Source: an uncultured Alphaproteobacteria bacterium
Lineage (GTDB): Bacteria; Pseudomonadota; Alphaproteobacteria; CAAHEQ01; UBA3637
Assembly (NCBI GenBank): GCA_947627155.1
Contig: CANQUX010000008.1
Span: 1-64,000 of the forward strand
Reading direction: 5' to 3'
Length of the DNA: 64,000 nt
Position 1 is the first letter of the stretch; every line of letters starts with the position of its first letter. The notes below the pieces were generated by a model. That model worked only from the letters and a program-made list of their open reading frames with translations. It made no database searches and was not told where the DNA came from. A program made the translations under genes and the position numbers. Below, piece after piece: positions 1 through 64,000 of this stretch.

Positions 1-2264
1 CCAAAACCGTGTGTGTTCAGATCGTATCCGATCATGGATTGCAATCCGAATGTATCAACATCATATTTGGCTTTGGCGCCATAACCCAAAACAGATTTCT
101 TTTCTTCATAATTCGAGAAACTGTATGAAGCAATGGCATTCACATACCAATCAGCCGGTTTATATTTGCCATATAAGAACAAGCTGTGTGTATCAACATC
201 GGTGTCACGGGTGTAACCGTCAATGTCTGATTCACTGTATGCATAACCTAAACCGACTTTAACGGTGTCATTCAGGTTTTTATCAATACCAAAGGCAACA
301 CCGTATGTGTTGACATCAAAACCGTGCGATTTGCTTGTTTCGTCTTTATCGGCATAGTTGAACAAGCCTTTAATCCAGACTTTGGCTTGATCAATTAAAT
401 TGCCTTCTTTGGCAACGGCCGCATTTGTTAACGAATTATCCAACGCATCGGTTGCGGTGTCAAAAAGGGTATTTTGCAACGCCGTTTCACGCACACGCAC
501 CACCGGAGCCGCATCGGCAACCAACGCATCGGCCGCTCTGCTTAACAAAGCAGAATTTTTACCGTATTGCGCTTCGCTCCGTAACGTTTCTTGCACGGCG
601 TCAAAATCGGCACGACCGCTACCCGTTTTGGAAGAAGAGGCAGCAAGTAATGTGGCTGCTTCCGATTCGTTCACGTTCAAACGACTCGCAATTTCACCCA
701 TATTCTTTTGCGAAACAGTATAAATGTTGCCGCCGTTGCTTGTTACGTCATAAAGATTGTTGGCTTGGAAATTCAAACCGCTCTTCACGTTTTTCAAGGT
801 GTTACTTGCAGCCTCTTGTTGCGTGAAAATATCAGCAATATCCAATGTACCACCGTTGTTTATTGTTTTATCGGTTAAAACAACATTGATATGACCCGTT
901 GCATCTTTTCCACCGGTTACTTTACTGGCAACAACCGTTGTATCTTTCACATTCAATGTGGAATCTTTTTGCAATTTCAATGTTCCTTTTTGTCCGCGAA
1001 TACCACCGTCAAGTGTGACATTTGCGCCGCTTTGAAGAACAACTTTACCATCTGCTGAAATGTGAATATCATTCAAACGCGTTTTTCCGCTAGCGGTTGT
1101 TTGCGTGTTCCCTTGGAAAACGTTTGTGCCGGCAAATTTAACTGTTGTTTCCGTATCAACTTCAATGGCACCGCCTGTTCCGGCAGTATCCGAATGGTTG
1201 TTTGTAAATGTCGAATCAGCAATTTCTGTTTCGCTATACAAATACAAAGCGCCGCCACCGTCACCGGACATAGATTTGTTGTTCTTAAAGGTTGAATTAG
1301 AAATTTTTGTTGTGTCTGCCCAGCTGGAAATAGCACCACCTTCGCTGTCAGATACGTTGCCGTCAAAAACGGAATTGGCAACTTCAAGTGTGCCATTATC
1401 GGCATAAATGGCGCCACCGCCAAAACCTCCATCAGTGGTTGTTTTGTTGCCGATGAATTGACTGCCTGTCACGCTTAATGAACTCTTACCGCCATAAATG
1501 CTGATTGCACCGCCTTCAATGGCTTCATTGTTTTCAAAAGCAGAACCGGTAACAGTTAAAGTGCCGAGTTGATCAAAAATAGCACCGCCTTTGTTAACGG
1601 CCACATTGCCGGTAAAACGGCTATCGGTAATTGTTACGGCCGGCGTGTTGGCACCTTCACCCTTTTGACCTTGAATCATAACGGCACCACCGGCAAGCGC
1701 TTTATTTCCTTCAAATACGGATTTTTCAATATCCGCTTTTCCGGATGTGGAAATTGCACCACCACGACCTGTTTTTTTGTTTCCTTTTCCTTTGGCTTCG
1801 TTGTTGGTAAATGTAGCACCGTTTACATGCAGCGTTCCTTTTTTACCATTGAAAATGGCACCGCCGTTGCCGCCATTTTTAGTGTTTTTTTGTTTTTTCT
1901 TTGTTGCTGCTTCTTCACCAAAGCCGGCACCGGCAATATTACCATCAAACGTACCACCGTTTACAACCAAATTTGCATTGTTATAAACGGCACCGCCACC
2001 GCCGGTACCTTCCGTTCCCGATTGGTTACCCGTAAAAGTTGTGTTGTTTAATGTTAACGTGTGTTCTTGTGCACCTTCACCGCTGTTGGAATTTAAAATA
2101 GCCCCACCAACTGTTGTATCGGATTGAGCACTAAACACCTCACCGGTAATTGTTTCATCAGCCGTAACAACTTTATGCGTTGCTGTTACCGCTTCTGCCG
2201 ACACACTTGTTGCCGTAAACGCAAAAACCGCCAAGGCTGTTGTCATTAAAAGATTTTTTCTCAT
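1..2264 (-). CDS. autotransporter adhesin with Pmp-like repeats (3' end off window)
   Basis: Reading the minus strand from ATG at 2264 gives an uninterrupted frame of 754 codons that leaves the window at base 1, so the C-terminus is missing. The protein begins with a signal peptide (MRKNLLMTTALAVFAF, cleavage near VSA-EA). Residues about 45-370 hold repeated GGAI/GGAV and FxxN motifs, the pattern of chlamydial Pmp-type beta-helix passengers. From about residue 630 the sequence looks like the start of an autotransporter beta-barrel (WIKGLFNYAD, later YGVAFGIDKNL and VGLGYAYSES), the domain that inserts in the outer membrane and exports the passenger. An AAGGAG ribosome site (2273-2278) sits at proper distance. 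It stands alone, with a terminator upstream closing the preceding gene. Likely a surface adhesin; the ligand is unknown. Confidence 0.88.
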   Translation of the reverse strand, partial: MRKNLLMTTALAVFAFTATSVSAEAVTATHKVVTADETITGEVFSAQSDTTVGGAILNSNSGEGAQEHTLTLNNTTFTGNQSGTEGTGGGGAVYNNANLVVNGGTFDGNIAGAGFGEEAATKKKQKNTKNGGNGGAIFNGKKGTLHVNGATFTNNEAKGKGNKKTGRGGAISTSGKADIEKSVFEGNKALAGGAVMIQGQKGEGANTPAVTITDSRFTGNVAVNKGGAIFDQLGTLTVTGSAFENNEAIEGGAISIYGGKSSLSVTGSQFIGNKTTTDGGFGGGAIYADNGTLEVANSVFDGNVSDSEGGAISSWADTTKISNSTFKNNKSMSGDGGGALYLYSETEIADSTFTNNHSDTAGTGGAIEVDTETTVKFAGTNVFQGNTQTTASGKTRLNDIHISADGKVVLQSGANVTLDGGIRGQKGTLKLQKDSTLNVKDTTVVASKVTGGKDATGHINVVLTDKTINNGGTLDIADIFTQQEAASNTLKNVKSGLNFQANNLYDVTSNGGNIYTVSQKNMGEIASRLNVNESEAATLLAASSSKTGSGRADFDAVQETLRSEAQYGKNSALLSRAADALVADAAPVVRVRETALQNTLFDTATDALDNSLTNAAVAKEGNLIDQAKVWIKGLFNYADKDETSKSHGFDVNTYGVAFGIDKNLNDTVKVGLGYAYSESDIDGYTRDTDVDTHSLFLYGKYKPADWYVNAIASYSFSNYEEKKSVLGYGAKAKYDVDTFGLQSMIGYDLNTHGF

Positions 2265-2602
2265 ATTAAAAACTCCTTGTTTCTTTTAATTATTAAAACT
2301 TCTTCTTCAAGAAAACCGAAGTGCTTATCAATTAAGCGCTTTGCTTCCCGTTAAAGTCGTAACATGCAATAATATGCCATGTTCAAGCACAGCTTATAAC
2401 ATTATTTTTAAAAATACAAGAAAAAAATAAAAAAAAGTTTACTTATTATATAAAAAAGTTATGTCGCGGCAGAAACATCGTTCATATTTTCATTATGATT
2501 AACCCGTAAAAAAACACCTTTACCAAAATAATTTTTCGATAAAGGTGTTTTTGTTCAAATATGCTCACAAAAAATTCGTTTGTGATTTACTTTGACTGAA
2601 AC
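2265..2602. other. intergenic region of 338 bases upstream of the autotransporter
   Basis: This AT-rich gap holds the ribosome binding site of the autotransporter next to its start and a hairpin terminator at 2511-2551. Between them (about 2290-2500) there is presumably the autotransporter promoter, but I could not pick a convincing -35/-10 pair. No open reading frame or RNA gene was recognised. Confidence 0.6.
2511..2553. terminator. intrinsic terminator, 12-bp stem
   Basis: AAAACACCTTTA at 2511-2522 pairs with TAAAGGTGTTTT at 2540-2551, with A-runs on one side and T-runs on the other, so it can work in both directions. It most likely ends transcription of the small membrane protein gene that stops at 2603. 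Confidence 0.8.
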
Positions 2603-2908
2603 TTATTGATTGTTTCTCTGACGAACATTGGCATCTAACGTGGAATTATAATCCTGATAGGGATCTTTGCCGTTAATTCTGTCATTTGCTTCATTCAAAT
2701 GATGATTTGCCACCCGACCCATATCACCGGCCGTTTTGGTAATATTATTTGTTGCCGCAATGGTTCCGTTGGCAAAACTGACAACACGATTCACGATTCT
2801 CTGATAGGTTTCAAACGGTCCCATACCCAACAAAATCCACACAAGAATAAAGAAAGCAATAATATGAACAACTAACCAAATAATGGTTTTTGATATCTTT
2901 TTTCCCAT
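2603..2908 (-). CDS. small single-pass membrane protein, unknown
   Basis: A 101-residue protein. Residues about 8-30 form one strongly hydrophobic segment (IIWLVVHIIAFFILVWILLG) after a lysine-rich start, which predicts an inner-membrane anchor with the rest, hydrophilic and asparagine-rich, outside the membrane core. No family was recognised. The ATG at 2908 follows an AAAGGA ribosome site, and the gene ends just before a strong terminator, so it appears to be transcribed alone. It is divergent from the YgjP-like gene, with about 70 bases between the two starts that must contain both promoters. Coding reality rests on the ribosome site, the coherent membrane segment and the terminator. Confidence 0.7.
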   Translation of the reverse strand: MGKKISKTIIWLVVHIIAFFILVWILLGMGPFETYQRIVNRVVSFANGTIAATNNITKTAGDMGRVANHHLNEANDRINGKDPYQDYNSTLDANVRQRNNQ

Positions 2909-2979
2909 TTATTTTTCCTTTCATTTGTGTTATACTGACAAAAACAAATATAGTTTAGAACAAAAGGATAAGTTTATCA

Positions 2980-3657
2980 ATGGAAAAAATACAAATTGGT
3001 GATTATTTTTTATTTTTTTGCAAAAAACCGCATACAAAAAATATTCGCTTACGATTTGATAATAAAGGAAATTTAATTCTAACTGCGCCCTGGTTTTGCC
3101 GAAAAGCCAAAGCCGTTGCGTTTGCACAACAAAATATTGACTGGATTCGAAAACACACTGTCAATCAAATAAGCGCAAAACATTTTCAAAACGGCGATGT
3201 GATTATGCTGCTGGGAAAAACATATACGATTTCTCATAATCCCCTGCATAAAGGCGGGGTTTTAATCAATGACAATCAGCTGATTGTCGGCGGGGAAGAA
3301 ACTTTTATTCATCGACGCATTACCGATTTTGCCAAACAACGCCTGTATGAATATATACAGGAAAAAGTGTTGAAAATGGCCGCCGCATTGAATGAAAAAC
3401 CGGCCAAAATTGTTTTACGGGATACATCTTCGCGATGGGGAAGCTGTTCTTCAAATAAAAGAATAAATTTTTGCTGGAAATTGGCTTTTGCGCCGTTATT
3501 TGTTATTGATTATATTGCCGCCCATGAAACCGCACATTTAAAAGAAATGAATCACGGTCCCGGCTTCTGGCAAACCGTTGCAAAACTGAACGTGCAACAA
3601 GCAGAAGCGCAAATTTGGCTTCGCAAACACGGACGGGAATTACAAGCCGTTGAATAA
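2980..3657 (+). CDS. YgjP-like zinc metallopeptidase (DUF45/M48 family)
   Basis: A 225-residue protein of the YgjP/DUF45 family of predicted metal-dependent hydrolases. The signature is visible near residues 181-197: HETAHLKEMNHGPGFW, giving the HExxH zinc-binding and catalytic helix plus the third histidine and the FW pair typical of the family. The upstream block SSRWGSCSSNKRINFCWKL is the other conserved family motif. There is no signal peptide, so it should be cytoplasmic. The substrate of the family is not established. The gene ends one base before the convergent dnaX stop, with no terminator between, so the two transcripts must overlap. Confidence 0.9.
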   Translation: MEKIQIGDYFLFFCKKPHTKNIRLRFDNKGNLILTAPWFCRKAKAVAFAQQNIDWIRKHTVNQISAKHFQNGDVIMLLGKTYTISHNPLHKGGVLINDNQLIVGGEETFIHRRITDFAKQRLYEYIQEKVLKMAAALNEKPAKIVLRDTSSRWGSCSSNKRINFCWKLAFAPLFVIDYIAAHETAHLKEMNHGPGFWQTVAKLNVQQAEAQIWLRKHGRELQAVE

Positions 3658-3658
3658 T

Positions 3659-5398
3659 TTATTCCTCCGATTCGCTCAAATCAACAGTTTGCCGAATGCG
3701 CTTAATTTTTGATTTGGAAAACAAAGCTAACGTTTGCGCAATCACAGGTTCTTGAGATAATTCTTCCACTAACTGATTATGTCGCGCCGCCTTTTTTTCG
3801 GTTAATGTTTCTGCCGTGATGTCGTTTTTTTGTTGAATGCGCCAGTTTTCATTAGCTTTTGTTTTTAAAAATTTAATTAAATCAGCCCCCAAATGAGCAG
3901 GCGCTTCGGGCAAAATCAAACAAGTGAGAGTCAAATTTTCCAACGATTCAACCCGCAGATAATTTTCCAAATGATAAGCCAGTAATCGTTCGCCCGATTT
4001 TTTAACAAACGCAACCATTTCCGCAAAAGAATGAAATTGAGAATCCGGCAAATTATTTTGAGGCGTTGTTGTGTTGAACGAAGCGGTTATCGGTTGTACC
4101 ACCGGTTTTTGTTCCGAAGTTGTTTCGAACGGCACAGCCGGATGAGTCACCTGCGGCGCCGCCTGAACGGGAACGGACAATTTTTCGGGCGCGGATGGAG
4201 TGAAATGAACAGGTGCCGGATTCGGTTTTACCGGATTAGTTGAGATTCCTTTTTTTTTTATCTCTTCCACCAGCTGCGCCGGGGAAGGCAAATCAGCCGT
4301 ATAGGCCAGCCGAATCAACAGCATCTCCAACGTTTGCCACGGATTATCAGCCCGCCGAACTTCATCAAGCCCTTTGAGCAAAATTTGCCAAACCGCGGAT
4401 AATGTTCCCAGCGATAAAGTTTTTGCCGCCTCGGCACCGCGTTTGCGCACATTTTCGGGCATACTGACATCATCGGCAACCGACGGGGTAATTCGAACCC
4501 GTGTTAACCAATGCGTTAAATCAAGCATATCTTGCACCAAGGCAACCGAATCGGCTCCGATTTGACATTGCGCCTGTAAAAAATTTAACGCTTTTTCAAT
4601 TTCTCCTTGCAGGAGCGCTTCATATAAATCCAACAACGCCGATTTATCGCTTAACCCCATCATTTGCCGAACATTTTCGGCTTTTACGGACATATCGAAC
4701 TGCGTGAGTGCCTGATCCAACAAAGATAACGAATCCCGAACGGATCCTTCGCCTGCCCGCGCAATCAATTGTAATGCCTCCGGCTCGACAACGGCATTTT
4801 CCCGTTCGGCAATTTGTTTTAAATAGGCACTTAACACGTTTTCATCAACGCGTTTTAAATCAAACCGTTGACACCGTGATAAAATGGTGACCGGCACTTT
4901 TCGAATTTCGGTAGTGGCAAAAATAAATTTAATGCGTTCGGGCGGTTCTTCCAACGTTTTCAACAAGGCGTTAAAAGCCGCTTTGGAAAGCATATGCACT
5001 TCATCGATGATATATATTTTATAGCGCGCCGAAACAGGATTATATTTAGCCCCTTCAATAATTTCCCGCACGTTATCAACGCCGGTATTGCTGGCAGCAT
5101 CAATTTCAATCACATCAATATGCGAATCGGCCGCAATTTCCCGACAATGCTTGCATTGACCGCAGGGATTGGGTGTCATTTCCCCTTTGCCGTCAATGCC
5201 GATACAATTCAACCCTTTGGCGATAATTCGCGCAGACGTGGTTTTACCGATTCCCCGAATACCCGTCAACATATAAGCATTGGGCAAGCGATTTTGCTTA
5301 ATGGCGTTACTGACGGTTTGAACCAAAGCCTCCTGCCCGATTAAATCGTTAAATGTTTGCGGTCTGTATTTGCGCGCTAAAACGTGAGAGATTGTCAT
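3659..5398 (-). CDS. dnaX: DNA polymerase III subunits gamma and tau
   Basis: 579 residues. The clamp-loader motor that opens the sliding clamp and, in the tau form, ties polymerase cores to the helicase. The N-terminal AAA+ module shows Walker A (GIRGIGKTTSAR), a four-cysteine zinc module (C-x8-CGQCKHC), Walker B (IIDEVHML) and the sensor-1 ATTE motif; domain III follows to about residue 370. The C-terminal third is variable and linker-like up to about 450, then a tau-type domain. At codons 380-383 the coding strand has a run of ten A residues (4250-4259) exactly at the domain III/linker boundary, which probably makes a short gamma form (see separate entry). ATG 5398 has an AAAGGA site. Confidence 0.96.
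   Translation of the reverse strand: MTISHVLARKYRPQTFNDLIGQEALVQTVSNAIKQNRLPNAYMLTGIRGIGKTTSARIIAKGLNCIGIDGKGEMTPNPCGQCKHCREIAADSHIDVIEIDAASNTGVDNVREIIEGAKYNPVSARYKIYIIDEVHMLSKAAFNALLKTLEEPPERIKFIFATTEIRKVPVTILSRCQRFDLKRVDENVLSAYLKQIAERENAVVEPEALQLIARAGEGSVRDSLSLLDQALTQFDMSVKAENVRQMMGLSDKSALLDLYEALLQGEIEKALNFLQAQCQIGADSVALVQDMLDLTHWLTRVRITPSVADDVSMPENVRKRGAEAAKTLSLGTLSAVWQILLKGLDEVRRADNPWQTLEMLLIRLAYTADLPSPAQLVEEIKKKGISTNPVKPNPAPVHFTPSAPEKLSVPVQAAPQVTHPAVPFETTSEQKPVVQPITASFNTTTPQNNLPDSQFHSFAEMVAFVKKSGERLLAYHLENYLRVESLENLTLTCLILPEAPAHLGADLIKFLKTKANENWRIQQKNDITAETLTEKKAARHNQLVEELSQEPVIAQTLALFSKSKIKRIRQTVDLSESEE
4250..4259 (-). other. dnaX: A10 slippery run inside dnaX
   Basis: On the coding strand codons 380-383 read ATA AAA AAA AAA, a run of ten A. 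Gain of one A leads to TAA (complement of 4236-4238) after four further codons, giving about 387 residues; loss of one A leads to TAA (complement of 4228-4230) giving about 389 residues. Both possible shifts therefore end just after domain III, the size and place expected for a gamma subunit. No downstream stem is needed for transcriptional slippage on such a run, as is known for Thermus thermophilus dnaX. Confidence 0.7.
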
Positions 5399-5421
5399 TT
5401 TTTATTCCTTTAATAAAGCTT

Positions 5422-5450
5422 ATTGTGGCTTAAAAAAGAGGGGTTGTCAA
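5422..5450 (-). promoter_or_regulatory. candidate dnaX promoter
   Basis: Minus strand shows TTGACA (complement of 5445-5450), 17 bases, then CACAAT (complement of 5422-5427). Transcription would begin about 15 bases upstream of the dnaX start. The -35 is perfect and the -10 matches four of six positions. Confidence 0.5.
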
Positions 5451-5553
5451 GTGATTTCACGTTGGCGATATGTTTTTTCCGACAGAACGGTTTCGGTTTC
5501 TTTTAAAACAGGAACGTCCGTTGTTTTCAACCGTTTTGAGAATATTGAATTGT

Positions 5554-6156
5554 TTATTGATTGTTTTCCTGCATATCTGAAACGGGAACGGATAAATCTT
5601 GCTTTAAAACGGAATCATCGGATAAAGCGGATTCCTCCGTTTCCTCTTTTTTCGGTACCGATCGTGATTTGCGCCGAATAATAAACGTTTTTTTCGGTGC
5701 TTTCTTTTCACTTTCGGGTGTTTCCTCGGTTTTCTTGCTTATTTCAACCGATTCGCTTTCCGCTTGAACCGTTCCTTCTTCCGATTTTTCTTCTTGTACC
5801 GCCGTTGAATGAATATCGGGAAGCGAATCGTCTTCCGTTTTATCGTCGTTGTTGGTTGTTGTGTTGGCGCGTTGTTCAATATTGTTGGTTCGCATAGCTT
5901 GTTCGTTGGCAATGGCAATACTTTGCATACGAAGATAATGATCGGCATATTGCATACATGTTTGTGCCAAAATTAAATCATTTTGAATTAAAGCATCTTT
6001 GGCATAAGCTTGATATTTTTCAAAAAGCTGCAAAGCCGTTCCATGCAATTTTCCCATGGGACCCGTGCTTTCCAAAGCCGTATTTCGCGTTAACATTGCT
6101 CTTGAATTCCGTCCGTTATAACGTCCGTTAAAGCGATTTTTCTGATTTTGTTTCAT
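5554..6156 (-). CDS. DUF4167 domain protein
   Basis: 200 residues. The N-terminal 90 residues match the alphaproteobacterial DUF4167 family: an Asn/Arg-rich start (NGRYNGRNSRA), then GKLHGTALQLFEKYQAYA and the helix containing MQYADHYLRM, which are the family's conserved blocks. The C-terminal half is acidic and low in complexity, rich in Glu, Ser and Thr, ending with a basic stretch (KKTFIIRRKSRSVPKK) and is probably disordered. Function in the family is unknown; the basic N-terminus suggests nucleic-acid or ribosome contact, which is inference. It lies directly upstream of dnaX in the same direction, 155 bases apart, with dnaX having its own candidate promoter. Ribosome site GAGGG precedes ATG 6156. 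Confidence 0.88.
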   Translation of the reverse strand: MKQNQKNRFNGRYNGRNSRAMLTRNTALESTGPMGKLHGTALQLFEKYQAYAKDALIQNDLILAQTCMQYADHYLRMQSIAIANEQAMRTNNIEQRANTTTNNDDKTEDDSLPDIHSTAVQEEKSEEGTVQAESESVEISKKTEETPESEKKAPKKTFIIRRKSRSVPKKEETEESALSDDSVLKQDLSVPVSDMQENNQ

Positions 6157-6222
6157 TGACCCTCAAAATAACAGTGATATTTTTAAATTTTCATTTACAG
6201 CCAAGCGCTGTTTAAAAATAAA

Positions 6223-6245
6223 GCCGTTCAAAAAACTTGAACGGC
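6223..6245 (-). terminator. intrinsic terminator after the repeat protein gene
   Basis: GCCGTTCAA at 6223-6231 pairs perfectly with TTGAACGGC at 6237-6245; on the minus strand the stem is followed by a T-rich stretch (complement of 6211-6222). It closes the gene that stops at 6291. Confidence 0.8.
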
Positions 6246-6290
6246 CTTACTTTAACAAATTCTTTCACAAATTGCAAGCAAAAACTTTTG

Positions 6291-7040
6291 TTATTGGCAA
6301 TTTCCGCTCGCACACGGGGGAACAACCTGTCCTGCCGGCGCTTGAACAACGACCGGTCTGTTTTGAACATACGAAGCTTGTTGCTGCATCACAACAGGTT
6401 GTTGTTGCACATAAGCCGGAGCCCGTTCAACCATAACAGGTTGTTGAACAACAACCGGTTTTTGAACGACAACGGGTTGTTGAACAACAACCGGTTGACG
6501 AACCGTGATATCCCGATTGACCGTAATCGGACGTTCAACGGAAACCGGATATTGCCGCACGACCGGATATTGCACTTTAACCGGCGATTGTGTGTAAGAA
6601 ATGCTTGTTACCGACCCCGGGCAATTTTCACCGGCGGCACAAATACCGGCCGGTACCGGTTGTTGAGCGACAACTTCTGCCGGCAAAGGACCGGTCGGCT
6701 GTTGTAAAACAATCGGCTGATTCGGAATAACTGTTGCCTGCGGAACAGCAATCGGCGCAGCAACGGGAGCCGCAACAGGCATTGCCATTGGTGCTGCCAC
6801 CGGAGCAGCCGCGGGTGCTGCTGCGGCAGCTCCTGCAACCGGAATGGTTTTTTGTGATGTTTTCACAGAATTGTCAATCGGATCAAGAGCAACATAGCCG
6901 TCCATAATCCGTTCATTCTGTTTTTCATAGGTTGTTTCCGTTTTTGAAACAACTTTATCTGCTGCGATTGAAGTCATCGGAGCAATTAAAGCGCCGCAAA
7001 CGGCAACGAATGCAATTAAAGAAATGGATGTATTTTTCAT
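6291..7040 (-). CDS. secreted Pro/Val/Gln-repeat protein, unknown
   Basis: 249 residues. It starts with a signal peptide (SLIAFVAVCGALIAPM, cleavage near IAA-DK), so it is exported. Residues about 75-105 are an Ala/Pro run (AAAPAAAPVAAPMAMPVAAP). Residues about 165-240 are built of tandem variants of QQPVVVQ (QQPVVVQKPVVVQQPV and relatives). Two cysteine pairs occur: CAAGENC near residue 135 and CASGNC at the extreme C-terminus. No catalytic domain was recognised; the composition suggests an extended periplasmic or cell-wall spanning linker, or a surface protein. A GGAGG site precedes ATG 7040, and a perfect 15-bp palindrome lies 28 bases upstream of the start. Repeat-driven length differences between strains would be expected. 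Confidence 0.75.
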   Translation of the reverse strand: MKNTSISLIAFVAVCGALIAPMTSIAADKVVSKTETTYEKQNERIMDGYVALDPIDNSVKTSQKTIPVAGAAAAAPAAAPVAAPMAMPVAAPVAAPIAVPQATVIPNQPIVLQQPTGPLPAEVVAQQPVPAGICAAGENCPGSVTSISYTQSPVKVQYPVVRQYPVSVERPITVNRDITVRQPVVVQQPVVVQKPVVVQQPVMVERAPAYVQQQPVVMQQQASYVQNRPVVVQAPAGQVVPPCASGNCQ

Positions 7041-7067
7041 TGATTAGTTCCTCCAAACTAGGTTATC

Positions 7068-7082
7068 GTATAAAGTTTATAC
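7068..7082. promoter_or_regulatory. 15-bp palindrome upstream of the repeat protein gene
   Basis: GTATAAAGTTTATAC is a perfect inverted repeat (7-base arms around one G) located between the gapR stop and the start of the secreted repeat protein. It overlaps where a -10 box would be expected on the minus strand, so it could be an operator. No regulator is assigned. Confidence 0.4.
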
Positions 7083-7105
7083 CTTAAAATATTAAAAATC
7101 AAGTA

Positions 7106-7354
7106 TTATTCTTCAATTCCCAATAATTTTTTATATCTATCGCGTAAAAATTCGGCTTCCGCCCTGTCCGCAGGCGTCATTTTTCGCAGGCGTAAGACCT
7201 GTCGCATGACTTTCGTATCAAACCCGTTTCCCTTGGCTTCCGCAAAAATTTCACGGACATCTGCCCCCAATTCCTTACGTTCTTCTTCCAAACGTTCAAT
7301 GCGTTCAATATAAGAAACCAGCTTTGAGCTGTCAACTTCCTGAATATCGTTCAT
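7106..7354 (-). CDS. gapR: GapR-type nucleoid-associated protein (DUF2312)
   Basis: 82 residues, the usual length for DUF2312. The sequence is entirely helical in character, with the family core ERIERLEEERKELGADVREI and the motif GFDTKVMRQVLRLRKM followed by EFLRDRYKKLLG. In Caulobacter GapR is a tetrameric protein that clamps overtwisted, AT-rich DNA ahead of forks and transcription and is needed for normal chromosome replication and cell cycle. The gene begins 12 bases after the trcR stop in the same direction, with only a weak ribosome site, so the two are probably one transcript with translational coupling. Identification is firm by length and motifs; function is transferred from the family. 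Confidence 0.93.
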   Translation of the reverse strand: MNDIQEVDSSKLVSYIERIERLEEERKELGADVREIFAEAKGNGFDTKVMRQVLRLRKMTPADRAEAEFLRDRYKKLLGIEE

Positions 7355-7366
7355 TTTCGTTTTCCC

Positions 7367-7894
7367 TTATTTGACGGTGTGTTTTACCGATGTGGCAATA
7401 GCGGTATTTAAATCGGATTCGGAACACAAACCCAACGTTACCGGATTTTTCGGATGAATATTATGAATATTTTTATGTGTTCTTTCCCGAATGGCCGTAA
7501 TGGTTGATTTTGTCGTACGCAGTAATTTGACGATTTGCGAATCTGAAATTTCCGGATGATGTTTAACAATCCAAGCAATACCGTCGGGTCTGTCGCCCCG
7601 TTTGGCTTGCGAAACATAGCGATTGCCTTTATTTAACAGGCGTTCGTATTCCGGATTTTTCATCAATTGTAATGAAGCGCTTTGATCTTGCTCACACCGT
7701 TTAATTTCTTCTTGCGTTAACTGTCCGTTTGTAATGGGATTAAAACCCATAATGTTCATCGCCACGTCACCATCGGCAATGGCTTGAATTTCCAAAGTAT
7801 GCATACCGCAAAAATCGGCAATTTGCTCAAATGTTAAAGAGGTGTTTTCCACCAACCAGACTGCCGTTGCTTTCGGCATTAACGGAAGTGTCAT
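7367..7894 (-). CDS. trcR: TrcR-like cell cycle transcriptional regulator (DUF1013)
   Basis: 175 residues, matching the alphaproteobacterial DUF1013 family from the start (LPLMPKATAVWLVENTSLTF) through EQIADFCGMHTLEIQAIADG and a second helix-turn-helix-like region, SDSQIVKLLRTTKSTITAIR. Caulobacter TrcR, the characterised member, associates with RNA polymerase and affects cell-cycle genes. Two putative HTH segments (about 20-42 and 115-137) fit DNA binding. It heads a two-gene operon with gapR and has a good promoter (7935-7963) and an AAAGGA site before ATG 7894. The family assignment is strong; the exact role here is inferred. Confidence 0.88.
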   Translation of the reverse strand: MTLPLMPKATAVWLVENTSLTFEQIADFCGMHTLEIQAIADGDVAMNIMGFNPITNGQLTQEEIKRCEQDQSASLQLMKNPEYERLLNKGNRYVSQAKRGDRPDGIAWIVKHHPEISDSQIVKLLRTTKSTITAIRERTHKNIHNIHPKNPVTLGLCSESDLNTAIATSVKHTVK

Positions 7895-7934
7895 TTTTTA
7901 TCCTTTCCTTTCTTATTTTTGTTAAAGTGAATGT

Positions 7935-7963
7935 AGTATAACAAACAAATTTTTAAAAGGCAA
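7935..7963 (-). promoter_or_regulatory. candidate trcR-gapR promoter
   Basis: Minus strand TTGCCT (complement of 7958-7963), 17-base spacer, TATACT (complement of 7935-7940), with a predicted start about 35 bases upstream of trcR. Confidence 0.55.
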
Positions 7964-8035
7964 TAAAAATGATTCATTTTGCTCGTTTTTTTAAAAACAA
8001 TGCTGCCGAAAACACACGTTATTTAGTTGAAACAA

Positions 8036-8066
8036 AAAAAGCCGCCTTTATTTTAAGCGGCTTTTG
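8036..8066 (-). terminator. intrinsic terminator of the RND operon
   Basis: AAAAGCCGC around 8037-8045 pairs with GCGGCTTTT at 8057-8065. On the minus strand it is followed by a T-run (complement of 8032-8040), placing it just after the pump stop at 8072. Confidence 0.8.
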
Positions 8067-8071
8067 GTTTT

Positions 8072-11000
8072 TTATTTCTTCTTTTTCTTTCTTTCCCATA
8101 ATTTCTCGGATTTATTTCCTTTCCACACCCGTTCCAACGTAATTTGGAAAACAACATATAAGGCAGGAATGAAGAAAATACCCACAAAGGAGGAAACAAA
8201 CAAGCCGCCGAAAATGGAAGAACCGATGGCCTGTCGCGCCATGGCACCGGCACCCGAAGCAATAACCAACGGCAAGAATCCGAGCAACGCCGCAATGGCC
8301 GTCATCATAATGGCGCGGAAACGCATATGCGCCCCGTTAACCGCTGCCGTTTTAACCGGAACGCCGCGTTCATGCTCATCTTTGGCAAATTCAACCAACA
8401 AAATGGCATTTTTTGCCGCCAAAGCAATTAACACGATAATGCCGGCTTGGGCATATAAGTCGTTGGTAATGCCGCGAATCCACAAGAAACCCATGGCACC
8501 GAACAATCCCACGATAATGGAAATCATCACGGATACCGGCAACACCCAGCTTTCATATAATGCCACCAAAAACAGATAAGCAAACAAGAAAGCCAACGCG
8601 AAAATCAATCCGGTTTGATCTCCGGCCGATTGTTCCTGTAAACTCATACCCGTCCATTGGAATTGATAACCGGTCGGCAAAACACGAGCGGAAATTTCCG
8701 TTAAAGCCTGCATGGCGGAACCCGAACTTAATCCTTCGGCCGGCGATGCCGTTATTTTTAACGAACGATAGTTGTTATACCGCTGAATGGATTGAGCGCC
8801 GATGGTGCGTTTGACCGTGATTAACGAGCGCAACGGCACCATTTCGCCTTTGTTGTTGCGAATGTTGATTTTATAAATATCATCAAGTGTGCGCCGTTCC
8901 ATGGTATCACCCTGCACATTGACCTGCCATGTTCGCCCGTATAAGTTAAAGTCGTTAATATATGTACCGCCCAGCATGGTTTGCATGGTATTAAAAATTT
9001 CGGAAAGCTGCACACCCAAAGCATAGGCTTTTTGCCGATCAATCATCACTTCCACGCGCGGTGAATCCACCGTATAGAATGTCATGACCCGTTGCAAACG
9101 CGGATCTTTATTGCCTTCCTGAATCAATTGTTGCGCCACCGCCATTAATTCCTCCGGCGACGCCCCTTGCGTGCTTTGCAAAATATATTCCACGTCAGAT
9201 GTCATACTTAAACCCATAATGGCCGGCATATTAAACGGAAACGCCCGCGCTTCTTTAATATCCATGGTTAAGGCATATAATTTTGCGATAACACCGTTCA
9301 CGTCTTGCCCTTTGCCCTGCCGCTCCGCATAAGGCTTTAAACGAATGACAAAAAAGCCGTTTGAAGAAAGTTGCGTACCGCTCATAATACCGTAACCGGT
9401 AATGGCCATATAAGAATCGATTTCGGGAATCATTTTAAACCGCTCGGCAACTTTTTTCATAACTTGTTCCGTGCGATTCCAAGACGCGCCCGACGGTAAT
9501 TGAATTTCCATCATAAAGGCACCCTGATCCTCCGCCGGTAAAAATCCGGACGGTGTTAATTTTAAGAACGTGTAAGCACCGCCGGCAAACAAAAACATGG
9601 CTAACACGGCAAAAACGGCATACGGAATGGTTTTTTGAACAATTGACGAATATTTGTTTCTGAACCAATCAACCACATTCATGCATTTTTGCACAAAGCG
9701 AAACGGTTTATCGCCGGCACGCATGATCACGGCGGCAACGGCCGGACTTAACGTTAAAGAGTTAATACCGGAAATAACCATGGCCGAGGCAATGGCAATG
9801 GCAAACTGCTGATACAACAAGCCGGAAATGCCGGGCGTGAAAGCAACCGGCACGAACACCGCCAACAACACCAATGTAATGGCAATAATCGGGGCGGTAA
9901 TTCGTCCCATTGATTTTGAAACCGCTTCCTGCGGCGCCAATTTGGGATTTTCATGCATCACGGTTTCCACGTCTTCCACCACCACAATGGCATCATCAAC
10001 CACAATACCGATAGCCAACACGAGAGCCAACAATGAAATGGTATTTGCCGTCACGCCGAAAATGCTCATACCGATAAACGCACCGATGAGCGAAACGGGA
10101 ATAGCCAGTGTCGGAATAATGGTTGCGCGGAAAGTGCCCAAAAACAAATAAGTGACCAACACAATCAATAAAAAGGCTTCATAAATGGTTTGAAAAATTT
10201 CCGCCATGGAATCCTGCACGAACGACGCATTGTCGAACAAGGTATGAAATTGAATGTCTTTCGGCATTTTGGCCTGTAATTCGACAATTTTTTTGTTAAT
10301 GGCCGTTGCCACGTCAACCGCATTGGAGCCCGGGGCTTGGAAAATGGCAAAACCGGTTGCCGGCCGCCCGTTATAGATGGTGCGAAGTGATTGAGATTTG
10401 GATCCCAATTCAATTCGGGCAATATCTTTCAAGAACAAATAAGAACCGTCAGCGTTGGCACGAATCACAATTTCGCCGAATTCTTCCGGCGTGGATAAAC
10501 GCCCTTGTGTTGTGAGCGAAAATTGAAATTGCTGATCTTCGGTAGAGGGCATAACACCGATTCGGCCGATGGAACCTTGTAAATTCTGCCCTTGAATGGC
10601 TTGCAACACATCATTTGTGGACAGTTTTAAACTTTTGAGCTTATCGTTATTGAGCCAAACGCGCATGGAATAATCCAGCGTGGAGAACACTTGAATATCA
10701 CCCACGCCCGGCGTTCGGGCAATTTCATCTTTAATATTAATGAGCACATAGTTTGTTAAAAACGTATCATCATATTCGGGATTGGTGGAAGAAACCACAA
10801 ACACCTGCAACATAGATGCCATTTTGGATTGAACAATCACACCTTGTTTAATCACTTCCGCCGGCAACAGATTTTCAACCTGTTTTAAGCGGTTTTGCAC
10901 ATTCACGGAAGCAATGTTCGGATCGGTTCCGATGTTAAAAGTGACCGTTAAGCTGTATGATCCGTCATCATTACTGGTGGAATTCATATAAAGCATATCT

Positions 11001-11221
11001 TCCACGCCATTGACCGCCGATTCGATTTGTTGCGCGACCGATGATTCCACCACATCGGCACTGGCGCCCGGATACGTTGCCGTAACGGCAACCGACGGCG
11101 GCACAATGTTCGGATATTGTTCAATCGGCATGGCGCTGATACATAATAAGCCTGCCAACACAATTACAACGGAAATAACGGAAGCCAATCGCGGGCGTTT
11201 AATAAAAACATCGGATATCAT
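8072..11221 (-). CDS. RND multidrug efflux pump, AcrB/MexB-type (HAE1)
   Basis: 1049 residues, full length for an AcrB-type proton-driven drug exporter. The start [18 protein letters not shown] is the typical first cytoplasmic helix and TM1. The proton relay is intact: the paired aspartates in [15 protein letters not shown] (TM4) and the lysine in [20 protein letters not shown] (TM10). The periplasmic porter and docking regions are of normal length, with conserved [19 protein letters not shown] and the GFFVIRLKP region. The C-terminal tail is basic (ERKKKKK). The adaptor gene lies 14 bases upstream, so both are cotranscribed; no TolC-like gene is present in the window, so an outer-membrane channel must be encoded elsewhere. 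Substrates cannot be predicted. Confidence 0.97.
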
Positions 11222-11235
11222 CTGACAATTTCCTT

Positions 11236-12396
11236 TTACTTACTTGTTTGAGATTGAGCCTGATCGGCATTTTCAAAAACGGGTTTCACAATCATTTGCG
11301 GGGCAATTTTTTGGAAACCCTCCGTTACAATCACATCACCGGCATTCACTCCGGAATTGATAATCACTTTAAAGTTATCCAGCTCATCGCCGCGAGTCAC
11401 ATCGCGCCGACTGACACGCCCTTCGGCATCCAACACATAAACATATGTTCCCGTCATATCCTGCTGAACGGCTTTTTGCGGAACAACGATTTCCGGCTTG
11501 GCACTTAAACTTTTAATATTCACGCGACCGTATTGTCCGGAAATCAATTCACCCGTTTCATTGGGGAAAGAAGCTTTAATTTTAAGCGTATTCATAGCTT
11601 CATCAAGTGTGACGTCCACAAAATCAATCGTGCCGGTTTTTTCATATGTCGATCCGTCCGATTTAATGAATGTGACGGTAACTTTGCCGTCTTTTTTAAA
11701 GTTTTTCTGTAAATTTAACAACTGATTTTCACTTACGGAAAATACGGCATCAATCGGGTTAATGCGCACCACTTTTGCCAACACGTTCGAGCCCGGGCCG
11801 ATGAGTTCGCCGACCGAATAGGTGGATTCACCGATTCTTCCGTCCATAGGTGCCACAATGGTGGTATATTCCAAATCTTTTTTCGCCACGTCCAGCTGCG
11901 CTTTTGCCTGCGCCAAAACAGCTTCGGCACTGCGATAATTGGCTTCGAATTCATCTAATTTCGATTCGGAAACATCTTTGGTTTTATAAAGTTTTTGCGT
12001 TCTTTCAAATTGCGCTTTCATATTTTTAACCTGTGCTTCGGCTTTGGCAACGTTGGCTTCCGCTTCCCGAACGGCCGCTTCAAAATTCACGGGTTCAATA
12101 ATATATAACGGTTGATTTTCTTTGACCAAATCGCCTTCATTGAATAACCGTTTTTGCAAAAAGCCTTGAACGCGCGCTCTTAACCCGACGGCATCTTTGG
12201 ATTCGATTTTTGACACGAAACTGACCTCCGGAAACACTTTTTCCGGTTCGATTTTCATAGCCGATACGCTTGTTTGCGGCATTGACAGGGTTGCCGGCGT
12301 TTGTAAACGGGTATAACCGTACCAACCGATCAGTCCCAATGCGACCACACCGACACCGATAAATAAAAATTTTGATTTAAAAATTGTTTTTTCCAT
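11236..12396 (-). CDS. RND efflux periplasmic adaptor (membrane fusion protein)
   Basis: 386 residues, AcrA/MexA-like. The N-terminus has one hydrophobic segment ([19 protein letters not shown]) with no lipobox cysteine, so it is likely anchored by a signal-anchor rather than by lipid. The order is lipoyl half-motif ([20 protein letters not shown]), a coiled-coil hairpin ([20 protein letters not shown] to about residue 170), the second lipoyl half ([20 protein letters not shown]), then beta-barrel and membrane-proximal domains. It would bridge the pump to an outer-membrane channel. It is first in the operon, with a GAGGAGAAA ribosome site before ATG 12396. No local regulator (TetR or MarR type) is adjacent. 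Confidence 0.95.
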
Positions 12397-12500
12397 AAAT
12401 TTCTCCTCGCAAAAAAAATATTTTAAAATTTATGTAGCATTTTTTTTAAAAAAAGTCTATAATTTTTTTAACAAAAGTCATAAAAAATAATGAGGAAATA

Positions 12501-13547
12501 ATGAAATTAAAACAATCGCCTGTTTCAAAAGCCAATGCTTTATCCGTCACGCGCGGTTCGGCTCTGTCCCGAAAAACAAAATCATCAACGCTGTCGCCCA
12601 CCATAGCAGAACAAAATGCCGTTAATGATTTTATCCGACAAAATGAGCAGGGGGAAACGCGGGTTTTTGTGGCAGGCGGTTCGCGTTCGGGAAACGATTC
12701 TGTTTATGAAACGGCCGCTTATGAGCTGGGTAAAGCCATCGGCCAAAAGAATTTTCATTTAAATTTCGGATTATCCTCCGGCGGTATTATGGGCGCGGTT
12801 GCCAAAGGCGTTCTGCAATCGTGGAGCACGTTAAAAAATCGCACCGAAACACCCATTCATGCCATTACCACCAAAGAATATTTGGCGTTGTATGAAAATG
12901 ATGCCGTGATTGATAACGTGTCGGAAATTATTGTGGCACATACGTTGGAAGAGCGCAAACAACAACTTTTGAAAGCCGATTTTGTTATTTTTGCACCGGG
13001 CGGAGTCGGCACACTGGATGAATTGGTTTATGATTGCGTTGCCATGCAAGACGGTTTTTTGGATTTTAAGCCTTTTGTACTTTATAACGTGAACGGCTTT
13101 TTTTATCATTTGTTGGAATATTTAAAAGAAATTCAACAAAAAGGCTTTTCCGATGCCGTTCCGTTTATTGTGGTTGATGACAGCTTTGAAGCGTCTGTCG
13201 CTTTTGATATGTTGGGTGATTATTACGCCAAAAAAATGAAAGAGCAAACGGAAAGTGCCGATAAAATTATTGAGAATTTAATTTATTTGTTACCCTATGT
13301 GATTCATCAACGGCAACTGCACCCCGACAGCACCACGGCGGACATTTTAAATCGGTTGTCCGATACGTATTTAAACGGATTATCGTATGAAAAAAATCAA
13401 CTGCGAACCGATATCGAAACGGCCTATTTAAATAAAGAAATCGAACGAATGTACGAACGTTTGGCCAAAGCCGGCCGCGATACCGCCTCGGTCAGTGATA
13501 AATTAAACGAGCTGAAAAAGCGGTATAATAAAGAAAAGTTTATTTAA
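12501..13547 (+). CDS. LOG-family (TIGR00730-like) nucleotide phosphoribohydrolase
   Basis: 348 residues. Residues about 50-240 are a Rossmann-like LOG domain: FVAGGSRSGNDSVYETAAYE, then the nucleotide-binding LSSGGIMGAVAKG, and the signature PGGVGTLDELVYD, matching PGGxGTxxE. Characterised members release free base from nucleoside monophosphates (cytokinin riboside monophosphate is the plant-linked example). The usual family length is about 190-220, so this one has extra parts: about 45 residues of basic Ser/Thr-rich N-terminus and about 100 helical residues at the C-terminus (YLNKEIERMYERLAKA). Ribosome site GAGGA precedes ATG 12501. The substrate is not predictable. It converges on ctrA with no clear terminator between. 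Confidence 0.85.
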   Translation: MKLKQSPVSKANALSVTRGSALSRKTKSSTLSPTIAEQNAVNDFIRQNEQGETRVFVAGGSRSGNDSVYETAAYELGKAIGQKNFHLNFGLSSGGIMGAVAKGVLQSWSTLKNRTETPIHAITTKEYLALYENDAVIDNVSEIIVAHTLEERKQQLLKADFVIFAPGGVGTLDELVYDCVAMQDGFLDFKPFVLYNVNGFFYHLLEYLKEIQQKGFSDAVPFIVVDDSFEASVAFDMLGDYYAKKMKEQTESADKIIENLIYLLPYVIHQRQLHPDSTTADILNRLSDTYLNGLSYEKNQLRTDIETAYLNKEIERMYERLAKAGRDTASVSDKLNELKKRYNKEKFI

Positions 13548-13638
13548 ACGCCGTTTTTTTAACATTAAAAAACCTCGGCTCAAAATTTTTAACAAGCCCC
13601 TTTAAAAACATAAACTTTTATGCGTTAAAGAAGAAGAT

Positions 13639-14337
13639 TTATTTTTCGGTTTTTGCCGTTACCGGTAAATCTTTTAAAATATAACCGCGCCCCCAAACGG
13701 TTTGAATATATTCTTCGGCAGGCGCCAATTTTTCAATTTTTCGCCGAATTTTGCACAAAAACACATCAATGATTTTCATTTCCGGTTCGTCCATACCGCC
13801 ATATAAATGATTTAAAAACTGCTCTTTGTTAATGGTTGTTCCTTTGCGCAACGCCAACAACTCAAACAAAGCATATTCTTTGCCGGTTAAGTTTAAAACT
13901 TTACCGTTAATGGTGACAATTTTGGAATTCAGGTTAATTTCCATACCGCCGGTGCGAACAACGGCATCGGCATGCCCTTTGGCACGACGCACAATGGCAT
14001 TGACACGCGCCACAAGTTCCGTTCTGTCAAACGGCTTTGTTAAATAATCATCGGCACCGCAACCGAAGCCCTTCACTTTTTTATCGGGTGCCGTTAAGCC
14101 GGATAAAATGAGCACCGGCGTATCGATATGTGCGTTTCGCAATCTTCTTAAAACTTCATATCCTTCCATATCCGGCAATAACAAATCAAGAATAATAATA
14201 TCGTATTCATAAAGTTTGGCAACTTGCAAACCGTCTTCTCCCAAATAAGACGTGTCAACGACCATATTTTCTTTTTTCAAAATCAGAGAAATGTTTTGAC
14301 TGACGGTTTTATCGTCCTCAATTAACAATACACGCAT
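13639..14337 (-). CDS. ctrA: cell cycle response regulator CtrA
   Basis: 232 residues. The receiver domain (1-120) has the acidic pair in LLIEDD, the phosphoacceptor Asp51 in [19 protein letters not shown], and the conserved Thr/Ser and Lys (ILSG, LTKPF). The OmpR-type winged helix follows with [19 protein letters not shown] and the CtrA hallmark [19 protein letters not shown], close to identical with Caulobacter CtrA. It acts as master regulator of division, motility and replication in many Alphaproteobacteria, fed by the CckA-ChpT relay; a ChpT candidate lies at 60181-60723. An AGGAGGC site precedes ATG 14337. A perfect CtrA box lies 32 bases upstream, implying autoregulation. Confidence 0.96.
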
Positions 14338-14368
14338 GGGACTGCCTCCTTAAAAAATGGTTTGATAA

Positions 14369-14383
14369 TTAACTTTATGTTAA
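14369..14383. promoter_or_regulatory. CtrA box TTAA-N7-TTAA
   Basis: TTAACTTTATGTTAA is an exact match to the CtrA consensus TTAA-N7-TTAA. It sits 32 bases upstream of the ctrA start and about 150 bases upstream of the divergent histidine kinase, so it could serve either or both. No other perfect match was found in the intergenic regions I checked by eye. Confidence 0.75.
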
Positions 14384-14475
14384 TTTTTATTTTTTTGCAA
14401 GCATAACTTTTCATAAAACGAAAAAAAATGACATTTTTTTGCAAAATGGTCGATTTAAGGGCGTTTATATGCGAG

Positions 14476-14500
14476 AGTCTGCCTCGTTTTCAGACTTTTT
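14476..14500 (+). terminator. terminator-like hairpin in the kinase leader
   Basis: AGTCTG (14476-14481) pairs with CAGACT (14491-14496), followed by TTTTT, 33 bases upstream of the kinase start. Either a weak attenuator in the kinase 5' leader or the end of a short upstream RNA. The left arm overlaps a GAGTC (GANTC, CcrM-type methylation site) at 14475-14479. Confidence 0.4.
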
Positions 14501-14532
14501 AACAACTATTTTGAAAAAAAAGGCTTAAAAAA

Positions 14533-16305
14533 ATGAAAAAAAAGAAAAAACGACTCGGATTCCACCGCTTTTGGCGACAAATGCCTTGTTGCCGAGCATT
14601 CAATCAAATGAATGTCGGCGTTGTTTTCACGTTAAACGGTGTCATTGAGTTTGTGAATCAACAAATGTGTCTGTATTTAAAAAAATCAACGGGACAACTT
14701 TACGGAAAAAGCTGGAAATCTGTTTTTCGCGGAAATCAACCGTTGATTCGGTCGCTTTTACGAGCGGAAGAAGCTTTAAAAGAATCGGATTGCTGTTGCT
14801 ATTTCACGCAAAAATCCGTTTTTCCGCTCTGTGCCAACAGACGCGTGTTTCGTATGATGATTTATTGGATTCATCCGCAAAATAAAAAAGCGGGGATTTG
14901 TTGGGTGTTTCAGGATATAACCGATTTTATTTCTCAAAAACAGTTAAGCTGTTACGAAAAAACATCAATACGGGTTTTTGAATTGTTACGCAAATCGGAC
15001 GGCCTTTTTGACGAACAACAAATTTTTTATCATTTAACAAAAGAAATAATGACACAATATTCTTTTCAGGCCGCTTGTTTTTTCTCTTTTGAAAACAAAT
15101 GTCCTCAAATTTCTTTTTCATTCGGCGAAACAGCAGCAAAAGGATATCAGGCGTATTTATCAAAACAAGATTATTTTTCTCAATCAATTGTTTATAAGGC
15201 GATGAAAAATCGACGCGTTATTTGTTGCCGCGACACAGCCACCAACAAATTTTATCAAAAATGCCTTAAAACAACCGATATGAATCAATTTGCGGCGGCT
15301 TGTGCTTTTCCCGTTATGATACGCCGTCATCTTCAAGGTGTTCTTTGCTTTTACGGAAGAAATTCCGATTTTTTTGATTATGTTCTCATTTCTCATTTAA
15401 AACAATTAATTCGGGCGGTTTGTTTATATGTGAATGAAGTGCGTCTGCGCAAAAAACAACAACAATCACTTTCCTCCTTACGACAGCGATTGGAAAATCA
15501 GGTGAAGGCATTGAAAAAAAACAAAACGTTAATGCAAAAACAAATGAGCGAATCCAATAAAATTGCGGCCGATTTAATGGTGGCGCGTCATAAAGCGGTT
15601 TTGGGCGAGCAAACACAAATGCATTTTTTGGCTAATGTCAGTCATGAATTAAGAACACCGCTGAATGCCGTTTTGGGATTTGCACAAATTTTGGCTTCCG
15701 AAACATTCGGGCCGTTGGGGCAACCGATTTATAAAGAATATGCCTCTTTTATTCAAAAAAGCGCTTTTCATTTATTAGGGTTAATTAATGATATTTTAGA
15801 TGTATCCCGAATCGAATCGGGAAAAATTGCTTTAAATGAAACAACGGTGGACTTAAAAAAAAGTTTAAAAGAAGCTTTGGATTTAATTTCACAATACCCG
15901 GAAGCTGGTTATCGCCGTATCAACTTACATTTTCAAGGCACCGTTAAACTGCGTGCCGATGAACGCGCTTTGCGACAAATTTTTCTGAATGTTCTCTCCA
16001 ACGCCGTAAAATTTACCAAAGCCAACGGAAAAATTGATATATTTGTTTCGAAAACATCCACCGAAATTCAGCTTGTTTTTCAAGATAACGGTATTGGCAT
16101 TGCCGCAGATAAAATTCGATTTTTGTTTAAACCGTTTGCTCAAATTGAAAATATTTTTACCCGTTCTCACACCGGATCCGGATTAGGACTTGTATTAATA
16201 AAAAAAATGGTTATACTACATCAAGGAACGGTTCGCTTGGAAAGTGAAGAGGGGCACGGTACAAAGGTTATTATTCGCTTTCCCGCAAGCCGAATAATTA
16301 CTTGA
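14533..16305 (+). CDS. DivJ/PleC-like sensor histidine kinase
   Basis: 590 residues without membrane helices. After a very basic start (KKKKKRLGFHRF) a PAS-like segment spans about 25-135 (VGVVFTLNGVIEFVNQQM), a GAF-like region about 150-300 (CAFPVMIRRHLQGVLCFYG), then a coiled coil 305-360. The kinase core has the phosphoacceptor His371 in VSHELRTPLNAVLGFAQIL, with the following FGPLG and HLLGLINDILDVSRIESGK typical of the PleC/DivJ class, then the N box (NVLSNAVKFT), DNGIGIA and GSGLGLVLIKKM. There is no receiver domain, so it must pass phosphate to a separate protein. Divergent from ctrA, with 195 bases holding a CtrA box between; a role in cell-cycle signalling is inferred from that context. 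Confidence 0.88.
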   Translation: MKKKKKRLGFHRFWRQMPCCRAFNQMNVGVVFTLNGVIEFVNQQMCLYLKKSTGQLYGKSWKSVFRGNQPLIRSLLRAEEALKESDCCCYFTQKSVFPLCANRRVFRMMIYWIHPQNKKAGICWVFQDITDFISQKQLSCYEKTSIRVFELLRKSDGLFDEQQIFYHLTKEIMTQYSFQAACFFSFENKCPQISFSFGETAAKGYQAYLSKQDYFSQSIVYKAMKNRRVICCRDTATNKFYQKCLKTTDMNQFAAACAFPVMIRRHLQGVLCFYGRNSDFFDYVLISHLKQLIRAVCLYVNEVRLRKKQQQSLSSLRQRLENQVKALKKNKTLMQKQMSESNKIAADLMVARHKAVLGEQTQMHFLANVSHELRTPLNAVLGFAQILASETFGPLGQPIYKEYASFIQKSAFHLLGLINDILDVSRIESGKIALNETTVDLKKSLKEALDLISQYPEAGYRRINLHFQGTVKLRADERALRQIFLNVLSNAVKFTKANGKIDIFVSKTSTEIQLVFQDNGIGIAADKIRFLFKPFAQIENIFTRSHTGSGLGLVLIKKMVILHQGTVRLESEEGHGTKVIIRFPASRIIT

Positions 16306-16317
16306 AAGGGTTGAAAA

Positions 16318-17574
16318 ATGAAAAAATTATTGATTTGTTTTTTGGCAGTTATTGTTTGTTTGTCTGTTTGTACGGCTGATGCCGCCAAAGCTTCAAAAAA
16401 AGAAAAACGTTTTAAAACGGCGCCGACAAAACAGGAAATTGTGGAAGAAGAACAAACCCGCAGTAAAAAAATCAGTAAAAAAACAGCATTAGGTTGCGGA
16501 TTGGATCACCCGGTTCGAGTTGCCGGCTTTGTTACAAATGCTCCTTTCGGCTGGGTTACCGTGATTCCGCCCCAAGGAATGAAAGCAGCACAATACATTA
16601 ACGGTGGTTTTTCATATGATTTGTTTGAACAAATTGTTAAGGATGCGGGTTTCAGAATTCAAAATGTCGGTTATACATCTTATCAGGAAGCCATGCGGGA
16701 TTTACGCCACGGACGAATAGACGTTGTTGCCGGCGCTTATTTTGATAACCGTATATTGGGCGCCGGTGTTAATTTAATGTTCCCGAGCTATTTTACCAAC
16801 CCGATTATTCCGCTGTTTTTAAAAGGAAAAGAAAAAGAAGTTCGATCTTGGGATGATTTAAAAGGCCTGAAAGGTATTGTTCGACAGGAAGAAAACATTT
16901 ATTCCCTTGTATTTAATCAGTTGCCGAAAGATATTGAAATAAAACAAGTCAGCGGTTCCAAAAAAGCTTTTACAATGTTATTAAACGGAGAAGCAGATTA
17001 TATTATCACCAGTTTATATGCCGGAGAAGCCGAAGTTCGTCGATACAAATTGGTTGATGATATTTATTTTTCACCCAAAGCGTTAGTTTCAGCGGAATTA
17101 TTTTTTGTTTTTTCCTCTCATAGTGATTGCCCCGTCATTAAGAAAAAATTAGAACCGATTTTAAGAAAATTAAAAGAAAACGAGGAAGCATATCGAAAAA
17201 CATTTATTGAGTATATTGATGAATGGGGCTTACGTTTTAAGGATTCCAAAGGCTTGAAACAAGAATTATATGAAGCGCAAAACACTCCGGCAACTTCCGA
17301 TACGACAGATAACCCGGAAAACACCATTGCTTCCGATTCGCCCGATATTGAATCCGATTCTGCAGATATACAATCGGATTCTTCGGATAAAAAAGAGGGA
17401 CAAGCACCGGATTCGATTAATCAATCCGGCGAATCGGAACAAAAATCATTGCCGAAATCCTCGGATAAAACCGATCAGGCACCCGTTCAAAAACCTGCCG
17501 TTTCTGTTGAAAAAGCCACTGATTCAAAGCCAAATCGCCCATTGACGGCCGCTGAAAGAATTCGCAATTTATAA
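16318..17574 (+). CDS. periplasmic solute-binding protein (SBP family 3)
   Basis: 418 residues. A signal peptide (LLICFLAVIVCLSVCTADA) is followed by a basic linker, then a family-3 periplasmic binding fold about 65-300: VRVAGFVTNAPFGWV, GFSYDLFEQIVKDAGF, LRHGRIDVVAGAYF and WDDLKGLKGIVRQ are the usual conserved blocks for amino-acid type binding proteins. The last 100 residues are acidic, Ser/Asp-rich and repeat-like (variants of SDSPDIESDSAD), probably disordered, an unusual tail for this family. No ABC permease or ATPase is adjacent; it begins 12 bases after the sensor kinase, so it may instead serve as a sensory partner in that operon. That last point is inference. Confidence 0.8.
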   Translation: MKKLLICFLAVIVCLSVCTADAAKASKKEKRFKTAPTKQEIVEEEQTRSKKISKKTALGCGLDHPVRVAGFVTNAPFGWVTVIPPQGMKAAQYINGGFSYDLFEQIVKDAGFRIQNVGYTSYQEAMRDLRHGRIDVVAGAYFDNRILGAGVNLMFPSYFTNPIIPLFLKGKEKEVRSWDDLKGLKGIVRQEENIYSLVFNQLPKDIEIKQVSGSKKAFTMLLNGEADYIITSLYAGEAEVRRYKLVDDIYFSPKALVSAELFFVFSSHSDCPVIKKKLEPILRKLKENEEAYRKTFIEYIDEWGLRFKDSKGLKQELYEAQNTPATSDTTDNPENTIASDSPDIESDSADIQSDSSDKKEGQAPDSINQSGESEQKSLPKSSDKTDQAPVQKPAVSVEKATDSKPNRPLTAAERIRNL

Positions 17575-17602
17575 TTGTTTTAACGATGGTGTTGTTTTTT
17601 CG

Positions 17603-17631
17603 TTGACAAAAGACGGTTTTTGCCGAATACT
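17603..17631 (+). promoter_or_regulatory. candidate promoter of the repeat-protein/Mla operon
   Basis: TTGACA at 17603-17608, 17-base spacer, AATACT at 17626-17631. It is followed by an AAAGGAGAG ribosome site and ATG 17653. Confidence 0.5.
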
Positions 17632-17652
17632 GAAAATGAACAAAGGAGAGCT

Positions 17653-18822
17653 ATGAAAAAAGGGTTAAAACTTGCACTAGGGGTTTCTTTAATCGGTTCG
17701 GTTCTTGCATGTTTTGCCGGTTATATCTGGCAATACCGTTATCCGCACACGGAACGGCGTTATTATCCGAACGGACAATTATATACGGAAACAACATATC
17801 AAGGAAAAGTTAAAAACGGCATATCTAAAATATATTATGAAAACGGTCATTTGCGTTTGTTGTTAACCTATAAAAACGGTCGGCTGAACGGGCTGTTTCA
17901 ACAATATTATCCCAACGGAAATTTAATGACGGAGTTTGTTCGGCGGGGAGATAAAATAGATGGTTCTTTAAAAGAATATTATGAAAACGGTGTTTTAAAA
18001 TATACGGAAAATTATCAGGATGATATGTTGGAAGGAGAAAGCGTTGAATATTACCCTTCCGGGAATCCCAAAGAATCCTTTTTCTATCAGCAAAATTTAA
18101 AAGAAGGTTGGCATACGGTTTATTTCGAAAACGGAGATGTTGCCTCTAAAACCTTATTCCGCAATGATAAAATCAACGGTGAAAAAAGAATTAATTATCC
18201 TTCCGGCACCGAACAGATGTCAATTCCGTTTATTGATAACAAAATAAACGGCATTGCGCAAATGTTTTATAAAAACGGTCGTTTACAGGCAGAAATTCCT
18301 TATGTGAATGATGAAATTAACGGCACAATGATAGAGTATGATGAAAAAGGCAAAGTAATCGGAAAATACCCATATATGCATAATCAGCGAGAAGGCATGT
18401 CTCGTTTATACGATGAAAACGGTATGTTAATGCTGGAAATGCCCTATTTAAAAGGAAAAATTAACGGTATTGCCGTTGAATATTTTGAAAACGGGCAACC
18501 ACACGGCAAAATCCCTTATATTAACAATCAAAAAGAAGGTTTGGCACAATTTTTCTATCCCGACGGGAAAATTGCCAAAGAGGTTTCATTCTCAAAAGAT
18601 AAATTTGAAGGAATCAGCAAAAACTATGATCGAAACGGCACATTAATGATGGAAGTTTTTTTCCGCAACAATCAAATTGTGGAAGGATTTTCATATCAAT
18701 CCGGAAAAAAAGAACCGATTTCGGCACAAGATCTTGCAAAACTTAAAAATTTACAGCATATTTTGTTCTATGATAACCGATCTGTCAGCGAGCAACTGTT
18801 AGACGGTCTGATTGTCCAGTAA
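17653..18822 (+). CDS. YwqK/MORN-variant repeat protein, membrane anchored
   Basis: 389 residues from ATG 17653; this start was chosen over an in-frame TTG at 17620 because AAAGGAGAG (17642-17650) sits just before it. One hydrophobic segment near the start (LALGVSLIGSVLACFAGYIW) gives a signal anchor or exported N-terminus. The rest is about fourteen tandem units of roughly 24 residues with the pattern YYxNGxL...Y..gxxnG, the MORN-variant repeat found in YwqK-type proteins. Such repeats make extended beta-rich surfaces; function is not established. It lies 22 bases before mlaE, under a promoter at 17603, so it seems to lead the lipid transport operon. A second paralogue is at 47718-48800. Confidence 0.82.
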   Translation: MKKGLKLALGVSLIGSVLACFAGYIWQYRYPHTERRYYPNGQLYTETTYQGKVKNGISKIYYENGHLRLLLTYKNGRLNGLFQQYYPNGNLMTEFVRRGDKIDGSLKEYYENGVLKYTENYQDDMLEGESVEYYPSGNPKESFFYQQNLKEGWHTVYFENGDVASKTLFRNDKINGEKRINYPSGTEQMSIPFIDNKINGIAQMFYKNGRLQAEIPYVNDEINGTMIEYDEKGKVIGKYPYMHNQREGMSRLYDENGMLMLEMPYLKGKINGIAVEYFENGQPHGKIPYINNQKEGLAQFFYPDGKIAKEVSFSKDKFEGISKNYDRNGTLMMEVFFRNNQIVEGFSYQSGKKEPISAQDLAKLKNLQHILFYDNRSVSEQLLDGLIVQ

Positions 18823-18844
18823 CGGGAAAACGCGGTGTATCACG

Positions 18845-19957
18845 ATGAAACTTGATTTTCAAAAACAACAAAAAACGCTGACAATTCTTTTGGAAGGTAA
18901 TTTTTTGCATTTTGATGCACCTGCGCAAAAAAATAAATTATATGCGTTAGCTCACAATTCCACCGTTCAGGAAATTGCCGTCGATGCCCGTTCTTTGGGT
19001 GAATGGGATTCTTCGCTGGTGGTTATTTTAATAACGTTAATGCAAACGGCAAAGGCTCGAAAAATTGCTTTCAAAGCCGCTTCTTTGCCAACAGACTTAA
19101 AACAATTATTGGATTTGGCCTTGGCAGTTAACCGGCATCCGGTTCATGAGTCAAATCAACCGGAAAGTTTCTTGGAACATATCGGTGATTGGGGATTAAA
19201 TTTCATGGCTTCTCTTCATCGGGGACTTGTTTTTTTGGGAAACAGTTTTCATTCTGTCGGACGCTTTCTTTCCGGTCAGGCCGTCATGCGCAGCGTTGAT
19301 TTATGGCAGGCTTTGGAAGAATGCGGTCCGAAAGCGTTATCGATTGTCGGGTTAATCAGTTTTATGGTCGGACTTATTTTGGCATTTGTCGGTGCCATTC
19401 AGCTTAAAACATTCGGCGCGCAGGTTTTTGTTGCCAGTTTGGTCACTATCGGTATGATTCGCATTATGGGTGCCATTATGGTCGGTATTATCATGGCCGG
19501 CCGAACGGGAGCTTCATATGCGGCAACCATCGGCACCATGCAGGTGAATGAAGAAATTGATGCCTTAAAAACAATGGGTATTCCCGTTTCCGACTTTTTG
19601 GTGTTGCCGCGTGTAACGGCGTTAGTTATCACCATGCCGCTGTTGGTTTTGTTATCGGATTTTACGGGTATGCTGGGCGGCGCATTTGTCGGAACGGCAT
19701 TACTGGGTATTCCGGCGGAAGAATATTGGAAATATGCATGGAGTGCTTTCGGATTAACCAATTTTTTGGTCGGCTTGTTTCACGGACTTGTTTTCGGCTT
19801 TGTCATCTCGCTTTGCGGATGTTATTTCGGTGTTTATTGCGGACGGAATGCCGACAGCGTTGGTGTTGCAACAACAAATGCCGTTGTTTGGTCCATTGTT
19901 TGGATGATTGTTTTAACAGGCATTATAACGTTTTTCTGTGAGGTGATCGGCGTATGA
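18845..19957 (+). CDS. mlaE: MlaE-type phospholipid transport permease with STAS domain
   Basis: 370 residues from ATG 18845; an in-frame TTG at 18812 lies inside the upstream gene and has no ribosome site. Residues 1-95 resemble a STAS domain (LIVVILITLMQTAKARKIAFK-like strand-helix pattern), as in alphaproteobacterial MlaE proteins. The permease domain follows, with ALSIVGLISFMVGLILAFVG, the MlaE signature GRTGASYAATIGTMQVNEEI and DALKTMGIPV, and four to five membrane helices. With MlaF and MlaD it forms the inner-membrane complex that moves phospholipid between the membranes. Stop and mlaF start overlap (ATGA at 19954-19957), showing tight translational coupling. Confidence 0.93.
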   Translation: MKLDFQKQQKTLTILLEGNFLHFDAPAQKNKLYALAHNSTVQEIAVDARSLGEWDSSLVVILITLMQTAKARKIAFKAASLPTDLKQLLDLALAVNRHPVHESNQPESFLEHIGDWGLNFMASLHRGLVFLGNSFHSVGRFLSGQAVMRSVDLWQALEECGPKALSIVGLISFMVGLILAFVGAIQLKTFGAQVFVASLVTIGMIRIMGAIMVGIIMAGRTGASYAATIGTMQVNEEIDALKTMGIPVSDFLVLPRVTALVITMPLLVLLSDFTGMLGGAFVGTALLGIPAEEYWKYAWSAFGLTNFLVGLFHGLVFGFVISLCGCYFGVYCGRNADSVGVATTNAVVWSIVWMIVLTGIITFFCEVIGV

Positions 19958-20709
19958 AACAAACGGAAAAAAGTGCCATTTCGGCCAAAAACATAACAAT
20001 GGGATACGGTTCGTTCATTTTGCAAAAAGAAATGAATTTCGAAGTGAATCCGCACGATATTTTTATTGTTATGGGTGGCAGCGGTTGCGGGAAAAGTTCC
20101 CTTTTGCGTGTGTTAACGGGATTGGTTCCGCCGCTGGCCGGCGGAGTTTGGATTCAAGGCACAAAATTTTCAGGCGCTTCGGCTCAAAAGCAAAAAGAAA
20201 TTATGAAAAACTGCGGTATTTTATATCAAAGCGGGGCCTTGTTCAGTTCTATGACATTGGCGGAAAATGTGGCCTTACCGCTCAAACAATATACCGATTA
20301 TTCCGAACAAACCGTTCAGGAAATTGTTTCTTTAAAGTTAGCGTTGGTCGGATTGGCGGGGTTTGAAGAATTTTATCCGTCCGAAATCAGCGGCGGTATG
20401 AAAAAACGAGCCGGATTGGCGCGGGCATTGGCATTAGATCCCGATATCGTGTATTTTGATGAGCCCTCCGCCGGATTGGATCCGATCAGCTCAAAATTAC
20501 TGGATGATTTAATGAAAAACATCAATCAAAGTTTGGGCACAACACTTGTGGTGGTCACGCATGAATTAAGTTCGCTTTTGGATATCGGTACAAACAGCAT
20601 TTATTTGGATGCCGATACCAAAACCATTATCGGTCGCGGGAAACCGGCAGATTTACTTAAAAATCCGCCGAATCAAACAGTTTATGAATTTTTAACGAGA
20701 GGAAAATAA
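19954..20709 (+). CDS. mlaF: MlaF-type ABC transporter ATPase
   Basis: 251 residues, normal for MlaF. Walker A is GGSGCGKSSLLRVLTG, the Q loop lies in GILYQSGALFSSMT (typical of the MlaF/Ttg2A class), the signature motif is SEISGGMKKRAGLARALA with the MKKR variant seen in MlaF, Walker B is DIVYFDEPSAGLDPI, and the H loop is VVTHEL. It powers the MlaE permease on the cytoplasmic side of the inner membrane. The gene overlaps mlaE by four bases and is followed by mlaD after five bases. Confidence 0.96.
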   Translation: MKQTEKSAISAKNITMGYGSFILQKEMNFEVNPHDIFIVMGGSGCGKSSLLRVLTGLVPPLAGGVWIQGTKFSGASAQKQKEIMKNCGILYQSGALFSSMTLAENVALPLKQYTDYSEQTVQEIVSLKLALVGLAGFEEFYPSEISGGMKKRAGLARALALDPDIVYFDEPSAGLDPISSKLLDDLMKNINQSLGTTLVVVTHELSSLLDIGTNSIYLDADTKTIIGRGKPADLLKNPPNQTVYEFLTRGK

Positions 20710-20714
20710 AAAAA

Positions 20715-21563
20715 ATGTCTGATAAAGTGCATAAAAAACAAATCGGTTTATTTTTAGTCATCGGATTTATTTGTTTGTTCGGAATAATAGGTACGTTTGT
20801 TTTGGAAAACATTATGCCGAACAATAATAATTTGTTTGTTATGTTCTTTAATGAATCGGTCAAAGGTTTAAATGTCGGTTCTCCCGTTGTGTTGGAGGGT
20901 GTAGAAGTCGGAAAAGTCACGCGTATTTCTTTGGAAACAGACCCGCAAACACTCACATTCAGTATTCCCGTTTTCGTGCGTTTCACACAAGATAACCGCA
21001 CGAAATCCATTCTGAAAACCATGTTTCAAACGCATCACGGGCGTGAGGAAATTATTAACAAGTTAATTAAGAAAGGTTTACGAGCGCGATTGGTCACGCA
21101 AAATTTTTTAACGGGACAGTTAATGATTGAATTGGTTATGTTGCCTGATACACCCGTTAAAATGATTGAAACACCGCAAACAAAAGGCTTGATTCAAATT
21201 CCGACCGTGTTATCAACCATCGGTGAATTATCCAAAGGCATAGAAGCTTTACCGTTAAAGGAAATGGTTTATAAGTTCAATAACATTTTAGATATTTTAA
21301 GTGACAGAATACCCGTTATTATGCCGCAGGTGAGTTTGTTGGGCGAAAATTTAAATAAAGCCGTTCCGGCGTTTGTCGGCTTAACGGAGCGATTGGATAA
21401 AACAGTTCAAAAAGTGGACGGAGAAATTCCGAAAACGGAACAAACAATGAATCACTTTAATAGGACATTGGATAATATCAGTCGGGCGGCGCGCTCGCTC
21501 AAAAATTTAACGGATTATCTGGAAAGACACCCGGAAGCGCTTTTAAAAGGAAAGGAAAAATAA
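20715..21563 (+). CDS. mlaD: MlaD-type MCE-domain lipid-binding protein
   Basis: 282 residues. One N-terminal membrane helix (IGLFLVIGFICLFGIIGTFVL) anchors a periplasmic MCE domain (about 40-150; FFNESVKGLNVGSPVVLEGVEVGKV is the conserved entry, cited in part). The MCE domain forms a hexameric ring with a hydrophobic channel that passes lipid. The C-terminal 120 residues are helical (ALPLKEMVYKFNNIL; ARSLKNLTDYLERH), longer than the E. coli MlaD tail and more like the extended MCE proteins of other Alphaproteobacteria. It is followed after one base by the auxiliary lipoprotein. Confidence 0.92.
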   Translation: MSDKVHKKQIGLFLVIGFICLFGIIGTFVLENIMPNNNNLFVMFFNESVKGLNVGSPVVLEGVEVGKVTRISLETDPQTLTFSIPVFVRFTQDNRTKSILKTMFQTHHGREEIINKLIKKGLRARLVTQNFLTGQLMIELVMLPDTPVKMIETPQTKGLIQIPTVLSTIGELSKGIEALPLKEMVYKFNNILDILSDRIPVIMPQVSLLGENLNKAVPAFVGLTERLDKTVQKVDGEIPKTEQTMNHFNRTLDNISRAARSLKNLTDYLERHPEALLKGKEK

Positions 21564-21564
21564 C

Positions 21565-22134
21565 ATGAAACGATTTTTGGCATTTGCGGCAGGAATGATA
21601 TTATTAAGCGGTTGTATCGGAGGATACAGCCCCATGTCAAAATTTTATACATTGGTCGGCGAAACGAATATCACGCCCGTCAGCGAAACGAAAATTTCCG
21701 TCGGCGTATTGCCGGTTCAAATTCCCGATTATTTAAATCGGCCGCAAATTATTTTAAACGGTGTCGGCAATCAAATGGATTTATCCGAAACAAACCGTTG
21801 GATTGATTCGCTCACCGATTTGGCGCAAAGTGCCTTGATTTTTGACTTGCAACAAGCTTTACCGAAAGCCTTTGTTAAAACAAAAGGATATGACAATGCC
21901 AAATATAATCGGTTGGTACAGGTTGAAGTAGCACAAATGGACGGTAAAATAAACGGTACCGCATTATTGTCCGTTTGGTGGCATGTGCAAAATATGAACG
22001 GCCGTGAACTTTATCGCACGCGTTTTGAAGCAACGGCACCGGCAGGTGATTCGTATGAAACCTATGCGCAAGCGCAAAGCGAATTGTGGAAACGATTGGC
22101 GGTTGAAATTGCTTCTTATTTAGCCGGAAAATAA
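21565..22134 (+). CDS. ABC-type transport auxiliary lipoprotein (PqiC/YmbA-like)
   Basis: 189 residues. The signal peptide ends in the lipobox LLSGC (Cys17), so it is a lipoprotein. The start of the mature part (SPMSKFYTLVGET) and VGVLPVQIPDYLNRPQIIL are typical of the ABC auxiliary family PF03886, which includes PqiC. PqiC-like lipoproteins stand at the outer membrane and work with MCE-domain proteins; here it is the fourth gene of the mla-like operon, which supports that role. It replaces MlaC and MlaB, neither of which appears in the operon. Confidence 0.85.
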   Translation: MKRFLAFAAGMILLSGCIGGYSPMSKFYTLVGETNITPVSETKISVGVLPVQIPDYLNRPQIILNGVGNQMDLSETNRWIDSLTDLAQSALIFDLQQALPKAFVKTKGYDNAKYNRLVQVEVAQMDGKINGTALLSVWWHVQNMNGRELYRTRFEATAPAGDSYETYAQAQSELWKRLAVEIASYLAGK

Positions 22135-22161
22135 ACGCTCTTGATTTTAACGCTTTTATTT

Positions 22162-22179
22162 CTTAACTTTTATGTTAAG
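22162..22179. repeat. inverted repeat before the tiny membrane protein gene
   Basis: CTTAACTTTTATGTTAAG has six-base perfect arms and overlaps the ribosome site of the following gene. The half sites are TTAA separated by eight bases, one too many for a CtrA box. Confidence 0.35.
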
Positions 22180-22189
22180 GAGGTAAAAA

Positions 22190-22369
22190 ATGAAAGCGTG
22201 GATTAAAGATATTTTGGATATGTTGGCGGCACTTTTTACCATTATCGTTTCGTTAATGGCGGTCGGCGGCACATTGGTGGCTTATGAGCATGATTTTTTT
22301 AAAAAGCTCAATCATGTTGTGAATTATTATCATCAGGAAATTAAGAATATAGAGGAAAAAGATCTGTAA
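22190..22369 (+). CDS. small membrane protein downstream of the Mla operon
   Basis: 59 residues (MKAWIKDILDMLAALFTII then VSLMAVGGTLVAYEHDFFKK and a polar helix). It is supported by a near-ideal AAGGAGGT site seven bases before ATG 22190, a single clear membrane helix (about 12-32) with a charged C-terminal helix, and same-strand position 55 bases after the auxiliary lipoprotein. No family recognised. It may belong to the lipid transport operon or be expressed alone; a short inverted repeat lies just upstream. Confidence 0.65.
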   Translation: MKAWIKDILDMLAALFTIIVSLMAVGGTLVAYEHDFFKKLNHVVNYYHQEIKNIEEKDL

Positions 22370-22431
22370 TTTGAAATAACGCTTGCCATTAACCGACTTT
22401 TATGATAGAATGCAAAAATAAGGATACAATA

Positions 22432-23187
22432 ATGCTCTATCAAAAAAGTCTCAATGATAAAACAGCTTTTTGGGAAACCAATTTTACATTTGACGGAAAG
22501 TGGCAAAAACTTCAACGACGTTCGGAAAGTGAAATTGCATCGAAGCGCAAGTTTTTTTGTTTTGTTCGAAGAAAGTTTATCAGAAAATGCGCACAAAACG
22601 GGTTATTGAATCATATTTTCACAAAAGAGCAAATCAAAAAAGCCTTAAAAGGAAATTTACCCGACAATTATGATGTTCATCACATTTTACCGATTTCTTT
22701 AGGCGGACAGAACAGACCGAATAATTTATGCATTATTCATAAAATGGTGCATAATGCGTTACATCAGCGCTATTGGGATATTATCAGAGATAATTGGGAT
22801 ACGCAAAAAAATCCGCTGGCCTATGTTTTTGTGCCCACGAATTTAAAAATCATCAGCGATCAAGGCGCCTCTTTGTTTTTTTCGTCCGCAGATATTTTTA
22901 AAATCAAAAAAGAATATAAAAAGCGTTTAAAAATCAGCGCGTTCCATGCCAAGCAAAAAGCTGCTTTACAACAAAAAACAAAGAATCATGCGCGTGTATC
23001 GGATCAGGCCTTGCAAAAGAAATATCAGCAGAATAAGGCTGTTGTGCTTAAAAATAAAAAATTGAAAAAACAACAAAGCCGATCGGTTACTTCCGCGCAT
23101 AAAACAACACCCGTTCAATCAAAAGAAAAATATCGTCGCTCAAGATATAAACAATCTTGGCAGCGGCAGTGGGAAGAAGAGCGTTAA
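22432..23187 (+). CDS. HNH-like endonuclease family protein
   Basis: 251 residues from ATG 22432, chosen for the AAGGA site (an in-frame ATG at 22402 lacks one). Residues about 75-125 carry an HNH-type core: YDVHHILPISLGGQNRPNN, with the His-His-x-x-Pro, Gly-Gly and paired-Asn features, then LCIIHKMVHNALH as the closing helix. The second half is lysine-rich and helical (FKIKKEYKKRLKIS; LQKKYQQNKAVVLKNKKLKK), as expected of a DNA- or RNA-binding tail. No partner methylase, toxin or phage gene is adjacent. It may be a free-standing HNH nuclease; cleavage activity is inferred, not shown. Confidence 0.65.
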   Translation: MLYQKSLNDKTAFWETNFTFDGKWQKLQRRSESEIASKRKFFCFVRRKFIRKCAQNGLLNHIFTKEQIKKALKGNLPDNYDVHHILPISLGGQNRPNNLCIIHKMVHNALHQRYWDIIRDNWDTQKNPLAYVFVPTNLKIISDQGASLFFSSADIFKIKKEYKKRLKISAFHAKQKAALQQKTKNHARVSDQALQKKYQQNKAVVLKNKKLKKQQSRSVTSAHKTTPVQSKEKYRRSRYKQSWQRQWEEER

Positions 23188-23194
23188 TTTTATT

Positions 23195-23222
23195 TTGACA
23201 TTTTCATAAAAAAATGTATAAT
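23195..23222 (+). promoter_or_regulatory. consensus promoter of thrS
   Basis: TTGACA at 23195-23200, 16-base spacer, TATAAT at 23217-23222: both boxes are perfect. Start of RNA is expected near 23229-23230. Confidence 0.8.
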
Positions 23223-23229
23223 GAAAAAT

Positions 23230-23253
23230 CTGCCTCATCAATGTTGAAGGCAG
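23230..23253 (+). other. 5' end hairpin of the thrS mRNA
   Basis: CTGCCT (23230-23235) pairs with AGGCAG (23248-23253). Given the promoter at 23195-23222 this stem lies at the very first bases of the transcript, ahead of the ribosome site near 23268. Confidence 0.5.
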
Positions 23254-23277
23254 AATAAAAATATAGAAAGGAAAAGA

Positions 23278-25209
23278 ATGGAAATGATAGAAATTACTTT
23301 ACCGGATGAATCGAAATTATCATTTAATGCCGGAATCAATGCAGCCGATGTTGCTCGAAAAATCAGTGAAGGTTTGGCAAAAAATGCCGTTGCCGCCAAG
23401 GTTAACGGCGTATTGACCGATTTAACAACACCCATCAATGAAAATGCAACACTTTCCATTCTCACAAGCAAAAACGAAGAAGCATTAAGCATCTTGCGTC
23501 ATACGGCGGCGCATATTTTGGCGCATGCCGTCACACGTTTGTATCCGCAAGCGCAGGTAACCATCGGTCCTGCCATTGAAAACGGTTTTTATTATGACTT
23601 TTTCGGTATTATTGTGCGCGAGGCCGATTTGCCGAAAATTGAAGCGGAAATGCAAAAAATTGTCTCTGCCGATTATCCGATTACGCGTCGGGTTGTTTCG
23701 CGAGCGGAAGCAGCGCGTATTTTTACCGATCGGAACGAAAAATATAAGCTGGAAATTTTAAACGATATGCCGGCGGAAATAACCGAAGTGTCGCTTTATC
23801 AACAAGATGATTATATTGAGCTTTGTCGCGGGCCGCATTTGCCTTCAACCGGCAAATTAGGTAAAGCGTTTCAATTAACGAAAGTGGCAGCTGCCTATTG
23901 GCGGGGCGACAGCACGCGCGAATCATTGCAACGCATTTACGGCACGGCGTTTTTCTCGGAAAAAGACTTAAAAGCCTATTTCACCATGTTGGAGGAAGCC
24001 GAAAAACGCGATCATCGTAAACTGGGCAAAGAAATGGATTTATTCCATTTTGAAGAATATGCGCCCGGTGATGTTTTTTGGCACGAACGCGGGTGGACAT
24101 TCTTCCAAACGCTGATTGAATATATGCGCAAGCGTCAAAAAGCGGTGGGCTATGAAGAAGTCAACACGCCGCAAATTATGAACCGCGTGTTATGGGAAAC
24201 GTCGGGGCATTGGAAGTGGTATAAAGATAATATGTTCACAACCACGATTGAAGAAAAAGAATTTGCCATTAAACCGATGAATTGCCCGGGTTCGGTGTTA
24301 ATTTTCAAGCAAGGCATTACCAGTTATCGTGATTTACCGCGCTATATCGGCGAATTCGGCCGGGTTCATCGGTATGAAGCATCGGGTGCTTTGCACGGGT
24401 TGCTGCGTGTTCGGGCGTTTACGCAAGATGATGCGCATATTTTCTGCACACCCGAGCAATTAAAAACCGAATTGCAAAAAGTGGTGCAATTAATGGTCAG
24501 CATTTACAAAGATTTCGGCTTAACCGATATGACCATTAAATTATCCACGCGGCCGGCCGAACGAATCGGAAGCGATGAAATTTGGGATTTGTTGGAAGGC
24601 GCGTTGGCCGATTCGTTAACGGAAATCGGATATAAATATACGCTCAATCCGGGCGACGGTGCATTTTACGGGCCGAAACTTGACTTTAAGTTCCGTGATG
24701 CCATCGGGCGGGAGTGGCAATTAGGCACGTTGCAGGCCGATTTAAACTTGCCCGAACGGTTTGATATATCCTATATCGGGGAAGACGGTGAAAAGCATCG
24801 GCCGATTATGCTTCATCGGGCTTTGTTCGGCTCGTTAGAGCGCTTTACGGGTGTGTTTTTGGAAAACACGGCCGGACATTTGCCGTTCTGGTTGGCACCG
24901 GTGCAAGCGGTTGTTTTGCCGATTACCGATGAGCAGGCGGAATATGCGCATGAAATTAAACATAAATTATCGGTGGCAGGCATTCGCGTGATTGAAGATT
25001 GTCGCAACGAAAAAATCAGTTACAAAGTGCGCGAACATTCGTTAACAAAAATACCGGTTCAATTGGTTGTCGGCAAAAAAGAAATGGCCGATCAAACGGT
25101 TACCGTTCGGCGGTTGGGGTCTGACAAGCAGGAGGTTTTACCGCTTCAAGAGGCCATTCGGCAATTTAAGCTGGAAGCGCGTATGCCGAGCATTGAATAC
25201 GAAGATTAA
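23278..25209 (+). CDS. thrS: threonine--tRNA ligase
   Basis: 643 residues, the usual bacterial length. Order: TGS domain (1-60; ITLPDESKLSF, GVLTDLTTPI), editing domain (about 65-225; HTAAHILAHAVTRLYP with the HxxxH motif), class II catalytic core (motif 1 around FHFEEYAPGDVFWHERGW, zinc site Cys in MNCPGSVLIF, motif 2 FGRVHRYEASGALHGLLRVR, motif 3 HRALFGSLERF), and the C-terminal anticodon-binding domain from about 540 (HEIKHKLSVAGIRVI). It loads threonine on its tRNA and edits serine mischarging. It has its own consensus promoter and its own terminator, so it is monocistronic; infC, often near thrS, lies 28 kb away. Confidence 0.98.
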   Translation: MEMIEITLPDESKLSFNAGINAADVARKISEGLAKNAVAAKVNGVLTDLTTPINENATLSILTSKNEEALSILRHTAAHILAHAVTRLYPQAQVTIGPAIENGFYYDFFGIIVREADLPKIEAEMQKIVSADYPITRRVVSRAEAARIFTDRNEKYKLEILNDMPAEITEVSLYQQDDYIELCRGPHLPSTGKLGKAFQLTKVAAAYWRGDSTRESLQRIYGTAFFSEKDLKAYFTMLEEAEKRDHRKLGKEMDLFHFEEYAPGDVFWHERGWTFFQTLIEYMRKRQKAVGYEEVNTPQIMNRVLWETSGHWKWYKDNMFTTTIEEKEFAIKPMNCPGSVLIFKQGITSYRDLPRYIGEFGRVHRYEASGALHGLLRVRAFTQDDAHIFCTPEQLKTELQKVVQLMVSIYKDFGLTDMTIKLSTRPAERIGSDEIWDLLEGALADSLTEIGYKYTLNPGDGAFYGPKLDFKFRDAIGREWQLGTLQADLNLPERFDISYIGEDGEKHRPIMLHRALFGSLERFTGVFLENTAGHLPFWLAPVQAVVLPITDEQAEYAHEIKHKLSVAGIRVIEDCRNEKISYKVREHSLTKIPVQLVVGKKEMADQTVTVRRLGSDKQEVLPLQEAIRQFKLEARMPSIEYED

Positions 25210-25235
25210 CTTTATATTTTTCTTAAAATAAAAAA

Positions 25236-25269
25236 GCGAATCCGGTTTTTTAAATCGGATTCGTTTTTT
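25236..25269 (+). terminator. intrinsic terminator of thrS
   Basis: CGAATCCG (25237-25244) pairs with CGGATTCG (25256-25263), followed by TTTTTT. Confidence 0.88.
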
Positions 25270-25325
25270 ATTTGGGTAACAAGGCGGTGGAAACTTATGC
25301 TTTTTTAATGCTGCCGACGATATTT

Positions 25326-25503
25326 TCCCTCTATTGGCGAGGGCAAGAAGTAATGCGGAACTCTCTCCTTTCTCCCTCTATCGGCGGATGTGACAGACGG
25401 CGTTAAGTCGTCTGTCGCTATGGGACGATAGAGGGAAAAGCAACGGTTTATTTTGGGAAGCGTTGCACAAAAAAAACGTACGATTTTTGCAACACTTTTT
25501 TTT
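25326..25503. other. structured intergenic element between thrS and the prepilin-like gene
   Basis: The gap 25270-25666 holds no gene but is not featureless. A near-direct repeat occurs (TCCCTCTATTGGCGA at 25326-25340 and TCCCTCTATCGGCGG at 25373-25387). The second copy opens a two-tier hairpin: outer 11-bp stem 25373-25383 with 25426-25436 (arm CCCTCTATCG), and inner 8-bp stem GACAGACG 25392-25399 with CGTCTGTC 25409-25416. A third hairpin, GTTGCA 25462-25467 with TGCAAC 25488-25493 and then an eight-T run, looks like a terminator. It could be a small RNA, a dispersed repeat or a mobile-element relic. Confidence 0.5.
25462..25503 (+). terminator. terminator-like hairpin in the structured intergenic element
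   Basis: GTTGCA at 25462-25467 and TGCAAC at 25488-25493 flank an A-run/T-run extension, followed by T8 from 25496. It would end an RNA that starts after the thrS terminator; no promoter for such an RNA was pinned down. Confidence 0.45.
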
Positions 25504-25666
25504 AAAATTTTAAAAAAATTTTTAATTTAAGCTGAAATCATTGATTTTTCGGCTGTTTTTGAGGAGTGAATTTTGGTATTTTGAAGGCAATTTTTATCCC
25601 TGAATCAGCGTTGCATTAAAGGTACGTTTATTTTATGCTATTCGTATAGTGAAAGGGAGTCGAAAA

Positions 25667-27829
25667 ATGACAAGAAAATCAAAAAAACAAATTCAAAATC
25701 AGGCGCAAGCGGGATATATGCAAAACAATGAACCAAAAACTGTATGCGGGGAAGCGGGAAAACAAAACAGAATCAAAACACACTCACAAAGCGGGCGGAG
25801 CATGGTTGAAATGCTGGGGGTGCTGGCGATTATTGCCATTCTGTCCATTGGTGGAATTGTCGGGTTTCGATTGGCGATGAATTATTATCAAGCGAATCAA
25901 ATTGCCCATGAAATGAATATCATGCGCACCGATGCCCAGATAAAAATTGCCCAAGGCACAGAAAAATTAACCCTTGGTGACCCTTATGACAGCGGTACAA
26001 TTCGTTTTAACAATTATCCCACCGATTTTGATTTTACCGATTCATTCACTGACCCGGAAAATCCGGAAGAAGACTGGAAAGAGGGGTATTATATTACAGT
26101 GTTTAAGATTCCGCAAGGGGTCTGCAAGCCGCTGGCGACCTTATTAAGCGGTATGGACGGAATAACAGAATTTACTATTAACAACAATGATTATAACACG
26201 GATACAAATTTTTGCAATCAAGATGAAAATCGTTTAAGCCTTTCTTTTACGGCAGAAAACATGACAGGAAATCTGCCGGAGGGTTGGTGTGAAGATGAGA
26301 GCGATTGTGACGGCGGCTATTGTCGAAATCATATTTGCATAGAATGCAGGGAAAGCAATGATTGCGGAGAATTTGAAGTTTGTGATCAACAAGAGGGAAT
26401 ATGCACAACTGATTGCACAAACTGGGAATGTAACGGCGGTGTTTGTGTGGACGGCGTTTGTAAAGAATGTAAAAACACGAAAGATTGCGACAATGATTTA
26501 GCATGTATAGACAATCAATGTCTGCCCTGCGCCGATGAAACGGATTGTGAGGAAAAACACTGTCTAAACGGCAGTTGCGTGGAATGTAGAACAGGTGCCG
26601 ATTGTTCGGGCGGAAAGGGGTGTTTAAGTGATAACACTTGCGGTAATTGTACAGAGAATCCGCAATGCGAAAGCAATAATTGCCAAGACGGTATCTGTGA
26701 AAATTGCAGCACAAGTGCCGATTGCACGGAGAGCAGAGCTTGTGAAAACGGTATTTGTTACGATTCGTGTACGGGCCATGAATCAGGCTGTGAAAGCGGC
26801 ACACATTGTGATACGACTGACACGCAAAAATGTATGCCGAATTGTCAAAGCAGTGCAGAATGCAACGATTTGCAAGTTTGCAACAATAAATCGGGCATCT
26901 GCGAAGACGATTGTACGGCAGAGGGTGCAATGGCCTGTAAAAACGGGTATCATTGTGATACAACAACCAAGAAATGTAAGAAAAATTGCACAGCGACAGA
27001 TTGCTTAGGCACAACACCGATTTGTGACACAACAACACATGAATGTCGTGCTTGCACGGAAAATGACTGTACGGCACTAGGCAAACATTGCGATACCTCA
27101 ACGGACAAAGCAACCTCCGGTACTTGTGTAGAATGTACGGCAAATACGCATTGTCGTGATAATACGCCCTATTGCGACAGTAACAATGGCAATATTTGCA
27201 AAAGCTGTTATGATGCTTTTGGGGAAGGAAAACCTTACTGGAACGGAACAAGTTGTGCACCATGTCCAAGCGGCACAAAATGGAATATAAATAAAAATAT
27301 GTGTACAGTCGGCGAATGCCAAAACAATGATGATTGCAACACAAACGGCAGAACCGGATATTACTGCTACTTGGAATTCGGCTATTCTTGCGAAAGCGGA
27401 AATGAATTTAATTCCAATAAAGGCTTTGGTGCCGGACAAGATGGTTACAAAAGCGTATGCAAAAAAGCCGAAGACGAAGTAATAAAGGGGGGAACCAGCG
27501 GTTATGTTCTATCCGGCTCTCAAATGGACTGGTGGAGCGCAGAGCGATTCTGCCTTGCTTTGCATAGAAAACAGGCATCACGACAAAGTATCAACTGCGT
27601 AATTGACGTCAGTGACGGACAGATGCACGATTGTTCCAGCTCAACCATGTCAAAACTTGTCACCGATTTTAAGAGCAAGATTAAGTATGCTTGGCTTGAA
27701 GATGGTCCCAGCAACGGCTGTATGGCATATGCGCCTCAATTTATTACAGGCAAAGTATTCTGGTGGAGGCGACACACGCATAATCCGGAGGGCGGCGGAT
27801 ATGCTTTATGTCAACAGTTTAACCGATGA
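25667..27829 (+). CDS. prepilin-like, cysteine-repeat, lectin-like surface protein
   Basis: 720 residues from ATG 25667 (GAAAGGGAG site; an in-frame GTG lies at 25649). A 43-residue hydrophilic leader precedes a type IV prepilin-like segment, GRSMVEMLGVLAIIAILSIG, with Glu at +5 after the presumed Gly43 cleavage site and a hydrophobic helix. Residues about 75-200 are a pilin-like head. About 205-550 is a tandem cysteine-rich region of roughly 20-25-residue units of the form CxNGxCxxCxxxxDC. The C-terminal 120 residues (SQMDWWSAERFCLALHRKQA, later cysteines) resemble a C-type-lectin-like fold. Likely assembled or anchored on the surface as an adhesin. No pilus assembly genes are adjacent. Codons and structure look continuous, without frameshift. 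Confidence 0.8.
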   Translation: MTRKSKKQIQNQAQAGYMQNNEPKTVCGEAGKQNRIKTHSQSGRSMVEMLGVLAIIAILSIGGIVGFRLAMNYYQANQIAHEMNIMRTDAQIKIAQGTEKLTLGDPYDSGTIRFNNYPTDFDFTDSFTDPENPEEDWKEGYYITVFKIPQGVCKPLATLLSGMDGITEFTINNNDYNTDTNFCNQDENRLSLSFTAENMTGNLPEGWCEDESDCDGGYCRNHICIECRESNDCGEFEVCDQQEGICTTDCTNWECNGGVCVDGVCKECKNTKDCDNDLACIDNQCLPCADETDCEEKHCLNGSCVECRTGADCSGGKGCLSDNTCGNCTENPQCESNNCQDGICENCSTSADCTESRACENGICYDSCTGHESGCESGTHCDTTDTQKCMPNCQSSAECNDLQVCNNKSGICEDDCTAEGAMACKNGYHCDTTTKKCKKNCTATDCLGTTPICDTTTHECRACTENDCTALGKHCDTSTDKATSGTCVECTANTHCRDNTPYCDSNNGNICKSCYDAFGEGKPYWNGTSCAPCPSGTKWNINKNMCTVGECQNNDDCNTNGRTGYYCYLEFGYSCESGNEFNSNKGFGAGQDGYKSVCKKAEDEVIKGGTSGYVLSGSQMDWWSAERFCLALHRKQASRQSINCVIDVSDGQMHDCSSSTMSKLVTDFKSKIKYAWLEDGPSNGCMAYAPQFITGKVFWWRRHTHNPEGGGYALCQQFNR

Positions 27830-27906
27830 AGAAGAATAATAATTCAGTTAAAACGCTTGCCAATCGGGAGAAAAAGTGATAAGCTTAAAAAGCAAAGGAG
27901 GTAAAA

Positions 27907-28074
27907 ATGGCGCTGTTTTATATTTTTCTTCTTTGGGTGCTGATTGTGTATATCAACAAAAAAAATCCTTCCGAACAAACGGATTTTAAAGAACCCGCAA
28001 AACGCTCTTTCACAGAGCATACTACAAAATCCGACGATTCGGAAGAAGATTTATATTTCAATGATATGTTTTAA
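27907..28074 (+). CDS. small membrane protein, unknown
   Basis: 55 residues (MALFYIFLLWVLIVYINKKN then an acidic, polar tail ending YFNDMF). It has a strong AAAGGAGGT site (27894-27902) four bases before ATG 27907, and one membrane helix at the N-terminus with a cytoplasmic charged tail. It follows the prepilin-like gene on the same strand after 77 bases and converges on the phosphoesterase gene with 13 bases between stops. No family recognised. Confidence 0.6.
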   Translation: MALFYIFLLWVLIVYINKKNPSEQTDFKEPAKRSFTEHTTKSDDSEEDLYFNDMF

Positions 28075-28087
28075 GTCGGTACTCTTA

Positions 28088-29212
28088 TTATTCCACCAAT
28101 TTCCGCCGCAATTTTAAAACCGTAATTTCCGAGGGCGCCAAAAAGCGCATTTGCGGCCCCCATTGCCCCGAACCGCGGGAAACATATACATTCTTGCCGA
28201 TTTTCGGCTCATATAATCCCGCCAATAATTTTGAATTATAATACCAACTGAAAATATGGAACGGAAAAATCTGCCCGCCGTGCGTATGCCCCGATATAAT
28301 TAAATCGGCACTGTTGGTTTCATTCGGCAAAATCGGTTGATGCGATAACAAAATGCGATACTGATCGGCATTTTGACAAACTGCCGACCAATCAACGGAA
28401 ACCCCGTATCGCGCTGCCGACGGAATATCGGGAACACCGGCCAAACAAACGGAATCAAACTGAACTTTGGCATTATCCAAATTAATAAAACCCGCCGATT
28501 CCAATTGTTTCATACTTTGCCGATAACCCACATAAAATTCATGATTGCCGCTTGTATAATAAACGCCTTCTTTGGCTTTTAACCGACTTAAAATCTGCAA
28601 AAGCGGTTGCGTATAAACTTTATCATCATCAACGGTATCACCCGGCAGCACAATAATATCGGGATTTAACGCATTCACCCTTTCCACAAGCCCCTTAATC
28701 TTATCGGGAAAAACACTGCGCGATAAATGAATGTCACTTAACACAACAACGGTTTTATCTTGCTGAATTTTATAAGATTCAATAACCTGCTCTTTCACGC
28801 GCGGCACTTTCATTCCCTGATATAAAGCGCTTCCGGCACATAAAAGCGCCACACCGATTGTTATGATATTCAACACATTTAACCAATGCAACTGAAACGG
28901 TGACGGAATTGATTTAAAGAACAAAGCGCCTATTGTCCAAAGTGCATCACGAAAAAGCGTTAAAACAAGCAAAATCACCGCTGTTACATAAATAAAATAA
29001 AGCACATATTGCACAACGCGCGTATATTTTCCGAAATTACCCGCCATTTCCGGCATGGCAAACACAGGTAACGCCGCCACAAGAAGACTGACAAGGAACA
29101 AAAGCCCTTTAACGAAAAAACTCACGTTTAACGCATAACCGTAGCGAAAAAACAACGGTAATGTAACACAACACCCCATAAGAGAAACTGTTGTTGCAAT
29201 GGCAAAATTCAT
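28088..29212 (-). CDS. membrane-bound metallophosphoesterase (YkuE/YaeI-like)
   Basis: 374 residues from ATG 29212; an in-frame TTG at 29218 is too close to the AAAGGGG site. Four hydrophobic helices fill residues 1-140. The catalytic domain then shows the five metallophosphoesterase motifs: SDIHLSR, GDTVDDD, GNHEFYVG, LSHQP and SGHTHGGQIFPF. This order matches YkuE/YaeI, whose YaeI member hydrolyses lipid-linked UDP sugars and whose relatives act near the membrane. Metal ligands are all present, so it should be active; the substrate is unknown. It is transcribed alone. Confidence 0.88.
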   Translation of the reverse strand: MNFAIATTVSLMGCCVTLPLFFRYGYALNVSFFVKGLLFLVSLLVAALPVFAMPEMAGNFGKYTRVVQYVLYFIYVTAVILLVLTLFRDALWTIGALFFKSIPSPFQLHWLNVLNIITIGVALLCAGSALYQGMKVPRVKEQVIESYKIQQDKTVVVLSDIHLSRSVFPDKIKGLVERVNALNPDIIVLPGDTVDDDKVYTQPLLQILSRLKAKEGVYYTSGNHEFYVGYRQSMKQLESAGFINLDNAKVQFDSVCLAGVPDIPSAARYGVSVDWSAVCQNADQYRILLSHQPILPNETNSADLIISGHTHGGQIFPFHIFSWYYNSKLLAGLYEPKIGKNVYVSRGSGQWGPQMRFLAPSEITVLKLRRKLVE

Positions 29213-29272
29213 TTTCAAACCCCTTTCGATAACTGTTATATCACAAAAATAAACAGAAAAGTCAAGCGTTTT

Positions 29273-29935
29273 TTATTGATTCTTTTTTTGAACTTTTTTC
29301 GATTGTTTGTTTTTGAGTTGCTTTAAATGCGCCGATACCTCTTTATCCGTCGGACTTAACAAATGCGCACGCTCTAAAAAGTCTTTGGCTTTCTGATATT
29401 CTTTTTTCTCTAAATAATAGACCCCTAAATTATCTAAATTCATGACATTATCGGGATAATAAGATAAAATCAGCTCGGCATTTTTTTGAAACGCCGCATC
29501 CTCCTGCGCCTGCCATAAATTTTTTTGAAAAACTTGAAAACGCGATAACATAAATCGCTTCCCGCGGTGCTCATTTGCACCCCACTGCCAGTGATGATTA
29601 TTCAGTTGCGCCTGCGCCAATGTTGCGGCCATGCCTTGCGTCATACAATTCACATCACCGATAATTTGGCAAAAATGAATTTCACCCAACCGTAAATCCA
29701 ACCGATCGGGAAACGAAGTAATGCCTTTGCGCACAATACGCAACGTTTTTTGCGTTTGCTTTTGCGCCGCTGCCTGATGAAATTGATTCATTTCAATCAA
29801 AACCCGCCGAGCAGAGAGCATAAAATCGTTTAAAACGGTATCGGCCGTTTCGGGCGGACGCATTAACGCGCTATAAGTCAACAAAAAAAGACCGATTATT
29901 AAAAAAGCGCTCAAAAATTGCTGTAATTTTGTCAT
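29273..29935 (-). CDS. TPR-repeat membrane-anchored protein
   Basis: 220 residues. An N-terminal anchor (FLSAFLIIGLFLLTYSAL) is followed by a helical region and two clear tetratricopeptide units near the end (VMNLDNLGVYYLEKKEYQKA and KDFLERAHLLSPTDKE). TPR units mediate protein contacts; no catalytic motif is present. GAGGA precedes ATG 29935. The gene starts 15 bases after the stop of the sensor kinase upstream, so both are one operon, suggesting a periplasmic partner of that kinase or of a nearby envelope process. Partner not identified. Confidence 0.75.
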   Translation of the reverse strand: MTKLQQFLSAFLIIGLFLLTYSALMRPPETADTVLNDFMLSARRVLIEMNQFHQAAAQKQTQKTLRIVRKGITSFPDRLDLRLGEIHFCQIIGDVNCMTQGMAATLAQAQLNNHHWQWGANEHRGKRFMLSRFQVFQKNLWQAQEDAAFQKNAELILSYYPDNVMNLDNLGVYYLEKKEYQKAKDFLERAHLLSPTDKEVSAHLKQLKNKQSKKVQKKNQ

Positions 29936-29950
29936 TCAATCCTCATTTCT

Positions 29951-31351
29951 TTATAAATCAATCGGCAAATAAACCTTAAACGTTGTTCCCTTTTCCATGG
30001 AGCTTTCCACATCAATAAGCCCGTCGTGATCATGCACAATCTGCTGGGCAATGCCCAATCCCAAGCCGGTTCCTTCCACCGATTTGGAACGCAACGAATC
30101 AATGCGATAAAAACGCTCGAACAATCGGTTGATGTTTTTCGGCAAAATCGGATTGCCGATATTATGAACACTCACCAAAACAACTTGCCGTATATCGGAC
30201 AAATATTTATCCGATTTTTTGGGAAAGCCGTTACAAAGCTGCACGCCGACCGTTATTTTTGAATGCGTACTGCCGTATTTGACGGCATTGTCAATTAAGT
30301 TTTGAAACACCTGCACCAACAAGGTTTTGTTTCCTTTTAAACGCGGAATATCATGCGTGAGCTTTAAATCAATTGTTTGATGATTGTTTTGCGCCTTCAC
30401 GGACAGACTGTCTATCACGCTTTTTAATAAATCAGGCAATAAAATCACATCGGTTTGAAAATTTTTTTGCGTCATTCTTTCTTTGGATAACGCCAATAAA
30501 TCTTTAACCAGATGCGTCATACGCTGCGTTTGTTCCGCAATGAGATTTAAAAACTTATCGCGCGCCGCTTCATCATCGCGTGCGGGACCCTGCAATGTTT
30601 CGATACTGCCGGAAATAATGGTTAAAGGCGTTTTCAGTTCATGACTGGCGTTGGCAAAAAAATCAGCCTGCTGCTCTTTAAATAATTTGAGTTGCGTAAT
30701 ATCATGCAACATTAACATAATCACGGCACCGTTTTTAGCCGGTGCGGGCAATCGCTCGATTCGCAATTGAAACGTATGCGGCTGTTCATCCTGATACGAC
30801 CATTCCAGCCATTCCCGATCGGATTGCTCTCGAACCACTCTTTCCATGGCCTGCCGAAAAGCGGAATCGTTAAAAAAATCGTAGGCATATTGATGCAACA
30901 CGGTATTTGAGAAAAAATTAAGAGCCGTTTTGTTGGCAAAAACAATTTTTAAATCGGCATTTGTCATTAAAAGCGAATCGGGCAGATTTTCCAAAATGGC
31001 CGCATCGGATAACGTTTGATTCCACCATAAATTTTTAACGGATAAAAACGCATCGGCCAATCGAAACGAGCCGAATATGCCTTTATGAAAACGCGGCGCT
31101 TCAATTTCCTGCCCCTGCGCCAAGGTGCGCAAATAGGCAATAAATTTTTCCAATTCGTGAAACACGCAAAACATAATAACGGCAGTAATAATAAACACGC
31201 CGACAAAAATACCGCCCGCCACCGACCAATCAATTCGATGGAGCGCTAACATAATTCCCAACACGAAAATAATGGGAATATTTAAAACAACCGTTCGCGC
31301 CAAAAAGCGAAAGAAGCGAAAGAATGTTTTTTGTGCTTTATTTTTTTTCAT
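29951..31351 (-). CDS. PhoR-like membrane sensor histidine kinase
   Basis: 466 residues from ATG 31351. Longer in-frame starts run into the mutS coding region upstream, so this start is preferred. Two membrane helices (VVLNIPIIFVLGIMLAL and FVGVFIITAVIMFCVF) are followed by a PAS domain (about 115-215; PDSLLMTNADLKIVFANKTA). The core has His237 in NASHELKTPLTIISGSIE, the N box NLIDNAVKYG, and GTGLGLGIAQQIV. Architecture (two TM, PAS, HisKA, HATPase, no large sensor) matches PhoR. No response regulator adjoins it, so its partner is elsewhere. It is divergent from mutS, 42 bases apart, and begins an operon with the TPR protein. Confidence 0.85.
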   Translation of the reverse strand: MKKNKAQKTFFRFFRFLARTVVLNIPIIFVLGIMLALHRIDWSVAGGIFVGVFIITAVIMFCVFHELEKFIAYLRTLAQGQEIEAPRFHKGIFGSFRLADAFLSVKNLWWNQTLSDAAILENLPDSLLMTNADLKIVFANKTALNFFSNTVLHQYAYDFFNDSAFRQAMERVVREQSDREWLEWSYQDEQPHTFQLRIERLPAPAKNGAVIMLMLHDITQLKLFKEQQADFFANASHELKTPLTIISGSIETLQGPARDDEAARDKFLNLIAEQTQRMTHLVKDLLALSKERMTQKNFQTDVILLPDLLKSVIDSLSVKAQNNHQTIDLKLTHDIPRLKGNKTLLVQVFQNLIDNAVKYGSTHSKITVGVQLCNGFPKKSDKYLSDIRQVVLVSVHNIGNPILPKNINRLFERFYRIDSLRSKSVEGTGLGLGIAQQIVHDHDGLIDVESSMEKGTTFKVYLPIDL

Positions 31352-31393
31352 AAATCGATTATACTCTAAAAAAATAAAAAAAGGAACAGAAAA

Positions 31394-34009
31394 ATGACTG
31401 CAAAAAAAACACCGATGCTCGAACAATATTTTCGGATTAAAGAACAATATCCCGATTGTCTGCTTTTTTTCAGACTGGGTGACTTTTACGAATTGTTTTT
31501 CGAAGATGCCCGAATCGCTTCGCAATGTTTGAATTTGGTTTTAACCTTTCGGGGCTATTATAACGATAAAGAAGTGCCCATGTGCGGCGTACCGTTTCAT
31601 GCTTACGAAAATTATTTGGTACGCTTAATCAAATGCGGCTATAAAGTGGCCATTTGCGAACAAATCGAATCACCCCAAGAAGCCAAAAAACGCGGCAGCA
31701 CTGCCATTGTGAAACGTGACGTGATTCGCATTGTCACCTCCGGCACTTTAACGGAAGAAGCCATGCTGGATAAAAAACAAAACAATTTTTTAATGGCTGT
31801 TGTGGCCGCCGGCACCGAATTCGGGTTTGCCTGGGCCGATATCTCCACCGGTGAATTTTTAACGCAAACCGCACCGAAAGAAATTGTCCAAAGCGTAATT
31901 GAACGTGTTAATCCGGTTGAAATTTTAATTGCCGATAATTTTTCGATTGTTCATCCCGATTTATTGAAAAACGAATCGTGTCCGATTGAACAATTACCGA
32001 CAGCACGGTTTGATTTCACCGAAAATCAACGGGAATTATGCTCATTTTTTAACACGGATCATCAATCTTTTAATTATTTAACCAAAAGCGAAACGGTTGC
32101 CGCCGGTGTGATTCTCGCCTATTTACTCAACACACAAAAAGGGGAATGTCCGGCCGTTTCAAAACCGCAAAAAATTCAAACAGATGCCTATATGGCCATT
32201 GACGCGGCAACACGGCGTAATTTAGAGCTGATGACATCACAAAACGGTTCCGGCAAAAACACTTCTTTATTGAAATGCCTTGATAAAACTTTAACGGGAT
32301 CGGGCGGCCGAACATTGGCTGCCTGGCTCGGCACACCGTTATTGGATGCAAAAGCCGTTAATGCCCGATTAGATAAAGTTGATTATTTTATTCAAAATCC
32401 GTCGGTGTGCGAATCCGTTCGAAACGCTTTAAAGCTGTTTCCCGATATTGAGCGGTCGTTATCTCGATTGGTTGTCGGCCGCGGCGGCCCGCGGGATATG
32501 AAAGATATTGCCTTGGGATTAAAAAACATTCCTTTCATTCGCAATCAAATAACGGGACTTGTTCCCGAATCGCTTCAAGAAGATTTACGCCTGCTCGGCG
32601 ACCATTCCGATTTGGTCGCGCAAATTTGTGCCGCCGTTGATTTTGAAAATACCCCGCTTCTGGCGCGTGACGGCGGCTTTATCAAACAAGGCTACTTCGC
32701 GCCGCTTGACGAACAACATCACGCCCGCGAAAATGCCCGTCGTATGGCACTGCAATTGCAATTAAAATACAGTCAGGAGACAAAAATAAACGGCTTAAAA
32801 ATCACGTTTAATAATTTATCCGGTTACAGTATTGAAGTGCCGACCCGTTTTGCCGAACCGTTGTTAATTAATAAAGAATTGGGCTTTATTCACAAACAAA
32901 CACTCACAAATGTGGTGCGCTTTACAACGGCCGAATTGTCCGATTTAGAGCAAAAAGTGTTGCATTCCGATGAATTGGCCTTGGCCATGGAGCTTGATTT
33001 GTTCGAACAATTGCGTCAAAAAATCTTAACGTATAACGAATCGATTTGCACCACCTGTGCCGCTATCGGGCGCATTGATATTGCTGCCGCTTTTGCCGTC
33101 GGCGCCGTACAAAACGGTTGGATTCGGCCGATTTTAACGAATGACACAACATTTGATGTTAAAAACGCGCGTCATCCGGTGGTTGAAGCGGCGTTAAAAG
33201 AAAGCAATCAAAAATTTATTCCCAATAATTGTTTTATGGAGGAAGAGAAAGATCGTCTTTGGATTTTAACCGGTCCGAATATGGCCGGGAAAAGCACTTT
33301 TATGCGGCAAAACGCGCTGATTGTCATTATGGCGCAAACGGGATGTTTTGTTCCGGCGGATTATGCCAAAATCGGCATTGTCGATAAATTATTTTCCCGC
33401 GTCGGCGCCAGCGATGATTTGGCCAAAGGGCAATCAACCTTTATGGTGGAAATGACGGAAGTAGCCTATATTTTACAAAACGCGACTGATCGTTCGTTCG
33501 TGATTTTTGATGAAGTCGGGCGCGGCACGGCAACATATGACGGCCTTTCCATTGCTTGGGCGGTTGTGGAATATTTGCATGAGCAAATCAATTGCCGCAC
33601 CTTGTTTGCAACGCATTATCACGAATTAACGGCACTGGTCAATCGGTTATCCCGTGTTTCGCTGCACACATTACGGGTTCGCGAATGGCAGGGAGAAATT
33701 GTGTTTATGCACGAAGTTGATACGGGCGCAACCGATCGATCATATGGTATTCATGTGGCAAAATTGGCCGGCGTTCCGACACCGGTTTTGTTGCGATCCG
33801 AAGAAATTTTAAACTCATTGGAGGAAAAACGACAAAATCAAGAGCCTTTATTTGACGACTTGCCCTTGTTTTCGCAACTTTCACACCCTACATCTATCCG
33901 AAAGGCATCGCCGATTGAAAATGAATTAAAAACCACAGATCTTGATTCGCTTTCCCCGCGCGAGGCATTAGATATGTTATATCGGTTAAAATCAATGACG
34001 GAGGCTTAA
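31394..34009 (+). CDS. mutS: DNA mismatch repair protein MutS
   Basis: 871 residues. The mismatch-reading motif FxE is present in FRLGDFYELFFEDA (Phe/Glu). Connector, lever and clamp domains follow, then the ABC-type ATPase: Walker A GPNMAGKSTFMRQN, signature region DDLAKGQSTFMVEM, Walker B VIFDEVGRGTATYDGLSIAW, and the H-loop THYHEL. A C-terminal helical dimerisation motif follows (LSPREALDMLYRLKSM). It recognises mispairs and recruits MutL; no mutL is in the window. The start has an AAGGAACAG site. The next gene begins four bases after the stop. Confidence 0.98.
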   Translation: MTAKKTPMLEQYFRIKEQYPDCLLFFRLGDFYELFFEDARIASQCLNLVLTFRGYYNDKEVPMCGVPFHAYENYLVRLIKCGYKVAICEQIESPQEAKKRGSTAIVKRDVIRIVTSGTLTEEAMLDKKQNNFLMAVVAAGTEFGFAWADISTGEFLTQTAPKEIVQSVIERVNPVEILIADNFSIVHPDLLKNESCPIEQLPTARFDFTENQRELCSFFNTDHQSFNYLTKSETVAAGVILAYLLNTQKGECPAVSKPQKIQTDAYMAIDAATRRNLELMTSQNGSGKNTSLLKCLDKTLTGSGGRTLAAWLGTPLLDAKAVNARLDKVDYFIQNPSVCESVRNALKLFPDIERSLSRLVVGRGGPRDMKDIALGLKNIPFIRNQITGLVPESLQEDLRLLGDHSDLVAQICAAVDFENTPLLARDGGFIKQGYFAPLDEQHHARENARRMALQLQLKYSQETKINGLKITFNNLSGYSIEVPTRFAEPLLINKELGFIHKQTLTNVVRFTTAELSDLEQKVLHSDELALAMELDLFEQLRQKILTYNESICTTCAAIGRIDIAAAFAVGAVQNGWIRPILTNDTTFDVKNARHPVVEAALKESNQKFIPNNCFMEEEKDRLWILTGPNMAGKSTFMRQNALIVIMAQTGCFVPADYAKIGIVDKLFSRVGASDDLAKGQSTFMVEMTEVAYILQNATDRSFVIFDEVGRGTATYDGLSIAWAVVEYLHEQINCRTLFATHYHELTALVNRLSRVSLHTLRVREWQGEIVFMHEVDTGATDRSYGIHVAKLAGVPTPVLLRSEEILNSLEEKRQNQEPLFDDLPLFSQLSHPTSIRKASPIENELKTTDLDSLSPREALDMLYRLKSMTEA

Positions 34010-34012
34010 AAG

Positions 34013-34261
34013 ATGACTTTATTTCAAAGTGTTATCGGTGTTATTTTTTCAATGGGATTTTTAATTTTGCTCTCTTTGCTCATCGGTTATGTTGCCTTAC
34101 CGGTTTTTTTGATTATTATTGCTTTCGGGTTATTTAATTTCTTTCGGCACGGAAAATTATTTGCCGGTGTCAATCGCGAAAACATAACGCCGTTTCATAA
34201 AAACGCCTATCGGAAAAAAGACGATAAAGTCATTGATGTGGATTATACGGAAATACCGTAA
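34013..34261 (+). CDS. small membrane protein downstream of mutS
   Basis: 82 residues with two hydrophobic segments (IGVIFSMGFLILLSLLIGYV and LPVFLIIIAFGLFNFF), then a basic and polar tail containing KDDKVIDVDYTEIP, a tail often seen in small membrane proteins of Alphaproteobacteria. It starts four bases after mutS (GGAGGCTTAAAAG overlap site), so it is translated from the mutS mRNA. Its stop (34259-34261) directly touches the stop of the convergent YqaA-type gene (34262-34264) and no terminator lies between. Function unknown. Confidence 0.7.
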   Translation: MTLFQSVIGVIFSMGFLILLSLLIGYVALPVFLIIIAFGLFNFFRHGKLFAGVNRENITPFHKNAYRKKDDKVIDVDYTEIP

Positions 34262-34861
34262 TTACAGCCATTTAATAAGTGCAAACCCGCCGATGAGCAA
34301 AAGAAAAAACAAAACGGAAAGCCAACCCAAATTTTTTTCAATGTAATTTTTCATGGGAACACCGAATTTCCAAAGCAAGCCGGCAATCAAATAAAACCTG
34401 AAACCCCGCGCAATGACGGAAGCGATAATAAACACCGTTAAGTTTAAATGCGTAACGCCGCTGGCAATGGTAATAATTTTATAGGGAAACGGTGTAACAC
34501 CGGCACCGAAAACAATCCACGCGCCCCACTCGTTATATAACTGCCGAAACGATTCGAACTTTTGGGTATAATGAAAAAAGTTCAAAATGGCAATACCGAC
34601 CGTATCGTATAAAAAATAGCCGATAAAATAACCGAACAAACCGCCGATAACACTGGATACGGTTGTCCAAAAAGCAATTTTAAAAGCAGCTTTCCTTTGC
34701 GCCAAAACAAGCGGAATCAATAAAATATCGGGCGGAATCGGAAAAAACGAACTTTCAATAAAAGAAACGGCACACAGCGCCGGCAAAGCATATTTTCCCG
34801 ACACAAGACGCATACACCAATCATAAATATTTTTAACAAATTTATTCCATAACTTAATCAT
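34262..34861 (-). CDS. YqaA/DedA-type VTT-domain membrane protein
   Basis: 199 residues from ATG 34861; upstream in-frame codons extend into the divergent lipoprotein gene's leader and are not preferred. Five or six hydrophobic helices. The VTT-type motifs are present: FIESSFFPIPPDILLIPLVL (re-entrant loop with paired prolines) and GAGVTPFPYKIITIASGV. DedA-superfamily proteins are proton-driven lipid flippases or translocases in the cases studied; YqaA members are less known. Monocistronic, divergent from the glycine-zipper lipoprotein gene. Confidence 0.85.
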   Translation of the reverse strand: MIKLWNKFVKNIYDWCMRLVSGKYALPALCAVSFIESSFFPIPPDILLIPLVLAQRKAAFKIAFWTTVSSVIGGLFGYFIGYFLYDTVGIAILNFFHYTQKFESFRQLYNEWGAWIVFGAGVTPFPYKIITIASGVTHLNLTVFIIASVIARGFRFYLIAGLLWKFGVPMKNYIEKNLGWLSVLFFLLLIGGFALIKWL

Positions 34862-34931
34862 TATTTGACTTTCATTTTTTTTGGCGTTATTATTTAAGTT
34901 GTCAGAATAACTTTTTTTGAAAGGAAAAGCA

Positions 34932-35405
34932 ATGAAAAAATTTTTAACGGTTATTTTAAGCGCTTTCTTATTAACGGCGTGCGGTGTGGGAAATACCAAC
35001 ACCACCTATCAAAGTTATCAATTAGGTTCTCAAGGCGTGATTGAAAAAGGGCGCATTTTGGAAATGAATCCCGTTCAAATTAAAGGCGATAATGCCGTCG
35101 GCACATTAGCCGGCGCAGGTATCGGCGGTGCGGCCGGCTCCATGATCGGCGGCAATACGGCCGTGAACATTATCGGCGGTATTGCCGGTGCGGTTGTCGG
35201 CGGTATGGTCGGCAGTGCGGCCGAACAAGCCATCACCAAAGATTCAGCCTATGAATTTGTTGTGGAAAAAAGCAACGGCCAGCTTGTTTCCGTTGTGCAA
35301 ACGAATGAGTTGAATTTGCGTCCGGGCGATTATGTTTTGTTAAACCGCATCGACGGTTCCACCCGTATTCGGTCGCGACTGCAAACAAGCAATTACTATC
35401 GTTAA
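34932..35405 (+). CDS. glycine-zipper outer-membrane lipoprotein (SlyB/Pcp-like)
   Basis: 157 residues from ATG 34932 (GAAAGGAAAAG site). The signal peptide ends at the lipobox LLTAC (Cys17), so it is lipidated. Residues about 57-100 are a glycine-zipper double-helix segment (GTLAGAGIGGAAGSMIGG then IIGGIAGAVVGGMVGSAAEQ), the Rick_17kDa / SlyB type. The C-terminal 50 residues form a small beta domain (YEFVVEKSNGQLVSVVQ). It probably sits in the outer membrane and supports envelope integrity. A strong terminator at 35422-35453 ends the unit. Confidence 0.88.
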   Translation: MKKFLTVILSAFLLTACGVGNTNTTYQSYQLGSQGVIEKGRILEMNPVQIKGDNAVGTLAGAGIGGAAGSMIGGNTAVNIIGGIAGAVVGGMVGSAAEQAITKDSAYEFVVEKSNGQLVSVVQTNELNLRPGDYVLLNRIDGSTRIRSRLQTSNYYR

Positions 35406-35421
35406 AAAAATTTAAAAAAGA

Positions 35422-35457
35422 AAATCCTCTGTTTCAAACGCAGAGGATTTTTTTTAC
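35422..35457 (+). terminator. intrinsic terminator of the lipoprotein gene
   Basis: AAATCCTCTG (35422-35431) pairs with CAGAGGATTT (35441-35450) and is followed by a T-run. Confidence 0.9.
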
Positions 35458-35468
35458 ATAAAAAGTTA

Positions 35469-35521
35469 TTGACAATTTTTGAAGGTGTAGTATTTTAAAT
35501 ACCGTCGGGAAAGTAATTTCC
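35469..35521 (+). promoter_or_regulatory. candidate rubrerythrin promoter with short inverted repeat
   Basis: TTGACA at 35469-35474, 16-base spacer, TATTTT at 35491-35496. Just downstream lies GGAAA-GTAA-TTTCC (35508-35521), a five-base-arm inverted repeat that could be an operator; no regulator is assigned. Confidence 0.45.
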
Positions 35522-35558
35522 TTAAACTTATGTCAAATTTAAAAAAAGGAATAAAAAA

Positions 35559-36107
35559 ATGTCAACACCGGAATTAAAAGGAACAAAAACGGAAGCGAAT
35601 TTGCAAACGGCTTTTGCCGGCGAATCGCAAGCCCGTAACAAATATACGTATTATGCCTCAAAAGCCAAAAAAGACGGATACGTTCAAATTTCAAAAATCT
35701 TTGAAGAAACGGCAGGCAATGAAAAAGAGCATGCGGAAATTTGGTTTAAGCTGTTGCACGGCGGAAAAATTCCCTCAACCCAAGAAAACTTGTTGGATGC
35801 CGCCAATGGTGAAAATTACGAATGGACGGATATGTATGCCGGCTTTGCCAAAACCGCTCGCGAAGAAGGTTTTGAAAAAATTGCCGTTTTATTTGAAATG
35901 GTGGGAAAAATCGAAAAAGAACATGAAGAAAGATATCGCAAACTGTTATCCAACGTTGAAAACGGTCTTGTTTTCTCGCGCGACGGCGATATGATTTGGC
36001 AATGTTCGAACTGCGGCCATATTGTTATCGGGAAAAAAGCACCGGAAATGTGCCCCGTTTGCGAACATGCCCGCTCTTATTTTCAATTAAAAGCCGAAAA
36101 TTATTAA
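35559..36107 (+). CDS. rbr: rubrerythrin
   Basis: 182 residues. An N-terminal ferritin-like diiron domain (about 1-145) shows the ligand helices: [56 protein letters not shown] and [15 protein letters not shown]. The C-terminal rubredoxin centre has two Cys pairs, [10 protein letters not shown] and [12 protein letters not shown]. Rubrerythrin reduces hydrogen peroxide with electrons from rubredoxin-like donors and is typical of anaerobes and microaerophiles. Own promoter and terminator, so it is monocistronic. No reductase partner is adjacent. Confidence 0.96.
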
Positions 36108-36132
36108 GTCGAAACAGAATCGACTCGCAACA

Positions 36133-36168
36133 AAAATATCCGTTTGAAAAAAGCGGATATTTTTTTTG
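36133..36168 (+). terminator. intrinsic terminator of rubrerythrin
   Basis: AATATCCG (36135-36142) pairs with CGGATATT (36154-36161), followed by seven or more T. Confidence 0.85.
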
Positions 36169-36292
36169 TGTTGAAATTATGACTGATTTATGACTGTTTT
36201 TCGGCTTTTGTTTCTTTTTTTCCAAAAAACGGGGACAGATTCACACGCCTAATCAAAAAATGATTTTTTTCTTCTTTTTTTAAAAAAAACCT

Positions 36293-36321
36293 TTGCCTTT
36301 TTAATATTATTTCAATAAAGT
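36293..36321 (+). promoter_or_regulatory. candidate promoter of the HAD phosphatase gene
   Basis: TTGCCT at 36293-36298, 17-base spacer, TAAAGT at 36316-36321, with ATG 36341 following an AAGGAG site. Confidence 0.45.
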
Positions 36322-36340
36322 AATCATAAAGGAGTATTAA

Positions 36341-36796
36341 ATGCTTTATTGTGATTTGGACGGCGTTTTGGCCGACTTTAACAATAAAATTTATGAACTG
36401 ACGGGAAAATATCCGCCGGAACTTTCTCGCGCAAAGTTATGGACAACGGTTGAAAATACGCCCGAGTATTGGGCATCGCTTCAAAAAATGCCCGATGCCG
36501 ATGTGTTGCTCGATTATTTAAAAAATATTCCTTATCAAATTTTAACGGGGTTGCCCGAACAAGGCTATCATAAAGCGGAAATTGAAAAAAGAAAGTGGGT
36601 TAACCGCTATATTTCACCCGAAATGAAAATGATTTGTTGCTTGGGCAAAGAAAAAACACGCTATTGTCAAAAAGGCGATGTATTGATTGATGATTATGCC
36701 CCCAACATTGAGCGGTGGAATGAGGCCGGCGGTATCGGCATTTTGCATACCGATGCTTATTCAACCATTATGCAATTAAAAAAAGCGGGCTTTTAA
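36341..36796 (+). CDS. HAD-family 5'(3')-deoxyribonucleotidase-like phosphatase
   Basis: 151 residues. Motif I is at the very start: MLYCDLDGVLADFNNKIYEL (DxDGVLAD, the NT5C-type nucleotidase signature). Motif II follows in YQILTGLPEQG and motif III/IV in KGDVLIDDYAPNIERWNEAG. Members remove phosphate from deoxynucleotides in pool control. Length is at the short end of the family but all motifs are present. The gene has an AAGGAG site and stands alone, converging on anmK with five bases between stops. Confidence 0.85.
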   Translation: MLYCDLDGVLADFNNKIYELTGKYPPELSRAKLWTTVENTPEYWASLQKMPDADVLLDYLKNIPYQILTGLPEQGYHKAEIEKRKWVNRYISPEMKMICCLGKEKTRYCQKGDVLIDDYAPNIERWNEAGGIGILHTDAYSTIMQLKKAGF

Positions 36797-36801
36797 AAAA
36801 T

Positions 36802-38094
36802 TTAAAAACAAGCGCGACACAATCTGTCGGTATAAACAAAACGCGTTTCATCGGAAACGGCTTCAATACCGCACACGCTCGGAAAGCGACAACCCGTTAA
36901 TTGCGGCGTTGTCCACGGCTTTTTCAAATCAAAATAAGCCCCCATTAACGCCATTAACACGCTTTCGGTTGCTTGTGCCTCATCATCAAGTTGAATGAGG
37001 GGCTTATCCGTTAAGCGACGGCGAATTTCTTGAAAAACGGCCGTATGTTCTTTTAAAACAACCCCTTTTCCGAACAATAACCGTTCAAATGATTCTTTTA
37101 AAACAGGATTTTTCCACCCGCCGCCGAATAACAAAAACCGATGCGGAACGGCTCCTTGAATAAACCGCAAGCCGTAAACCATTAAATAGGCGGCAAAGTA
37201 AACGGCCGTATGCACTTTATCCGCCAAATTCTCCGATGAGCAAAAGGCTTGAATGTTTTGTGTGTTATAAATGGCCGGATCACCGGATTTCGGCGGCCTT
37301 TTTTCATAAAAAGACTGCCCTTGACAAAACAATGTGTGCAATAAAGAAACATCAAGATTGCCCTGCGCGGCATATAATCCGTTTTCATCAAACGGAAAAG
37401 CCGTATATGTGCGCATTAAATAATCGACATATTCATTGCACGGCCCCAAATCAAACCCGCCGACAGCCTCCCCGTTTTGAATAAGGCTTAAATTAGACGT
37501 ATTGCCGGCATTGATATCCACGCGATTTTGCACCCCGCTCATCCGCGCCTGAAATGCATTTAACACGGGCACAAGCGGCGCGCCCTCTCCGCCGTTCAAC
37601 AAATCATCGGAACGAAAGTCATAAATCACGCGAATCGGAACCACTTTTTCATTTGTTTCTTGCTTTAACTGCCGATAAAGGCCGTCTGCCAACATTTGCC
37701 CGGATCCCATTTGAACGGTATACGGCGTTTTGCGATTCGTTTCATCTTTTCGGGAGGGCGGATAATGATCCAGCGTTTTCCCGTGAAAACAAACGGCCGC
37801 TATGTTGGCAGGAGCTATGTTAAAGCGCCGGATAAAATCAACAACGCACGCGATTATTTGAGTCATATAGGCCTGATGAAGTGTTGTAAACAGCGGTAAA
37901 TTTTCAATATCGTCTCGGGTTTGACAGGTTGTTAATTGCTGCCGCAACAAGGCCATATTTTCTTGCATTTCTTTTGAAAACGCATAAGAGTGAAAGCCCT
38001 GCTCTTTCAAAAAAGTTTTCCCGTCGGTTTCAACGAAAGCCACGTCAACGGCGTCCATTGAATTGCCTGTCATAATTCCGATATAGAACGGCAT
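36802..38094 (-). CDS. anmK: anhydro-N-acetylmuramic acid kinase (divergent, long)
   Basis: 430 residues from ATG 38094 (GGAGAG site; an in-frame TTG at 38106 lies before it). The kinase fold begins GIMTGNSMDAVDVAFVE (canonical GxMSGTSxDGxD), with further motifs CFHGKTLDHYP, DINAGNTSNL and GGFDLGPCNEYVDYLM. E. coli AnmK is 369 residues, so this one is about 60 residues longer and shows substitutions at several consensus positions (T-G-N-S for S-G-T-S). It phosphorylates and opens 1,6-anhydro-MurNAc in wall recycling; no MurQ or NagZ gene is near. The enzyme identity is likely but activity is not certain. Confidence 0.8.
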   Translation of the reverse strand: MPFYIGIMTGNSMDAVDVAFVETDGKTFLKEQGFHSYAFSKEMQENMALLRQQLTTCQTRDDIENLPLFTTLHQAYMTQIIACVVDFIRRFNIAPANIAAVCFHGKTLDHYPPSRKDETNRKTPYTVQMGSGQMLADGLYRQLKQETNEKVVPIRVIYDFRSDDLLNGGEGAPLVPVLNAFQARMSGVQNRVDINAGNTSNLSLIQNGEAVGGFDLGPCNEYVDYLMRTYTAFPFDENGLYAAQGNLDVSLLHTLFCQGQSFYEKRPPKSGDPAIYNTQNIQAFCSSENLADKVHTAVYFAAYLMVYGLRFIQGAVPHRFLLFGGGWKNPVLKESFERLLFGKGVVLKEHTAVFQEIRRRLTDKPLIQLDDEAQATESVLMALMGAYFDLKKPWTTPQLTGCRFPSVCGIEAVSDETRFVYTDRLCRACF

Positions 38095-38246
38095 TTTTCT
38101 CTCCAATTTCGAATGAAATGACTGTACCCGATATTTAAAAAAAAGTCAAATTTTTCCGTTTATTTTTTTTCAGATAAAAATAATGGTTGATTTTTTTGAG
38201 AAATTGTTTAAAATACTTTTGTTTTATTTTTATGAAAGGGTATCTT

Positions 38247-39056
38247 ATGATTAAATTTTTATTCAAATTGATTTTACTTGTTGTCGTTCTTGTTTTAATT
38301 GCGGCGGGCGGTGTTTATTATTATGCCGGCACCATTATTAAAACAGCGGTTGAAAAATATGCGCCGCAAGTGACGCAAACAGCCGTTAAACTCGACAGCA
38401 TCGATTTATCGTTATTACAAGGCAAAATTTCTTTAAACGGATTAAGCGTTGCCAACCCCAAAGAATACGGTGCCGAAAAAGCTTTCGGATTAGGCGGTAT
38501 TTCCGTTTCGTTTGATCCGAAAAGCCTGTTATCCGATAAAATTGTGATCAATCAAATTATTATTGACAAAACGGCCGTTGATGTTGAAGCTACCTATAAA
38601 GACGGAAAAATTATTTCAAACTTAACGGATATTCAAAAAAATGTTGAATCGTTTATTGCCAAAAACACATCCGATACACCGAAAAAAGCCGAGCAAAAAC
38701 CCGCAGAAGATTCAACGGAATCGGCTTCTTCCAAACAGGTTGTTATTCGCGATTTACAAATTAACAACAGCGAATTAACCGTCGGTGTTTTGAAAAAAAC
38801 ATTAACATTGCCCTTACCCGATATTCATCAAAAAAATATCGGTGAAAAAGGCAAACAAATGAGCTGGCAGGACAGTGTTGCTTATGTCTTTAACCTGATT
38901 TCAACCGAAGCGGTCAAAGAAACGGCAACAGCGGTTCAAAAAGCCGTTCAGGAGGCTGCTTTGGAAACGGTTAATATTACCGGCGCAACCGTTGACGGTG
39001 TGAAAGAATCGGCTGACGGCATTTTAAATAACGTGAAAGGTCTTTTCGGAAAATAA
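38247..39056 (+). CDS. AsmA-like envelope protein
   Basis: 269 residues from ATG 38247 (GAAAGGG site). One N-terminal membrane helix (LFKLILLVVVLVLIAAGGVY) is followed by an AsmA-like N-terminal region: VKLDSIDLSLLQGKISLNGL and VSFDPKSLLSDKIVINQIII are the repeated beta-strand blocks of the AsmA/DUF748 superfamily. The C-terminal third is a linker and helical (EKAVKETATAVQKAVQEAAL-type). Large AsmA relatives carry lipid between membranes; this short version would only anchor and could not span the periplasm. A strong terminator follows. Confidence 0.75.
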   Translation: MIKFLFKLILLVVVLVLIAAGGVYYYAGTIIKTAVEKYAPQVTQTAVKLDSIDLSLLQGKISLNGLSVANPKEYGAEKAFGLGGISVSFDPKSLLSDKIVINQIIIDKTAVDVEATYKDGKIISNLTDIQKNVESFIAKNTSDTPKKAEQKPAEDSTESASSKQVVIRDLQINNSELTVGVLKKTLTLPLPDIHQKNIGEKGKQMSWQDSVAYVFNLISTEAVKETATAVQKAVQEAALETVNITGATVDGVKESADGILNNVKGLFGK

Positions 39057-39071
39057 ACACCTTTTACAATC

Positions 39072-39103
39072 AAAAGGGGCGCTTTTTTAAGGCGCCCTTT
39101 TTA
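39072..39103 (+). terminator. intrinsic terminator after the AsmA-like gene
   Basis: AAAGGGGCGC (39073-39082) pairs, with one bulged G, with GCGCCCTTTTT (from 39092). Confidence 0.8.
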
Positions 39104-39111
39104 AAAACAGG

Positions 39112-39140
39112 TTGATTTTTAAAAGACTTTATGCTAATCT
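39112..39140 (+). promoter_or_regulatory. candidate frr promoter
   Basis: TTGATT at 39112-39117, 17-base spacer, TAATCT at 39135-39140. Confidence 0.4.
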
Positions 39141-39171
39141 TTTATATCATCAACAACAAAATGAGGGTCAA

Positions 39172-39732
39172 ATGAGCTATGCAGAAATAAAAGCAGATAT
39201 GCAAACACGGTTGGGAAAAACCGTTGAAGCGTTAAAAAAAGATTTTTCGGGTCTTCGCACCGGTCGGGCAACAACAGCCTTGTTAGACGGCATTATGGTG
39301 GAATCTTACGGCACCGTTGTTCCTTTAAATCAGGTCGGAAACGTATCGGTGGCCGATGCGCGTATGTTAAGCGTCACCGTGTGGGATAAATCACTGCTGA
39401 AAAAGGTTGAAAAAGCCATTATCGAATCGGGCTTGGGATTAAATCCCATGAATGACGGTGTTGTGATTCGCATTCCCATTCCGCCGTTGTCGGAGGAAAG
39501 ACGCGTTGAACTCACAAAAATTGCCGGGCGGTATACCGAAACGGCGCGCGTATCCGTTCGGAATTTACGGCGCGATGCGTTAGACGGCATTAAAAAGCTT
39601 AAAAATGCCAATGAAATTTCCGAAGATGATCAAAAACGATATGAAACGGAAATTCAAAAATTAACCGATGAAGGCATTAAGGAACTCGATGAATTATTGA
39701 AAACAAAAGAAACGGAAATTCATCAGGTGTAA
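39172..39732 (+). CDS. frr: ribosome recycling factor
   Basis: 186 residues from ATG 39172, matching the usual 185; an in-frame start 60 bases earlier lacks a ribosome site and would add a hydrophobic tail foreign to the family. The two-domain L-shaped fold is clear: SGLRTGRATTALLDGI, VPLNQVGNVSVADARML, then IPIPPLSEERRVELTK and VRNLRRDALDGIKKL in the long-helix domain. It splits post-termination ribosomes with EF-G. pyrH, tsf and rpsB, the usual neighbours, are not present, so the operon is broken here; frr has its own promoter and terminator. Confidence 0.97.
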   Translation: MSYAEIKADMQTRLGKTVEALKKDFSGLRTGRATTALLDGIMVESYGTVVPLNQVGNVSVADARMLSVTVWDKSLLKKVEKAIIESGLGLNPMNDGVVIRIPIPPLSEERRVELTKIAGRYTETARVSVRNLRRDALDGIKKLKNANEISEDDQKRYETEIQKLTDEGIKELDELLKTKETEIHQV

Positions 39733-39751
39733 CCGAAAAAAGAGTTTCAAA

Positions 39752-39786
39752 AAAAACACCGTCTCAAAAAAGCGGTGTTTTTTTAT
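39752..39786. terminator. bidirectional terminator between frr and a convergent gene
   Basis: AAAAACACCG (39752-39761) pairs with CGGTGTTTTT (39773-39782), with A-run and T-run flanks that suit both strands. Confidence 0.85.
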
Positions 39787-39788
39787 AA

Positions 39789-40190
39789 TTAAACTCTGCC
39801 GGCACCCGACTGTGCCATTAAAAACTTTTCGAACGGCTTTTTGGGGTTTTCTTCATTTTCCTGAAAATAAAGTTGAGCGGCATACCCTTTAATTCGATTA
39901 TCATAACTGTCAGCGGCAGCAACAAATGAACCGGATATGTTATTTTCTTTCAAATTTTTGTTATATTGTTTGCACAAGCTGCCCAAAGCATGCATAAAAT
40001 TTAAAAACCGATAGGAATGAAAAGAAAAAGATTCGTAATTTTTTTCCGCTTCAAGAGGCACCACAAAATAATCTTTTTCCGTCGGCTCTTTTTGCACCAG
40101 TAAAAAATTTTCATTCTGCATCACAACAGTTGACTGCGGATATACCGTACGAATGGAATCAACCGTATCATTTTGAAGTGTTTTTTTCAT
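39789..40190 (-). CDS. hypothetical protein, 133 residues
   Basis: No signal peptide or membrane helix. The sequence has mixed alpha/beta character (TVVMQNENFLLVQKEPTEKD; ENYESFSFHSYRFLNFMHAL) and one pair of Cys residues. No family recognised. ATG 40190 has an AAAGGA site (TTTATCCTTTCC complement) and the gene ends at a terminator shared with frr, so it is transcribed alone. It is divergent from the small secreted protein gene, with 150 bases between. Confidence 0.6.
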   Translation of the reverse strand: MKKTLQNDTVDSIRTVYPQSTVVMQNENFLLVQKEPTEKDYFVVPLEAEKNYESFSFHSYRFLNFMHALGSLCKQYNKNLKENNISGSFVAAADSYDNRIKGYAAQLYFQENEENPKKPFEKFLMAQSGAGRV

Positions 40191-40340
40191 CTGTTTATCC
40201 TTTCCTTATGCTTTAATTATACTTAAAAAAATTGTTTTGTCAATATTTTTTTAACAATTTTTTGTAAAAAAGTATTTCTTTTTTATCAATTTCAATTATA
40301 ATGAAACAGTTTCATAACATTTTATGTAAAGGAGTTAAAA

Positions 40341-40691
40341 ATGAAAAAATTATTTGTTTTATCAACAGCCCTTTTGCTTTCAACCGCAGCCGTTGCCGGG
40401 TTAACCGATGTTTATAATGCCGTAAATTCCAATCCGGGCGCTTCGGCAACAAAAGTTGATCAAAAAGCGGCAGAAATTAAAAATAAATTAGATGCCAAGT
40501 TGGGTGGCATTCAAGATAAAGTTGCCGCACAAAAAGGTGAAAGCGCTGCCAAACAAGAAGCGTTAAAAGCGCAATTGGAAGCAAAGTTGTCCGAATTAAA
40601 AAACAGCGGTGAGGGAAACAGCTCGCAAGCTGCCGGCATTAAAGCGGAACTGGAATCCCTTCAAAAATTGATTGATGCCGCCAAAAAATAA
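40341..40691 (+). CDS. small secreted coiled-coil protein
   Basis: 116 residues. Signal peptide MKKLFVLSTALLLSTAAVAG with cleavage near AVA-GL. The mature part is an almost unbroken heptad-like helix rich in Ala, Lys and Glu (KAAEIKNKLDAKL; KQEALKAQLEAKLSELK), predicting a periplasmic coiled coil. No family recognised. AAAGGAG site before ATG 40341 and a strong terminator at 40714-40747; a TATAAT box lies at 40297-40302 without a convincing -35. Likely an abundant small periplasmic protein, but function unknown. Confidence 0.65.
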   Translation: MKKLFVLSTALLLSTAAVAGLTDVYNAVNSNPGASATKVDQKAAEIKNKLDAKLGGIQDKVAAQKGESAAKQEALKAQLEAKLSELKNSGEGNSSQAAGIKAELESLQKLIDAAKK

Positions 40692-40711
40692 AAAAAAGTG
40701 CCTTTTCGCAC

Positions 40712-40748
40712 AAAAAAACAGGTAAAGCAAATTTACCTGTTTTTTTAT
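40712..40748. terminator. terminator between the secreted coiled-coil gene and the MscS-like gene
   Basis: AAAACAGGTAAA (from about 40715) pairs with TTTACCTGTTTT (40732-40743), with flanking A- and T-runs; the two genes converge here. Confidence 0.88.
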
Positions 40749-40763
40749 TGTCAAAGAAAGCCG

Positions 40764-43214
40764 TTATTTGTCGGCAGATTTCTTATGCGTTTCAACCCGC
40801 ACCTCCACCGGCTGATTTTCCGTATGCAAATAAACCACCCGTTGCGGGAAAGGAATATTAATATTTTCTTCCCGAAAACGCTTGATAATATTTTCCCGAA
40901 TGGAATTGGAAATATTCACTTTATTAAACACATCTTGCGTATAGCATCTTAATTGAAAATTCAAGCTGCTGTCCGCCATTTCCACAAAAGCCACAACCGG
41001 CTCGGGCGATGACAAAATGTTTTTCGTGTGTTTGGCAATATCCAACAAAACCTCTTTCACCAAATCAATATCGCTTTCATAGCCCACGCCCACATCAATA
41101 TCAATACGGGCGCTTTTGTTCTTATACGTCATATTAACTAAATTATTCGATAAAATACTGGCATTGGGAATAATCACATCGGCCTTGTTAAAGGTTTCAA
41201 TGACCGTTGAGCGAATGTTAATTTGCTTCACCGTACCTTCAAAATCGTTAATAATCACCCAATCGCCGATTTTAATGGGTCGCTCGAACAACAAAATAAA
41301 ACCCGAAACAAAATTGTTCACAATATTTTGCAAGCCCAACCCGGCACCGATGGATAAAGCACCTGCCATAATGGCCAATCCCTTTAAACTGCCGCCCATA
41401 ACGGTTATACCGATGAGGCACGAAATAACAATGCCGACAAAACCGATTCCGGCCGCCAACGAATTGCGAACGCCGATATCCATATCAATTTTACTGAGTT
41501 TGCCGTTTAAAAGGCTGTTTTTAATCATTCTCACAATAAACAAAGAAATGAAGAAAAAGACAATTCCCAAGAAAATGGAAACAATGGAAACATGCATACC
41601 GCCGATATCAAAGCCCATTAAAAACTTTTTCACGTTATGCAATAAAATATCAACGGAAATGCCCCAAACCGCCAACAAAATAATGGCACATATGCAGTAT
41701 AAAACGGGCGTGATAATTAAACCGAACCACAAAACGGCCTTATCCGTTTGTTTTTTGGTAATGTGAAAATCTTTCAACCATATTTTTAAAGAAACAAACT
41801 GACGGAACAACACAATTAAGGCTTTTTGAATAATGTAAAAAACACCGATAATCAAAACGGAGGAAATAAATCGATTATAAACATATTCGGAAAACAAAAT
41901 ATATCCGAACAGTGAAAAGCCCAAAACAACCAATGTTAAACCGGAAATCAATAAACTGATTTTCGAAGAAAGCGATAATCCTTGAATATCCGTATCCGAA
42001 TCGTTTTCCAGCGATTTTTTCAATTCTTCATCCGTTAAAGCCCGATTGTCATATAACGCCCGATTGGCAATTAAAATAATGCATCCCGCCTTTACGCAGT
42101 TAGAGAGCAGTTTAAGCGAAAACACAATGTCGTCCGAATATTCCAACCGAATGGCCAACACTTGAAAATAAGAAAACACGCAAATAATCGTAATGGAAAA
42201 AATAAGCGCAAAGCTTAAAGATGTTGCTTTGTCATCATTCACTTCAATCAATCGCCATTTCGGATGTTGCGGCGCAAACAAAACCAGCACGACGGCACTT
42301 GATAAAAACAAATAGAGCAAATAAAGCAACCCCACGCGCAACGTTAATCCGAACGCGCCGGAAAAAACAGCCTGATGCACATGCAACCAAAACCAAAGAG
42401 CGCCGGCTAAAACCGAGGGCATAATGCCGCGCGCAAACAAGGTCACGAAAGCGGCATAAATTTTTTGCATATAATTCGGTTTTTCGCCTGCCTTATAACC
42501 CCATTTGCGCCGAATGAGCCAGCTGACCCAACCGGCCAAAATAATACCGATAACAGCCACAAAACCGAAAATAAGAAGTTGTTGTAAAATGGCCTCTCTT
42601 TGATCGGGTGAAAATTTTTGATACCATTCATAAGGCGATACGCACACTTCATACAAAAACGAGGAAAAACTGACAATCGATTTCCAAAAATTTTGAAGGT
42701 TTAAAATCGATTCGCGTTTGACCATAATTTGTTCCATCAACTGCTGATTGCGCATTTTAATAATGGACGAATTGATTTCATCAATTTGTTCCAACGCCAA
42801 ATCGGCAGAGGCAATGCGCGCCTTAATTTCATCGGAACGTTTTGTAAATTCCTGTCGCTGCTTTGTAATTTCTTCCGGTTCCGATTCACCCTCCGCGGTC
42901 AATGCCGCAAGGGCCGATATTTTTTTGGAAAGGCTGTTTAACTCTTCGGTATCTTTCACTTTTAAAGAAGTTAATTGCGTATGATAGGCATTTAACTCCT
43001 TAATATGTTCCTGCGTTTTGTTTTGAGATAACGAATAAGATTGCAAATCTTCGTTAATTTTCTTTAAATCTTTATCAATTTGCGCCACATCAACCGTTTC
43101 TTCTTTTAAATCCGTCTGAACCGGTGTTTCGGCTGATGAACCTTGCGCTACCGCGAAAGGAGATTGAAAACAAAAAAATGAAAAAAATACCAAAAACAGA
43201 ATGATTTGACGCAT
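40764..43214 (-). CDS. large MscS-family mechanosensitive channel (MscK/MscM-like)
   Basis: 816 residues from ATG 43214 (AAGGAG site). Signal peptide (IILFLVFFSFFCFQSPFAVA) and a long periplasmic coiled-coil region (about 25-210) precede roughly eleven membrane helices. The channel core near the C-terminus has the MscS pore helix region (GLGLQNIVNNFVSGFILLFE) and the following VIIPNASILSNNLVNMTY beta-domain, which is the MscS signature. Length and layout match MscK or MscM-type channels rather than small MscS. It would open under membrane tension on hypo-osmotic shock. Monocistronic, ending at a shared terminator. Confidence 0.92.
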   Translation of the reverse strand: MRQIILFLVFFSFFCFQSPFAVAQGSSAETPVQTDLKEETVDVAQIDKDLKKINEDLQSYSLSQNKTQEHIKELNAYHTQLTSLKVKDTEELNSLSKKISALAALTAEGESEPEEITKQRQEFTKRSDEIKARIASADLALEQIDEINSSIIKMRNQQLMEQIMVKRESILNLQNFWKSIVSFSSFLYEVCVSPYEWYQKFSPDQREAILQQLLIFGFVAVIGIILAGWVSWLIRRKWGYKAGEKPNYMQKIYAAFVTLFARGIMPSVLAGALWFWLHVHQAVFSGAFGLTLRVGLLYLLYLFLSSAVVLVLFAPQHPKWRLIEVNDDKATSLSFALIFSITIICVFSYFQVLAIRLEYSDDIVFSLKLLSNCVKAGCIILIANRALYDNRALTDEELKKSLENDSDTDIQGLSLSSKISLLISGLTLVVLGFSLFGYILFSEYVYNRFISSVLIIGVFYIIQKALIVLFRQFVSLKIWLKDFHITKKQTDKAVLWFGLIITPVLYCICAIILLAVWGISVDILLHNVKKFLMGFDIGGMHVSIVSIFLGIVFFFISLFIVRMIKNSLLNGKLSKIDMDIGVRNSLAAGIGFVGIVISCLIGITVMGGSLKGLAIMAGALSIGAGLGLQNIVNNFVSGFILLFERPIKIGDWVIINDFEGTVKQINIRSTVIETFNKADVIIPNASILSNNLVNMTYKNKSARIDIDVGVGYESDIDLVKEVLLDIAKHTKNILSSPEPVVAFVEMADSSLNFQLRCYTQDVFNKVNISNSIRENIIKRFREENINIPFPQRVVYLHTENQPVEVRVETHKKSADK

Positions 43215-43321
43215 AGGCACTCCTTGATTAAAGTTTGCCCATTTTATAGCGTTTCATACCGCTTTTTGTCAAGAGAAAACTTAAAAAAATAATTCAAAAA
43301 CACGAAAAATATTTTGAAAAA

Positions 43322-44653
43322 TTAACCGTTTTCACGCCGTCTGTATCGATTAACGATTGATTTTTTATATTGCTCTTTTTTCTGACTGATTCTTTGCGCT
43401 TTGAGTTCGCTCTCAATTTTCTTTCTGTTTCTTTCCCGTTTTTCCGTCGGTGTTAAAGCTTTTGCTCTGATTTGACTCAATTCTTTCTTTCTCTGACTTT
43501 TCAACTGATGGATTTCACGATTACGCTCAATGCGCAATAATTTTTGTTTTTTCCGTATTTCCAATTCAACAACCGACAAATTTTCCTCAATTGAAACCGA
43601 TGTTAAATGTTGCTGCTCGGCAGCCTCTTTTTTACGGGTTTCAACTTCTTGCTTTTTGGCTTGCGCTTCTTGCTCTGCCGCCAGACGATTTTTCCTTTCC
43701 TGATCTTTTTGCACGGTATCCCGATGTCTTTTTTCCTCATTTGTCAGTGCATGATCCTCCAACATTTTCAATGCTGTTTTTAACACACGTTTCATTTTGG
43801 GCAGCGCCATATTCGAATCAAACAACGCCGATTCGATCTTGGCAGCAACATTGCGAATCACGTCAATGCCGGCACTTTGTCGACGACGCGGCATTTTTCT
43901 GATTTTTTGAGAAGTTTCTATCAAGCTCGTTGCACTGTCGTAAATTTCCTGTGAAGTCACTTTTTTCGTAACCATGTTAAAGCCGAGCGACAGCGACATT
44001 TCCTTTGCCTCATGAATGATTTTACTGTCTTCATTTTCTCTTTTTTTGGTTTCCGGCACATTCGTTTCTTCCGAATAAACATTTTCATCTTTGTTTTGAA
44101 GCCGCATTAACAAATGTTGATAAAAAACACGATGTACTTTTAAATTATCCTGTTGATTTAATTTATCAATCAAATCAGTTTTAATTTCATTCAGCCGTTT
44201 TTCCGATAATTGTGCAAAAGGCAACGGTTCGTCCGTTTCAATTTTCTTTTGCATCTTTTGGGCAAGATCCGTAAAAATCTTTTCCGTTTTTTCTCGCAAA
44301 ACAAGCTCATCATACAACGGCATATTTTTAAATTTTTTAATTTCCGTGAACGAATAAGCTTCCGAATCCGTCATAGAGAATCGACAAACATCTATTTTAT
44401 TTTGTTCCAAAAACTGTTCAATCTCTTCCGTCGGCACCGTTTCTTCGTTTCGGGGCGAAGCATAATATAAAACAGCAGGATTCCAGTTCGGAAAAGCCTT
44501 TAAACACTCTTCAACCACGGCTTGTCTGCTTTTATTTTCAACCAAAAAATCCGGTTGTTTCTTTCCTCGGCGCAACAAGCGAAACAATTGCGTATCTTCC
44601 AACCGATCAGGCAATCCGAATTGACAAACTTTTTCTTTTTTTAATATTTTCAT
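43322..44653 (-). CDS. coiled-coil protein, unknown
   Basis: 443 residues, no signal peptide or membrane helix. The first 130 residues are mixed alpha/beta (DVCRFSMTDSEAYSFTEIKK). From about residue 240 it becomes strongly charged and helical, with long Lys/Arg/Glu/Gln coiled-coil stretches (RKNRLAAEQEAQAKKQEVET) and a basic C-terminus (SVEIRKKQKLLRIERNREI-type). The N-terminal half has a repeated helix pattern around MGFNMVTKK. No family recognised; the basic helical tail suggests nucleic-acid or scaffold binding, which is only inference. GGAG before ATG 44653. Confidence 0.6.
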   Translation of the reverse strand: MKILKKEKVCQFGLPDRLEDTQLFRLLRRGKKQPDFLVENKSRQAVVEECLKAFPNWNPAVLYYASPRNEETVPTEEIEQFLEQNKIDVCRFSMTDSEAYSFTEIKKFKNMPLYDELVLREKTEKIFTDLAQKMQKKIETDEPLPFAQLSEKRLNEIKTDLIDKLNQQDNLKVHRVFYQHLLMRLQNKDENVYSEETNVPETKKRENEDSKIIHEAKEMSLSLGFNMVTKKVTSQEIYDSATSLIETSQKIRKMPRRRQSAGIDVIRNVAAKIESALFDSNMALPKMKRVLKTALKMLEDHALTNEEKRHRDTVQKDQERKNRLAAEQEAQAKKQEVETRKKEAAEQQHLTSVSIEENLSVVELEIRKKQKLLRIERNREIHQLKSQRKKELSQIRAKALTPTEKRERNRKKIESELKAQRISQKKEQYKKSIVNRYRRRENG

Positions 44654-44769
44654 GGCAAACTCCGTCGATGAAGGTGATTCACTTTAATGATAAAGCAAGT
44701 ATATCCCACAAAGAATTTTTTGTCAAGAATATTTTTTAAAATTTTATAAAAAGAAAACAATCAATTGAA

Positions 44770-46188
44770 TTAAAAGCGAAAATCTCTTTCTCCGTTTTGA
44801 ATTTTAATCATTCTTTCCTGAACAATTTTTCTGACTTTTTCATTGGGAATATTCATAATTTCCTTTTGAATCAACGATTCGCCCACCGCAGCCGTTTTAC
44901 CGGACGCATAATCAATTAAATATTCTTTCAGCGTCATTAACGCATTGGGCAGGCAGCAATTATGAATCTGCCGATTTTTGCACAAGGCCATAAAGCGATC
45001 ACCGGTGCGCCCCTCCCGATAACACGCCGTGCAGAAACTGGGAATGTAGCCCATTTCCATCAGCCAGCACACCACCTCATCCAAAGAACGGGTATCAATC
45101 ACATCAAACTGCTCGGAACGATCATCTTCCGCCTCGGGATGAACATAGCCCCCGACACTGGTTTTGGAACCGCCGCTGATTTGCGAAATACCGTAATGAA
45201 TCACCCGTTCGCGACATTCTTTGCTTTCCCGCGTGGACATAATTAAGCCCGTATACGGCACGGCAATGCGAATCACGGCAACAATCTTGGCAAAAATATC
45301 ATCATTGATGCTGTTATCAAAAACCGACGGATCAATATCATCGGCATGCCGAATCCGCGGCACGCTGATGGTATGCGGACCAACGCCGTGAACGGCCTCC
45401 AAATGTTCGGCATGCATTAAAAGCCCCGTCAGTTCGTAGCGATATCCTTCCAACCCGAACAAAACACCCAAGCCCACATCATCAATACCGCCCTCCATGG
45501 CTCTGTCCATAGCTTCGGTGTGCCAAGCATAGTCGTGTTTCGGGCCGCTCGGATGCAATTCTTCATAACTTTTCTTGTTATATGTTTCCTGAAATAAAAT
45601 ATAAGTGCCGATTCCCGCCTCTTTGAGTTTGCGATAATTTTCAACCGTTGTTGCGGCAATATTCACATTAACCCGCCGAATCGAGCCGTTTTTATGCTTA
45701 ATGGAATAAATGGTATGAATACAATCCAAAATATATTCAATCGGATTGTTAATCGGATCTTCACCCGATTCGATTGCCAATCGTTTATGACCCATATCTT
45801 GCAGCGCCGTTACTTCTTTAATTAAATCATCTTTTGTAAGTTTTTTACGGGCAATATGCTTGTTTCTGCCGTGAAACGGACAATAAACACATTCGTTGAT
45901 ACAATAATTTGATAAATAAAGCGGCGCAAACAAAACAATGCGATTCCCGTAAAATTCTTTTTTAATTTGTTCGGCCAACGCAAAAATTTCCGCGTTTTTT
46001 TCTTCATCGGTGCAATCTAACAAAAGCAAGGCCTCCCGATGAGATAACCCCTTATATTGTTTTGCTTTTTTTAAAATTTCATCAATCAGATTCAAATCGT
46101 TTTTATGCGAATCGGCATAAGAAAGCGATTCTGAAATTTCCGCATGACTGATAAACTCTTCTGCTTTTAATGATTGAGGATTATACAT
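44770..46188 (-). CDS. hydG: [FeFe]-hydrogenase H-cluster maturase HydG
   Basis: 472 residues from ATG 46188 (AAAGGAGTC site; an in-frame TTG at 46221 lies before it). The radical-SAM cluster motif is CINECVYCPFHGRNKH (CxxxCxxC). Its length is right for HydG and clearly longer than biotin synthase, and the C-terminal cluster region is diagnostic: CTACYREGRTGDRFM followed by NCCLPNALMTLKEYL, giving the second Fe-S site that cuts tyrosine to the CO and CN ligands of the H-cluster. ThiH was considered but lacks that C-terminal module. No HydE, HydF or hydrogenase gene is in the window, so the pathway genes must lie elsewhere. Confidence 0.9.
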   Translation of the reverse strand: MYNPQSLKAEEFISHAEISESLSYADSHKNDLNLIDEILKKAKQYKGLSHREALLLLDCTDEEKNAEIFALAEQIKKEFYGNRIVLFAPLYLSNYCINECVYCPFHGRNKHIARKKLTKDDLIKEVTALQDMGHKRLAIESGEDPINNPIEYILDCIHTIYSIKHKNGSIRRVNVNIAATTVENYRKLKEAGIGTYILFQETYNKKSYEELHPSGPKHDYAWHTEAMDRAMEGGIDDVGLGVLFGLEGYRYELTGLLMHAEHLEAVHGVGPHTISVPRIRHADDIDPSVFDNSINDDIFAKIVAVIRIAVPYTGLIMSTRESKECRERVIHYGISQISGGSKTSVGGYVHPEAEDDRSEQFDVIDTRSLDEVVCWLMEMGYIPSFCTACYREGRTGDRFMALCKNRQIHNCCLPNALMTLKEYLIDYASGKTAAVGESLIQKEIMNIPNEKVRKIVQERMIKIQNGERDFRF

Positions 46189-46288
46189 TTTTTTGACTCC
46201 TTTCCTTTTTTTATTTTTCAACTGAACGCTATTTTATGTCCAAAAAACACATTCTTCAATCTTTTTTTTCAAAAATATCATTTTTTTC

Positions 46289-46316
46289 TTGCACTTTGTT
46301 GTTAATAAGGTATAAA
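46289..46316 (+). promoter_or_regulatory. candidate promoter of the thioredoxin-fold pair
   Basis: TTGCAC at 46289-46294, 16-base spacer, TATAAA at 46311-46316; ATG of the CPHC protein is at 46347. Confidence 0.55.
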
Positions 46317-46346
46317 ATAACTTTTGTGAACAATTAAGGGTGCCTA

Positions 46347-46718
46347 ATGAAAAAAATTATTTCTATAATACTTTTTATGACTGCTTTGTTTTTCGGCGTC
46401 ACGGCTTGTTCTTTACCGGGAGAAGATTCCGATATTGTTATTTTCACACAAACAGGTTGCCCGCACTGTGAACACGCCTTAACATATATTAACACGGTTA
46501 AAAATGATTTTCCGGCACTCACCATTTCCGAATTTAATATTCGGGAAAGTGATGAAAATTATCAACTGTTCTTAAAATATGTTAAAAAATATATGCCGGA
46601 AGCAAAGCACATCGGAACACCGCTTATTATCAGCAACGGAAAAGCGTTTATGGGCTGGACACCGCAAACACAACAAGACTTTTCCGATCATTTAAAACAA
46701 CTTAACCAGACCAAATAA
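46347..46718 (+). CDS. thioredoxin-fold lipoprotein with CPHC active site
   Basis: 123 residues. The signal peptide carries a lipobox-like end at GVTAC (Cys22), so it is probably lipidated. The thioredoxin fold is short, with the active site in FTQTGCPHCEHALTYINTV (C-P-H-C, as in DsbA and glutaredoxin-like oxidoreductases) and a cis-Pro region near IGTPLIISNG. It lies eleven bases before the DsbA-family gene and shares its promoter. Likely a periplasmic disulfide oxidoreductase; partners unknown. Confidence 0.78.
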   Translation: MKKIISIILFMTALFFGVTACSLPGEDSDIVIFTQTGCPHCEHALTYINTVKNDFPALTISEFNIRESDENYQLFLKYVKKYMPEAKHIGTPLIISNGKAFMGWTPQTQQDFSDHLKQLNQTK

Positions 46719-46728
46719 GGAGGAAAAT

Positions 46729-47628
46729 ATGAAAAAAACAAAACAATCCAAAACAACCAGAACAATATCCGCCGGTGATGAAATCACCTCTGTGGAAACG
46801 CATTCATGCTGCTGCAATTGCCGTCCGTCATTCGGTTTATTGAAAACAGTGAGCATTTGTGCTTCCATTTTAGGTGCCGGTATTATTGTTTCAACCAGCA
46901 TTTTAATGCGCCCGATGCCGCAAATGATTCGCTCAACCGTTCCAATACCTTCTCCGAGAATCAATGATGCAACCATGCGGAAATATATTGAAGCGAATCC
47001 GAAAATCATTATGAATTCCATTGAGAAATATATGAAAGATAATGAGAAAAAAGAAGCTGAAAAAGCAAAACCGGCAGCCCCGCAACCGAAAATTGACTAT
47101 ACAGCCATTGTTAACGAAATTGCTGCGGATAAAAGCAATTATTCCATGGGTAACCCCAACGGAAAATTCATTATCGTTGAATTCTTTGATCATCAATGCG
47201 GTTGGTGTAAGAGAACAAATGCCGGATTGCACGAAGCTATTTCAAAACCCGAAGGCAAAAACATTCGTTGGATTGCTATCGATACACCGATTTTCGGTGC
47301 CAAATCGGAAGAAATTGCCCGTTATGTGTTAGCGGCCGGCAAACAAGGAAAATATGCTCAAATGCATGAAGCCGTCGGAAAAGAAGGTTCTGTGGATAAA
47401 GAAAAATTGATTGCTATTGCAACAAAAATCGGTTTGGATACCAAAAAACTGGAAGCCGATGCCAATAGTGATGAATTGAAAAACAAATTAACGGCAAACA
47501 GAAAATATTCTGAACAATTGCACATCAGCGGTGTGCCGTTCTTAATTATTAACGGAAAACCCAATCCGGGTGCGTTATTGAATGATAAATTAGCCTCAAC
47601 GGTTAAAGAATCGCAAAACGTAAAATAA
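46729..47628 (+). CDS. DsbA-family periplasmic oxidoreductase (Com1-like)
   Basis: 299 residues, translated from the same mRNA as the CPHC lipoprotein. An N-terminal cytoplasmic stretch with a Cys cluster (SCCCNCRPS) precedes a membrane anchor (LLKTVSICASILGAGIIVST). After a linker of about 40 residues the DsbA/Com1 domain runs about 140-290: FIIVEFFDHQCGWCKRTNAG with active site CGWC, helical insert, and cis-Pro region in ISGVPFLIING. It resembles DsbA-like proteins of Rickettsiales. It is expected to insert or isomerise disulfides in exported proteins; no DsbB-like gene is near. Confidence 0.85.
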   Translation: MKKTKQSKTTRTISAGDEITSVETHSCCCNCRPSFGLLKTVSICASILGAGIIVSTSILMRPMPQMIRSTVPIPSPRINDATMRKYIEANPKIIMNSIEKYMKDNEKKEAEKAKPAAPQPKIDYTAIVNEIAADKSNYSMGNPNGKFIIVEFFDHQCGWCKRTNAGLHEAISKPEGKNIRWIAIDTPIFGAKSEEIARYVLAAGKQGKYAQMHEAVGKEGSVDKEKLIAIATKIGLDTKKLEADANSDELKNKLTANRKYSEQLHISGVPFLIINGKPNPGALLNDKLASTVKESQNVK

Positions 47629-47630
47629 GA

Positions 47631-47666
47631 AAAAACGCCCGTTGAATCCGACGGGCGTTTTTATTT
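47631..47666 (+). terminator. first of two terminators after the DsbA-like gene
   Basis: AAAACGCCCGT (47632-47642) pairs with ACGGGCGTTTTT (from 47651), followed by T-rich sequence. Confidence 0.9.
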
Positions 47667-47670
47667 AATA

Positions 47671-47706
47671 AAAAGCGACTTTGAATTATCAAAGTCGTTT
47701 TTTTTT
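47671..47706. terminator. second terminator, bidirectional
   Basis: CGACTTTGA (47676-47684) pairs with TCAAAGTCG (47689-47697); A-run before and T-run after. It serves the convergent YwqK-like gene as well. Confidence 0.85.
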
Positions 47707-47717
47707 AATCAGAAAAA

Positions 47718-48800
47718 TTACTGACAGATCTCTTTTCCCTTTTCAATCTTGCAGGATTTTAAAACTTTTCCGGTTGAATCCAGCTGTTGAAAAGACTTCT
47801 TTATTCCGTTTTCATAAAAAGCTTGTTCCGTTACTCTGCCGTTTGCATCAAAAATACGCATAATACCGTTGGGTTTACCGTTCAGATATTGCACTTCTTT
47901 TATGGCAAAGCCTTTATCGTTCACATCAAAATAAATGCCGGAAATGGGTTTGAGAGTGGTTGAATCCAAACGCATATCTTCTTTTTCAACGGTATTTTTT
48001 TGCGTATGGATAACCGTTTTGGAATTCAACTCATCAATTTGTTCCGGTGTTAGTTTTTCTTCTTTATTATTCTGATAAATCACACCGCTTTCAACCAATC
48101 CGTTTTGATAGATTCTTTTTTGCACCAGCGTTCCGTCATTTTGATAATTTTTATTTTCACCGTTTAATTTATCATGCAGATAATTCATTTCAAACTGCAC
48201 TTTTCCGTTCGGATAATAAATTTTACTCCCGCCTTCGCGTTGATTATTGTGAAAATTAAATTCCGATTGCAGCGTTCCGTCTTCATAATATGTTTGAGCA
48301 AGACCTTCATGTTGATTATTAACATAATTAACCGTTGATTTCAACGTTCCCGTTTCATAATAGGTTGTTTTCGGCCCGTTCAACATATCATTTTTATATA
48401 TTTCTTTTGCGGCAGGCTTTCCGTTCGGATAATAAGTAATCAACTCACCGTTTAACCGATTATTTTGATAAACCGCTTGAATTAACAAATGCCCGTTCTC
48501 ATCAAATTGATTAAAAACACCGTCTTTCAAATTATTTTTAAAGGTAATGATATGATGTGTTTGTCCGTTTTCATAAAATCCGCGCGATTCACCGTTTAAA
48601 GCACCGTTTTCAAAAGTACTTTGAATTTTTCCGCCTTGAACGACCCGTATCAATGTTCCCGTTAACGGTTCTCCTGTTTCTTTTAAATAAAATAAATCGC
48701 CTTTCCGTTCCACCGCATCCGGCTGATATTCCGTTGCCAATGCCGGTAAAGCGCACCCGGTCAGAAATGCTGTTAAACATAGTGCATATTTATTGATCAT
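47718..48800 (-). CDS. YwqK/MORN-variant repeat lipoprotein
   Basis: 360 residues from ATG 48800 (GGAGG site; an in-frame TTG at 48815 covers the site). Signal peptide with lipobox LTGC (Cys16), so a lipoprotein. Residues about 45-250 are a run of about eight MORN-variant units (FYENGQTHHIITFKNN; YYPNGKPAAKEIYKND; YYETGTLKSTVNYVNN), ending with a divergent copy (VQYLNGKPNGIMRIFDANG). It is a paralogue of the anchored protein at 17653, differing in its lipid anchor and in being transcribed alone. The units probably form an extended beta-ribbon; ligand unknown. Confidence 0.82.
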   Translation of the reverse strand: MINKYALCLTAFLTGCALPALATEYQPDAVERKGDLFYLKETGEPLTGTLIRVVQGGKIQSTFENGALNGESRGFYENGQTHHIITFKNNLKDGVFNQFDENGHLLIQAVYQNNRLNGELITYYPNGKPAAKEIYKNDMLNGPKTTYYETGTLKSTVNYVNNQHEGLAQTYYEDGTLQSEFNFHNNQREGGSKIYYPNGKVQFEMNYLHDKLNGENKNYQNDGTLVQKRIYQNGLVESGVIYQNNKEEKLTPEQIDELNSKTVIHTQKNTVEKEDMRLDSTTLKPISGIYFDVNDKGFAIKEVQYLNGKPNGIMRIFDANGRVTEQAFYENGIKKSFQQLDSTGKVLKSCKIEKGKEICQ

Positions 48801-48876
48801 AAAAACCTCCGTCAAATAAAAGACACATAAATATCGTACTCATTTTTTTCTCACATTTCAAGAATAAAATTTCAAT

Positions 48877-49977
48877 TTACATTCTTTCTTCCGGTAAAAC
48901 CGTTAAAATCAATCGATTAAGTACAAGCGTTCCTTCTTCGCTCGGGAAAAACAGTCCGTTTTTTACTTGCCCCCAACCGAAACGAACGGCCGTTTCAATT
49001 CCCTTCGAATTCAGCAGAGAAACGGGAAACCCCTCTTGCATGAGCCGCAATCCCATTAAAATTTTTTCTTCCGTTTTTTCCTGCCGTGTCAATTGTGTAC
49101 ACATCGGCTTTTGTTTTATCCATGCAGTCACCGACCGCGGATTTTCCGTTGCCGTCAATCCGAGACGCCCGTGTGCCGCCGGGCCGATTCCCAAATAATC
49201 ATATCCGCGCCAATATGTCAGATTATGCACACATTGAAAGCCTTCCTGCGCATAGTTTGATATTTCATAAGGCGGAAGAGAAGCCTTTTCCATCATTTTA
49301 TTTGTCATTAAATAAAAAGTACGAGCCGTTTCTTCATCGGGCACTGTAACCTGTTTTCGATAAAAGGGCGTGTTTTCTTCAATTGTCAATTGATATAACG
49401 AATAATGTGTTAAGTTTAAATTTAAAATCTGCGTTAATTCCGTTTTCCACGCATCAGGCGTTTGATGAGGACGCGCATAAATAAAATCGGCGTTCACTTT
49501 CGGAAAAATTTGCTTTGCTTCTTCTAAACGCATCAGCGCCGTTTCAACCGTATGACGCCGTCCCAAAAAACGTAAATCCGCTTCATTTAAGGCTTGTATG
49601 CCCATTGACAACCTGTTAACCCCCGCTGCCCGAAACGCTTGCATTTTTTCAAGATTAATCGCATCGGGATTGGCTTCCATCGTTATTTCCGGCATTTCAT
49701 CAAAAGCAAACCAATCTTGAAGTGTGGTTAAAACTTTTTCCACCGATTGCGGCGACATTAAAGAGGGGGTTCCCCCGCCGAAAAAAACACTTGTTATCGG
49801 CAAATAAGATTTTTTCAAGCGGGCAAAAAACAAAATATCTCTTTGATAACCTTTTAAAATCTCCTCTTCGTTTATTGCCCTTTCCGCCTGACTGAAAAAA
49901 TCACAATACGGACATTTCGATAAGCAATACGGCCAATGAACATAAACGCCGAACAACGGTTTTGATACACGATACAT
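48877..49977 (-). CDS. hemW: HemW-like radical SAM heme chaperone
   Basis: 366 residues. The radical-SAM motif is in WPYCLSKCPYCDFFSQ (CxxxCxxC). Other HemW/HemN-family blocks follow: FFGGGTPSLMSPQSVEKVL, AVRLSMGIQALNEADLRFLGRRH (cited in part) and YLGIGPAAHGRLG. Length and absence of the second HemN cysteine favour HemW, which binds and delivers heme, over the coproporphyrinogen oxidase HemN. Transcribed alone, divergent from hpf with 78 bases between. Confidence 0.85.
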   Translation of the reverse strand: MYRVSKPLFGVYVHWPYCLSKCPYCDFFSQAERAINEEEILKGYQRDILFFARLKKSYLPITSVFFGGGTPSLMSPQSVEKVLTTLQDWFAFDEMPEITMEANPDAINLEKMQAFRAAGVNRLSMGIQALNEADLRFLGRRHTVETALMRLEEAKQIFPKVNADFIYARPHQTPDAWKTELTQILNLNLTHYSLYQLTIEENTPFYRKQVTVPDEETARTFYLMTNKMMEKASLPPYEISNYAQEGFQCVHNLTYWRGYDYLGIGPAAHGRLGLTATENPRSVTAWIKQKPMCTQLTRQEKTEEKILMGLRLMQEGFPVSLLNSKGIETAVRFGWGQVKNGLFFPSEEGTLVLNRLILTVLPEERM

Positions 49978-50055
49978 AAACGCCTCTTGACAATTTTAAA
50001 AAAAGGGTTTAGAGTTTTTAATGATGTTCAATTTTATAACAGGAAAGAAAAAACA

Positions 50056-50604
50056 ATGCAAATACTAATTTCCGGACAACAAATAAATCTGGGTGACAAT
50101 TTCCGCGTCTATGCGGAAGGAGCGTTGGATACTGCCGTTTCAAAATATTTTGATGAAGCAGTCAGCGCCGATATTAAAGTAACAAAAGAGGGAACGGAAA
50201 TCAAAACCGAAGTGACGGTTCATCCGAAAACAGGGGCTTTGATTCGGTCTTCCGCCATTTCCGCCGATGCTTATGCGTCTTTGGACGGTGCCGTTTCGCG
50301 TATTTCCCGCCAATTACGGAAATATAAAAATCGAATCGTTGATCATAAAGCGCCGGTTATTGAAATGGTGGATATGTCGGTTATTGAAACACCGGCTGAA
50401 CCGGAGGAAGTCGATTCGCCGATTATTATTGCGGAAATGCAAACACAATTACCGATTTGCACCGTCAGCGAAGCCGTTATGAAAATGGATTTGGAAGGAC
50501 TGCCCGCCTTATTGTTTAAAAACACGGCACACGGCGGTTTGAATATGGTTTATCGCCGCACGGACGGCAATATCGGCTGGGTTGATCCGAAACACAAAGG
50601 ATAA
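50056..50604 (+). CDS. hpf: ribosome hibernation promoting factor, long form
   Basis: 182 residues from ATG 50056, chosen for its AGGAAAG site. The S30AE N-terminal domain (1-100) reads MQILISGQQINLGDNFRVYA with the basic ISRQLRKYKNRIVDH helix. After a linker, the C-terminal dimerisation domain appears: MKMDLEGLPALLFKNTAHGG and MVYRRTDGNIGWVDPKH. Long HPF pairs ribosomes into 100S dimers in stationary phase. It precedes ptsN by three bases, the usual alphaproteobacterial pairing (the upstream rpoN is missing here). Confidence 0.93.
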   Translation: MQILISGQQINLGDNFRVYAEGALDTAVSKYFDEAVSADIKVTKEGTEIKTEVTVHPKTGALIRSSAISADAYASLDGAVSRISRQLRKYKNRIVDHKAPVIEMVDMSVIETPAEPEEVDSPIIIAEMQTQLPICTVSEAVMKMDLEGLPALLFKNTAHGGLNMVYRRTDGNIGWVDPKHKG

Positions 50605-50607
50605 GCC

Positions 50608-51066
50608 ATGCAAATTCGTGATATTTTATCACAAAACGATATTGTGATTAACTCGGTATCGGAAAGTAAAAAGTTTGTTCTGGAACAACTTTCCGCTTTG
50701 GCCGCTCCGAAAACGGGCATTGAAAAAAGCACGATTTTAGATGCTTTAATCGAGCGGGAACGGTTAGGCACAACCGGTGTCGGACATGGGGTTGCTTTAC
50801 CGCATACACGCCTCATCGGCCTTGATAAAATTTTCTGTGCTTTTATGAAAACGGCACCGATTGATTTTGAATCCGTAGACGGAAAAGCCGTTGATTTAAT
50901 TTTTCTGCTGTTGGTTCCCGAAGAAGCCGGCGCCGATCATTTAAAAGCGCTCAGTCATTTATCAACGCTCTTGCGTGATGAAACAAGCGCCAAACAACTG
51001 CGACAAGCGCAAACGGTAGAAGAATTATACCAAGTTATTCTGAAAAACGATTTTGAAGAAAAATAA
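50608..51066 (+). CDS. ptsN: PTS EIIA-like nitrogen regulatory protein PtsN
   Basis: 152 residues. EIIA-Ntr fold with the phosphorylated histidine in GVALPHTRLIG (His66), the family's GVGHGVALPHTRL motif, and the following block ADHLKALSHLSTLLRDE. It takes phosphate from the PTS-Ntr chain and regulates potassium and nitrogen processes in related bacteria. It shares its mRNA with hpf and is followed by an intrinsic terminator at 51073-51107. Confidence 0.95.
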   Translation: MQIRDILSQNDIVINSVSESKKFVLEQLSALAAPKTGIEKSTILDALIERERLGTTGVGHGVALPHTRLIGLDKIFCAFMKTAPIDFESVDGKAVDLIFLLLVPEEAGADHLKALSHLSTLLRDETSAKQLRQAQTVEELYQVILKNDFEEK

Positions 51067-51072
51067 ATAAAG

Positions 51073-51107
51073 CGGCGCATTTTCTGAAAGAAGATGTGCC
51101 GTTTTTT
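51073..51107 (+). terminator. intrinsic terminator of hpf-ptsN
   Basis: CGGCGCAT (51073-51080) pairs with ATGTGCCG (51094-51101) with one G-U pair, then TTTTTT (51102-51107). The rnhA start follows only ten bases later. Confidence 0.8.
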
Positions 51108-51116
51108 ATATTAAAA

Positions 51117-51557
51117 ATGAAAAAAATTGAATTATATACGGACGGAGCCTGTTCAAAGAATCCCGGAAACGGCGGGTGGGCTTATTTATTGAAATATAAG
51201 AATTTACAAAAAGAAAATTTCGGCGGAGAAGCCGAAACAACCAACAATAAAATGGAATTAACCGCCGTTATTGAAGGATTAAAAGCCTTAAAAGAGCCGT
51301 GTATTATTGATTTATATACCGACAGTCGTTATGTGTTGGACGGGGCAACCGTCTGGTTGGAAAACTGGAAAAGCAAAAACTGGCTGAAAGCCGATAAAAA
51401 ACCGGTTTTGAATGTTTCTCTGTGGCAGGAATTGGAAAAACTGATGGCGCCACACCAAATTACTTGGCATTGGGTAAAAGGGCATGCGGGGCATCAAGAA
51501 AACGAACGTGTGGATTTTTTAGCCTGTCAGGGACGCGATTTATATAAACCGACATAA
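51117..51557 (+). CDS. rnhA: ribonuclease HI
   Basis: 146 residues from ATG 51117, which gives the canonical start MKKIELYTDGACSKNPGNGG; an in-frame GTG at 51096 lies inside the terminator stem. All four acidic catalytic residues are present: Asp in YTDGACS, Glu in NKMELTAVIEGL, Asp in YTDSRYVLDG and the last Asp in NERVDFLACQ; the basic handle KNWLKADKKP is also there. It cuts RNA in RNA-DNA hybrids. The start has no ribosome site and lies just downstream of a terminator, an odd arrangement. Confidence 0.96.
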   Translation: MKKIELYTDGACSKNPGNGGWAYLLKYKNLQKENFGGEAETTNNKMELTAVIEGLKALKEPCIIDLYTDSRYVLDGATVWLENWKSKNWLKADKKPVLNVSLWQELEKLMAPHQITWHWVKGHAGHQENERVDFLACQGRDLYKPT

Positions 51558-51559
51558 AA

Positions 51560-53314
51560 TTACTCGGCAATGGAGTATTGAAGTGCCGGACGGGTTAATC
51601 CGACTTGTTCAAAAAACAATTCCCATTCACTTGATTGTAAATATTTATTTTTCATAAAGTATCCGTTTTTATCATTGGGACCGAACAACAAACCGAATGA
51701 GGCCGAAGAAGATAAACCGTAATTTTTTAACAAATCTTTTCCCGCCGGTGATTGTTGAGAGGCACGCATTAAAACCAAATCCCCTTTCTGATAAAAAAAG
51801 CGAGCCGGATTTGTAAAACGCGCCGATAAATGATTGAGTCGACAAGTTAAACAGGCATTATTTTCAACCGTGACATAAACAGATTTATTTTCTTGAAGTG
51901 CCGCTTGCAAAGCCTCTTTCGAATAGGGAACGGTAACATCGGGCAATAAAAATATCAAACCGATTCCAATCAGGCTGATAATCAACGGTAACCGAATAAT
52001 CAGTCGAATCGGCCGTTGAGCCGTTGAAAACGATTGAAACAACATCGGTAATCGACGTGTAAAATAAAAAGGCGCCGCACAACAAAGACTCCACACGAGC
52101 GCAATCCCGAAAACACCCAATCGAAAGGGAGGAATCGATAAAAAATAATCGGTTAAAAACAAATAAGGCATCATCGGCAATAAAATCGGCAAAAAACGCA
52201 CGGAAACATAGGGTTTTATCAATAAACCGATTAAAAGTATCGCTTGCAAAGCCAACACAATCGGGTGACTGAAAATCAAACCGATCGGCACACCGAAAAA
52301 CAGCAATCCGGCAATTAAAAAGGGAAAGACAAAAGCATACCGATAAACTTGGCGCCATATTTTATTAAACTCTTCCCGATGAACGGGACGAACCGACCAA
52401 AACAACAAATAAAAGCCGGAAAAGAACAAAAGCAACAATCCGCTTGTCAACGCGGGCGGATAATTCACCGGCCGTTCCGCCAAAAGAAAGGGTAAAAATC
52501 GAGGATAAAGGTTTGTTTCAAATGTTCCTTGCGATGAAACCACGGTAAAAGGCAAAAAAGAGCCTTCTTTTATTTTTTGTGCCGGCAAAAGAATCATTTC
52601 CGCCCGAGAACCGTATATTGATTTTTTTTGCAACGTATATTCAAAATCGTGGGGAAAATATCCTTCAAACAATTTCGGCTTTTGCGGAAAATCAATAACC
52701 ACCTGCATTCGATTATCCGGTGCCACACGCACCGATACAATTATATTTTCGGGCAACGGATGCGGGGAAGAAGCTAAGGCGTCCGTCACGGCGGGACAAA
52801 CATCTGTCGGATAACCCGTTCCCGCATTTAAATTCAACCAAAACAAAACCGATTGCGTTTGACAGGCTTCGTTTCGACAAACCGTTAACGGTATTTCTTT
52901 TTGAACCAGAAACGGTTGAGAAGAATCGGATAAAGAATAAATAATCGGGAAAAACACTGTTCCCTGATAAGAATCGGTTGGGGAAAAAGGATAAAAAATT
53001 TTTTCTTCCGTCCATAAAGGATCCGTGCTTGATGGAATCATCGGTTTTTTTAAAATCCACTCCGGATTCAGCGATACCTGTAAAGCCGTTAAAATTTTTT
53101 TCTGATCGTGAACGGTTTGACGACAGGAAACCGCTTGAACCGTTCCGAATTCAAAAGTTTGAACGGGTCCGAATCCTTTTTGTTTATCAAAAATATCATT
53201 TAAAATAAAATGTTCGGAAAAAAAATCTTCCCATCTCTCCGACTGTGCCGAAACAGAGGACGAAAACATCATCCAACCGACAAAAAATAACAAAAAACAA
53301 CAAAATCTTTTCAT
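51560..53314 (-). CDS. DsbD/ScsB-like membrane thiol transport protein, atypical
   Basis: 584 residues. A signal peptide (MKRFCCFLLFFVGWMMFSSS) and a DsbD alpha-type N-terminal domain (about 30-275) precede about eight membrane helices, then a C-terminal thioredoxin-like domain with active site CLTC (Cys488, Cys491) in VENNACLTCRLNHL. In DsbD the first membrane helix carries a PCV motif; the aligned region here (ALTSGLLLLFFSGFYLLFW) has no cysteine, while the second site resembles CTAPF (SLCCAAPFYF). So one of the paired transmembrane cysteines seems missing. The ligand is unknown. It converges on rnhA with two bases between stops. Confidence 0.75.
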   Translation of the reverse strand: MKRFCCFLLFFVGWMMFSSSVSAQSERWEDFFSEHFILNDIFDKQKGFGPVQTFEFGTVQAVSCRQTVHDQKKILTALQVSLNPEWILKKPMIPSSTDPLWTEEKIFYPFSPTDSYQGTVFFPIIYSLSDSSQPFLVQKEIPLTVCRNEACQTQSVLFWLNLNAGTGYPTDVCPAVTDALASSPHPLPENIIVSVRVAPDNRMQVVIDFPQKPKLFEGYFPHDFEYTLQKKSIYGSRAEMILLPAQKIKEGSFLPFTVVSSQGTFETNLYPRFLPFLLAERPVNYPPALTSGLLLLFFSGFYLLFWSVRPVHREEFNKIWRQVYRYAFVFPFLIAGLLFFGVPIGLIFSHPIVLALQAILLIGLLIKPYVSVRFLPILLPMMPYLFLTDYFLSIPPFRLGVFGIALVWSLCCAAPFYFTRRLPMLFQSFSTAQRPIRLIIRLPLIISLIGIGLIFLLPDVTVPYSKEALQAALQENKSVYVTVENNACLTCRLNHLSARFTNPARFFYQKGDLVLMRASQQSPAGKDLLKNYGLSSSASFGLLFGPNDKNGYFMKNKYLQSSEWELFFEQVGLTRPALQYSIAE

Positions 53315-53340
53315 AAGAACACATTATAGCAAAAAAAAAC

Positions 53341-53369
53341 TTGATTGTCTTTAAAAAAATGTGTAAATT
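53341..53369 (+). promoter_or_regulatory. candidate infC promoter
   Basis: TTGATT at 53341-53346, 17-base spacer, TAAATT at 53364-53369; weak match. Confidence 0.35.
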
Positions 53370-53394
53370 GCATTTATCGTGTTTAACTTTTAAT

Positions 53395-53407
53395 GGAGGA
53401 TGTTATT
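53395..53407 (+). promoter_or_regulatory. infC: ribosome site and ATT start codon of infC
   Basis: GGAGGA (53395-53400), spacer TGTT, then ATT (53405-53407) AAA. The only ATG in frame (53393-53395) overlaps the ribosome site itself and is therefore not usable. Confidence 0.75.
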
Positions 53408-53959
53408 AAACCGAATAATTCAAATGCCTTTGGCAATGAGCAAACAGCCGACAAAGCGGCTTTTCGCATGAATGAACAAATTACCAATTCTCAAGTTCGA
53501 TTGATTTTGGAAAACGGTGAAAATGTCGGCATTATTCCGCTCAGGGAAGCCTTAATGAAAGCAGAAGATGCCGGATTGGATTTAATTGAAATCGCGCCGA
53601 ACGGCACAGTTCCCGTTTGTAAAATTTTAGATGCCGGCAAATATCGTTATGAAATGCAAAAACGAAAAGCCGAAGCCAAAAAGAAACAAAAAACCATAGA
53701 AACAAAAGAAATTAAATTTACACCCAATATCGGTGATAATGACTATGCCGTTAAAATGCGTGCGGCGAAACGCTTTTTGGAAAGCGGCAATAAAGTCAAG
53801 TTTACGCTTCGTTTTCGCGGACGGGAAATGTCATACATTGACTCGGGCTCGGAAGTTTTAAAACGGGCAAAAAGCGATTTGGCGGAATTGGCCAAAATTG
53901 AGCAGGAAGCCAAGTTGGAAGGTCGGCAAATGAGTATGTTGGCAGCGCCGATTAAATAA
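53405..53959 (+). CDS. infC: translation initiation factor IF-3, ATT start
   Basis: 184 residues. The in-frame ATG at 53393 lies inside the ribosome site (GGAGGA, 53395-53400), so it cannot be the real start; ATT at 53405 sits five bases after GGAGG, like the AUU start of E. coli infC, which lets IF-3 autoregulate. The N-domain has FRMNEQITNSQVRLILENGE, LREALMKAEDAGLDLIEIAP and the linker; the C-domain has KEIKFTPNIGDNDYAVKMRA and FTLRFRGREMSYIDSG. No rpmI or rplT follow, although they normally do; a hypothetical gene comes next. Confidence 0.93.
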   Translation: MKPNNSNAFGNEQTADKAAFRMNEQITNSQVRLILENGENVGIIPLREALMKAEDAGLDLIEIAPNGTVPVCKILDAGKYRYEMQKRKAEAKKKQKTIETKEIKFTPNIGDNDYAVKMRAAKRFLESGNKVKFTLRFRGREMSYIDSGSEVLKRAKSDLAELAKIEQEAKLEGRQMSMLAAPIK

Positions 53960-54027
53960 AAAGAACTTTGCCTTATAAAAAACAGGGGATAAAAACATAA
54001 ACTTATTATTTGAAAGGAAATAATGAT

Positions 54028-54687
54028 ATGGAACCTCAAAAAAAACAACGGAACGAAAAACGCTTTTTTCTTTCTTTATTTATCATTGTGCTCATTCTGT
54101 TTGCCGTCGGCAGCTTATATAACAATCACAAAACCGATTTAAAATCATCTCAAACAACGGAAGATTCCGTCAATACTCAATCGACACAAAATCAATCAAT
54201 GCCGGAAAATTCGCAACCGAATGCGCCGCAAGAATCCGAACAGGTTGATTCGTTAAGCATGGTTTCAGGCATTGTTTATCGTCACTTGGTTGCCTATAAT
54301 TTGGTTTGTACCGAAGCCGGCATGCCGCTTAAAAAATATCCGGAATATTTCAGCAAAAAATATGCACCGGAAATTCAAGCCGTAAATGTTGCTTGGGTTC
54401 GGCGCGGCAAATCACTTGAATCGGTTTTAACCGATTATGATTCGCTGATCTATCCGAAAACACAGGCCGATATTAAAAAAGAGCTGCTCAATATTGAACG
54501 CGATTATATAAAAGCCTCGAAAGCCCAAGATGCGGGAACAACACCCGATAAAATCGAATGGACGGCGGAAAAAGAAAGTAAACTCAATTTAGCCGATGCT
54601 TGTATGGTTTTTGACGAAGTCGCGGAAGGTATTGTTGAAAAAGTCGGATTTGAAAATATGTTCCGTGAATTAATGAACGGCTTATAA
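54028..54687 (+). CDS. membrane-anchored protein, unknown
   Basis: 219 residues from ATG 54028 (GAAAGGA site; an in-frame TTG at 54010 precedes it). A basic N-terminus and one membrane helix (FFLSLFIIVLILFAVGSLY) give a signal anchor; a Ser/Gln/Asn-rich linker about 40-70 follows; the C-terminal domain (about 75-215) is helical (VDSLSMVSGIVYRHLVAYNL; ESKLNLADACMVFDEVAEGI) with one Cys pair. No family recognised. It lies downstream of infC and ends at a strong terminator, so it is likely cotranscribed with infC. Confidence 0.65.
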   Translation: MEPQKKQRNEKRFFLSLFIIVLILFAVGSLYNNHKTDLKSSQTTEDSVNTQSTQNQSMPENSQPNAPQESEQVDSLSMVSGIVYRHLVAYNLVCTEAGMPLKKYPEYFSKKYAPEIQAVNVAWVRRGKSLESVLTDYDSLIYPKTQADIKKELLNIERDYIKASKAQDAGTTPDKIEWTAEKESKLNLADACMVFDEVAEGIVEKVGFENMFRELMNGL

Positions 54688-54703
54688 GTTTTGTTCATGC
54701 ACT

Positions 54704-54740
54704 TTAAAAAAGCCTTTCTCAAACGGAAAGGCTTTTTTTG
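54704..54740 (+). terminator. intrinsic terminator before rnr
   Basis: AAAAAGCCTTTC (54707-54718) pairs with GAAAGGCTTTTT (54726-54737), followed by further T. Confidence 0.9.
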
Positions 54741-54803
54741 AAGCCATTTTTGTTGCAAAGAAAAAAAATCCGTGGTAAATTAAAGAAAACAGAAAGGATT
54801 TCA

Positions 54804-56930
54804 ATGAAAAAGAAAACCGCTTTGCCGTCAATGAAAGAACTTACGGATTTTTTAAACGCCCAATCTGTCGGTATTTCAAAAAAAGACATTGCCCGTCGGT
54901 TTCACATTAAAGGCGATGAACGCATTGAATTAAAACAAATGCTTCGAAACTTAAAAGAAGAAGGACTGATTGAAAGAGATAAAAGCAGCCGCTCCTATCG
55001 GTTAATGATAAACGGACGCTTACCCGAATATTGTCAGGTGGAAATAACGGGGCAGGATTCCATGGGCGACTTGCTGGCACGTCCGCTCAAATGGCAGTCT
55101 AACGAAGCTTTGCCGCAAATTATGATTACTAAGGATAGAATTAAACCACCGGCCGGCATGGGTGATATTGTGCAGGCAAAACTGAAATTCATCGGCAAAA
55201 ATATGTATGAGGGAACGGCGCTGAAACGAATCAGCCGACAAGATAATCAAATTGTTGCCTTATATGAAAACGGGAAAATAAAACCCGTTGACAGACGATT
55301 AACGCAAACGTTTTTATTGCCCGATGTGCCGCGAACACTTCAAAATCGCGATTTGATTTTAGCCGATATTCCTCCGATTCGCATGCGTGAACCGACGGCA
55401 ACGTTTGTTGAAAAAATCGGCTCGATGGATGATCCGCATTTTGCCACAATCTGCGCCGTTTATATGCATCGATTGCCGGTCATGTTTGCCGAAAAAAGCG
55501 AAAAAGAAGCCGCGCATTTATCGGTACCGCCTCTCGATAAAAATCGGGAAGATTTGAGAGACATTCCGTTTGTCACCATTGACGGTGCCGACGCACGGGA
55601 TTTTGACGATGCCGTTTGGGCAGAGCCGGATTCGGATTCTCAAAATCCGAACGGTTTTCATTTAATGATTGCCATTGCCGATGTTTGTTGGTATGTGCGC
55701 TCGGGATCGGCCTTGGATTCCGATGCATGGACGCGCGGTAATTCCGTTTATTTTCCTGATAAAGTGATACCGATGTTACCTTTTGAGCTTTCCAACGGTG
55801 TTTGTTCTTTAAATCCGAACGAAACACGGGCAGCGCTTGTTTGCGAAGCGTGGATTGATCAAAACGGCCGCAAACGGCGTCATCGGTTTCGGCGGGCGCT
55901 CATTCGTTCCGTTCGCCGATTGACTTACGACGACGTACAAACCGCGCTGGACGGCGTTCAACAAATTGCAGGGCTGGAAAAAGAAATCAATGCCTTAAAT
56001 CAAGCTTATCTGGCACTCAAAAAGCAACGGGAAAACCGCGGCGTGATGGAAATTAACATTCCCGAGCAGGAGGTGATTTTGGATAACAAAGGAAAGGTTA
56101 TTCGCATTACCGCCCGCCAACAAACAGCGGCCATGCAGCTGATTGAAGAATTTATGATTTTGGCAAACGTGTCGGCTGCCGAAACATTGGAAGAAAAAGG
56201 AAAGCCGGTAATGTATCGGGTTCACGATCATCCGAGTCTTGAAAAAATTGCCGCACTCAATCGCTTTTTAACCAACATCGGAATCAAGCAAAAACACCCC
56301 TTCACCGAACATTCTCAAACGAAAGCCTTTAATGAGGTTTTAAAACAAGCGGCCAAATCGGATAAGGCGTTTACAATCAATGAGTTTATGTTGCGCTCTC
56401 AATCACAGGCGCAATATGCCGATGAAAACATCGGACATTTCGGGTTGGCATTGGAAAGATATGCGCATTTTACGTCTCCCATTCGTCGGTATGCCGATTT
56501 AATGGTTCATCGGGCTTTAATCAGTGCGTTAAAATTAGGTGAAGGCGGCTTAACTCCCGATGAAGAAACCACTTTTGCACAAACGGCAAAGCACATTTCT
56601 TATACCGAGCGACAAGCCGCCTCGGCCGAACAAGATGCCAAAGACAGATATATTGCCGGCTTTTTACAAAGCAAATTGAATAAGCGCTTTGACGGTAAAA
56701 TTGCATCGGTTACAAATTTCGGTTTGTTTGTGCGCTTATTACCGTTCGGAACGGACGGATTTATTCCGCTTCAAGCGTTATCCGATGATTTTTACGAGTT
56801 TGACGAAGAAAAGCAGTTGCTTGTCGGGCGCGGAAAAGGCAAAACATATCGTTTGGGCGATTCCGTGAAAGTTATTTTACGCGAATGTGATGTTTTAACC
56901 GGACGATTAACCTTACAACCGACAAAATAA
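54804..56930 (+). CDS. rnr: ribonuclease R
   Basis: 708 residues from ATG 54804 (GAAAGGATTTC site). A winged-helix start (ISKKDIARRFHIKGDERIEL) and cold-shock-like domains precede the RNB catalytic region: DGADARDFDDAVWAEPDSDS holds the conserved aspartates that bind magnesium, followed by HFTSPIRRYADLMVHRAL. A C-terminal S1 domain (KIASVTNFGLFVRLLPFGTD) follows, with a short basic tail. It degrades structured RNA from the 3' end in quality control. Its own terminator follows at 56932-56962. Confidence 0.96.
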   Translation: MKKKTALPSMKELTDFLNAQSVGISKKDIARRFHIKGDERIELKQMLRNLKEEGLIERDKSSRSYRLMINGRLPEYCQVEITGQDSMGDLLARPLKWQSNEALPQIMITKDRIKPPAGMGDIVQAKLKFIGKNMYEGTALKRISRQDNQIVALYENGKIKPVDRRLTQTFLLPDVPRTLQNRDLILADIPPIRMREPTATFVEKIGSMDDPHFATICAVYMHRLPVMFAEKSEKEAAHLSVPPLDKNREDLRDIPFVTIDGADARDFDDAVWAEPDSDSQNPNGFHLMIAIADVCWYVRSGSALDSDAWTRGNSVYFPDKVIPMLPFELSNGVCSLNPNETRAALVCEAWIDQNGRKRRHRFRRALIRSVRRLTYDDVQTALDGVQQIAGLEKEINALNQAYLALKKQRENRGVMEINIPEQEVILDNKGKVIRITARQQTAAMQLIEEFMILANVSAAETLEEKGKPVMYRVHDHPSLEKIAALNRFLTNIGIKQKHPFTEHSQTKAFNEVLKQAAKSDKAFTINEFMLRSQSQAQYADENIGHFGLALERYAHFTSPIRRYADLMVHRALISALKLGEGGLTPDEETTFAQTAKHISYTERQAASAEQDAKDRYIAGFLQSKLNKRFDGKIASVTNFGLFVRLLPFGTDGFIPLQALSDDFYEFDEEKQLLVGRGKGKTYRLGDSVKVILRECDVLTGRLTLQPTK

Positions 56931-56963
56931 AAAAGCACCACTTTTAAAAGCAGTGCTTTTTAA
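56931..56963. terminator. terminator between rnr and convergent ileS
   Basis: AAAAGCAC (56931-56938) and GTGCTTTT (56953-56960) pair around an inner CTTTT/AAAAG helix, with A- and T-runs on the outer sides. Confidence 0.7.
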
Positions 56964-56977
56964 AGGAATATTGTCAC

Positions 56978-59900
56978 TTACTTTTTCACAAGTTCAAATG
57001 AAACGCTTGAATCGCCCAACTCTTCCGTTATCGGAGTCGTTAAAGCTTTTTCCGCGCTTAATTGTGTTGCCAAAACCTGCTCGCAAATATATTTTTGATG
57101 TTCGGCAACGGCTTCTTTAATTAAAGCCGAATCCGTTTGATAGTAAAGACAAATACGATCGGAAATATCAAAGCCCTGCTCTTTTCGCGCGGCTTGAATC
57201 ATGCGCACGAAATCCCGCGCGATGCCTTCTCTTTCCAATTCCGGCAAAACTTGCGTATCCAGCTGAATGACCGCCGTATTATCGGGTAATGCCTGCCCGT
57301 TTAAGCCGTCTTTCAACACCAGGCGCAACTCATATTCCTCCGGCTCCAACGTTTGTCCGCCGATATTTAACGTACCGTCGGCGTTTTTCTGCCAATTATT
57401 TTGCTTGGAAGCGGCAATAATATCTTTCATATATTGCCCGAGACGTTTCCCGATTAAAGGCGTTTTCAAATATAAAAACGTATCGGCCACCGAATGAACG
57501 TTTGTATTCAATTCAACTTCTTTCACATTGACTTCATCTTTCAACACTTCGACAAAATCATATAAATCGGCAGCATTTTCACCGGCAATCATCATTTTCT
57601 TCAACGGTAACCGATTGCGCAATTTATGCTCCTCCCGAATGGACTTCACGGTTGAGGAAACCGTGCGAATTAAATCCATTTGACTCATCAGTTTTTCATT
57701 GACCGTTAAAGCCGACACATTCGGATAATCGGTTAAATGAACCGACTCATGCCCCGTTAAGCCGCGATAAATAAATTCGGTTGTCATGGGCATTAAGGGC
57801 GCCATCACGCGACAAAGCGTTTCTAAAACGGTGTAAAGCACGTTAAATGCATTCAAATCTTCTCCGTCCCAAAAACGCGCCCGCGACCGACGAATATACC
57901 AATTGTTCAAAATATCCAAAAATTCGGCACAATCGGCACAAGCTCTGTTCATATCGTATTCCTGCATGGAGGCATATACATTCTGCGTTAAAATGCGCAA
58001 TTTCGATAAAATGTATTTATCCAGCACATCGGGCGAATCAACCGTTTTGGTGGCTTTAATGCCTTCGGCGTTGGCATAAAGGCAAAAGAAATAATAGGCA
58101 TTCCAAAGCGGCAACAAAGCTTTGCGGGCGCTTTTGGCCACTTCTTTACCCTCCTGATCCAAGGCGACGTTTCCGCCTTTAATAACGGGCGATGAAATTA
58201 AAAACCACCGAAGCGCATCAGACCCCATTGTGTTTAAAATAATATTCGGATCGGGGTAATTTTTCAGCTTTTTCGACAGTTTAACACCGCCCTCCGCCAT
58301 AATCAGCCCCGTACACAAACAGCTTTTAAATGCCGGCTTATGATGCAATGCCGTTCCCAACACATGCAGCGTATAAAACCAACCGCGCGTTTGGTCAATG
58401 GCTTCCACAATAAAATCGGCCGGAAAATGTTTTTCAAACCATTCTTTTTTCTCGAACGGATAATGAATTTGCCCTTCCGGCATGGAACCCGATTCAAACC
58501 AGCAGTCAAACACGTCACTCACGCGCCGCATCATGGTTTTGCCGCTCGGATCATCGGGGTTGGGATAAACCACCGAATCAATCATCGGACGATGTAAATC
58601 GGTAACGGTAATACCCGTTTTTTCCTTAATTTCTTTCACGGAACCGAACACATCAATACGTTCAAACGCCGGATTATCCGATTTCCAAACCGGAATCGGC
58701 GTTCCCCAAAAACGATTGCGCGAAATAGACCAATCTCGCGCGCCTTCCAGCCATTTTCCGAAACGGCCGTGTTTAATATGTTCGGGCGTCCACGTGATTT
58801 GCTCGTTTAAGGCAACCATTTCATCGCGGAAAGCCGATACCTTCACAAACCAACCGCTCATGGCTTTATAAATGAGCGGCTGATCCGTGCGCCAACAATA
58901 GGGATAACTGTGCGTGATTTGCTCTTTTTTCACCAACAAATGATGGTTTTTCAGCCACGCCATAATATCTTCATTTGTTTCAAAAACCTGACGCCCCTGA
59001 TAATCGGGCACCTCCGCCGTAAAGCAACCGCCCTCGTCTACCGGACACACAACCGGAAAGTCTTTATTTTGTGCCCGACATACATCAAAGTCATCTTGTC
59101 CGAATCCGGGCGCGATATGCACAATGCCCGTTCCGTCCTCCGTTGAAACAAACGTACCGGCCAAAACTTTAAAACACCCTTTTTCTTTTAAGTTTTTAAA
59201 ATAGGGGAACATCGGTTCATAAGACAAGCCGACTAATTCGGAACCTTTGATTGTTCCGACCTGCCGGGCCTGTTGTAACTGTTGTTTATACCGTCCCAAC
59301 AAGGCTTTGGCCAACACATATTTTTCATTTCCCTCCTGCATAACGGCATAATCAATATCGGCACCGACGGCAATCATTAAGTTGGAAGGCAATGTCCACG
59401 GGGTTGTTGTCCACACAAGCAGATTTAAATTATTTTCCAATTTAAACAAAACGGTAATTGCCATATCGGTTTTATCCCGATAGCCCAAATTCACCTCAAA
59501 ATTGGAAACGGGTGTTTGCGCGCTCCACGAATAGGGCTGCACGCGGTAATCTTCATAAATCAACCCTTTCTCATACAATGCTTTAAAGTTGGCAATAATG
59601 GATTCCATAAACGGCATATCCATTGTTTTATAATCATTGTTAAAATCAACCCACCGCCCGATTCGACGGAACATATCCGTCCAAATGGTGGAATATTTCA
59701 ACACGTTTTGCCGACAAAAAGCATTGAACTTATCAATTCCGTAAGCTTCAATTTCTTTATGTCCTGAAACACCCAGCTCTTTTTCGGCCGCCATTTCCGC
59801 CGGCAGACCGTGACAATCCCACCCGAGCCGCCGTTCGACTTTTTTGCCGCACATGGTTTGAAAACGGGCAACCGAATCTTTCACGTAAGAAATCATCATA

Positions 59901-60088
59901 TGTCCGTAGTGCGGTAATCCGTTGGCAAACGGAGGGCCGTCGTAAAAAACAAACTCTTCCGCCGTTTCTCTGATTTTAACGGATTTTTCAAACGTCTTTT
60001 CTTTTTCCCAAGAGGCAATAATTTCTTTTTCCATTTCGGGAAAACTCATTTTTGACGGTAAATCCGGATAATATTTTTGTTGAACCAT
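56978..60088 (-). CDS. ileS: isoleucine--tRNA ligase, eukaryote-like (IleS2) type
   Basis: 1036 residues from ATG 60088 (an in-frame start at 60133 lies before it with no site). The signature HIGH motif reads HYGH in FYDGPPFANGLPHYGHMM, with RRLGWDCHGLPAEMAAEKEL just after, and the KMSKS motif reads KLSKKLKNYPDP; all of this is the eukaryote/archaeal-type IleS2 found also in Rickettsiales and in mupirocin-resistant bacteria, not the E. coli type. Editing (CP1) domain about 190-400 and a C-terminal anticodon region follow. It charges isoleucine and edits valine. Not cotranscribed visibly with chpT, which ends 92 bases upstream. Confidence 0.96.
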   Translation of the reverse strand: MVQQKYYPDLPSKMSFPEMEKEIIASWEKEKTFEKSVKIRETAEEFVFYDGPPFANGLPHYGHMMISYVKDSVARFQTMCGKKVERRLGWDCHGLPAEMAAEKELGVSGHKEIEAYGIDKFNAFCRQNVLKYSTIWTDMFRRIGRWVDFNNDYKTMDMPFMESIIANFKALYEKGLIYEDYRVQPYSWSAQTPVSNFEVNLGYRDKTDMAITVLFKLENNLNLLVWTTTPWTLPSNLMIAVGADIDYAVMQEGNEKYVLAKALLGRYKQQLQQARQVGTIKGSELVGLSYEPMFPYFKNLKEKGCFKVLAGTFVSTEDGTGIVHIAPGFGQDDFDVCRAQNKDFPVVCPVDEGGCFTAEVPDYQGRQVFETNEDIMAWLKNHHLLVKKEQITHSYPYCWRTDQPLIYKAMSGWFVKVSAFRDEMVALNEQITWTPEHIKHGRFGKWLEGARDWSISRNRFWGTPIPVWKSDNPAFERIDVFGSVKEIKEKTGITVTDLHRPMIDSVVYPNPDDPSGKTMMRRVSDVFDCWFESGSMPEGQIHYPFEKKEWFEKHFPADFIVEAIDQTRGWFYTLHVLGTALHHKPAFKSCLCTGLIMAEGGVKLSKKLKNYPDPNIILNTMGSDALRWFLISSPVIKGGNVALDQEGKEVAKSARKALLPLWNAYYFFCLYANAEGIKATKTVDSPDVLDKYILSKLRILTQNVYASMQEYDMNRACADCAEFLDILNNWYIRRSRARFWDGEDLNAFNVLYTVLETLCRVMAPLMPMTTEFIYRGLTGHESVHLTDYPNVSALTVNEKLMSQMDLIRTVSSTVKSIREEHKLRNRLPLKKMMIAGENAADLYDFVEVLKDEVNVKEVELNTNVHSVADTFLYLKTPLIGKRLGQYMKDIIAASKQNNWQKNADGTLNIGGQTLEPEEYELRLVLKDGLNGQALPDNTAVIQLDTQVLPELEREGIARDFVRMIQAARKEQGFDISDRICLYYQTDSALIKEAVAEHQKYICEQVLATQLSAEKALTTPITEELGDSSVSFELVKK

Positions 60089-60180
60089 ATTTTTTCCTTT
60101 TGTTAATTTTGCGAATAGTATTGAGTATGCCAAATTACGAAAAAAAAATCAAGGTTAAATCGGCATATTTTATTTTTTTC

Positions 60181-60723
60181 TTATTCCTTTGCCGAAAATG
60201 AAAACGTGATTTGCGTTGCCGTTTTATCAAGATGCAAAACGCTGTTATTTTCTTTCATCCATTCACTAATCCATAAAGCGGACATATATTGCGGATTAAA
60301 CACCTGTTCTTTTGAGAGTAAAATATTTTCTTTGACCGAATCCAATAAAACCGTTTCACCCGAAAACGTAACCATATCCGGCAAAAAGGTAATTGTGCCG
60401 CCGCGCAGCAAACATTCCGTTGCCAGCAAAACAAATGCCAATGACAAACGATTTTCAACCGCACCGTTCAGATGAAATGCGGCCGTAATCGTTTTCAAAT
60501 AAGAAGTGGCAATCGAGGTTTCTATTTTGGTATCTAACCCGAGAAGCGCCCGAAAAAATTTTAACCGCGCTGCCAATACACCCGCCGAATTTTTTAAAAG
60601 CGCCAATCCTTCCGCCGTAAAATCCGCATCAATTTCCGCCAACTCCGCCGTATTATGAAGCGTGCCGATAATACCGGCCAAATCATGACTCATTTTTGTT
60701 ACGTAAACTTCATTTAATGTCAT
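60181..60723 (-). CDS. chpT: ChpT-like histidine phosphotransferase
   Basis: 180 residues from ATG 60723 (AAAGGA site). The phospho-accepting helix is at the start: VYVTKMSHDLAGIIGTLHNT, with His13-Asp14 in the place of the HD pair of ChpT, and the second helix LAARLKFFRALLG resembles the RLKFCRVAFG block of Caulobacter ChpT. The C-terminal half is the degenerate ATPase-like domain. ChpT passes phosphate from CckA to CtrA and CpdR. It is the last gene of an operon with two succinyl-CoA-ligase-like genes, starting ten bases after the second. Confidence 0.82.
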   Translation of the reverse strand: MTLNEVYVTKMSHDLAGIIGTLHNTAELAEIDADFTAEGLALLKNSAGVLAARLKFFRALLGLDTKIETSIATSYLKTITAAFHLNGAVENRLSLAFVLLATECLLRGGTITFLPDMVTFSGETVLLDSVKENILLSKEQVFNPQYMSALWISEWMKENNSVLHLDKTATQITFSFSAKE

Positions 60724-60733
60724 TTGCTTTCCT

Positions 60734-61630
60734 TTATTTATCTTTTGTTTGATTTTCCCGTGATAAATAATTTTTAATGTGTTCGCCGATTTTGTCAAAC
60801 CGTTGAATCACAATCATACCGGCCGTTTCACAAATTTTTCTTTTGCAAGAAGCCACGTCACCCGTTTCGGCTTCATATCCCAATAACGGCAAAGAACTGA
60901 CCTGCTTTTGCGAACGACCCGATAAATAAACAAAAATCGGTTTTTTCGGCTTTTTCTTCTTCAAAAATTCGGCCAACTCCATTTCGAACTGACTGTTTGT
61001 TTTGCCGATAACCAAAATGGCTTTTGTTTTAAAATCAGCCAGTAACGATTCCACAACCGGCACAAACGATGTTCCCAACAACGTGCCGGATCCGATACCG
61101 ATACAGGTTGACACACCCAATTCATTAGCCGATAATTGTTGTACCGACTCATATGTTAACGAACTGGATCGCGACACAATCCCGATAGAACCTTTCGGAA
61201 ACAAATTCGCCGGCATATTTCCCGCCAACACCTGTTCCGGCACCACAATTCCGGGAGAGGCCGGCCCGATTAAATAAACATGATGTTTTTGTGCCAATTC
61301 CCGCATCCGCAAAATATCGTGATAGGGTACATGCGTTGTTGTGCAAATAATGAGCGGAATATGCGCTTTAATGGCTTCCTCGGTATCGGCAAACACACGC
61401 GACGGACTGGAAAAAATAACACTGACAACCGGTTTTGTTTTGTGAACCGCTTCTTTTACAGTAGCAAAAAGGGGAATATCCATAAATCGGGTAATGCTTT
61501 TATCCCGACTGATTCCGCTCACAATGTTGGAACCGTATGCCAAGGCTCTTTCAATATGAACGGCTCCCGTTGAACTGGTAATTCCCTGACAGAGAATCGG
61601 TGTTGATTTTGTCGGCATTTCAAGTTTCAT
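60734..61630 (-). CDS. SucD-like protein lacking the catalytic histidine
   Basis: 298 residues, the length and order of succinyl-CoA ligase alpha. CoA-binding blocks are recognisable (CQGITSSTGAVHIERALAYG; GIVSRSSSLTYESVQQL; TCIGIGSGTLLGTSF), but the residues of catalysis are not: the GEIGG glutamate block is IGKTNS (208-213) and the phospho-histidine loop MGHAGAI is replaced around LPLLGYE (247-253), so no His is there. The conserved PNCPG is PASPG. It must be inactive as a ligase if these alignments hold. The start overlaps the stop of the SucC-like gene by four bases and chpT follows after ten. Confidence 0.85.
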   Translation of the reverse strand: MKLEMPTKSTPILCQGITSSTGAVHIERALAYGSNIVSGISRDKSITRFMDIPLFATVKEAVHKTKPVVSVIFSSPSRVFADTEEAIKAHIPLIICTTTHVPYHDILRMRELAQKHHVYLIGPASPGIVVPEQVLAGNMPANLFPKGSIGIVSRSSSLTYESVQQLSANELGVSTCIGIGSGTLLGTSFVPVVESLLADFKTKAILVIGKTNSQFEMELAEFLKKKKPKKPIFVYLSGRSQKQVSSLPLLGYEAETGDVASCKRKICETAGMIVIQRFDKIGEHIKNYLSRENQTKDK

Positions 61631-62781
61631 GACAACTCTCCCACGGCATTGATAATGGCTTTCACCGCTTCTTCCGGCTTTTTAATCACTACGAACGGCA
61701 AGCGACTCTCAAACAAAAGCCGTTCACCGATATGCGCGTTTGTTCCGTCCATTCGCACCACCAGCGGAATATCACCCGAAATCTCCCGTGAAGCGTCGAT
61801 CAACCCTTGCGCGATGGTATCGCATCGCGTTAAACCGCCGAAAATGTTAATAAACACCCCGTCAACATTCGGCTCGGATAATGCCAGTTTAAAGGCACGC
61901 GCCACCGAATCGCCCGTCGGCTCCGTTCCCACGTCTAACAAACAGGCCGGACGCCCGTTATGCACTCGTAACAGCTCCACCGTTGCCCCGCCCAAACCCG
62001 AACCGTTGACCAAACAGGCAATATTACCGTCAAACGGCGTATATCTGAAATTATATTTTTGTGCCAAAGCCTGTCGCTCGTTTCCTTCCGGTGTTTCTTT
62101 CAAAACACCCACATCCGAAAATCGATTAACGGCTTCGTTATCAAACACAATGCGTCCGTCTTCGATGACCCAATTATTTTTAAGCGTTAACACCAGCGGC
62201 CGAAACTCAACGCAAATAGCATTATAATTTTCGAACAAAGAAAACATCTGACGCAAAACAACCATGAGTTTGGCCTCCGTCAATCCGCTCACGTCAATAT
62301 AGCGCAAAACCTTGTACCAAAAAAGCAGATTCGGCTTTAAGTGCGGTATTTCAAATTCTTTCAACTTACCTTTTTTCTCAACGGCAATGACATAAGCATG
62401 ACGGGCAAAATCAATGCGAACGGATACATTCAATTTTTCTTTGGCCTGACAAACTTCTTCCACATAAACCCGTCGGACAATTTGTGCTTTTTGCAGGGAC
62501 GGTGTTAAAAAGGGATGTCCTAACATTTTTTCCGCTCGTTTGACAACTTCTTCAACACTGAATGCCGTTTGCACGCCGCTTTTTTCGTCCGCATCGGCAT
62601 CGGTGAAATAGCCGGCCGCTCGATTCACGTCATGAATTTGCACTTTAATCTGCCACACTTTTCCGCCGATTTGTTCGGCAATTTCTCCGGCTTCTTTTGG
62701 GGTATAAGCAATGTTTCCGTTTAAAATCGGCAATTTGTGATCTTTAAAAAATCGTTTATTTTGATATTCGTGAATGTCCAT
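61627..62781 (-). CDS. SucC-like protein with degraded ATP-grasp site
   Basis: 384 residues from ATG 62781 (AGAGGC site), close to the 388 of E. coli SucC. It begins MDIHEYQNKRFFKDHKLPIL like SucC and keeps NIFGGLTRCDTIAQGLIDA and the C-terminal rise VVRMDGTNAHIGERLL. But the glycine-rich nucleotide loop HAGGRGKAGG is HDVNRAAGYF (50-59), the EINPL block is EFRPL (192-196), and GGGAT is GTEPT (285-289). ATP binding is therefore doubtful. It leads the operon with the SucD-like gene and chpT, divergent from rho. Confidence 0.85.
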   Translation of the reverse strand: MDIHEYQNKRFFKDHKLPILNGNIAYTPKEAGEIAEQIGGKVWQIKVQIHDVNRAAGYFTDADADEKSGVQTAFSVEEVVKRAEKMLGHPFLTPSLQKAQIVRRVYVEEVCQAKEKLNVSVRIDFARHAYVIAVEKKGKLKEFEIPHLKPNLLFWYKVLRYIDVSGLTEAKLMVVLRQMFSLFENYNAICVEFRPLVLTLKNNWVIEDGRIVFDNEAVNRFSDVGVLKETPEGNERQALAQKYNFRYTPFDGNIACLVNGSGLGGATVELLRVHNGRPACLLDVGTEPTGDSVARAFKLALSEPNVDGVFINIFGGLTRCDTIAQGLIDASREISGDIPLVVRMDGTNAHIGERLLFESRLPFVVIKKPEEAVKAIINAVGELS

Positions 62782-62858
62782 AAAGCCTCTTTTAACGAAA
62801 ATAACCGCCTTTTTTATTACTTTGACATAAAAGGAACGGAAAGTCCAGTTTTTTTTGA

Positions 62859-62887
62859 TTGACAAACGGGAAAAAAATTGTTAAAGT
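62859..62887 (+). promoter_or_regulatory. candidate rho promoter
   Basis: TTGACA at 62859-62864, 17-base spacer, TAAAGT at 62882-62887; about 90 bases of leader precede the rho start, in keeping with the autoregulated leader of rho in other bacteria. Confidence 0.5.
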
Positions 62888-62981
62888 ATGTTCATTCGGC
62901 AATTCTGTCCGATTTGAAAGCATTGATTTTCATTATTCGGCTTTCTGTAATTTCCCTTATTTTATTATTTATGAGGCTTTT

Positions 62982-64000
62982 ATGCAACTGAAAGATTTAA
63001 AGAAAAAAACGCCGTCCGAATTACTCATTTATGCCGAAGAACTCGGCGTTGAAAACGCTCCGTCTTTGCGCACGCAAGATTTAATGTATGCTATTTTAAA
63101 ACGTTTGGCCGAATCGGAAACCACGTTATACGGCGAAGGCGTGTTAGAGGTCATGCAAGACGGATTCGGCTTTTTACGCTATTCGGAAGCCAATTATCTG
63201 GCCGGTCCCGATGATATTTATGTGGCTCCCGCGCACATTAAAAAATGGGGATTAAGAACCGGTGATACCATTGAAGGAGAAATCAATGCGCCGAAAAACG
63301 GGGAAAAATATTTCTCGTTGGCAAAAATCAACACCGTTAACTTCGGCAATCCCGAAGAGTTACGATATCGGGTTAATTTTGACGACTTAACCCCGCTTTA
63401 TCCCGAAACACCGATTGTGATGGAATACGGCAACGGCGATCCTGCCGCCAATAAAGACTTAACGCCGCGCATTATCGATTTGGTTTGTCCGCAAGGCAAA
63501 GGGCAACGCTGCTTAATCGTGGCGCCGCCGCGCACCGGTAAAACGGTGATGCTGAAAAACATTGCGCATTCCATTGAAAAAAATCACCCCGAAGCGCATT
63601 TGATTATGTTGTTGATTGATGAACGCCCCGAAGAAGTAACGGATATGATTCGATCCATTAACGGCGAAGTGATCAGTTCCACGTTTGATGAGCCGGCAGC
63701 GCGTCATGTACAGGTGGCGGAAATGGTTATCGAAAAGGCAAAACGCTTGGTGGAACATAAAAAAGACGTGATTATTCTGTTAGATTCTATCACACGGTTA
63801 TCCCGCGCCTACAATACGGTTATTCCGTCCTCGGGCAAGGTGTTAACCGGCGGTGTTGACGCCAACGCGTTGCAACGGCCGAAACGGTTTTTCGGTGCGG
63901 CGCGGAACGTGGAAGAAGGCGGCTCGCTCACCATATTCGGCACGGCTCTCATTGAAACGGGCTCACGTATGGATGAGGTGATTTTCGAAGAATTTAAGGG
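62982..64000 (+). CDS. rho: transcription termination factor Rho (3' end off window)
   Basis: The first 339 codons of rho. The N-terminal helix bundle ([20 protein letters not shown]) is followed by the cold-shock RNA-binding domain ([17 protein letters not shown]), then the ATPase core: the Q-loop region [20 protein letters not shown] holds Walker A (PRTGKT), Walker B lies in [16 protein letters not shown], and the secondary RNA-binding region at [18 protein letters not shown] follows. The frame leaves the window at 64000, about 80 codons short of the usual 419. It is a hexameric RNA translocase that ends transcripts. It is divergent from the SucC-like operon, with 200 bases between. Confidence 0.97.

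Follow-up and report, generated by a model that had tools for sequence, protein, structure and literature searches.

A conserved poly-A run in dnaX of an alphaproteobacterial order as a probable site of transcriptional slippage

In this study, we describe a run of ten A residues in the dnaX gene of an uncultured alphaproteobacterium, located in a 64-kb stretch of its DNA (the window), and relate it to the dnaX genes of the same order and class. Comparison of these sequences makes it probable that the run is a programmed slippage site for transcription, similar to that of Thermus, through which one gene would provide the short clamp-loader subunit gamma beside tau. When copying the template T10, RNA polymerase would generate transcripts that differ in their number of A, some with 10 and some with more or fewer. 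Those with 10 (or 10 ± 3n) would be translated into full-length tau, while all other numbers would place a TAA a few codons on, in either shifted frame, giving a gamma of 387-389 aa. Such a gamma would end right after the AAA+ and collar domains and would be without the tail to which polymerase and helicase are bound in other bacteria. Slippage itself and the tau:gamma ratio are what we infer from these features, and for gamma we assume, by analogy, the function that it has in other bacteria. The coordinates of the features are given in Table 1.

Table 1. Features of the dnaX locus (window positions)
Feature	Position	Strand	Evidence
dnaX, clamp-loader subunit tau, 579 aa in the zero frame	3659..5398	(-)	ORF; NCBIfam NF006585 PRK09111.1 4e-218; Pfam
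A10 slippery run, codons 380-383 (ATA AAA AAA AAA)	4250..4259	(-)	sequence; homologous A9/A10 in relatives
TAA met with one A added (or two removed; equals the ribosomal -1 frame), predicted gamma of 387 aa	4236..4238	(-)	sequence
TAA met with one A removed (or two added), predicted gamma of 389 aa	4228..4230	(-)	sequence
Domain III (collar), PF12169, residues 238-379; last domain retained in the predicted short product	4262..4687	(-)	Pfam
Tau C-terminal domain PF12362/DUF3646, residues 456-567; absent from the predicted short product	3698..4033	(-)	Pfam

On the coding (minus) strand, the context of the run is ...GGAAGAGAT(A)10 GGAATCTCAAC TAA TCCGG TAA..., read in the zero frame as ATA AAA AAA AAA GGA, that is I380 and K381-K383 followed by the Gly codon GGA. 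An uninterrupted run of at least nine A thus lies inside one open tau frame, and it adjoins the end of domain III, where the PF12169 match stops at residue 379. With one A added the reading continues as ...R N L N stop (387 aa), with one A removed as ...K E S Q L I R stop (389 aa), and the two stops follow 11 and 19 nt 3′ of the run, the arrangement of nearby stops in both other frames that characterizes the Thermus type. The preliminary description had reported the A10, both TAA codons, the three protein lengths and a position right after domain III; re-reading of the sequence returned the same coordinates and counts, and the Pfam match agrees with the position. A DUF4167 (PF13763) gene (5554-6156, minus strand) immediately precedes dnaX in the same orientation, and positions 6291-7040 (minus strand) encode a protein of 249 aa that looks secreted, contains PVV/QQP-rich repeats and matches no NCBIfam entry.

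In our sample, the GTDB order of the window is represented by one family with 43 genomes, in 38 of which a dnaX gene spanning the linker could be read. Relatives without the run, or without its stops, had been named in the preliminary description as evidence against slippage; we found an A9 or A10 within 50 codons past domain III in 33 of the 38 genes, and the stops to be conserved in function. All 33 retain an open tau frame. In 28 of the 38 the run occupies identical codons, most commonly as GAC ATA AAA AAA AAC GGT TTA, with A9 in most relatives and A10 in the window. Where Ile precedes the lysines (I-K-K), it is encoded by ATA 22 times out of 23, although ATA accounts for 13% of the Ile codons of these genes. 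Runs of this length are concentrated in the 50 codons after domain III (36 in 5,550 nt), compared with a single one in the 58,686 nt elsewhere in the same genes. Five genomes have a degraded first site but carry an A9 or A10 about ten codons downstream, mostly as GCT CAA AAA AAA ACT GAA. Three genomes (L121, L122, L126) have both runs within a single linker, at a spacing of about ten codons, and are apparent intermediates of run relocation. A run that moves while its function is retained is what would be predicted from selection on the product and not on the peptide. The five members lacking the run (L120, L135, L136, L138, L139) have no A run of seven or more and, in a scan for slippery motifs, only isolated weak heptamers, and hence a gamma made by the slippage route is not indispensable in the order. 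The dnaX of a further genome (G040), at L140 (G040:C96:31000-33300), was left out of the comparison due to several frame changes and masked, unread bases; the assembly is 68% complete, and its quality is probably the cause. In two others of the same order (G003 and G021; assemblies 92% and 99% complete) a protein search did not find dnaX, likely owing to contig gaps.

To describe the stops, one A was removed from or added to each run (n = 36) and the distance to the next stop was measured, with shuffled codons of the downstream linker as control. The median distance was 8 nt with one A removed and 3 nt with one A added, compared with 41 and 30 nt in the shuffles, and at 34 of the 36 sites of the order both shifted frames stop within 24 nt. 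The codons that supply these stops vary by genus (for example, GGT TTA yields TAA or TAG in the minus-one-A frame, and TCT AGC yields TAG in the plus-one-A frame), so that the stops are conserved in function and not inherited unchanged. Conservation of both stops, named as a check in the preliminary description, held in this functional sense. Since relatives are not independent, pooled p-values are inflated, and a test per lineage is safer: taking one representative of each lineage across the class (two for family f50; n = 16), both stops lie within 24 nt in 13 of 16, compared with 3.7 expected (Fisher p 6e-8). The two stops of the window gene alone are only mildly unusual (p about 0.04-0.06), and the weight of the case thus comes from conservation across relatives.

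Transcriptional slippage has been described for dnaX of Thermus thermophilus, at an A9 run (Larsen et al. 2000; PMC1088944, PMC5009743), where two tRNA-Lys species were noted as an associated trait (PMC5009743). The window gene shares with Thermus a sense-strand A run in a single tau ORF, nearby stops in both other frames, a truncated gamma (here predicted) and two tRNA-Lys, the window genome having both anticodons, TTT (UUU) and CTT (CUU). It differs in that the run is A10 and lies at about 2/3 of the gene (7/8 in Thermus), in the alphaproteobacterial order and in that slippage is here what we infer.

The principal alternative, which we regard as unlikely, is that ribosomes shift to the -1 frame on A_AAA_AAA or A_AAA_AAC, or that tRNA-Lys slides on poly-A, to yield gamma as in E. 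coli, where A_AAA_AAG, an internal Shine-Dalgarno sequence and a stem-loop drive a programmed -1 frameshift in dnaX (PMC5009743). The likeness is considerable, with one gene, tau in the zero frame and gamma reached when the frame changes at a lysine-rich A run that follows domain III; moreover, slippery heptamers do lie in the right register inside the run, and a -1-frame stop is near at most sites (median 3 nt), including the window. Nevertheless, most sites do not use A_AAA_AAG, the heptamer that shifts strongly in E. coli, the window reading GGA after its lysine codons and the relatives mostly ATA AAA AAA AAC, and the run is longer than in E. coli. Nor did we find recognisable frameshift stimulators: among 33 relatives, the 60 nt downstream hold no conserved stem-loop (mean z -0.26), and upstream pairing of the Shine-Dalgarno type is not above background (mean -3.2 vs -3.2 kcal/mol). 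Across dnaX genes the runs occur in differing codon registers (frame 0, 1 or 2), which would not be expected of a heptamer, and two tRNA-Lys genes also set this genome apart from E. coli. Finally, conservation is equally strong for the stop of the other frame. A -1 ribosomal shift reaches only the plus-one-A frame, yet several genera have their tighter stop (5 nt) in the minus-one-A frame and the -1-frame stop 9-45 nt on, which favors transcriptional slippage. Ribosomes sliding on poly-A may still contribute. The earlier preference for a Thermus-like mechanism over the E. coli type, itself drawn from sequence, is thus supported by the stops in two frames, the missing conserved stimulators, the two tRNA-Lys and the avoidance of such runs elsewhere in the genome.

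This avoidance also bears on whether the run might merely reflect composition. The whole 1.56-Mb genome contains 76 runs of at least nine A on both strands, four of them A10, and the window 5 A9 matches compared with 52 in dinucleotide shuffles. When the 51 longest non-overlapping window ORFs of at least 100 aa (54.8 kb) are scanned, no sense-strand A9+ appears apart from the one in dnaX, while permuting synonymous codons within genes gives an expectation of 7.3 ± 1.7; runs of A5-A8 in the same ORFs are at expectation or slightly over. Selection in this genome thus acts against runs of nine or more A, with dnaX as the exception. Nine A is the common slippage threshold, and avoidance of such runs has been described as the signature of slipping polymerases, to which replication slippage can add (PMC1088944). 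That A9+ is avoided while A5-A8 is not fits this signature for polymerases that slip at nine (PMC1088944). Avoidance of indels at replication could also make A9+ rare elsewhere, but would not explain its retention in dnaX. Chance and base composition were ruled out as the source of the pattern by the dinucleotide and synonymous shuffles, the comparison within genes and the codon-shuffled stops.

That protein constraint or base composition alone, a lysine-rich linker in an AT-rich genome, accounts for the run with no recoding at all is accordingly very improbable. The genome is indeed AT-rich (41% GC), lysine is common, and several other AT-rich families have lysine-rich linkers; however, other surveyed families, some of them equally AT-rich, mostly lack the run, and Marinicaulis, at 61% GC, has an A9 in the same place. 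Composition also fits poorly with 36 runs against one elsewhere in the genes, the preference for ATA, the relocation, the double stops and the isolation of the dnaX run among the coding sequences of the window. A phase-variable contingency tract, in which replication slippage would switch tau off in some cells, is the least plausible reading and barely merits consideration: a homopolymer as long as this one is prone to mutation in DNA, as is generally known (PMC1088944), but dnaX is expected to be essential, the open tau frames of all run-bearing genes of the order mean that frame-shifted alleles were not seen, and two adjacent stops would be needless. An assembly error in the homopolymer is unlikely as well, given that tau is open in every run-bearing relative and that A9/A10 recur in matching register.

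Beyond the order, a linker A9+ is present in 1 of 71 surveyed alphaproteobacterial dnaX genes above 60% GC and in 25 of 38 below 50% GC, the latter from a set partly picked by pattern search. In a set independent of the pattern, covering 28 families outside f6, there was one run (A9), fifty codons downstream, and among 89 entries above 50% GC of another sample, in which some loci were first read in the wrong orientation and then redone, there was none. These counts indicate that the run is patchy across the class, and we rejected the idea of a universal trait of AT-rich Alphaproteobacteria, an A9 linker being found in only 1 of the 28 further families. On a DnaX tree (FastTree, with many weak forks), the trait changes at least 12-17 times, in a clustered manner, and the order of the window sits inside a run-rich clade. 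At one surveyed locus, L142 (G207:C212), the open frame extends upstream of DnaX by about 370 codons of low-complexity, E/K/T-rich content (a stop-to-stop frame of 1064 codons), perhaps an in-frame fusion or merely the open end of an upstream gene.

Two families, f6 (L153, L155, L287, L291) and f139 (L159, L161), have a reversed layout, in which the zero frame meets a stop a few codons from the A9/A10 and the plus-one-A frame stays open for 378-558 nt, encoding PF12362 in L153, L155, L159 and L161 (1.5e-13 to 3.8e-27). Since the shifted frame holds its tail, tau in these families is expected to depend on slippage or frameshifting. The window dnaX has no zero-frame stop right after the run, its tau being one open frame. 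Two-ORF dnaX genes, mostly with A10, were reported from GeneTack predictions (Antonov et al. 2013; PMC3711429). They have A9/A10 at the gamma/tau boundary, as does the window, and f6 and f139 share their full layout; the window and its order differ from them in that the long form is the zero-frame product. One further interpretation, on which we are evenly divided, is that selection within the class keeps the gamma/tau switch even as the switch changes place, register and polarity, with runs moving along the linker and arising in several families and the default having flipped from tau to gamma in at least two families, beside the proteolytic route of Caulobacter. In Caulobacter crescentus, the short form of DnaX arises by partial ClpXP proteolysis (Vass and Chien 2013; PMC5422525). 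The window gene resembles it as an alphaproteobacterial dnaX with a long and a short form, here predicted, the difference being that those of Caulobacter come from proteolysis.

A search of mainly open-access literature returned no paper that describes slippage for dnaX of Alphaproteobacteria. The mechanism is already known; what appears to be undescribed is its use in this order, together with a site that moves and the occurrence of two layouts in one class. The need of bacteria for a short form of the clamp loader has been disputed. A site found across the order, moved and not lost in several genera and truncating in either frame, is an argument for selection on the short form in the order, and it would probably be a second route to that form in a class where ClpXP processing has been demonstrated for Caulobacter. 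Truncating slippage sites are hard to recognise by sequence comparison (PMC1088944), and conserved double stops together with site turnover offer a comparative test for them. If the switch is indeed kept by selection while its site turns over, alphaproteobacterial DnaX would represent a natural series of the birth, movement and loss of recoding sites.
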